Assembly: GCA_016868575.1 (NCBI GenBank)
Contig: VGGL01000019.1
Span: 1-35,716, forward strand
Length of the DNA: 35,716 nt
DNA from: Bacteroidota bacterium
GTDB taxonomy: Bacteria > Bacteroidota > Bacteroidia > Bacteroidales > FEN-979
Direction of reading: 5' to 3'
Every line of letters starts with the position of its first letter. Positions within the stretch are counted from its first letter, which is position 1. The notes under the pieces are model-generated. The model saw only the letters and a list, made by a program, of their open reading frames with translations. It had not been told where the DNA came from and did no database searches. Below, piece after piece: positions 1 to 35,716 of this stretch. A program made the translations under genes and the position numbers.

Positions 1-150
1 TCTACGACCTTTTCTAATACCCCAGCGGCGCCGTCATTGCGAGGAGCGCAGCGACGAAGCAACCTTTATTTATTACGATCGACATCATAACGAGGAGCGC
101 AGCGACGAAGCAACTTCATTGCGAGTCCCGAGAAATCGGGACGAAGCAAC
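1..150. repeat. Intergenic repeat block (CATTGCGAGGAGCGCAGCGACGAAGCAAC family), left copy of a long direct repeat
   Basis: Positions 1-~125 read identically to 1778-~1902; contains gaggagcgcagcgacgaagcaac twice and gcgagtcccgagaaatcgggacgaagcaac. Confidence 0.9.
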
Positions 151-152
151 CC

Positions 153-446
153 CTATAAATCCTCAAACAAATCCCTCCACATCTTGTTCTTACCTTCGAT
201 CAATGCAATCTTTTTCCTTCGGGGACCAGCTTTGATCTGCTTCTCCCGGTAAATGGCATCTTTGATCGAATCGAAAATCTCGTAATAAACAAGCTTGTCA
301 ACATTGTACTGACTGGTAAACCCACTGTTCCTTTTTCCTTTATGCTCTAATACACGACGCTTCAGGTTGTTGGTAACACCGGTGTAAAGAACATGATTGC
401 TTCGGTTGGTAAGGATGTACATGTAAAACTGCCCTAATCTTTTCAT
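153..446 (-). CDS. GIY-YIG nuclease family protein (small, UvrC/YhbQ-like domain)
   Basis: 97 aa; YMYILTNRSNHVLYTGVTNNLKRRVLEHK and YREKQIKAGPRRKKIALIE are typical of short GIY-YIG proteins. Confidence 0.9.
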   Translation of the reverse strand: MKRLGQFYMYILTNRSNHVLYTGVTNNLKRRVLEHKGKRNSGFTSQYNVDKLVYYEIFDSIKDAIYREKQIKAGPRRKKIALIEGKNKMWRDLFEDL

Positions 447-557
447 TCTTCCGATCTTTACAGCTTAATCGGAAAATCTTCAAAAGGTTATGCAAATAGT
501 CATCAAAAGAATGAACACTTTACTATCTTTACAACTGTAAAAAGATCTTTCCAATTA

Positions 558-1688
558 ATGATCAGATATTTCATTCAAAAGCCATTATTCCTGATCCTGA
601 TTATTCTGACGGGAATCCAGGTATTTTCCCAACATCATGAATACCGATACTCCTTCTTCACAGCCGGTCATACCTACGGAAGCCCATCGAATGTTCAGTT
701 TGGACTTCATCAGCCGTTTGTGGAGCAGATCCCTTTCCTAAACGCTTACCCAGGAATGGGATTGGCCTTTCTTACTGGCGATGTGGTTGCTGTATCCAAT
801 GCCCAGTATTGGGATTCGGCCCAGGTGAATATCGACAGCATGAATATGCCCGTCTATATTGCTGCCGGAAACCATGATATGGGTGATGAGTTTCTCCTGC
901 GTTTCGGTCCGTACTATTCCTGTTTTAAGCACGATAGTGACCTTTTTGTCATTCTTACCCCAGGTCTTGATAACTGGAATATTACCGGGTCCCAGAAAGA
1001 ATTCCTTGTTTCAACACTCGACAGTTTTGCCCCACAATCAAGGTACGTGTTCATCATGCTTCATGAACTGATCTGGTGGAGCCCCGACAGCATCTTCAGG
1101 AATGTCACGATCAACTATATCGGTCACTACCCTGGAAGTACAAATTTCTGGAACGAAATAGAGCCCATTCTGAATGCATTGCCCAACAAGGTGGTGATGT
1201 ATGCCGGTGACCTTGGATGTACTGATTTTGTCTCTCCTTTCATGTATTATGCATACGACAATATTACCCTGATTGCAAGCGGCATGGGAGGTGGTGTCAG
1301 GGATAACATCATCATCACAGATGTATGTATTGATACCCTTATTTTCGACTTGTACGCATTGAATGGGGATGATCCGGACAAGCTTGGAGAACTGACCGAT
1401 TTCAGCTTGTTTCCACCTGGATTCCAGGATTTTGCGGAGGATGACCTGCTTATCTTCCCAAACCCCGTAAGAGGGGTCGTTAACCTGCAAATTCCGGATG
1501 AACTCAAGGGAGATAAAGATCTGGTATTATCTATTCATGATATGATGGGAAAGTTCGTTCAAAAGGAGAAAGTTGAAAATGTCCATGGAATCCTTCGAAT
1601 TGATATCCAGGCGCAAGCCAAGGGACTATACCACGTCGCGTTGAGCAACGGCCGGAAAGTGTATTCGGGGAAGATTGTGTTTGAATAG
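558..1688 (+). CDS. Secreted metallophosphoesterase-like protein with T9SS type A sorting domain
   Basis: N-terminal signal-like segment; AAGNHDMGDE, MLHELIWW and YAGDLG motifs of calcineurin-like phosphoesterases; C-terminal FPNPVRGVVNLQIP...GLYHVALSNGRKVYSGKIVFE. Confidence 0.8.
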   Translation: MIRYFIQKPLFLILIILTGIQVFSQHHEYRYSFFTAGHTYGSPSNVQFGLHQPFVEQIPFLNAYPGMGLAFLTGDVVAVSNAQYWDSAQVNIDSMNMPVYIAAGNHDMGDEFLLRFGPYYSCFKHDSDLFVILTPGLDNWNITGSQKEFLVSTLDSFAPQSRYVFIMLHELIWWSPDSIFRNVTINYIGHYPGSTNFWNEIEPILNALPNKVVMYAGDLGCTDFVSPFMYYAYDNITLIASGMGGGVRDNIIITDVCIDTLIFDLYALNGDDPDKLGELTDFSLFPPGFQDFAEDDLLIFPNPVRGVVNLQIPDELKGDKDLVLSIHDMMGKFVQKEKVENVHGILRIDIQAQAKGLYHVALSNGRKVYSGKIVFE

Positions 1689-1747
1689 GTTGCTTCGTCC
1701 CGCTTTCGCGGGACTCGCAATGACGGCGCGAGCGCAGAAAAAATAGT

Positions 1748-1786
1748 GGTCGTAGAGCGGCGGGCTTCGCCCGCCGCTCTACGACC
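1748..1786. repeat. Perfect 18-bp-stem hairpin (GGTCGTAGAGCGGCGGGC-TTC-GCCCGCCGCTCTACGACC) followed by TTTT
   Basis: Direct reading; the right arm is also the first bases of the window. Confidence 0.9.
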
Positions 1787-2085
1787 TTTTCTAATACCCC
1801 AGCGGCGCCGTCATTGCGAGGAGCGCAGCGACGAAGCAACCTTTATTTATTACGATCGACATCATAACGAGGAGCGCAGCGACGAAGCAACTTCATTGCG
1901 AGTCGCGAGCAATCGGGACGAAGCAACCTTTATTCCCCATCATCGAACTCAGCGACGAAGCAACTTCATTGCGAGTCCCGAGAAATCGGGACGAAGCAAC
2001 CTTTATTCCCCATCATCGAACTCAGCGACGAAGCAACTTCATTGCGAGTCCCGAGCAATCGGGACGAAGCAACCTTTATAGTAAC
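1778..2085. repeat. Repeat block: right copy of the long direct repeat plus a ~73-bp tandem array
   Basis: cattgcgagtc[c/g]cgag[a/c]aatcgggacgaagcaacctttat starts at 1894, 1967 and 2040 (73-bp spacing). Confidence 0.9.
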
Positions 2086-2140
2086 GACCAACCCCATCAA
2101 CAGTATGCACATTGTCGCCAAAACACCTATTTTTGCAGGC

Positions 2141-2812
2141 ATGAGAATATCGCGAAAAGAACGGTTTGCCCGCCTGATCGAATATTTCAGCGAGCACATG
2201 CCGCAGGCCGAAACAGAACTAATGCATACCGACCCCTACCAGCTCATTGTTGCCGTGATCCTCTCTGCCCAGTGTACCGACAAACGGGTGAATATGATCA
2301 CTCCGGCACTCTATCAGCGCTTTCCGGATGTTTCATCGCTGGCCGCCGCTTCTCATGAAGATGTTTTTAAACTGATCAAAAGCTGCAGCTATCCCAACAA
2401 CAAAACCAAACACCTGATCGCGATGGCTCAGATGGTGGTTCGGGATTTCAATGGCATCGTACCCTCTTCCCGGGAAGATCTTCAAAAACTCCCTGGTGTG
2501 GGCCGGAAAACAGCCAATGTGGTGGCTTCTGTGGCTTTCAGTAAACCTGCCATGGCCGTCGATACCCATGTTTTCCGGGTGGCTGCCCGCATAGGATTGA
2601 CGTGGAAAGCAAAGAACCCCCTGCAAGCCGAACTGCAATTGGTGCAGCATATTCCGGAGCGTAGGATCAACATTGCACACCACTGGCTGATTCTTCATGG
2701 TAGGTATATTTGTACTGCCCGAAAGCCAAAGTGTGACCAATGTGGCATCCGGGATTATTGCAAGTATTTTCAAAAAACTGTTAGTAAGTCGTCGGGTTTG
2801 ACCGGAAAATGA
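2141..2812 (+). CDS. nth: Endonuclease III (DNA glycosylase/AP lyase)
   Basis: HhH motif LPGVGRKTANVV, DTHVFRVAARIGL, C-terminal 4Fe-4S C-x6-C-x2-C-x5-C (CTARKPKCDQCGIRDYC). Start placed at MRISRKERF because the ORF 5' extension is repeat-encoded. Confidence 0.95.
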   Translation: MRISRKERFARLIEYFSEHMPQAETELMHTDPYQLIVAVILSAQCTDKRVNMITPALYQRFPDVSSLAAASHEDVFKLIKSCSYPNNKTKHLIAMAQMVVRDFNGIVPSSREDLQKLPGVGRKTANVVASVAFSKPAMAVDTHVFRVAARIGLTWKAKNPLQAELQLVQHIPERRINIAHHWLILHGRYICTARKPKCDQCGIRDYCKYFQKTVSKSSGLTGK

Positions 2813-2857
2813 TCCCGGGGAATTGATAATTTTGCCTTTTCATCATTGCCAAATAGC

Positions 2858-3322
2858 ATGACATTTCTGAAGGTAGGATCCAAGGCGCCGGATTTCACGG
2901 CGAAAGATCATCAGGGTAAAGATATATCCCTGAAATCTCTCCGGGGGCAAAAAGTGATCCTTTATTTTTATCCGAAAGATGATACTCCCGGGTGTACTGC
3001 CGAAGCCTGTAATTTGCGTGATAACTTCGATGAATTGCGGGCTTCAGGATATGTTGTGGTTGGTGTTAGTGCCGACGATGAAACAGCTCATCAAAAATTT
3101 GTTGCAAAAAACAGATTACCTTTTGCCCTGATTTCGGATAAAGAGAAAAATATCATCAAAAAGTATGGCGCTTGGGGAACCAAAAAATTGTATGGCCGGG
3201 AGTACGAAGGAATTCTTCGCATCACCTATGTGATCTCTGAAGAAGGGACAATCAGCGATGTGATCACGGCGATGAAGACGAAGGATCATGCCAGGCAGAT
3301 TCTCGGGGAGCCAGGTAAATAA
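2858..3322 (+). CDS. bcp: Thioredoxin-dependent peroxiredoxin, BCP/PrxQ type
   Basis: VGSKAPDFTAKDHQGKDISL...YFYPKDDTPGCTAEACNLRD; ATG at 2858 preferred over TTG at 2846. Confidence 0.93.
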   Translation: MTFLKVGSKAPDFTAKDHQGKDISLKSLRGQKVILYFYPKDDTPGCTAEACNLRDNFDELRASGYVVVGVSADDETAHQKFVAKNRLPFALISDKEKNIIKKYGAWGTKKLYGREYEGILRITYVISEEGTISDVITAMKTKDHARQILGEPGK

Positions 3323-3343
3323 TCAAGAAAAACATCAACCATT

Positions 3344-4345
3344 ATGGAAACAAACAAGGAAAAACTGAAAGCATTACAGCTGACGATGGAGAAGATCGAA
3401 AAGTCTTATGGCCGTGGATCGATCATGCGGTTGGGCGATTCAGCTGTGGAGAGTGTCGAATGTATCTCAACGGGCTCTATCGGGCTCGATATGGCGCTGG
3501 GTATTGGCGGACTGCCCAAGGGCAGGGTCACAGAAATCTATGGACCTGAATCTTCGGGGAAGACAACCCTGGCATTGCATGCCATCGCCGAATCACAGAA
3601 AAAAGGAGGCATTGCTGCTTTTATTGATGCGGAACATGCCTTTGACCGCTTTTATGCACAAAAACTGGGGGTTGACATCGAGAATCTCCTCATTTCACAG
3701 CCCGATAACGGGGAACAGGCGCTGGAAATCGCTGATAACCTCATCCGTTCTGGCGCCATCGACATCATTGTAATCGATAGCGTGGCGGCTCTGACCCCAA
3801 AAAGTGAGATCGAAGGTGAAATGGGCGATTCAAAGATGGGATTGCAAGCACGGTTAATGTCGCAGGCTTTGCGGAAACTTACGGCAACCATTAGCAAAAC
3901 GAGCACCTGCTGCATCTTCATCAACCAGCTCCGTGAAAAGATCGGGGTCATGTTTGGAAATCCTGAAACTACCACCGGCGGGAATGCCCTGAAATTTTAT
4001 GCTTCCATCAGGCTGGATATCCGGAAAGTCACCCAGTTGAAAGATGCAGAAGAGGCTTACGGAAACAGGGTTCGCGTGAAAGTTGTCAAGAATAAAGTGG
4101 CTCCTCCCTTTAAAAAAGCTGAATTCGATATCATTTTCGGAGAGGGTATATCGCGGCAATTTGAAATACTGGATTTAGCTACAGAGTTGAATATCATCAA
4201 GAAGAGCGGATCATGGTTCAGCTATGGCGAGACCAGGCTGGGGCAGGGAAGAGATGCCGTAAAGAAGTTGCTGGTCGACAACGCGGAACTGGCCGATGAG
4301 TTGGAGTCGAAAATCCGTGAGACGTTTATCAGCAAAAGCGAATAG
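3344..4345 (+). CDS. recA: Recombinase RecA
   Basis: [42 protein letters not shown]; full length 333 aa. Confidence 0.99.
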
Positions 4346-5389
4346 ATGATACGCTTTGGGATACCAAGTTTCCGAATCTTCTTGATCCTTGCTGTTATCC
4401 TTCCTGCTCTCTCGCTGAGCCCTTCGTGCGATCCTGATCAGAAGGAAAAGACAGCACAGGATAGTACAGCGTCACGGCTTCAATTCCTGAATGATAAAAT
4501 CGCCAAGGATTCCTCCAATGCTGACCTCTACAGGGAAAGAGCGGAGCTCTATTACGAAGCACGTGACCTCGACCTGGCGCTGACGGATATCAGCAAATCA
4601 CTGAGGTTGTACCCTTCAAATGTTCCCTCTCTCATTGTCCTTGCAGACATCTACCTCCTTTCCGGGAAGCCAGATAACTCGATAGAAGCCTTGAGAAAAG
4701 CAATGGCGCTGGAGCCCGGAAATGCAGAGGCCACACTAAAGCTTGCCAAACTCTATCTGATCCTGAAAGACTATCCTCAAACTTTTGAAATCATCAATGG
4801 CGCTATCAAACAGGATAAGATAAACCCTGAAGCATATTATATCAGAGGTATAGCTCTTCTTGAAACAGGAGATACAATCCGTGCCGTGAAGGATCTGCAA
4901 ACCACGGTTAGTCAGGATCAGGATCATTATAACGCCCTCATCGAACTGGGGGATCTCTATGCTATAAAGAAAGACCCGGTGGCTGCTGACTATTTCAGAA
5001 GTGCCACAAAGGTCCGGCCTGATCGCCCTGAGCCCTACTATATGCTGGGGATGTTTTACCAGGAAACCGAAAAATTCGATGAAGCTATTCAGGTTTACAA
5101 GCAGATAATCAGCATTGATAAGGGTTTTAAGAATGCATACTACAATACCGGATATATCAACCTGGTGTACAAAAGGGATTTTCCGGAAGCTATCCGCCAA
5201 TTCAGTGAAGCCATCCAGATTGACTCTACCTATGCTGAAGCCTATTACAACAGGGGATATGCGTATGAACTCTCAGGCCAGATGGCGCAAGCACGAAAGG
5301 ATTACCAACACACCCTGAAGATTGCAGTAAACTATCCCCTGGCGATCGAAGGCCTGAACAGGCTGGATAAAGCAGGGATCAGCAAATAA
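4346..5389 (+). CDS. TPR-repeat protein, probable lipoprotein/exported
   Basis: Multiple TPR units (e.g. AYYNTGYINLVYKRDFPEAIRQFSEAIQIDSTYAEAYYNRGYAYELSGQ); N-terminal hydrophobic segment ending LSPSC. Confidence 0.88.
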   Translation: MIRFGIPSFRIFLILAVILPALSLSPSCDPDQKEKTAQDSTASRLQFLNDKIAKDSSNADLYRERAELYYEARDLDLALTDISKSLRLYPSNVPSLIVLADIYLLSGKPDNSIEALRKAMALEPGNAEATLKLAKLYLILKDYPQTFEIINGAIKQDKINPEAYYIRGIALLETGDTIRAVKDLQTTVSQDQDHYNALIELGDLYAIKKDPVAADYFRSATKVRPDRPEPYYMLGMFYQETEKFDEAIQVYKQIISIDKGFKNAYYNTGYINLVYKRDFPEAIRQFSEAIQIDSTYAEAYYNRGYAYELSGQMAQARKDYQHTLKIAVNYPLAIEGLNRLDKAGISK

Positions 5390-5726
5390 TGATTTCTGAA
5401 TGATCTTTTAACGCTGACTCCAGCAGATGAATGGATTGCAGGAAAGCTGCGTACTCCTGATTCAACTTGGCCACATCTCTGTTACTGATCGCATCCTCCA
5501 TCCGAAAAAAGCATTCGTTCAAAGTCGGATCAAAAAAGAAAGAAGCGCTTCCTTTTAACTGATGTATCTCCTTTTTTATTCCCTGCCAGTTAACATCGGT
5601 ATGCGCTTCATGGATGTGCTGCAATCTTCCGGGAAGTTGTGAGAGAAAATCACCGATGATCTCTTTCACCACATCCTTTGGAAAGGCGCTATAATAGTCG
5701 TTGAATTGTTGCCAGTCGATCATCAC
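5379..5726 (-). CDS. Hpt (histidine phosphotransfer) domain protein
   Basis: EIHQLKGSASFFFDPTLNECFFRMEDA is Hpt-like (HxLKGSA); 115 aa single domain. Confidence 0.75.
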   Translation of the reverse strand: MMIDWQQFNDYYSAFPKDVVKEIIGDFLSQLPGRLQHIHEAHTDVNWQGIKKEIHQLKGSASFFFDPTLNECFFRMEDAISNRDVAKLNQEYAAFLQSIHLLESALKDHSEIIIC

Positions 5727-5752
5727 AGTAGTTTTTTGACCATCTGCTGTTG

Positions 5753-5908
5753 CTACACTTTTTCTTTGAGCGAAGCGATCGCACAGCCGTTACATCCATC
5801 CGTACAACCTGACGGTTGACGGAATTGCTTTCTCATTTCCGTAAAGATATAAAATACGGCGGTGATTACTGCGGAAGAAACAATCAAATAGGTTATGAAG
5901 AGTTGCAT
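5753..5908 (-). CDS. FeoB-associated Cys-rich small membrane protein
   Basis: 51-aa ORF absent from the supplied track: MQLFITYLIVSSAVITAVFYIFTEMRKQFRQPSGCTDGCNGCAIASLKEKV; TM helix plus C-x3-C-x2-C, directly downstream of feoB. Confidence 0.85.
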   Translation of the reverse strand: MQLFITYLIVSSAVITAVFYIFTEMRKQFRQPSGCTDGCNGCAIASLKEKV

Positions 5909-5918
5909 GTTTCAGATA

Positions 5919-8447
5919 TTAGGTATGATTAAATAAAGAACCAACCTGGAAAACCAGCAGCGCCAGCAACCAGGCCAGGAAGGTGGTATAAAAAACTAAA
6001 AACAACGCCCATTTCCAGCTTCCTGATTCCCGTTTAACTGCAGCAATAACGGCCACACAGGGGAAATAGATCAGAATGAAGATCAAAAAAGCCAGAGAAG
6101 CCAAAGGGGTGAACAAAGACTGTCCCTTTTTACAACCATTGGCATAAGTTGCATGGCGGAGTGTTTCCCCGAGGGCGGTCTGATCTTCCGAGTCGGCGGG
6201 ATTAAACAACACCCCCATGGTACTGACAATGATCTCTTTGGCTGCTGCGCCGGTGACCAGACTGATACCCATGCGCCAGTCAAATCCAAGTGGTGTAATG
6301 ACTGGTTCAATGAACCTTCCAATGTAGCCTATGTAGGAATTGGATAATTTTTCATGGTACTTTTCATGAGCAATTCTTTTCAGGTCATGTTCTTTCTCGG
6401 CGATCAGCTTTTCTTTTTCAGGAGATGCGGGAGAGATCTTGGCTATCCGGTTGTCGTAGTCCGTGGTGACGGCTGTCATCCTTACATCCCACTTGTTCAT
6501 GGATTCTTTTTGCAAGGGGAAATACCCAAGCGCCCAGATGATGATCACGGCGATCAGGATGATTCCGCCCATCTTTCTAAGGTACTGTGCTCCTTTTTCC
6601 CACATGTGAAGCAAGGTTGATCTCATGGTAGGCAAGCGGTAGGGGGGGAGTTCCATGACAAACGGCGCCTCTTTCTCCCGGAACAGAAACCGCCTGAAAA
6701 GGAGTGAGGTCAACACAGCCAGCAAGATGCCGGTCATGTAGATCAGGAATATTACATTCCCTGCATGATGCGGAAAAAGCGCACCGGCGACCAGGATATA
6801 TACAGGTAACCTGGCGCTGCAGGACATAAAAGGGAGGATAAGCATGGTCAGCAGGCGTTCATTCCTGTTTCGCAGGGTCCGGGTAGCCATGATGGCCGGG
6901 ACATTGCATCCGAAGCCCATGATGAGGGGGATAAAGGATTTGCCATGCAGACCGATCCGGTGCATGAGCCGATCCATGATGAAGGCAGCCCTGGCCATAT
7001 AGCCAGTGTCTTCCATGATAGAGATAAAAAAGAAGAGGATCAGGATATTGGGCAGGAAAACGATGACGCTTCCAACCCCTTTGATGATTCCATCCACGAG
7101 CAGGTCTTTCAGTGGCCCCGCATCCATCCAATGACTCACGAGGTTGCCGGCCTGTGCAAACAACCATTCAATACCCTGCTGCGGATACTCTCCAAAGGTG
7201 AAGGTGGCCTGGAACATGATCCACAGAAAGGCAATAAAGATCGGAAATCCAAGGATCTTATGCGTTAAAAAGGTATCAACAACTTCGGTTTCATTCCGCA
7301 TCTTGCGGCTCTGGAGGTTTGGCTCCAGCGTTTCCCTCAGGGCCCCGGCAATGAATCCATACTTGACCCCGGTGATCAATTCCTGGCTTTCTTCCTTGAA
7401 GGTTTCTTCCAGTCTGCCAATCTCACTCCAAGCCGTATCGGCAACCTCTTCAACATGTTTTGAATCGCCCAACTCTTCCTTGATCTCCCTGTCTTTTTCC
7501 AGGAGTTTGATGGCGAAATACCTCGAAGAAACCGTATCGGTGATCGATTGATCCTGCCATATCTTATCCTGTATCCGCCGGATCGACTTCTCGATCTCAT
7601 CCCCATGATGAATATGGATATGCCGGAGGGTTGGATCGTTATCCTCGAAAACATCGATCACTTTTTCAAACAATGCCTTAAGTCCGACGCCTTTGGATCC
7701 GATTGTTGGAACCACAGGGATACCCATCAGTTTTCCAAGCATCAGATAATCCAGTTTGTCTCCACGGGCTTCCAATTCATCGAACATATTCAGGGCCACC
7801 ACCACTTTCATGTCCATATCGATCAACTGGCTCGTGAGGTAGAAGTTACGCTCCAGGTTGGATGCATCGACAACATTGATGATCACATCCGGTGTTGTTT
7901 TGAGCAGGTGGCGCCGGACGAAGATCTCTTCGGGTGTATACGCTGAGAGAGAGTAAGTTCCCGGAAGATCGGTAAGGTGAAAATGATATCCATGCAGAGA
8001 GAACCTGGCTTCTTTCATATCGACCGTCACGCCGCCGTAATTTCCTACATGTTCGCGTGATCTGGATGCGGAATTGAAAATGGTCGTTTTTCCACAGTTC
8101 GGATTTCCTACGAGGGCCACTTCGATGATTTTCCCTTTCTTTGAAATAGCCCTTCTGACGATTTCATCAGTGATCAGCGTATGTGGACTTGTCTCAGGAG
8201 ATGTTTCTGTCGTGATCTCATCCGGCCGTACCACTTCGATCAGGGCGCTCTCGGTCCTCCGAAGGGAGACGTTGTAGTCCATGATTTTGTACTCGATGGG
8301 ATCCTGCAAGGGTGCTGCCTTGATTACCCGTATGGGACGTCCTTTGACAAAGCCCATCTCTGACAAGCGGCGACGGAAAGCGCCACGCCCCCGAACCTTG
8401 ACGATGATCCCGGTCTCTCCTTGTCTGAGCCCCAGAAGGGTTCCCAT
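5919..8447 (-). CDS. feoB: Ferrous iron transporter, FeoA-FeoB fusion
   Basis: N-terminal FeoA-like SH3 domain (GLRQGETGIIVKVRGRGAFRRRLSEMGFVKG), then G1 GNPNCGKTTIFN, DLPGTYSLSAYTPEE and FeoB membrane domain. Confidence 0.97.
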   Translation of the reverse strand: MGTLLGLRQGETGIIVKVRGRGAFRRRLSEMGFVKGRPIRVIKAAPLQDPIEYKIMDYNVSLRRTESALIEVVRPDEITTETSPETSPHTLITDEIVRRAISKKGKIIEVALVGNPNCGKTTIFNSASRSREHVGNYGGVTVDMKEARFSLHGYHFHLTDLPGTYSLSAYTPEEIFVRRHLLKTTPDVIINVVDASNLERNFYLTSQLIDMDMKVVVALNMFDELEARGDKLDYLMLGKLMGIPVVPTIGSKGVGLKALFEKVIDVFEDNDPTLRHIHIHHGDEIEKSIRRIQDKIWQDQSITDTVSSRYFAIKLLEKDREIKEELGDSKHVEEVADTAWSEIGRLEETFKEESQELITGVKYGFIAGALRETLEPNLQSRKMRNETEVVDTFLTHKILGFPIFIAFLWIMFQATFTFGEYPQQGIEWLFAQAGNLVSHWMDAGPLKDLLVDGIIKGVGSVIVFLPNILILFFFISIMEDTGYMARAAFIMDRLMHRIGLHGKSFIPLIMGFGCNVPAIMATRTLRNRNERLLTMLILPFMSCSARLPVYILVAGALFPHHAGNVIFLIYMTGILLAVLTSLLFRRFLFREKEAPFVMELPPYRLPTMRSTLLHMWEKGAQYLRKMGGIILIAVIIIWALGYFPLQKESMNKWDVRMTAVTTDYDNRIAKISPASPEKEKLIAEKEHDLKRIAHEKYHEKLSNSYIGYIGRFIEPVITPLGFDWRMGISLVTGAAAKEIIVSTMGVLFNPADSEDQTALGETLRHATYANGCKKGQSLFTPLASLAFLIFILIYFPCVAVIAAVKRESGSWKWALFLVFYTTFLAWLLALLVFQVGSLFNHT

Positions 8448-8475
8448 GTTAATCTGGATTAAATAAAAATTATTG

Positions 8476-8483
8476 CAAAAATA
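8476..8483 (-). promoter_or_regulatory. Bacteroidota-type -7 box (TATTTTTG) upstream of feoAB
   Basis: Reverse complement caaaaata matches TAnnTTTG, 28 bp upstream of the start. Confidence 0.4.
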
Positions 8484-8560
8484 TAGAAATATTTGATATC
8501 CAACCCTGTGATCAAGTAAATAATAAACACCAGGTTGAAGGAAAACGAAAAGCTGAGATG

Positions 8561-10300
8561 TTACCTCAGCCCCATGGATTGGATGATAGCTTCAGTTTTT
8601 GCCTTTAATGAAGATTCAACCTTGCGTAGGTCATTTTTATTCTCCAGGGGATGCCGAATACTGAAGTAGAATTTAATTTTTGGCTCGGTACCCGAGGGCC
8701 GGGCGCTGATCCGGCTTCCATCCTCCAGGAAAAACTGCAGTACATTCGACTTAGGCAAATCGATGGGGATGGACAGACCGGAGGTTAAATCGCGTTCTTC
8801 CGGTGTAAGATAGTCCTTGATTTTGATGACTTTTGATCCGGCTATGGTTTGGAATGGATTCTTTCTGAAGTTCGTCATCATTGACTGGATCTCTTCAGTG
8901 CCCTTCTGACCTTTCCGCGTGATCGAGAGGAGAGAATCATAGGATACGCCAAACTGCAGGTACAGGTCAATCAGCACTTCGTATGGTGTTTTACCCTCTT
9001 CTTTCGCCCAGGCAGCGGCTTCGGCAATGAGGGAACAGGCAGTTACCGCATCTTTGTCCCTGACAAAATCTCCGATGAGGTATCCGAAGCTTTCTTCACC
9101 CCCGATGATGTATTGCATCTTCCCTTCCTGCTGACGGATAACATCGGCGATATACTTGAATCCGGTCAGGACATCGAAACAGGGAACATGAAAATAACCG
9201 GCAATATCATGCAGTATTTCGCCGGTCACGATCGTACTTACGATAAATTCCTTCCCGATGAGCTTGCCACGATCCTTCCATTGCTTCAGGACATAATAGA
9301 ACAGAACGGCCGCCGTCTGATTCCCGTTGAGAAGAACAAATTCTCCTGCATCATTTTTTACGGCAATACCTACACGATCGGAATCGGGATCAGTGGCCAT
9401 AACCAGTTCAGCGCCTGTTTTTTTTGCCTTTTCAATAGCCAAAGCCAGCGCAGCCGATTCTTCCGGATTGGGAGAAGGGGTGGTAGGAAAGTCCCCATCA
9501 GGGATAAACTGCTCTTCTACCTTGATAATATTGGTAAATCCAAATTGATGGAGCGCCTGGGGAACCATTTTCATCCCCGTTCCATGAAGTGGTGTATAGA
9601 CAATGGGCATGTCGTGATGTCGCCGGATGGCTTCCGGAGAGAGCGATTGTTGAAGAACCTTATCCAGGTACTTCCTATCTATTTCCGCTCCGACCATCTC
9701 GATATGTCCAGCTTCAGCATTGAACCGGACGGCTGAGATGTCGGTGATTTTTTCAACTTCCTGGATAACATTCACATCATGCGGGTTGATCATCTGTGCC
9801 CCATCATTCCAGTATGCTTTGTATCCGTTGTATTCTTTAGGGTTATGTGAAGCCGTGATCATTACGCCGGTATGACACTTCAACTCTCTGATGGCAAAGG
9901 AGAGCTCTGGTGTAGGCCGCATGTCGTCGAAGAGAAAAACCTTGAAACCATTGGCCGCAAACACTTCGGCAGTGATCCTGGCAAATGCCTTGCTGTTGTG
10001 TCTGCAATCATAGGAAACAGCAGCGCTGATTGCAGTGTCGGGATATACCGATTTGAGGTAGTTGCAAAGTCCCTGGGTAGCCATTCCAACGGTATACTTA
10101 TTCATCCGGTTTGTACCAACACCCATGATCCCACGCAATCCACCGGTGCCAAATTCCAAAAGGCGGTAAAAGGCATCGTTCAACTCTTTGGTATCATGAT
10201 CAATCAGATACTGCACCTGTTTCCTGGTTTCCTCATCAAATTGCTCGCCCAGCCAGCGTTTGGCGTTTTCAATGGCACTGTTTTCAACGGGATTGGTCAT
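8561..10300 (-). CDS. Phosphoglucomutase/phosphomannomutase family
   Basis: GVMITASHNPKEYNGYKAYWNDGAQM, ATDPDSDRVGIAV, RPSGTEPKIKFYF. Confidence 0.96.
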   Translation of the reverse strand: MTNPVENSAIENAKRWLGEQFDEETRKQVQYLIDHDTKELNDAFYRLLEFGTGGLRGIMGVGTNRMNKYTVGMATQGLCNYLKSVYPDTAISAAVSYDCRHNSKAFARITAEVFAANGFKVFLFDDMRPTPELSFAIRELKCHTGVMITASHNPKEYNGYKAYWNDGAQMINPHDVNVIQEVEKITDISAVRFNAEAGHIEMVGAEIDRKYLDKVLQQSLSPEAIRRHHDMPIVYTPLHGTGMKMVPQALHQFGFTNIIKVEEQFIPDGDFPTTPSPNPEESAALALAIEKAKKTGAELVMATDPDSDRVGIAVKNDAGEFVLLNGNQTAAVLFYYVLKQWKDRGKLIGKEFIVSTIVTGEILHDIAGYFHVPCFDVLTGFKYIADVIRQQEGKMQYIIGGEESFGYLIGDFVRDKDAVTACSLIAEAAAWAKEEGKTPYEVLIDLYLQFGVSYDSLLSITRKGQKGTEEIQSMMTNFRKNPFQTIAGSKVIKIKDYLTPEERDLTSGLSIPIDLPKSNVLQFFLEDGSRISARPSGTEPKIKFYFSIRHPLENKNDLRKVESSLKAKTEAIIQSMGLR

Positions 10301-10320
10301 TTTATAAGAACATTAAAGCT

Positions 10321-11187
10321 TCAATAGGTAAGCTGTTTAACACATTTACGGAGGCTGTCTTCCCATCCGGGGATTTTTATGCCGAATTCGGTTTTGATCT
10401 TCGTCTTGTCGAGCACCGAGTACTTGGGTCTGGTGGCCAGACTCGGAAATGATTTGGACGGAATGGGATGGACTTCGTATCGTTTTCCACTGATCCTGAA
10501 AGTATGGATTGCGAGGTCGAACCAGGTAACCGCGCCTTCATTGGCAAAATGATAAAGATGGAAGCCCTCTTTCAGCATGAACTTGGGCAACAATGTCAGG
10601 ATCAACAAAGCAAGATCATAAGCGTAGGTGGGAGAACCGGTTTGGTCAGAGACAACATCCAGCATGCCCCTCTCCCGGCCTTTGGCAAGGATTGTCTTCA
10701 CGAAATTGTTCCCGAAGGCGGAATAGAGCCAGGAGGTGCGGATGATGATGGCATTGCATCCCGATTCCCTGATCTGGTCTTCGCCTTTGAGTTTTGATTG
10801 GCCATAGACAGACAGGGGGTGAGGTGTATCTTCTTCTGTATAAGGGATCTTATGCTTGCCATCGAAGACAAAGTCAGTGCTGATATGGATCAGGAGTGCA
10901 CCTGAGGATACAGCGTATCTGGCAAGATGTCCAACCGCATCGGAATTCAAGGCAAAGGCTTTTTCCGGCTCTTCTTCAGCTTTGTCAACAGCGGTATAAG
11001 CAGCGCAATTGATGATAACGGATGGTTTCAGTTGTTGAAGATAGGCGTCAACTTTATTTTGATTTGTGAGATTAAGTTCCAGGACGTCGATACACGTGAA
11101 CTGGTAATCATGGAAGCGTTTAGACAGAATCCTCAGTTCAGAACCAAGTTGGCCTTTACTTCCGGTAATGAGGATGGGCAGTGACAT
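10321..11187 (-). CDS. rfbD: dTDP-4-dehydrorhamnose reductase family
   Basis: ITGSKGQLGSEL, NCAAYTAVDKAEEEPEKAFALN, STDFVFDGKHKIPYTEEDTPHPLSVYGQSKLKGE. Confidence 0.92.
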   Translation of the reverse strand: MSLPILITGSKGQLGSELRILSKRFHDYQFTCIDVLELNLTNQNKVDAYLQQLKPSVIINCAAYTAVDKAEEEPEKAFALNSDAVGHLARYAVSSGALLIHISTDFVFDGKHKIPYTEEDTPHPLSVYGQSKLKGEDQIRESGCNAIIIRTSWLYSAFGNNFVKTILAKGRERGMLDVVSDQTGSPTYAYDLALLILTLLPKFMLKEGFHLYHFANEGAVTWFDLAIHTFRISGKRYEVHPIPSKSFPSLATRPKYSVLDKTKIKTEFGIKIPGWEDSLRKCVKQLTY

Positions 11188-11190
11188 GGG

Positions 11191-12159
11191 TTATTGCAAT
11201 ATTTCTTTGAAGTAGTTGATGGTATGTTCCAGTCCTTTTTCGAGTTGCACCGTTGGTTGCCATGATAGCAGCGACTGGGCTTTGGAAATATCCGGCCGGC
11301 GTTGTAAGGGATCGTCAGCAGGGAGGGGTTGATGGATGATCATGGATTTCGTTCCCGTAAGGGCGATGACCTTTTCAGCCAGTTCCAGGATGGTGAATTC
11401 TCCCGGATTGCCCAGGTTGACAGGCCCGGTGACCTGATCATCGGTATTCATCAGGCGGATGAGTCCGTCGATCATGTCATCTACATAGCAGAAACTACGT
11501 GTTTGAGAGCCATCTCCATAAATGGTGATGGGTTCTCCTTTCAGCGCCTGGACGATGAAATTGGAGACCACCCGCCCGTCATTGGCATCCATCCTGGGCC
11601 CATAGGTGTTGAATATCCTTGCGATTTTGATCCTGACTTTGTTTTGCCGGTGGTAATTGATGAACAGGGTTTCTGCCACACGTTTTCCTTCGTCGTAACA
11701 GGAGCGAGGGCCGATGGGGTTCACATATCCCCAGTAGGATTCATCTTGCGGATGCACCTGGGGATCGCCATATACTTCGCTGGTGCTGGCCTGCAGGATT
11801 TTAGCCCGGATCCTTTTGGCAAGACCCAACATGTTGATGGCGCCCATTACCGATGTCTTCACCGTTTTGATCGCATTGTACTGATAATGAACAGGTGAAG
11901 CAGGGCAGGCCAGGTTATAGATCTCATCAACTTCAGTGAAAGTAGGGACAGTGACATCATGCCGGATCATTTCAAAATAGGGGTGACCCTGAAGATGAAT
12001 GATATTCTGTTTATTGCCGGTAAAGTAATTGTCGAGGGCAATCACTTCATGACCTTCTTTCAATAGCCGCTCACAGAGGTGTGAGCCCAGGAATCCAGCG
12101 CCGCCTGTTACAAGGATCCTTTTTCTTTTCTGCATATGATGGTTGCTGTTATTGAACAC
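11191..12159 (-). CDS. UDP-glucuronate decarboxylase (UDP-xylose synthase) family SDR
   Basis: [91 protein letters not shown]. Confidence 0.93.
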
Positions 12160-12164
12160 TCATT

Positions 12165-13484
12165 TCAATGCCTGATCCCAATGCAGTGATAATCAAATTG
12201 GTTTTTCTTCATCTCCATCCGGTCATAGATGTTTCTTCCGTCGAAGATCACCGGTTGCTTCATCAGGTTTTTCATTTTCATGAAGTCGGGAAAACGGAAT
12301 TCAGGCCATTCGGTGACGATGGCCAGACAGTCGGCTTGCTGCAATACTTCGTATGGATCATTTGCATAATGAATCTTGTCTCCGATGATCCTCCGGGCTT
12401 CTTTCATGGCAACGGGATCATAGGCGACAACCCTGGCGCCGGCATCAAGTAAATACTGGATGATGACCAACGATGGCGCTTCGCGCATATCATCCGTCAA
12501 CGGCTTGAAGGAAAGCCCCCAGATAGCAACGGTCTTTCCATTGAGATCACCCTTGAAATAGTTGCTGATCTTATGGAAAAGAACTGATTTCTGGTCATCA
12601 TTGACCTGTTCGACAGCCTGGAGCACCCGTAATGGATACCCGTATTCCTCGGACGTGTGGATCAAGGCTTTCACATCTTTCGGAAAACAGGATCCGCCGT
12701 AGCCCACGCCCGGGTAGATGAATTTATTGCCAATCCTGGGATCTGAGCCAATCCCTTTTCTCACGAGGTTCACATCAGCTCCCACGAGTTCACACAGATT
12801 GGCTATGTCGTTCATGAAGCTGATCTTGGTGGCAAGCATGGCATTGGCTGCATATTTGGTCATCTCTGCCGATGTGATATCCATAAAGATGATCGGATGC
12901 CCGTTCAGGGTGAATGGTTTGTACAAGTTGCGCATGATCTCTTCGGCCCGTGTTGATTCCAATCCGACCACGATCCGGTCGGGTTTGAGAAAATCTTCCA
13001 CTGCTGCGCCTTCTTTCAGGAACTCGGGGTTGGAGGCCACATCGAAAGGCAGGTTTGCATGCCGATTGTTGAGTTCTGCCTGGATGGCTTCCTTAACTTT
13101 TTGTGCAGTGCCAACGGGAACCGTGCTCTTGGTAACAACAAGCAGATAGTTGTTCATGTGTTTACCGATCTGGCGGGCAACAGATAATACGTACTGCAGA
13201 TCAGCACTGCCATCTTCATCAGGAGGCGTTCCCACCGCATTGAAGATCACTTCGCAATCGCCAAGGGCAGAGGCCAGGTCGGTGGAGAAATGAAGACGAC
13301 CTTTGGAAATGTTCCGGTGCACCATTTCTTCAAGCCCTGGCTCAAAGATCGGGATGATCCCTTTCCGGAGATTTTCAATTTTTTCCTTGTCAATGTCTAC
13401 ACATGTAACATCGATGCCAACTTCAGCAAAACAAGTTCCGGTAACCAGCCCGACATAGCCGGTTCCAACAATCGTGATCTTCAT
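12165..13484 (-). CDS. ugd: UDP-glucose 6-dehydrogenase
   Basis: [58 protein letters not shown]. Confidence 0.97.
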
Positions 13485-13512
13485 GAGGATGTTTTTGAAG
13501 AAAAATACGGCG

Positions 13513-13520
13513 CAAAGATA
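13513..13520 (-). promoter_or_regulatory. -7 box TATCTTTG upstream of ugd
   Basis: Reverse complement of caaagata, 28 bp upstream of the ugd ATG. Confidence 0.5.
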
Positions 13521-13540
13521 ATCACAAAATGCTTACCTGA

Positions 13541-14344
13541 TCAGAGTTTCAGTTTAAGTTGAATGGCACGGATGTCATCTTCCATTTTCCGGATGGATGT
13601 CATCATGGTTTTTTGTTCGGAAACTTGGTTTTCGGGCATTTCCGGACTGATATAATGGACAAACTGCCAAACTTCCCTGATTTCATTTACCTCCAGGGTG
13701 AAGGGGGGATACAGGGGGTTCAGTGAATGGAGCATTAACGTTCCTTCCGAGTCAATCCTGTTTTCCACAATTTTGAAGACAATCCCGTCATGGATGGTCA
13801 GGATGATGCAGGCATCTTTATCCTTGATGATGTTCCAGTCCTGCACGAAAACACCGGTAACGAATGCCCCATGGGGGATGGGGTGCATAGAATCACCGCT
13901 GATCTGGAAGGTACGGTATTTCTTGTTTTTCGATAGAAAGGGGAGGCGGAAAGTCGGAAGGATGCTGATGTACTCGGGATCGGCAAACCCGCTGGCATAT
14001 CCTGCTTTGGCTTTTTCGTTGACCAGTTCGATGTTATCTTCATTGTCATCGCTGACTGTAGTAGTCAGCACCCGCAGTTGTGAGCCTTTGATGAATACAT
14101 CGAATCCTTTTTCCAACTGGCGCACTTGACTTTCAGGGAGTTTGCCCAGGTCGATCTTGATCAGGGTATCGATGGCGATGCCGAAGTATCCTGAAAAGGC
14201 AGCCAGTGCTTCCAGGCCGGGCTGAGCCACGTTGTTTTCGTAGCCGCTCAGCGTGGAACGCTTCATCCGGAGGGCAAAAGCCACATCGTCCTGTGTTCTT
14301 CCCTGCCTCTTCCGCAGAAATTTGATATTGGAACTGAAATACAT
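13541..14344 (-). CDS. XRE-family HTH regulator with C-terminal S24 (LexA/UmuD-like) peptidase domain
   Basis: N-terminal HTH (LRKRQGRTQDDVAFALRMKRSTLSGYENN), FQISGDSMHPIPHGAFVTG (S24 catalytic Ser), downstream VFKIVENRI (candidate Lys). Confidence 0.92.
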   Translation of the reverse strand: MYFSSNIKFLRKRQGRTQDDVAFALRMKRSTLSGYENNVAQPGLEALAAFSGYFGIAIDTLIKIDLGKLPESQVRQLEKGFDVFIKGSQLRVLTTTVSDDNEDNIELVNEKAKAGYASGFADPEYISILPTFRLPFLSKNKKYRTFQISGDSMHPIPHGAFVTGVFVQDWNIIKDKDACIILTIHDGIVFKIVENRIDSEGTLMLHSLNPLYPPFTLEVNEIREVWQFVHYISPEMPENQVSEQKTMMTSIRKMEDDIRAIQLKLKL

Positions 14345-14370
14345 AATAGAAGGATTAGAAAAATTTTCAA

Positions 14371-14378
14371 CAAAGATA
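14371..14378 (-). promoter_or_regulatory. -7 box TATCTTTG upstream of the XRE-S24 regulator
   Basis: Reverse complement of caaagata, 26 bp upstream of ATG. Confidence 0.5.
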
Positions 14379-14439
14379 ATACTTTTTTAAAAAAATGATT
14401 AAATTGTAGGCGAAAAAATGATTAGAAATTAATCAACAG

Positions 14440-14498
14440 CCTCACCCCCGCCTTCGGCACCCCCTCTCCTGCAAGGAGAGGGGGCGGGGGGGTGAGGT
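14440..14498. repeat. GACCTCACCCCC/GGGGGTGAGGTC palindromic repeat, copy 1
   Basis: cctcacccccgccttcggcaccccctctcctgcaaggagagggggcggggg(g)gtgaggtc; nested ctctcctgcaaggagag stem. Confidence 0.9.
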
Positions 14499-14507
14499 CA
14501 TCGAACG

Positions 14508-15656
14508 ATGCTCTCTATTGCCCGCCATATCGTCCACCTCGACCTCGACTCATTCTTCGTGTCGGTAGAGCGCCTGTTGAACAGCAGCCTGAACGGGAAG
14601 CCCATCATCATTGGCGGCACATCTGATCGTGGGGTGGTATCCAGTTGCAGCTATGAGGCGCGGAAGTTCGGGGTCAGTTCAGCCATGCCCATGAAGATGG
14701 CCCGCACCCTCTGTGGTGATGCTATCATCATTCGGGGCGACATGGAGCTTTACTCCAAATATTCCCACATGGTTACTGACGTCATAGCTGAGCGGGCTCC
14801 GCTGTTCGAGAAGGCTTCCATCGACGAGCATTATGTTGACCTTACCGGCATGGACCGGTTCTTCGGAACACTGAAATGGACCCGGGAGCTGAGAAAGACC
14901 ATCATCAACGAAACAGGATTGCCTATCTCTTTCGGCCTTTCTGTCAACAAAACGGTATCCAAGATCGCTACCGGGGAGGCAAAGCCAAACGGGGAACTGG
15001 AGGTGCCGGGAGAGCAGGTCAGGCCTTTCCTTTCCCCGCTGTCGATCAGCAAGATCCCCATGATCGGCGAGAAGACCTATCGCCTGTTGCGCTCCATGGG
15101 CGTGGTGACCATCGACACCCTCAGCCATATCCCACCTGAAATGATGGAAAAAGCGCTTGGGAAAAACGGAAAAGTGATCTGGGAAAAGGCCAACGGCATT
15201 GACGGAACGCCCGTCATCCCTTATTCAGAGCAAAAGTCCATGAGTACAGAAACAACCTTTGAACAGGATTCCATCGACGTGGTGAGGATGCGGGAGATCC
15301 TGGTCAAAATGGTTGAAAAACTGACCTTTCAGCTCCGGGAACAACAGAAACTGACAGCCTGCGTGACGGTGAAGATCCGCTATTCCAACTTCGACACGCA
15401 CACCCTGCAGCAGCATGTCGCGTACACCTCTTTTGATCACATCCTGATCCCCCTGGTCAAGAGCCTCTTCGACCGGCTTTACCAGCGCCGCATGCTGATC
15501 CGACTGATCGGGGTGCGGTTCAGTAAACTCGTCTCCGGCAGCCAGCAACTCAACTTGTTTGAAGACAGCACCGAGCTGGTCAACCTTTACCAGGCCATGG
15601 ACCGGATACGGATGAGATACGGGAGGAAAGCGGTGAGGAGGGGAGTTGGGATATGA
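14508..15656 (+). CDS. dinB: DNA polymerase IV (Y-family)
   Basis: HLDLDSFFVSVE, ASIDEHYVDLTG catalytic residues, NKTVSKIATGEAKPNG. Confidence 0.97.
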   Translation: MLSIARHIVHLDLDSFFVSVERLLNSSLNGKPIIIGGTSDRGVVSSCSYEARKFGVSSAMPMKMARTLCGDAIIIRGDMELYSKYSHMVTDVIAERAPLFEKASIDEHYVDLTGMDRFFGTLKWTRELRKTIINETGLPISFGLSVNKTVSKIATGEAKPNGELEVPGEQVRPFLSPLSISKIPMIGEKTYRLLRSMGVVTIDTLSHIPPEMMEKALGKNGKVIWEKANGIDGTPVIPYSEQKSMSTETTFEQDSIDVVRMREILVKMVEKLTFQLREQQKLTACVTVKIRYSNFDTHTLQQHVAYTSFDHILIPLVKSLFDRLYQRRMLIRLIGVRFSKLVSGSQQLNLFEDSTELVNLYQAMDRIRMRYGRKAVRRGVGI

Positions 15657-15657
15657 A

Positions 15658-15723
15658 AATGGTGAAATGGTGAAATGGTGAAATGATGAAATGGTGAAAT
15701 GGTGAAATGATGAAATGGTGAAA
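15658..15723. repeat. Short tandem repeat (ATGGTGAA / ATGATGAA, 8-9 bp unit)
   Basis: aaatggtgaaatggtgaaatggtgaaatgatgaaatggtgaaatggtgaaatgatgaaatggtgaaa. Confidence 0.95.
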
Positions 15724-15726
15724 CTT

Positions 15727-15779
15727 GTTGCGAGGAGCTTTATCCCGAAAGAAGTGAGGGAGAAGTGACGTGGCAATGG
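15727..15779. repeat. Member of the GCGAG...GTGGCAATGG interspersed repeat class
   Basis: ttgcgaggagctttatcccgaaagaagtgagggagaagtgacgtggcaatgg, sharing ends with 19212, 22032 and 29576 copies. Confidence 0.7.
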
Positions 15780-15858
15780 TGAAAATATTTTTAAAAGGAA
15801 GATGACTTTTGCGAATAATTTGGATTAAACAGTAATATGGGATGGAAAATGGATCAAT

Positions 15859-16188
15859 ATGAAGGAAGATATTATTTCTCAGATTTACATTCTTCGTGGA
15901 AGAAAAGTGATGCTTGACAGTGATCTGGCAAGAATTTATGGTGTTAAAACAGCACGTCTAAATCAACAGGTAAGAAGAAATATAGATCGCTTTCCTGATG
16001 ATTTTATGTTTGAATTGACCAGTGAAGAATCACGAAACTTGATGTTGCAATTTGCAATATCAAGTTCACAACATGCTGAGCAATTGATGCTTGTTTTTGA
16101 AGCACTTAGAGAATTGGTTCAGAAGAAAGAAGAACCACGAACTGCTATTGGATTTATTATCAGAAAGAATGAAGGATCACAAGAATAG
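15859..16188 (+). pseudogene. ORF6N-domain protein, apparently internally deleted
   Basis: IYILRGRKVMLDSDLARIYGVKTARLNQQVRRNIDRFPDDFMFELTSEE matches ORF6N; the expected [25 protein letters not shown]-type core is missing and a C-terminal EALRELVQKKEEPRTAIGF tail is joined directly. Confidence 0.75.
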
Positions 16189-16204
16189 AATATCAGTGTA
16201 TTAA

Positions 16205-19186
16205 ATGCTGTTTTTCTCACATTCGTATTATTCTCTCCGTTATGGCACCCTTTCTCCGGAACAACTTGCGGCGGAGGCGGCTGCACGTGGCATCCGGTCA
16301 TTGGCATTGACCGACATTAATAACACCACGGGAGTTCCTGATTTTATCAAGGCATGCAAGGAGCACAATATCAAACCCATTGTGGGCATTGAGTTCCGGA
16401 ATGGGAATACCTGGGTGTATACCGGTATTGCCAGGAATAACGAAGGACTGCGGGAGCTGAATGAGTTCCTGAGCGAATGCAACATTCAGGGAAAGGCTTT
16501 TCCGGAGCGGGCACCGGTGTTTCATGATGCAATTTTGGTGTATCCAATGACCTCACCCCCGCCTCCGGCACCCCCTCGGATTCCTGCTTGCGCAGGAACC
16601 TGGGAGAGGGGGCAGGGGGGTGAGGCTGTCGCCATCCGGCCATACGACCTGCCAAAACTAACCTACTCTAAGAAAAACACCGACCTGTCTCGTGCCATCA
16701 TCTATCATCCCGTCACGTTCCTCAACGATGACGGCTACTTCCTTCACCGTAACCTGCGGGCAGTGGATGAGAATATCCTCCTGAGCCGTCTGCAGCCGGA
16801 ATACCTGGCCCATCCCTCGGAAAAGATGCTTCAAATGGATGAACTCCTTGCTTTCTACAAAGATTTTCCGCAAATTGTCAGGAATACGGAACGGATTGCT
16901 GAAGCTTGTTCGATCGAATTTGACTTTTCCTCGGTCAAAAACAAGAAAACCTTCACCGGCAGCCAGTATGATGATAAGATCCTCCTGGAAAAGCTGGCCA
17001 TGGATGGCTTTGACTACCGCTATGGCAAGAAAAGCAAGCTTGCACTCAGCCGCATCCGGCATGAGTTGGAGATCATCGACCGACTCGCCTTTTCCTCTTA
17101 CTTCCTGATCACCTGGGATATCATCCGATACTCCATGTCGCGTGGCTTCTACCATGTAGGCCGGGGAAGTGGAGCCAACAGCATCGTGGCTTACTGCCTC
17201 CGGATCACCGATGTGGATCCGATCGAGTTGGATCTCTACTTCGAACGCTTTATCAACCCTAAAAGGAGCAGCCCGCCTGACTTCGACATCGATTACTCCT
17301 GGAAGGAAAGAGACGAAGTACTCGACTACATCTTCAAACGTTATGGTCGCCGGCATACCGCCCTGCTCGGGGCCATGTCAACATTTAAGGGGAGTTCCAT
17401 CTTCCGGGAGCTTGGAAAGGTTTATGGATTGCCCAAGAAGGAAATTGACGAACTGGTGGAACGCCCCGAATCGGAGGTGAACCGAAACGAAATCACCCGG
17501 ACCATCCGCTACATTGCCCGCCAGATCATTGATTTCCCCAACATCCGGTCGATCCACGCCGGTGGCGTCCTGATTTCAGAAGAACCCATCTTCAGCTATA
17601 CGGCCCTTGACATGCCACCCAAAGGATTCCAAACCACCCAGTGGGATATGTATGTGGCCGAAGACATCGGCTTTGAGAAGATCGACATCCTCAGCCAGCG
17701 GGGCATTGGACATATCCGTGAATGTGCAGAGGTCATCCTGGAAAACCGCGGGATCAGCGTTGATGTACATAAGGTGCAGGAGTTTAAGAAAGATGAGCAG
17801 GTCAGGAAACAATTGCGGGTAGGGGAGAGCATTGGATGTTTTTATATCGAGAGCCCGGCCATGCGGGGCTTGCTGAAGAAACTCCGGTGTGAAAACTACC
17901 TGACACTGGTGGCGGCCAGCTCCATCATCCGCCCCGGCGTAGCCCGGTCGGGCATGATGCGGGAGTACATCCATCGCTTTCACCATCCCAATGACTTCAC
18001 CTATCTCCACCCGGTGATGGAAGCGCAACTGAAAGAAACCTACGGCGTGATGGTCTACCAGGAAGATGTCCTGAAGGTCTGCCATCACTTTGCCGGCCTC
18101 GACCTGGCGGATGCCGATGTGCTGCGCCGGGCCATGAGCGGAAAGTACCGGGCAAAGAAAGAATTCCAGCGCATTGTCGACAAGTTCTTTGAGAATTGCA
18201 AGAACTTCGGCTATCCTGATGCGACCACCAGGGAAGTATGGCGGCAGATCGAATCCTTTGCAGGCTACTCCTTCTCCAAAGCCCATTCAGCCTCCTATGC
18301 AGCAGAGAGCTACCAAAGCCTGTTCCTGAAAGCCTACTATCCGCTGGAGTTCATGGTAGCGGTGATCAACAACTTCGGTGGATTCTATAAAACCTGGGTC
18401 TATTTCAATGAAGCCCGGCGTTGCGGCGCCAACATCGAACTTCCCTGCGTGAACAGAAGCGAATACAAGACTTCCATCCGGGGGCAAGACATCTTCACGG
18501 GATTCATCCACATCGCTAACCTGGAAAACAAACTGGCAACCGCTATCCCGGAGGAGCAGAAAAGAAATGGCACATTCCGCGACCTGGAGGACTTTATCCG
18601 CCGCCTGCAGCCGGGATTGGAACAGCTGGTGATCCTGATCCGCTGCGGGGCATTCCGTTTCACCGGGATTCCCAAAGCACGCCTCCTCTGGGATGCCCAT
18701 ATGTTCGGGAAAAACCGCAGTCCGGCACCGGAACCCCATGCCCTGTTCCATGAACCTTCCCGACCGTACACCCTGCCCGACCTGGAAAAAAACCTCACTG
18801 CTGACGCCTATGATGAAATAGAATTGATCGGCTTTCCGGTCACCATGACCTACTTCGATTTACTGGAGACTGCTTTCCGTGGTGAGATCATGGCCGGGGA
18901 AATGACCGCTGCGGTGGGAAAGAAAGTACGCATGCTCGGCCACCTTGCAGCCATCAAATATGTGAAAACAATAAAAGGGGAACTCATGCATTTTGGCACT
19001 TTTCTGGATGTTCAGGGAGAATTTTTCGACACGGTTCACTTTCCCAATACCCTGAAAGCATATCCTTTCAGGGGAAATGGGATATACCTGATCTATGGTG
19101 AGATCACCCAGGAATTTGACTTCTCCAGCCTGACGGTTGAAAAAATGGCGAAAATGCCGATACGGAAAGACCCGAGAGGGATGTAG
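16205..19186 (+). CDS. dnaE: DNA polymerase III alpha subunit (DnaE-type, probably error-prone paralog)
   Basis: PHP-like N-terminus, GRGSGANSIVAYCLRITDVDPIELDLYFERFINPKRSSPPDFDIDYSW, GVMVYQEDV, FSKAHSASYA; 993 aa; next to dinB and an S24 regulator. Confidence 0.93.
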   Translation: MLFFSHSYYSLRYGTLSPEQLAAEAAARGIRSLALTDINNTTGVPDFIKACKEHNIKPIVGIEFRNGNTWVYTGIARNNEGLRELNEFLSECNIQGKAFPERAPVFHDAILVYPMTSPPPPAPPRIPACAGTWERGQGGEAVAIRPYDLPKLTYSKKNTDLSRAIIYHPVTFLNDDGYFLHRNLRAVDENILLSRLQPEYLAHPSEKMLQMDELLAFYKDFPQIVRNTERIAEACSIEFDFSSVKNKKTFTGSQYDDKILLEKLAMDGFDYRYGKKSKLALSRIRHELEIIDRLAFSSYFLITWDIIRYSMSRGFYHVGRGSGANSIVAYCLRITDVDPIELDLYFERFINPKRSSPPDFDIDYSWKERDEVLDYIFKRYGRRHTALLGAMSTFKGSSIFRELGKVYGLPKKEIDELVERPESEVNRNEITRTIRYIARQIIDFPNIRSIHAGGVLISEEPIFSYTALDMPPKGFQTTQWDMYVAEDIGFEKIDILSQRGIGHIRECAEVILENRGISVDVHKVQEFKKDEQVRKQLRVGESIGCFYIESPAMRGLLKKLRCENYLTLVAASSIIRPGVARSGMMREYIHRFHHPNDFTYLHPVMEAQLKETYGVMVYQEDVLKVCHHFAGLDLADADVLRRAMSGKYRAKKEFQRIVDKFFENCKNFGYPDATTREVWRQIESFAGYSFSKAHSASYAAESYQSLFLKAYYPLEFMVAVINNFGGFYKTWVYFNEARRCGANIELPCVNRSEYKTSIRGQDIFTGFIHIANLENKLATAIPEEQKRNGTFRDLEDFIRRLQPGLEQLVILIRCGAFRFTGIPKARLLWDAHMFGKNRSPAPEPHALFHEPSRPYTLPDLEKNLTADAYDEIELIGFPVTMTYFDLLETAFRGEIMAGEMTAAVGKKVRMLGHLAAIKYVKTIKGELMHFGTFLDVQGEFFDTVHFPNTLKAYPFRGNGIYLIYGEITQEFDFSSLTVEKMAKMPIRKDPRGM
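16551..16625. repeat. GACCTCACCCCC/GGGGGTGAGG palindromic repeat, copy 2, inside dnaE in frame; carries nested GGATTCCTGCTTGCGCAGGAACC hairpin
   Basis: 75 bp = 25 codons, encoding TSPPPPAPPRIPACAGTWERGQGGE. Confidence 0.9.
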
Positions 19187-19242
19187 GGAGCTGGTGAGCT
19201 GGTGAGGTGGTCATTGCGAGCCGCGTAGCGGCGTGGCAATGG
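19187..19242. repeat. GAGCTGGTG short tandem tract plus CATTGCGAGCCGCGTAGCGGCGTGGCAATGG palindrome
   Basis: ggagctggtgagctggtgaggtggtcattgcgagccgcgtagcggcgtggcaatgg. Confidence 0.9.
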
Positions 19243-19288
19243 AGATTTGAAAATAAAACAATGAGTCTCCTCTGAAAAGTCTTTTTAT

Positions 19289-19383
19289 GCCACTAAGGCA
19301 CTAAATCACAAAATTGCACAAATTTTATTTGTTTGATTAACAGCATTTTGTGTTTCTTTGTGTTTTTGTGGTTTAGTGGCGAA
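19289..19383. repeat. Imperfect inverted repeat (GCCACTAAGGCACTAAATCACAAAA ... TTTTTGTGGTTTAGTGGC)
   Basis: Arms readable at both ends of the interval. Confidence 0.75.
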
Positions 19384-19505
19384 AATGAATGATGGCATTA
19401 TCGGAGTAGGCTCAACAATTAAACAATTTGGGACTTGGTTGTGGATATGTTGAAAGATGTTTTGGGAAGATATTAACATATTCGGAAAGATAATGGCATT
19501 CTCTA

Positions 19506-19513
19506 TAATTTTG
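19506..19513 (+). promoter_or_regulatory. -7 box TAATTTTG immediately upstream of the methyltransferase
   Basis: Matches TAnnTTTG; only 4 bp before the ATG. Confidence 0.4.
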
Positions 19514-19517
19514 TAAT

Positions 19518-20390
19518 ATGAAGAACGGAAACGGGAATAGTGTTGAACTTTTTCTTGGTGATTGCAGGGAAGAGTTGAAACGAATCGATGATGACTCGGT
19601 TGATTTGATTGTAACTTCACCTCCCTATGCAGACCAACGGAAACAGATATATGGTGGCATTCATCCAGATCAATATGTTGAATGGTTTCTCCCTATTTCT
19701 GAGCAGTTGTTGCGGGTACTTAAGCCAACTGGTACATTTATCCTTAATATCAAGGAGCGGGTCCATGAGGGAGAACGCCATACCTATGTCCTTGAACTGA
19801 TCATGGAAATGAAAAAGCAAGGCTGGTTGTGGACTGAGGAATTTATCTGGCATAAAAAGAACTGTTACCCTGGAAAATGGCCAAACCGGTTCAGGGATGC
19901 CTGGGAAAGACTTCTGCAGTTCAATAAGGATCGGAAATTTGATATGTATCAGGATGAGGTGAGGGTGCCGACAGGGGATTGGGCAAAAACGCGATTAAAG
20001 AAATTGTCAGATACAGACAAAATTCGCGATAATTCAAAGGTTGGAAGTGGTTTTGGTAAGAACATCTCAAACTGGCTGAACAGGGATCTGGCCTATCCTA
20101 CCAATGTTTTACATTTGTCCACTGAATGTTCCAACAGAAACCACAGCGCTACTTTCCCTGAGGCACTTCCCGAGTGGTTTATTAAACTTTTTACCAAACC
20201 TGGAGATGTAGTACTTGACCCATTCATGGGCTCTGGTACAACTGTCGTCGTTGCACAACGCCTGAGCAGAAAAGCCATAGGTATTGATATTCTGTCCGAG
20301 TATCATGAGATCACCCTCCAAAGGCTTGATCCTGTTGTTGAATGGACGCTTTTTGAACCAAAAGTTAAATATGGGAACACTAAAACCTGA
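19518..20390 (+). CDS. Site-specific DNA methyltransferase (beta-class; N4-cytosine or N6-adenine)
   Basis: DLIVTSPPYADQRK (catalytic motif IV) precedes GDVVLDPFMGSGTTVVVAQRLSRKAIGID (motif I). Confidence 0.95.
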   Translation: MKNGNGNSVELFLGDCREELKRIDDDSVDLIVTSPPYADQRKQIYGGIHPDQYVEWFLPISEQLLRVLKPTGTFILNIKERVHEGERHTYVLELIMEMKKQGWLWTEEFIWHKKNCYPGKWPNRFRDAWERLLQFNKDRKFDMYQDEVRVPTGDWAKTRLKKLSDTDKIRDNSKVGSGFGKNISNWLNRDLAYPTNVLHLSTECSNRNHSATFPEALPEWFIKLFTKPGDVVLDPFMGSGTTVVVAQRLSRKAIGIDILSEYHEITLQRLDPVVEWTLFEPKVKYGNTKT

Positions 20391-21141
20391 AGATCTGATC
20401 AAGTATGTTGAGGATAACATTCAATCTTTTCATGATAAACGATTGATAGGCCTGAAGGAGTTGAAATTATCGTCTATTCTGGCAAGAAAAAATCCATACC
20501 TGTTTAAAGCAAAAAATTACGAAAGCGCCGACAAGATTGTTATTGGCTTGGTTACAGCCTATTTATCTTCACAGGAGGAAACCTTATTTGGTGAATGGCT
20601 TGAAGGACTTGCAATTTTTGTTAGTACCAGGATTTTTGATGGCTGGAAATCTGGTATTACTGGAATAGATCTGGAGTTCAACCGGGAAGGGATCAGATAT
20701 ATTGTTAACGTAAAATCAGGGCCAAACTGGGGAAATTCGAGTCAAATCAAGAAGATGATCTCAGATTTTCAATCGGCCATCAAGACCCTTCGGACAAGCC
20801 ATTCCAATATGCATGTTGTGGCAGTGAATGGATGCTGTTATGGGAGGGACAGTAAACCTGATAAAAAAGGGATCTACTTTAAATATTGTGGACAAAGGTT
20901 CTGGGAATTCATCTCAGGCAATCCTTCACTTTATATTGAAATTATTGAACCTCTCGCGCATAGAGCAAAAGAGAAAGATCAGGAATTCATGGAAGTCTAT
21001 CCCAAGGTGGTTAACAAATTCATCTTAGAGTTTATTCAGGTTTATTGCCTTTCTGACGGAAGCATCAATTGGAATAAGCTTGTAGAGATGAATTCGTCAA
21101 TCTTGAAGCCTGGGGCCAGGAGAAGAAAATTGAAATCCTAA
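20371..21141 (+). CDS. Type II restriction endonuclease, PmeII-like family
   Basis: NPYLFKAKN, GEWLEGLAIFVSTRIFDGWKSGITGIDLEF...YIVNVKSGPNWGNSSQIKKM (PD-(D/E)xK-like), VNGCCYGRD; overlaps the MTase 3' end. Confidence 0.8.
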   Translation: MGTLKPEDLIKYVEDNIQSFHDKRLIGLKELKLSSILARKNPYLFKAKNYESADKIVIGLVTAYLSSQEETLFGEWLEGLAIFVSTRIFDGWKSGITGIDLEFNREGIRYIVNVKSGPNWGNSSQIKKMISDFQSAIKTLRTSHSNMHVVAVNGCCYGRDSKPDKKGIYFKYCGQRFWEFISGNPSLYIEIIEPLAHRAKEKDQEFMEVYPKVVNKFILEFIQVYCLSDGSINWNKLVEMNSSILKPGARRRKLKS

Positions 21142-21153
21142 ACACTCTTCCAT

Positions 21154-21999
21154 TTATTCCACCTGCATATAATACGAAATCAATCCGTCGATTGGGGATT
21201 GCATCATGGTTCCTGGCTTTAATCCGTGGTGATGCAATGCTTCTTGGAGAATATCCTGGAAGTGGTAAGCGATGGAGCCGGTGAATGACACCGGGAAGTC
21301 CCGGTAATTGCTGTACTTCATGACATAATTCTCCAGAAATCGGGAGAAGGAGTCGTAGACAATTGCATGGATGGAAGGATCCGTGCGGTGTTCATGGATA
21401 AATCCGGAGAATGAAGCGAGAAACCTTCCGGGCTTGGGCTGGTTGTAGATGCCGTCAAGAATGTTTTCCAGGGTAAGGTTGAACTGTTTCTTGAATGCTT
21501 GCTCAATGTCCTGGGGAAGGAGGTGCCTTAGATAATGGGTGATGAAGACCTTTCCGATATTCGAGCCACCACCTTCGTCGCCCAGAATGAAGCCAAGGGA
21601 TCGGATATTTTCAATGATATCTTTTCCATCATACAGACAGGAATTCGATCCTGTTCCAAGGATGCAGGCAATGCCCGGATTTTCCCCGAACAGGGCTCTG
21701 GCAGCACCCAGAATATCATGGAATACTTCTGTTTGGGCATTTGGAAAATAAGCCGCCAACGCGGTTTTGATGATCTCGTGCTTAGCAGGTGTAGAACATC
21801 CGGCACCATAAAAGGAAATATACTGAATGGGCAATCCTTTGCAATCCGGCGCCAATTCATTCCCAATGATCTCCATGATGTCACCTGTGGATTGGTAATA
21901 CGGATTGATCCCGGCCGTTTTAATCCTCACATGGTCTTTATCAGACTCCAAAACCACCCAGTCAGTCTTTGTCGATCCGCTGTCAGCTATGAGATGCAT
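21154..21999 (-). CDS. BadF/BadG-type ATPase / N-acetylglucosamine kinase family
   Basis: MHLIADSGSTKTDWVVLESD, GTGSNSCLYDGKDI, LGDEGGGSNIGK. Start placed at 21999; the longer ORF is repeat-derived. Confidence 0.88.
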   Translation of the reverse strand: MHLIADSGSTKTDWVVLESDKDHVRIKTAGINPYYQSTGDIMEIIGNELAPDCKGLPIQYISFYGAGCSTPAKHEIIKTALAAYFPNAQTEVFHDILGAARALFGENPGIACILGTGSNSCLYDGKDIIENIRSLGFILGDEGGGSNIGKVFITHYLRHLLPQDIEQAFKKQFNLTLENILDGIYNQPKPGRFLASFSGFIHEHRTDPSIHAIVYDSFSRFLENYVMKYSNYRDFPVSFTGSIAYHFQDILQEALHHHGLKPGTMMQSPIDGLISYYMQVE

Positions 22000-22008
22000 C
22001 CTTTTGAA

Positions 22009-22080
22009 TTTAGTGATTTGGTGATTGTTGTCATTGCGAGCCGCGCAGCGGCGTGGCAATGGTGATTTAGTGATTAGGTG
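22009..22080. repeat. GTGATTTG tract plus CATTGCGAGCCGCGCAGCGGCGTGGCAATGG palindrome plus GTGATTTA tract
   Basis: tttagtgatttggtgattgttgtcattgcgagccgcgcagcggcgtggcaatggtgatttagtgattaggtga. Confidence 0.92.
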
Positions 22081-22103
22081 AGTCTTTATCTCAAATTTAA
22101 AAA

Positions 22104-22490
22104 TTACAGCACCCATCGTCTTCCAAAGACAACAAGGGCAATTCCGATGGCGGTAATGGCAGCCAACAACACAGCGCCGGCGGCTATATCCTTGATCTTT
22201 CCTGCGGCCGGCTTGTGTTCGGGGGATACCAGATCTACCAGCCGTTCGATGGCGGTATTGAACATTTCTGCAATCCATACCAATCCGATGACGATGATCA
22301 ATAAACCCCAGTCAACCGGCGAAACACTGAAAATGAAACCTGCAGCAATCACTACGATGGTAGCAAGTGCATGAATCCAGGCATTGTGTTGTGTTTTAAG
22401 GCAGTACAACATGCCGCGAAAAGCATACTGAAAGCTCTTTCTTCTCCCGGCAAATGAAAATCTTTTTGGCTTAGAGGTACCTTCTGACAT
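22104..22490 (-). CDS. dgkA: Diacylglycerol/undecaprenol kinase family
   Basis: FQYAFRGMLYCLKTQHNAWIHALA...EMFNTAIERLVDLVSPEHKPAAGKIKDIAAGAVLLAA. Confidence 0.95.
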   Translation of the reverse strand: MSEGTSKPKRFSFAGRRKSFQYAFRGMLYCLKTQHNAWIHALATIVVIAAGFIFSVSPVDWGLLIIVIGLVWIAEMFNTAIERLVDLVSPEHKPAAGKIKDIAAGAVLLAAITAIGIALVVFGRRWVL

Positions 22491-23034
22491 GCTGCATATA
22501 ATTCATGTAAGAATCACCAAATCTTGAAGAGAGGAACTTCTCTTCCTCCAATATCAGCTGGTGGTGTACGTAGACACCCATTAGCATGAGTGAGAAATTC
22601 AGCAGACTTGGAAAGTAGATATTGGAACCGATACAAATCAGGTAAGCTCCGACATACATCGGGTTTCGGCTGAAACGGTAAAGCCCTGTCGTACGAAGGT
22701 TCGTTTCCACATCAGGGATCCCCATCTTTGTTGAGCTCCCTAGGAAATAGAAGGAAGATAGCATGACGGCAACACCCGTCATCAACAAGATGACCGAAAC
22801 CCAGGTGATCAATAAAGAAATGGTGATCATGCCAATCTCAGGCCAGATGGCTTTGACCAAAAAGAGCGTCCATGATCCGAAAATACCTACTTTCCCGACA
22901 AGGAATTTTTTTTTTCCTGTAGTCAAGTTTCCAACAAACTGCCTTCCCCTCCTCTGTTCGCTGACGATCAACAGGATCAACCCGATACCGAGGAGGGAAA
23001 ATGAACTGATGATCAAGATGCTTGTAAGCGGCAT
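22471..23034 (-). CDS. Isoprenylcysteine carboxyl methyltransferase-like membrane protein
   Basis: TTGLYRFSRNPMYVGAYLICIG...EEEKFLSSRFGDSYMNYMQHVRRYL. Confidence 0.85.
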   Translation of the reverse strand: MPLTSILIISSFSLLGIGLILLIVSEQRRGRQFVGNLTTGKKKFLVGKVGIFGSWTLFLVKAIWPEIGMITISLLITWVSVILLMTGVAVMLSSFYFLGSSTKMGIPDVETNLRTTGLYRFSRNPMYVGAYLICIGSNIYFPSLLNFSLMLMGVYVHHQLILEEEKFLSSRFGDSYMNYMQHVRRYL

Positions 23035-23073
23035 AATGAATAAGGCAAGATATTAGGAAGGATTTTGAGTCTG

Positions 23074-23146
23074 AGCGGTAAATGGGACTCGAACCCACGA
23101 CCCTTAGCTTGGGAAGCTAATGCTCTACCAACTGAGCTACTACCGC
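23074..23146 (-). tRNA. tRNA-Gly (CCC anticodon)
   Basis: GCGGTAGTAGCTCAGTTGGTAGAGCATTAGCTTCCCAAGCTAAGGGTCGTGGGTTCGAGTCCCATTTACCGCT; anticodon loop TTCCCAA. Confidence 0.95.
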
Positions 23147-23172
23147 ATGGTGATGCAAAAATAAGAACTTTT

Positions 23173-26100
23173 TTAATCCCTCACACATCTTACTGCCAAA
23201 GCATTTGATTTCAGCGTTGGCTTGGAAGAAACACTGGGCGTTTGAACATGAAGACCATGGGCCAGCGCATGGTCATTTCCACTTTCCGTAGAAGTCCAGA
23301 ACAAGGTGGCATCATTCAGGAAAGCAGGGGAGATGTTTTGAAACAGGGCGCCTTGCATTTCAGCATTGAAGCCTGAGAATCCGCTGGCCTTCATAGCACT
23401 TCCTGCTGTTGACACATCACCAAGGAAGTTGAACAGGGTATTCCAATCGTCTTCCGAAGGAATATGCCATCCGGGAGGACAGATTCCCTGAAATTCTTCC
23501 AGGCGGGTATAAGACATTAACTCATCCCATTGATAGAGACCGCCGAATGAACCGCAATTCGCGTCCATGTTGGCATAACAGAATTTCTCCAGGATGCAGT
23601 TGTCTTTTTGCATCTTGTTGTCAGCGATCCGGGATCCGGCATCGAGGTTTTGTGCCATCCAGCACTGTGATCCGATCTGCACGGTCACATATTGCTTCCC
23701 CGGCTCCCGGATATCTGTGAGCATGCCTCCGCAGACAAATGGGGGGGATGCTACGACTGTGATGGTTGCCGTCGCACTGCTGGAACATCCAAAAGGAGCA
23801 TTTGTAAAAGTGTAAGTAATGGTATGGTTTCCAATGCCTGCTGTAGCTGGGCTGAAGGTACTGCCAGCAATACCAGGGCCCGAATATACTCCTCCGAGCG
23901 GTGTTCCGCCTGTCAGCGCAAATGGTTTCCCTTGCATGGTAGTGAGGTTGTTGCAGATGGTGAGCGCGGAAGGAGTCTGATAGCCCACAGCAATGTTCAA
24001 TGCCGATGGATCTCCGTTGCTGCAGATTCCATTGGCGCCAGCCACACTCAAAACGCCTGAAGTGGCTGATCCGGAGAAGTCGATGGTGGCGCTGGTTCCG
24101 CTGGGTGTTAGGGTGACTCCTGACCCTGAATAGGACCAGACATAGGATACTGCATTGGTGATGGGATCGATGGTGTAGGTGGCAGAGGAGCCCTGGCATA
24201 TGCCTGGAGGACCGGTGATCGGGCCTGCCGGGTAGGCGCGTGGATTAACGGTGATAGACCGTGAATTGGAGGTTCCGTCACCACAACTATTGATTCCATT
24301 GACAGTGATATTTCCGGTTGCAGCTGTCTGACTGAAATTCACCGTAATGGTATTGATGGAACTCGTCCCGCTTACACCCGGAGGAAGACTCCAACTGTAA
24401 GAAGTTGCATTGGCAATTGGGGGAACACTGTAAATGATTCCTGTTTCCGTCTGGCATACGGGTGAAGGGCCGGAGATCGCTCCTGCAGCACCTGGAAATG
24501 GAGCAACAGTGATAGGAAACAAGGAAGGAGTACCGCTACCACAGCTGTTCACGCCCATGACGCTGAGTTGCCCGGGCGTGGCTGCTGGACTGAATTGTAT
24601 CTGAACAGAGTTGGTATTACCGGGAGGCAGGATGGTCGCTCCGGTGCCGCTATACGACCAGGAATAGCTGGCTGCATTGGCAATCGCTGGAACTGAATAG
24701 GTATAGGTCTGGGTCAGGCAGACATTGGCTGTGCCTGAAATAACCCCTGCGGGGTCGGGGAGAGGATCGACAGTAATTGATTTTGTAGATGTCGGTCCAA
24801 CCCCACAATCTGGATTCCATCCCTGAACAGACAAAGTACCCGAGGTCGCATTGACTGCGAAATTAAGCGTAACCGATGACCCCGTTCCATTGATTGTCAC
24901 GCCTGTCCCGGAATAACTCCAGGTGTAGGATGTTGAACTTGGATCTGGAACAACAGAAAATGCTATTCCCAAAGCTCCCTGACAAACAGAATTGACCCCA
25001 GTAATGCTACCAAGGTTGGCTGGACTCTTTTTATAGGTGATAGTAACCTGTGCAGTCGAATTGGAAACTAGAAACCACCAGGTGTTAATGGTTTTTTGAT
25101 CACCCCAATCATTATCCCAGATATGGCAACCAGTGGCAGGAGGTACGGAACATCCCGGAGGAGTTGTGCTTGTTATTCCATTCACGAGAATATCATCCCA
25201 GTAGAATGCTGGATCGGGTAATGGAGGTACGGTTATTGGGCGAATCAGATTTACTTTGAATCCATTAACGTTTTCCTCCACATCCCATAGCGGTAAATGA
25301 GTCAATCCATTTGTAAATGACATGGTAAAGGGGAATGAAGAACCGCTCGGGACCTGTAATCCATTTGCATCTTTTCCGTCCCAGGTAATGGTATCCCACC
25401 CACCAGTAACGCTTTGTGTCAGTTCACGGTCTGCATATGGTGCTCCAAGTGTGTTTAACAGGAGCATGACAGAACCACTCCCAGGTCCAGTGGTCTTAAA
25501 TATAAAATCAATAGTTCCACTGTTGCATTTAGATTCGGTGAAAAGTGAATCCGCGATCAATTGCCCGATAGCTCCATCAGGATACGCTGTATGATCCGGA
25601 TCGTTTAAAAATATCTTGTATTGAGGATAATTATGCGGATTTGGCCCGGGTTGCGATTGTCTTGCCAGCTGAGTTGTGGATGGGGGAACAGCATAACACC
25701 CCGATTCATTGCATGAGAATGAGAAATCTCTTCCTTCAAAATTATTGGGATCAAACCTGGTAACAATTCCATCAATGGAGTAGATGTACATTAACCCTTC
25801 AAAAGTGTAGTATTGCCCAAACCCAGAGGATGGATTTCGTATCTGCCAACATTTTGAAAAGACCCTTCCATCAATCTTGGTCATAGTTGTTGTATTCACT
25901 ACAGTAATATCGAAATAGTCGAATTCCCTGCCGGAATTGTTGTTAAGTTGAAATGTCATGTAATAATCGCCGTTCATGGTTGGAGTACAGCTGTTCGAAG
26001 GATATCCGGTTGCATTCAGTATCTGTGGTCCAGCAACAGCCTGGGCATAGGTACTTATATAACCGGTTGGCGATGATGCTGTAGGTGTTGTACCTAACCA

Positions 26101-26415
26101 CGCTTCAGTGCCATCCGGAGCTCGTATGCGCCAGTTGATCGCTATTGGATTATTGCTGGTTCCCAGCCCAAAGTGTATTACTTCAGTTGTATAGTCTGAA
26201 ATATGAATATTCAAACGGTAATCTGCCGGTCCTCCCTCCAGAGCGAAAGGATCACGTTGATTTCCTCCAAAAATACCGTTTGCAGGCATTATATGTGCTT
26301 CATTCCCACTGTTTGGCATGATCTCCTTCGTCCCCTCAGCATATGCTACTTCATAGGCAAGAAGAATATTGAAAAGAAGAAAGAAAAGGAATTTTGAATA
26401 GTATTTTACTCTCAT
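23173..26415 (-). CDS. Secreted multi-domain protein with Ig/PKD-like repeats and C-terminal FISUMP domain
   Basis: Signal-like MRVKYYSKFLFFLLFNILLAYEVAYA; repeated SYTWSYSGTG.T...SG.LSV.G modules; C-terminal MAQNLD...CPPGWHIPSEDDWNTLFNFLG...ALAVRCVRD. Confidence 0.85.
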   Translation of the reverse strand: MRVKYYSKFLFFLLFNILLAYEVAYAEGTKEIMPNSGNEAHIMPANGIFGGNQRDPFALEGGPADYRLNIHISDYTTEVIHFGLGTSNNPIAINWRIRAPDGTEAWLGTTPTASSPTGYISTYAQAVAGPQILNATGYPSNSCTPTMNGDYYMTFQLNNNSGREFDYFDITVVNTTTMTKIDGRVFSKCWQIRNPSSGFGQYYTFEGLMYIYSIDGIVTRFDPNNFEGRDFSFSCNESGCYAVPPSTTQLARQSQPGPNPHNYPQYKIFLNDPDHTAYPDGAIGQLIADSLFTESKCNSGTIDFIFKTTGPGSGSVMLLLNTLGAPYADRELTQSVTGGWDTITWDGKDANGLQVPSGSSFPFTMSFTNGLTHLPLWDVEENVNGFKVNLIRPITVPPLPDPAFYWDDILVNGITSTTPPGCSVPPATGCHIWDNDWGDQKTINTWWFLVSNSTAQVTITYKKSPANLGSITGVNSVCQGALGIAFSVVPDPSSTSYTWSYSGTGVTINGTGSSVTLNFAVNATSGTLSVQGWNPDCGVGPTSTKSITVDPLPDPAGVISGTANVCLTQTYTYSVPAIANAASYSWSYSGTGATILPPGNTNSVQIQFSPAATPGQLSVMGVNSCGSGTPSLFPITVAPFPGAAGAISGPSPVCQTETGIIYSVPPIANATSYSWSLPPGVSGTSSINTITVNFSQTAATGNITVNGINSCGDGTSNSRSITVNPRAYPAGPITGPPGICQGSSATYTIDPITNAVSYVWSYSGSGVTLTPSGTSATIDFSGSATSGVLSVAGANGICSNGDPSALNIAVGYQTPSALTICNNLTTMQGKPFALTGGTPLGGVYSGPGIAGSTFSPATAGIGNHTITYTFTNAPFGCSSSATATITVVASPPFVCGGMLTDIREPGKQYVTVQIGSQCWMAQNLDAGSRIADNKMQKDNCILEKFCYANMDANCGSFGGLYQWDELMSYTRLEEFQGICPPGWHIPSEDDWNTLFNFLGDVSTAGSAMKASGFSGFNAEMQGALFQNISPAFLNDATLFWTSTESGNDHALAHGLHVQTPSVSSKPTLKSNALAVRCVRD

Positions 26416-26432
26416 AACGGTAAAATCTGTCA

Positions 26433-26440
26433 CAAAGATA
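26433..26440 (-). promoter_or_regulatory. -7 box TATCTTTG upstream of the FISUMP gene
   Basis: Reverse complement of caaagata; supports the start at 26415. Confidence 0.5.
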
Positions 26441-26480
26441 ATACAAAGAACAACACAATGATAACGATCGTCCATCAAAC

Positions 26481-26716
26481 ATCGTTGATCGATATTCCTC
26501 TGTTTGGTTCAAATTTCATCGTTGTTTCATTCCAGTGCCCCACGACCCTAGACCGGAAGAACCAAATATCGAACATTGATCAACGAGTTCCGAGATCAGA
26601 TCGGACATCAAATGTCGTTGATCGATATTCCTCTGTTTGGTTCCCAAATTCAGCGTTTTGGAATTGTTGTTCTTTGAAAATGGGATAGAAGAACCAAATA
26701 TCAATCATCGTTGATC
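26481..26716. repeat. Tandem palindromic array, left part (2 units)
   Basis: Units start at ATCGTTGATCGATATTCCTCTGTTTGGTTC (26481; 26615 for the second) and end with GAACCAAATATCGAACATTGATCAACGAG-like arms. Confidence 0.92.
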
Positions 26717-26804
26717 AAAACTCTTCTGTTAAAAAAAATATTCATCAGGATACGAACCTTTTCGTGTTTTTCCGATAAAGGATATAATCCTAAATCAAGA
26801 AAAA

Positions 26805-27179
26805 ATGAATCAAACCAGAAAATTCGATCTTGAGGATCGACTTGTGAAATTTGCTGTCGCTGTCTCTGCTCTGGCAGAGGGGTTACCGAGCACGATTAGC
26901 GGAAAATACCTATCTTCTCAGCTGATTAGGTCAGGATTTTCGCCAGCACTGAATTATGGAGAGGCAAAGAGCGCTGAATCAATCAATGATTTTATCCACA
27001 AAATGAAGATTGCTCTCAAGGAACTCCGTGAGACCTTTATTGCATTACGAATAATGCAGCACAAGAAATATGAGGGAATGGACAATCTTGTGGAATCTTG
27101 TTACGTTGAATGCAATGAACTCATTTCAATCTTTGTCAAGAGTATCCAAACAGCAGAAAAAAACCGAAAGCTTAAATAA
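26805..27179 (+). CDS. Four-helix bundle protein (23S rRNA-intervening-sequence / S23 family-like)
   Basis: FDLEDRLVKFAVAVSALAEGLPSTISGKYLSSQLIRSGFSPALNYGEAKSAES...FIHKMKIALKELRET. Confidence 0.9.
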   Translation: MNQTRKFDLEDRLVKFAVAVSALAEGLPSTISGKYLSSQLIRSGFSPALNYGEAKSAESINDFIHKMKIALKELRETFIALRIMQHKKYEGMDNLVESCYVECNELISIFVKSIQTAEKNRKLK

Positions 27180-27210
27180 CTGTTTTACAAGGAACAGATC
27201 GGACATCAAA

Positions 27211-27508
27211 TATCGTTGATCGGTATTCCTCTGTTTGGATCAAATTTCATCGTTGTTTCATTCCAGTGCTCCACGACCCAAGAATGAAAGATCCAAATAT
27301 CGAACATTGATCAACGAGTTCTGAGATCAGATCGGATATCAAATATCGTTGATCGATATTCCTCTGTTTGGTTCAAATTTCATCGTTGTTTCATTCCAGG
27401 GCCCCACGACCTTAGAACGGAAGAACCGAATATCGAATAATGATCAACGAGTTCTGAGATCAGATCGTCCGTCAAACATCGTTGATCGATATTCCTCTGT
27501 TTGGTTCT
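27211..27508. repeat. Tandem palindromic array, right part (2 full units plus 1 half unit)
   Basis: Units start at 27211, 27344 and 27478 (133-134 bp period), with linker gagttctgagatcagatcgg-atcaaa-at. Confidence 0.93.
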
Positions 27509-27558
27509 CCAATCCCAATTCATTCCTTTGTATCTTTGTCTTCTCGAAAACTTGTCCA

Positions 27559-29013
27559 ATGTCACACCATTTCAAGCCACGGATTGAATCCGACAGTTTA
27601 GGAGAAAAAGAGGTTCCCGGTGGGGCGCTCTACGGCATCCACTCGCTGCGGGCAAGGGAGAACTTTCCCGACAGCATCCCGTTTCATCCCGAGTGGTACC
27701 GGGCCATTGGCCTGGTCAAGCAGGCCTGCTACCGCACCTACCGGAGCTTCAGGGAAGCAGTTGTGAATGATGGATTGCAGCACACCCTGAACTTCCGGCT
27801 GATCTCCGATGATTTGCTGGTCCCGCTCATCGATGCTTCAACAGAGGTGTCGGAAGGAGCCTATTTCGAGCATTTCATCTGTCCGGCGATCAGTGGCGGG
27901 GCAGGGACGAGCATCAACATGAATGTGAACGAGATCATTGCCAATGCAGCGCTGAAAATGCTTGGCAAGCATCCGGGGAACTACAAAATCATCGATCCGG
28001 TTGAACATGCCAATGTCTTTCAGTCGACCAATGATGTGATCCCCTCCTCTCTCCGGGTGGCTGCGATGTTCCTGCTGCATGACCTGGAAAACGCCATCAA
28101 TGACCTCCGTTTTGTGGTTGAACAACTTGAAGGAAACCACCGGAATGACCTGCGGATCGGGTACACGCAGATGCAGGAGGCGGTGCCCACATCATTCGGG
28201 AAACTCTTCAGCACATATAGTGAAGCCTTATCCCGTGACTGGTGGCGGGTCTCGAAATGCTTCGAACGGATCAAGGTGGTGAACCTCGGCGGGAGCGCCA
28301 TCGGTACCGGCATCGCTGTTCCCCGTTTCTTTATCATGGAAGTGGTGCAAACACTTCAGAACATCACCCGGCTGCCGGTCACCCGCAGTGAAAACCTGCC
28401 GGATGCAACCTCTAATCTCGATCCTTTCGTGGAAGTACATGCTATCCTGAAAGCCCATGCCGTAAATATTGAGAAGATGGTCTCAGACCTCCGGCTCTTA
28501 TCATCAGATTTGGTTGCCGGCCATGAAGTAAAATTACCTGCACGCCAGACAGGCAGCTCCATCATGCCTGGGAAGATCAACCCCGTTATACCGGAGTTTG
28601 TCATCTCCGCTGCACATAAAATTTATGCCCATGATGGCTTGATTGCTTCCCTCTGTGCCCAGGGTTGCCTGGAACTGAATGCCTATCTTCCGACGATCGG
28701 TCATGCCCTTCTGGAAAGCCTCAAGCTCTTGATCGCCTGTGACAAAACACTGAAAGAAAACCTGTTTCATGGGATGATAATCAACCCGATCTCCGGGAAA
28801 GAAAAACTGCTCAAAAGCCCGGCGATTGCCACCGCACTCGTCCCTTATGTGGGCTATCACAAGGCGGAAACACTTGCCAGGTTGATGAAGGAAAAAGCAT
28901 TTGATGTTTTAGAGGCCAACAAACAATTAAAATTGATCAGCGAAGACCAACTGACCGAGATTCTCAAGCCTGAAAACTTGCTAAAACTCGGGTTTTCAGT
29001 GAAGGAGATGTAG
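27559..29013 (+). CDS. aspA: Aspartate ammonia-lyase / fumarase superfamily lyase
   Basis: RIESDSLGEKEVPGGALYGIHSLRARENF, GGAGTSINMNVNEIIANAAL, GSSIMPGKINPVIPEFV; start at MSHHFKPR because the upstream ORF is repeat-derived. Confidence 0.9.
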   Translation: MSHHFKPRIESDSLGEKEVPGGALYGIHSLRARENFPDSIPFHPEWYRAIGLVKQACYRTYRSFREAVVNDGLQHTLNFRLISDDLLVPLIDASTEVSEGAYFEHFICPAISGGAGTSINMNVNEIIANAALKMLGKHPGNYKIIDPVEHANVFQSTNDVIPSSLRVAAMFLLHDLENAINDLRFVVEQLEGNHRNDLRIGYTQMQEAVPTSFGKLFSTYSEALSRDWWRVSKCFERIKVVNLGGSAIGTGIAVPRFFIMEVVQTLQNITRLPVTRSENLPDATSNLDPFVEVHAILKAHAVNIEKMVSDLRLLSSDLVAGHEVKLPARQTGSSIMPGKINPVIPEFVISAAHKIYAHDGLIASLCAQGCLELNAYLPTIGHALLESLKLLIACDKTLKENLFHGMIINPISGKEKLLKSPAIATALVPYVGYHKAETLARLMKEKAFDVLEANKQLKLISEDQLTEILKPENLLKLGFSVKEM

Positions 29014-29073
29014 AAGCTGATGTTGCACCTTTTGACCAGGCTTTGAGTTTTTGGATTTCACTACTTTTACATA

Positions 29074-29394
29074 TTGATGGACGAGCGGAAAGCATATATC
29101 ATTCATGAGGTTACATCCTGCATCAGGTCAATTGTTCCGGATGCGAAGATATTTCTTTATGGTTCAAGGGCCAGAGGGGATAACCGGGTTGATTCTGATT
29201 GGGACTTCCTCGTTTTAATCGAAGATTCTTTGAAATTGAATGAAATTGATGACCAAATTCGTGGATCTGTTCGTGAACTAGGCTGGAAGTTGAAAGAAGA
29301 TATCAGTGTGATGGTTCAGACAGACAAGCATGCCTATCTCTTCCAGTTGGCACCATTTTACCTGTTCATCAGAAAGGAGGGGATCGAAGTATGA
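29074..29394 (+). CDS. Nucleotidyltransferase-domain protein (MNT, HEPN-associated antitoxin-like)
   Basis: IFLYGSRARGDNRVDSDWDFLVLIED (GSxRxGx...DxD). Confidence 0.9.
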   Translation: MMDERKAYIIHEVTSCIRSIVPDAKIFLYGSRARGDNRVDSDWDFLVLIEDSLKLNEIDDQIRGSVRELGWKLKEDISVMVQTDKHAYLFQLAPFYLFIRKEGIEV

Positions 29395-29552
29395 ATCTCC
29401 GGGAGCCTGCAAATGGAAAGTACTATACGCTAAAGGAGCTCATTACTTTCAGAATGGAAAAAGCTTATGAATCTTTCAATGATTCTGAATTACTCTATTT
29501 TGAAAAAGTTAAGGCTTTTCTAGATGAAGCAAAGCGAATCAGTGAAACATAG
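29391..29552 (+). pseudogene. Short HEPN-like remnant (53 aa)
   Basis: MNLREPANGKYYTLKELITFRMEKAYESFNDSELLYFEKVKAFLDEAKRISET; overlaps the MNT stop (ATGA); only HEPN-like ends, no Rx4-6H motif. Confidence 0.6.
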
Positions 29553-29575
29553 AAATGACAATAATCACTAACTCA

Positions 29576-29648
29576 CCATTGCCACGCCGCTGCGCGGCTC
29601 GCAATGACAATAATCACTAAATCACCAAATCACCCAATCACCAAATTC
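29576..29648. repeat. CATTGCGAG palindrome (inverted orientation) plus AATCACCAA tandem tract
   Basis: ccattgccacgccgctgcgcggctcgcaatgacaataatcactaaatcaccaaatcacccaatcaccaaatt. Confidence 0.92.
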
Positions 29649-29649
29649 A

Positions 29650-30882
29650 ATGTCTCGCGGAAAAGAACTCAAACCACACATCGGGATCTTCGGGCGAAGG
29701 AACAACGGAAAGAGCTCACTGATCAACAACCTGGCAGGACATGAAGTGGCCATTGTGTCGGATGTTGCCGGTACCACCACCGACCCGGTGAAAAAATCAA
29801 TCGAGATACCCGGCATTGGCCCTTGTGTGATCGTTGATACAGCCGGCATTGATGACACCGGTGAACTCGGATTAAAACGGATCGCCCGGACGAAAGATGC
29901 GTTGAAGGCCATCGATGCTGCCATTCTGGTGATAACGGATAATCAATTCGGAGAGCCGGAAAAGGATCTGGTCGTCTCTTTTGCCGATTATGGGATCCCT
30001 TATATGATCGTTCACAACAAAGCCGACAAGTCCCCACTCTCAGCGGAGCTGGACGATGAACTGATGCGCTCTTTCCAGCATCGGGCGATCGTTTTTTCTG
30101 CCACCCTGCCGGATGATCCCGGCATGATTATTCAGGAGCTCAAACGGCTCATCCCTGAATCGGCCTACCGTTCCACCTCCCTGGTGGGTGACCTGATCTC
30201 TTACGGCGATGTTGTTTTGCTGATCACTCCCATCGACATCGAAGCCCCGGAAGGCCGCCTGATACTGCCCCAGGTACAGGTCATTCGAGATGTACTCGAC
30301 AACGATGGTGTGGCTGTGGTTGTGAAAGAACGGGAAGTGGATGCCTACATCCGTAAGATGTCTCCCAAACCGGCACTCGTGGTGACTGACAGCCAGGTAT
30401 TCCTGAAGGCAGATGCCTCGATTCCTAAAGAGATTCCACTAACCAGCTTCAGTATTTTGCTGGCACGGCAGAAAGGTGATTTTGAGAATTACCTCAAAGG
30501 CACCCCGCATCTTTCCAGGTTGAAAGACAACGACCGGGTGTTGATCCTGGAATCGTGCACCCATCACGTCTCCTGCGATGATATCGGTCGTGTGAAGATC
30601 CCGCGGTGGCTTAACAATTTCTCTGGAAAGAAGTTGGAGTATGATACGGTTGCAGGATTAGGTAACTTGCCAAGAGACATCAAGGATTACGCAATGGTCA
30701 TCCAGTGTGGAGGCTGCGTCATCACCCGGAAACAGGTGATCAGCCGGCTGAAACCAGCCGTTGATGAAGGCATTCCGGTGACCAACTACGGCATGGCTAT
30801 CGCCTATGTGCACGGCATTTACAACCGGGCGGTGGCACCATTTATGAAGACTAAAGAGAATTTAAATACTGCATATCTTTAA
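29650..30882 (+). CDS. hydF: [FeFe]-hydrogenase H-cluster maturation GTPase HydF
   Basis: GRRNNGKSSLINNLAGHEVAIVSDVAGTTTDPVKKSIE; C-terminal cluster ligands ESCTHHVSCDDIGRVKIPRWL...QCGGCVITRKQV. Confidence 0.95.
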   Translation: MSRGKELKPHIGIFGRRNNGKSSLINNLAGHEVAIVSDVAGTTTDPVKKSIEIPGIGPCVIVDTAGIDDTGELGLKRIARTKDALKAIDAAILVITDNQFGEPEKDLVVSFADYGIPYMIVHNKADKSPLSAELDDELMRSFQHRAIVFSATLPDDPGMIIQELKRLIPESAYRSTSLVGDLISYGDVVLLITPIDIEAPEGRLILPQVQVIRDVLDNDGVAVVVKEREVDAYIRKMSPKPALVVTDSQVFLKADASIPKEIPLTSFSILLARQKGDFENYLKGTPHLSRLKDNDRVLILESCTHHVSCDDIGRVKIPRWLNNFSGKKLEYDTVAGLGNLPRDIKDYAMVIQCGGCVITRKQVISRLKPAVDEGIPVTNYGMAIAYVHGIYNRAVAPFMKTKENLNTAYL

Positions 30883-30883
30883 T

Positions 30884-30939
30884 GACCTCATCCCCTGCGC
30901 CCCTTCTCCTTCAAGGAGAAGGGGATGGGGGTTGAGGTC
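30884..30939. repeat. GACCTCATCCCC/GGGGTTGAGGTC palindromic repeat, copy 3
   Basis: gacctcatcccctgcgccccttctccttcaaggagaaggggatgggggttgaggtc. Confidence 0.9.
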
Positions 30940-30979
30940 CTATATGTCAACCCTTTTCATTACCTATTAGGTGTTTTAA

Positions 30980-31020
30980 CGACAGCAACGAACAACGAGC
31001 AACGAGCAACGAACAACGAC
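30980..31020. repeat. Short tandem repeat (CAACGAGCAACGAACAACGA)
   Basis: cgacagcaacgaacaacgagcaacgagcaacgaacaacgac. Confidence 0.9.
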
Positions 31021-31024
31021 TGAC

Positions 31025-31720
31025 ATGACCATCATCATCACCGGAGCCAGCCGCGGAATAGGCTTTGAACTGGTAAAAGCATTTATTTCTGATCCCACAA
31101 ACCTCGTTTTTGCGATCTCGAGGAGCATCGAATACACGAAGAAGCTTGCGCGTGCCGGCGAGCTTCCAAAAAACCTGGTTCCCATCGCCATGGATTTGCG
31201 TGAGGAAAAGACCATCGAAAAGTTGATACCTGAAATCCGCAACTACACTGACAGGGTTGACATCCTGATCAATAACGCCGGAGCTGTGTTGCGGAAGAAA
31301 ATGGAGGTATGTACCCCGGAGGAATTTGATCATCTTTTCAGCATCAATGTGAAAGCACCGTTTTTCCTGATGCAAGCCTTGCTTCCCCTTTTTCATTCAG
31401 GAACCCATATCGTTAACATCAGCAGCATGGGCGGTTTTCAGGGAAGCGCGAAATTTGGAGGCCTGGCGCTTTATTCAGCCAGCAAGGGAGCGCTAAGCAT
31501 TCTCACCGAAGCACTGGCAGAAGAGTGGAAAAAACAAGGCATTTGTGTCAACTGCCTGGCGCTGGGAGCCGTGCAAACCGAGATGCTGGCCGAAGCTTTT
31601 CCCGGATACCAGGCACCAATGAAACCTTCCGAGATGGCTTCATTCATCCATGATTTTGCCATTCATGCCCACCGGTACATTAATGGAAAAGTGATCCCTG
31701 TATCCCTCAGCACACCCTGA
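31025..31720 (+). CDS. Short-chain dehydrogenase/reductase
   Basis: IIITGASRGIGFELVKAF, INNAGAVLRK, YSASKGALSILTEALAEE. Confidence 0.95.
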   Translation: MTIIITGASRGIGFELVKAFISDPTNLVFAISRSIEYTKKLARAGELPKNLVPIAMDLREEKTIEKLIPEIRNYTDRVDILINNAGAVLRKKMEVCTPEEFDHLFSINVKAPFFLMQALLPLFHSGTHIVNISSMGGFQGSAKFGGLALYSASKGALSILTEALAEEWKKQGICVNCLALGAVQTEMLAEAFPGYQAPMKPSEMASFIHDFAIHAHRYINGKVIPVSLSTP

Positions 31721-31776
31721 ATTCAAATGCCATGAATGAACAAGAATGACGGATTCGGCGAATGGTATATTTTTTT

Positions 31777-31784
31777 TAATTTTG
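31777..31784 (+). promoter_or_regulatory. -7 box TAATTTTG upstream of the large T9SS protein
   Basis: Matches TAnnTTTG, 45 bp upstream of ATG. Confidence 0.4.
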
Positions 31785-31829
31785 CACTTTGGTAATCCTC
31801 TTAATTATTAATTTTAATTTTCATTCATC

Positions 31830-34193
31830 ATGCGATTTGTTTCCCTGTTTTTTCTTGTAACATTGCTTCTTCCGGGCTTACTTATGGCCCAGAACGATGT
31901 CATGAAGCCCACGCTGGTTGCGAAGGCTGTATACTTTGATGTCTCTCCTCCCATGAGTGAGATGACGCCCATCCCTTCCTCTGTGATAGATATGACGTGG
32001 AAAGATGGCGTTGTGAAAAACATGCTTTCTGTTCCGAAGAACAGAAATAAAGTACAAAAACCTGCCGGATTGGTTGATCCTGCCTTACAGACCTCAAAAG
32101 CGATCTACGCCCCAACACCTCCGATCCTGAGTATCGAAGGCATCGGCAATGTCAACAATGTCATGCCTCCCGATACTGACGGTGATGTAGGCCCCAATCA
32201 CTACTTCCAGATGATCAACCTCTCTTATGCAATTTGGGATAAATCAGGCAATCAGATATATGGACCCGTTAACAACAGCACTTTGTGGCAAGGCTTTCCG
32301 GGTCCCTGGGCCGGCACCAACGATGGCGACCCGATCGTACTCTATGATCAGTTCTCCGACCGGTGGATCGCTTCCCAGTTTGCCTTACCCAACTACCCCA
32401 ATGGTCCATTTTATGAACTTGTCGCCGTCTCCACAACCGGAAATCCCATGGGTAGCTATTACCGGTATGCCTTCCAGTTCAGCGATATGCCGGACTATCC
32501 AAAGCTCGGCGTATGGTCGGATGGTTATTACATGACCTGTAACAGGTTTACAGCCGGTTCTACCAACTATACGGGAACTGGTGTGGCTGCCTTTGAAAAG
32601 TCGAAGATGCTAACCGGCGATCCTTCCGCCCAGATGGTCTATTTTACTACCACCGCCTATCAAAATCCATGGAGTTTTGTACCAGCGGATGCGGATGGGA
32701 CAACCCCACCCCCTACCGGAGCCCCTGCGCTTTTTTCCTATTATGATGAAGGCTTCCCGGATAGGGTCGTATTGTACTCCATGGCAGTTAACTGGACAAC
32801 TCCGGCTTCCTCCACTTTTGGGTCATTGATCAGCCTCCCGGTAGATCCTTTTACAGCCAATGTTTCGGGGATTCCTCAACCCGGTACAACCAAGAAGCTG
32901 GAGCCTATCAACGACCGGCTGATGTATAAAATGCAATACCGTAATTTCGTAACACATCAATCAATGGTCGCTTCCCATACGGTCGACGCCAATGGAGCCG
33001 CCGGGATCAGGTGGTATGAATTCAGAAACACGGGGACAACCTGGAGTGTATACCAGCAAGGAACGTTTTCTCCTGATAATCATTACCGCTGGATGGGCAG
33101 CATTGCCATGGATGGCGCCGGAAATATCGCCATCGGGTATTCTGTGTCCAGTTCAACGGTCTATCCCTCAGTCCGTTATGCCGGACGGCTTGCCGGTGAC
33201 CCACTTGGACAGATGACCATCCCCGAGGAGATCATCGTTACCGGTGGCGGAAACCAGACCAGTTCCTGGGGAGGGAATGTCAGGTGGGGCGATTATAGCG
33301 CAATGTCAGTCGATCCAGCTGATGATGCAACCTTCTGGTATACCCAGGAGTACGCCCAGGTATCCGGCGGACAAAACTGGCATACCCGTATCGGCACATT
33401 CTCCTTTGCATCCATCCTCACAGCCAATGCCACAGCAACCCCGCAAGACGTCTGTTTGGGCAGTTCAACCCAACTAAATGCCAATGCAACCGGCGGATCG
33501 GGTACCTATACCTACTCTTGGACATCAGACCCTGCCGGATTTACCTCAAATATTGCTGATCCCATTGACACACCTACAGAGAATACACTTTATTTCGTCA
33601 CCGTAGATGACGGTACAAATAACATCACCGACAGCGTGGATGTAGAGGTAATTTTAGCTCCAACCGCTTTTGCCGGAAATGATACAATCGTTTGCTGGTA
33701 TGTGATTGAGGTACCTCTCCATGGTACGGCGACCAACCAGTCGGAAGTTCTTTGGACAACCAATGGCGACGGCTCTTTCAGTGCACCGGCCAGCCTCATA
33801 ACCTCCTATCTGCCCGGATCTGATGACCGCCAGAATGGGGGAGCTACCCTTACGCTGATGGCCTCCAACGGACCGGTCTGCAACCAGCAAGCATCTGATG
33901 ACCTCTACCTGACCATTGATGCCTGTACCGGAATGGATGAAAACCAGTCACAAACGATCGTTCAGGTCTATCCCAATCCGGGTAATGGCAACTTCATGGT
34001 TACAACCATGCAGGATAACCTGCGTGTTTCTGTCACCAATATGCAAGGGAAAGAGGTCTATAAGGCCCAAACAGCTGACAATACTGCAGGAAAGCTTATG
34101 ATGATTGACCTGACGGGAAAACCCGCCGGTATCTACATGCTGAAAGCGATTGGTTCCAACGGAACACAGGTACTGAAGTTGATCGTTCAATAG
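31830..34193 (+). CDS. Large secreted protein with T9SS type A sorting domain
   Basis: Signal peptide MRFVSLFFLVTLLLPGLLMAQ; C-terminal VYPNPGNGNFMVTT...GIYMLKAIGSNGTQVLKLIVQ. Confidence 0.9.
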   Translation: MRFVSLFFLVTLLLPGLLMAQNDVMKPTLVAKAVYFDVSPPMSEMTPIPSSVIDMTWKDGVVKNMLSVPKNRNKVQKPAGLVDPALQTSKAIYAPTPPILSIEGIGNVNNVMPPDTDGDVGPNHYFQMINLSYAIWDKSGNQIYGPVNNSTLWQGFPGPWAGTNDGDPIVLYDQFSDRWIASQFALPNYPNGPFYELVAVSTTGNPMGSYYRYAFQFSDMPDYPKLGVWSDGYYMTCNRFTAGSTNYTGTGVAAFEKSKMLTGDPSAQMVYFTTTAYQNPWSFVPADADGTTPPPTGAPALFSYYDEGFPDRVVLYSMAVNWTTPASSTFGSLISLPVDPFTANVSGIPQPGTTKKLEPINDRLMYKMQYRNFVTHQSMVASHTVDANGAAGIRWYEFRNTGTTWSVYQQGTFSPDNHYRWMGSIAMDGAGNIAIGYSVSSSTVYPSVRYAGRLAGDPLGQMTIPEEIIVTGGGNQTSSWGGNVRWGDYSAMSVDPADDATFWYTQEYAQVSGGQNWHTRIGTFSFASILTANATATPQDVCLGSSTQLNANATGGSGTYTYSWTSDPAGFTSNIADPIDTPTENTLYFVTVDDGTNNITDSVDVEVILAPTAFAGNDTIVCWYVIEVPLHGTATNQSEVLWTTNGDGSFSAPASLITSYLPGSDDRQNGGATLTLMASNGPVCNQQASDDLYLTIDACTGMDENQSQTIVQVYPNPGNGNFMVTTMQDNLRVSVTNMQGKEVYKAQTADNTAGKLMMIDLTGKPAGIYMLKAIGSNGTQVLKLIVQ

Positions 34194-34282
34194 TGTTTTC
34201 CACAAAATTGAAAATTGTCGATTGTCAATCAAATTGTCCATTTTCAATTGTACCTTGTACATCCATTCGCTCTGATTTCAGA

Positions 34283-34389
34283 CCTCGTTGATCAATGTTC
34301 GATATTTGGTTCCCTTATTCCGACTTCCAGGAGCAGGAAGAAGAAAACGGCGAACGTATGAACCAAACAGAGGAATATCGATCAACGAT
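34283..34389. repeat. Dispersed inverted copy of the 26-27 kb palindromic unit
   Basis: cctcgttgatcaatgttcgatatttggttc ... gaaccaaacagaggaatatcgatcaacga. Confidence 0.92.
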
Positions 34390-34402
34390 CTTTGAAGCGC
34401 GA

Positions 34403-35602
34403 TCATTTTATCACAGCAATCTTACCACTTATAGAATCTTTTCCGTTGTGCAGTGTATAGAAATACATGCCTGATCTCACATTCGTGGTTTGCCACTGGT
34501 ATTGGCCAACTGCCGGAGAAAGGTTTATTGAATGAACCGTCTCCCCGGTAATGGTATAAATGCCCAGGTAAACGTTTTCTGATGCCAATAATCCCTTGAA
34601 TGTGAAAGTAACCGATTCGCTGGCCGGATTGGGCGTTGTGATAACACTGCATTTTTCTCCCTTTTTAACGTCCGACATAGAAGTTGTCAGATCTGTTGCG
34701 CAAACCAGCCAGACATCATAATAACCATGTTTTCCGCACATAACATCGCCGGAACCATCCAGAGAACGGGTCCCTCCGACTAATATAAGTTTCCCGGGTT
34801 CAACTTCCAGAAGATCATCAAAGTAATCTTCAAGAAACCCACCGATGCATTGCTGCCATAATAAATCTCCGGAAGGGCTGATTTTAATAAGCCAGGCATC
34901 CCCGACAACACCCCCTGCGGGGGAATGATTTCCTGAAACATCTCCATTGTTAGAAGTAGTCACTGATCCAATATAATAATTCCCATCCATGGAGGGTATA
35001 ATGAAAGAAGAAGTTTCATAATACATCCCTCCGTAGCACTTCTGCCATTCCAAATTTCCAATTGAATCTATTTTCACCACCCAAACATCATTATCACCAT
35101 GGTTGCCGGTAACATCCCCATCATATGATCCGGTTCCTCCTGCAAGAAGATAGCCTCCATCAACAGTCAGAACAAAGTCATTAAAGCCGTCGCTTAAGCT
35201 CCCGCCATAGCAGTTCTGCCACTGGATATTTCCGGTAGAATCCAGCTTCACAACCCAGGCATCATAATCTTCATGGTAATTGCAATTGACATCGCCGTCA
35301 TTTCGGTGAATTCCTCCTGTAGCAAGGTATCCATTATCTTGAGTTTCTTTGATATTACATCCCCCATCAACGGAGGTGCTTCCCAGGCAGGTTTCCCATT
35401 CAAGGTTCAGGTTTTTATCCAGGTTCACTACCCAGAAGTCTTCCAGCCCATGGTTGTTTGAAACATCCCCATCAAGAGAATTTGAAGTACCACCAAGAAT
35501 ATATCCAGAATCTGAAGTCATCATGAAATTACCCTCAGTTTCCTTAAATGATCCTCCATAGCAATGCTGCCAAAGCTGGTTTCCAATACTATCAGAGACT
35601 GT
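34403..35602 (-). pseudogene. T9SS-sorted repeat protein, 5'-truncated
   Basis: Repeats of VVKIDSIGNLEWQKCYGG...DGGYLLAGGTGSYDGDVTGNHGDNDVWVV; C-terminal TPNPASESVTFTFKG...GMYFYTLHNGKDSISGKIAVIK; the frame extends upstream of the track ATG as TVSDSIGNQLWQHCYGGSFKETEGNF, then hits TAA with no start. Confidence 0.75.
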
Positions 35603-35716
35603 TTAAAAATTGAAGTATAAAATATTATTGTATTGATTAACATTCGAATGTGAATAAAAAGTAAAAAGGCTTTCGTCAATCGACGGATAGATTTCTTCAG
35701 TTTGTAATAACCAATA

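Follow-up and report, generated by a model that had tools for sequence, protein, structure and literature searches.

A four-helix-bundle (4HB) gene of the S23p/IVP family and the palindromic repeats on either side of it, located in the 35,716-nucleotide stretch of Bacteroidota DNA analysed here (the window), probably represent one member of a widespread class of tiny mobile elements, in which such a gene lies between convergent paired arrays of 7- or 8-nt units. We conclude that gene and repeats belong to one element and that the class is a variant of the 23S rRNA intervening sequence (IVS) kind, with gene-less copies resembling REPINs. At ~0.4–0.7 kb and with one gene, these would be among the smallest gene-bearing mobile elements. 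If the reading is correct, the role of the S23p/IVP protein and the origin of the abundant bacterial 7-nt repeats become a single testable system, and the long-known orphan 7-letter repeats gain a likely partner protein.

The palindromic array and the protein of the window

Units 1, 4 and 5 of the array (Table 1) share a mutual identity of 88–92%, and single window units fold as hairpins with z values of -2.5 to -3.8 (-2.8 to -5.1 for other genomic copies), which bears out the tandem ~133-bp palindromic units that the original prediction had placed around the gene. The same prediction held that the array is broken only by ~490 bp that carry the gene. Units do lie on both sides, but a left arm upstream of the gene had been overlooked; this arm belongs to a third unit whose loop contains the 4HB gene and whose right arm is truncated. 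The truncation counts against the element reading. The array restarts at ~27192–27195, 3′ of the gene.

Table 1 Repeat features and the 4HB gene of the window.
Feature	Position	Strand	Remarks
Palindromic unit 1	26475–26607	+	Heptad left arm, 48-bp loop, heptad right arm; hairpin z -3.8
Partial unit 2	26608–26700	+	Left arm, loop and start of right arm, then fused to the next left arm
Unit 3 left arm	26701–26730	+	Score 30, 0/1000 shuffles; the unit 3 loop contains the 4HB gene
4HB gene P0001, S23p/IVP family, 124 aa	26805–27179	+	Profile matches, structure model
Linker remnant	27192–27205	+	Array resumes here; unit 3 right arm absent
Palindromic unit 4	27206–27338	+	Hairpin z -3.6
Palindromic unit 5	27339–27471	+	Hairpin z -2.5
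Half unit, left arm only	27472–27507	+	
Solo heptad array (CAACGAA)4.9	30986–31019	+	Without gene; YGA phase as in the window arms
Gene-less dispersed copy of the 133-bp unit	34265–34395	-	Hairpin z -2.8

The palindrome is not arbitrary. Its arms are made up of YGANNNN heptads in phase and parse as CGAACAT TGATCAA CGAGTTC TGAGATC, and three YGA trinucleotides spaced exactly 7 nt apart occur 18 times in the array region versus 0.16 times in shuffled sequences. The unit is also found without the gene at ~20 further places of the 2.84-Mb genome, one of them in the window, versus one place with the gene, and none of these copies adjoins another of the genome's own 4HB genes. The unit is not confined to the array around the gene. 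The gene-less palindromes, with no 4HB gene nearby, count against the element reading, as does the number of heptad arrays (27 with a 7-nt lag in 393 kb), which far exceeds that of the 4HB genes. A CCTTTT..CCGATTAA motif, common to the upstream regions of several genes, had only one match in 393 kb.

The predicted 124-aa four-helix-bundle protein was confirmed by profile matches to PF05635 (43.4 bits; curated cut-off 33.8) and TIGR02436 (71 bits; curated cut-off 24), and by an AlphaFold model, a four-helix bundle with a pLDDT of 90 whose closest PDB entries are 2rld (best) and 2gsc. No catalytic domain was identified in P0001. A location of the 4HB gene inside 23S rRNA was rejected: no rRNA was found in the window, and two conserved 23S motifs were absent from the 175 4HB loci in which they were sought.

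The model also resembles Avd of the diversity-generating retroelements (DGRs; 4dwl, TM about 0.7), and this Avd-like fold makes an RNA-copying route possible, in which the 4HB protein acts like Avd and a reverse transcriptase in trans copies the hairpin RNA into new sites. Sub-threshold matches of the bAvd profile in plasmid 4HB homologs agree with such a retro-element variant. Nevertheless, we consider it unlikely. The bAvd profile stayed below its cut-off or gave no match, no DGR parts lie beside the present gene, and no reverse transcriptase was found among the window neighbours examined, which encode a lyase, a Fib_succ_major protein, HydF and a short-chain dehydrogenase.

Repeat arms at other 4HB loci

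The reading of gene and repeats as one mobile element draws on other loci of the family. The source genome contains eight full 4HB genes, and six of the seven others have their own flanking repeats, which differ in sequence from gene to gene and consist mostly of convergent 7- or 8-nt tandem units. A wider survey covered 80 4HB loci, which record titles assign to ~15 phyla and which were selected solely by protein similarity, with a search alignment that included a consensus sequence. It revealed inverted arms between the left and right flanks (score of at least 28) at 39 of 78 loci versus 1.2% of 1810 null windows of matching geometry from the contigs of these loci. Roughly one in two of the distant 4HB loci has no clear inverted arm by alignment, which speaks against the element reading. 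Self-similarity at a lag of 7 nt reached the threshold in 52% of 160 4HB flanks and in 8.5% of 622 flanks of other genes, and at a lag of 8 nt in 17% versus 2.4%, with values near 1% in both sets at lags apart from 7, 8 and their multiples. The original prediction would have been refuted by repeat copies unlinked to 4HB genes and by homologs that are usually bare; the ~20 isolated copies agree with the former, but the homologs usually carry flanking repeats.

At least one heptad array is present at 87 of 129 4HB loci, and arrays occur on both sides at 57. At 39 of these 57 loci the heptads of the two arms agree in at least 6 of 7 letters, compared with 3.9% between arms of different loci. Thus, the arms are matched to each other while their sequence is not fixed, with 96 distinct heptads in 144 arrays. 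The strand running toward the 4HB gene is G-rich in 116 arrays and C-rich in nine. An AGK consensus for all heptads is not claimed, as 53 of the 96 distinct heptamers versus 34 shuffled ones represent a moderate enrichment only.

With kinship ignored, (AGKNNNN)6 arrays were detected in 46 of 53 related genomes with 4HB genes and in none of eight without, and, again ignoring kinship, in 52 of 88 phylum-level relatives (Bacteroidota) with 4HB genes and in 7 of 30 without, the last count speaking against the element reading. The reversed-pattern control for these AGK arrays is not independent, as KGA is also found in these heptads. The nuoK loci proved unsuitable as an array control because the nuoJ-nuoK junction is itself an insertion site.

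The repeat period tracks the protein family. GxxExxY genes (TIGR04256/PF13366), which are PDDEXK-like and nuclease-like, have inverted arms at 22 of 29 loci in related genomes, built of units of about 10 nt (CACAGAGTTA-like, of the CACAGAG/CACGAAG type; L253–L282). Their flanks reach the threshold at lag 7 in 2% and at lag 10 in 22% of cases, versus 64% at lag 7, 21% at lag 8 and 0% at lag 10 for 4HB flanks in the same genomes. Since the GxxExxY loci are laid out in the same way but around a 10-nt repeat, arms with repeats specific to the enclosed protein may represent a general principle.

Orthologs of P0001 (57–72% identical) often lie between nuoJ and nuoK, within YGAATAT heptad arrays. Among 27 nuoJ-nuoK junctions, nine hold a 4HB sequence in heptad arms, two a truncated 4HB sequence, nine only arrays or scars, one decayed arms and one a broken GxxExxY gene inside window-type arms, TTGATCAACGA / TCGTTGATCAA (L249), and five are clean. 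The series looks like one old insertion that has decayed repeatedly. The corresponding loci (L223–L252) display occupied, truncated, scar and clean states in one bacterial family, which suits the dating of decay.

The arm TGAATATCGAATATTGATCAACGAATGATGAAT of L215 bridges a plain heptad array and the palindrome arm of the window, and, judged by sequence, the window arms clearly derive from the heptad arrays at other P0001 orthologs. Of the 15 loci found with the window protein, 5 have the core arms TTGATCAACGA / TCGTTGATCAA at a distance of up to ~500 bp, versus none of the 36 further 4HB genes in these genomes; the source genome has a background of 4 per 393 kb. Such arms lie around P0001-type genes in four related genomes, and genome G001 has two close copies, so that the window subfamily also resides at more than one site.

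Occupied and empty insertion sites

Occupied and empty sites, which the original prediction had proposed to look for, were both found on cyanobacterial plasmids, with flanks up to 97% identical. In a trb-type conjugation region the element is present in plasmids of Trichormus variabilis and Scytonema, and the empty sites of Aulosira NIES-50 and Nostoc linckia NIES-25, with flanks ~97% identical, contain neither gene nor arms. Neighbouring gene junctions (sites A and B) in one region of Nostoc plasmids are reciprocally filled by two distinct 4HB elements, and for each element the other plasmid has a clean empty site. The TraM and nrd junctions provide further occupied/empty pairs, one of which has arrays but no gene. 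Plasmids of Aulosira and Nostoc carry elements 78–83% identical to that of Trichormus at unrelated positions (L160, L171, L172). At the closely read sites the insertions fall between the stop and start codons of adjacent genes. No constant target duplication emerged, with a possible 5–8 bp at site 1, a possible ~5 bp (one mismatch) at site B and none clear at site A.

These comparisons of plasmid sequences support the view that gene and arms insert and travel together. The empty sites by themselves do not tell gain from loss, and some copies could have been spread by recombination between plasmids. Together with the core arms near P0001-type loci and the orthologs in heptad arrays, this joint insertion supports the original proposal that gene and palindromes form one unit.

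The alternative offered by the same prediction, that the array is a hot spot where the gene landed, is disfavoured because the empty sites lack arrays. In its general form, with heptad arrays and palindromes as independent slippage products or MITEs on which 4HB genes merely land, this explanation draws on the excess of arrays over 4HB genes, the ~20 gene-less palindromes and the arrays in some genomes without 4HB genes. We nonetheless judge it distinctly unlikely: besides the array-free empty sites, the arms agree within a locus and differ between loci, related elements keep the same arms at unrelated sites, and the repeat period varies with the protein family.

Two plasmids carry different 4HB elements in the cas6-cas4 gap of a type I-D CRISPR system (L155, L158, L167), while the cas6-cas4 sequence differs in a third plasmid that is otherwise 98.9% identical to L158 across the parts that match, so this gap is a possible insertion hot spot. 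In two Calothrix brevissima NIES-22 plasmids (L149, L150) a 4HB gene with AGGGTGT arms lies directly downstream of a phage-type integrase gene, an arrangement common to both plasmids within a larger block. Spread by phages was rejected: a search of 50,697 phage records gave no match, and eight loci are on viral contigs.

Putative mechanism and relation to known systems

In the mobile element that we favour, the two arrays would pair so that the strand, either RNA or ssDNA, forms a long hairpin whose loop carries the gene, as in the 23S rRNA IVS. An oligomeric 4HB protein may recognise the heptad-phased arms by a logic like that of TRAP, which acts on (G/U)AG repeats, and would be needed for movement or maintenance. 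Because no catalytic domain was identified in the 4HB protein, the catalysis of movement would come from host enzymes or from enzymes acting in trans. Processing of the hairpin in the manner of the rRNA IVS could make insertion between the genes of an operon tolerable and so limit harm. Gene-less arms may be non-autonomous progeny or remains, related to the complete element as REPINs are to RAYTs. In the window the arms are YGANNNN heptads built up into a 133-bp palindrome, which is repeated on both sides of the gene and recurs elsewhere without it. Binding of the arms by the protein and its driving of movement are inferred, and its role in movement is the weak step of the explanation.

The closest known system is the 23S rRNA IVS with an S23p/IVP ORF (Coxiella, Leptospira; PMC4990558), which encodes the same protein family and is a suspected mobile element. 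In Coxiella, terminal inverted repeats form a 28-bp stem that holds the IVS ORF in its loop, and excision is by RNase III; the Xanthomonas S23p protein is a homopentamer (PMC4990558). Transcripts of six present elements likewise fold with 31–41 terminal pairs and the ORF in the loop. In contrast to the IVS, the present elements lie between protein genes rather than in rRNA, their arms are locus-specific heptad arrays, and they exhibit occupied and empty sites and gene-less dispersed arms.

The layout also matches REPIN/RAYT (PMC3116915), as originally suggested, in that a protein gene lies beside its own hairpin repeats, tandem clusters adjoin the gene, many gene-less hairpins are scattered genome-wide and several protein-repeat pairs coexist in one genome. 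The analogy fails at the enzyme: the present element lacks an HUH/Y1 transposase (the partner is PF05635), its arms are 7-nt arrays, and its gene sits in the hairpin loop and moves too. A related explanation, that the palindrome is a REPIN or MITE of a transposase encoded elsewhere (RAYT or IS) with the 4HB gene as passenger or accident, would account for dispersed hairpins that outnumber the gene, as REPINs do, and three Y1 transposase matches exist in the genome. None of the three Y1 genes has the palindrome as flanking arms (one core match lies ~870 bp upstream of L186), so that a REP of a RAYT is not supported; moreover, four related genomes have the core arms around P0001-type genes, and there is a gradation from these arms to heptad arrays of the 4HB type. 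We regard this explanation as very unlikely. Equally improbable is a host regulator that binds mRNA heptad arrays in a TRAP-like manner, with autoregulatory flanking arrays that are not parts of a mobile element: the elements lie between co-directional genes in 56 of 74 cases versus 60% of controls, phased repeats with variable spacers look like binding arrays, and Beggiatoaceae heptad arrays near start codons have been proposed as translational control sites (PMC4679880), but the elements are patchily distributed, leave scars, have empty sites and recur at unrelated positions, and each locus has a heptad sequence of its own, all of which opposes it.

The arms of the proposed elements resemble orphan heptanucleotide repeats (cyanobacterial STRR, GGGGA(C/T)T; GGGAATC; TAACTGA), which are intergenic 7-nt arrays, often convergent, in unrelated phyla, but which were described without a partner protein. 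Such repeats occur in Xanthomonas and Nostoc, often as convergent pairs, with 70–75 convergent GGGAATC pairs per Xanthomonas genome (PMC4692102); TAACTGA heptads are known from Beggiatoaceae and Microcystis, and heptads generally from Beggiatoaceae, cyanobacteria and Bacteroidetes (PMC4679880). S23p, 23S rRNA and four-helix-bundle genes are absent from the text of both papers. A full-text literature search, mostly without subscription journals and bioRxiv, returned no link between heptanucleotide repeats and the S23p family, and a prior description is possible. As a tentative extension, possible rather than probable, free-standing S23p/IVP genes with heptad arms may constitute a phylum-spanning class of self-moving hairpins with the 4HB protein, which has no known transposase fold, as mobility factor; the orphan heptad repeats of cyanobacteria, Xanthomonas, Beggiatoaceae and Bacteroidota would then be its arms and non-autonomous progeny, and the 23S rRNA IVSs copies that landed in rRNA.

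The window contains three further repeats. A 73-bp tandem repeat at 1877–2079 (2.8 copies, 97% match) has an internal GCGAGTCCCGAGCAATCGGGACGAAGCAAC palindrome. Two octamer arrays occur without a 4HB gene, (AAATGGTG)8.4 at 15657–15723 and (AATCACCA)4.4 at 29612–29646, and the latter matches the arm type of the 4HB locus L035.
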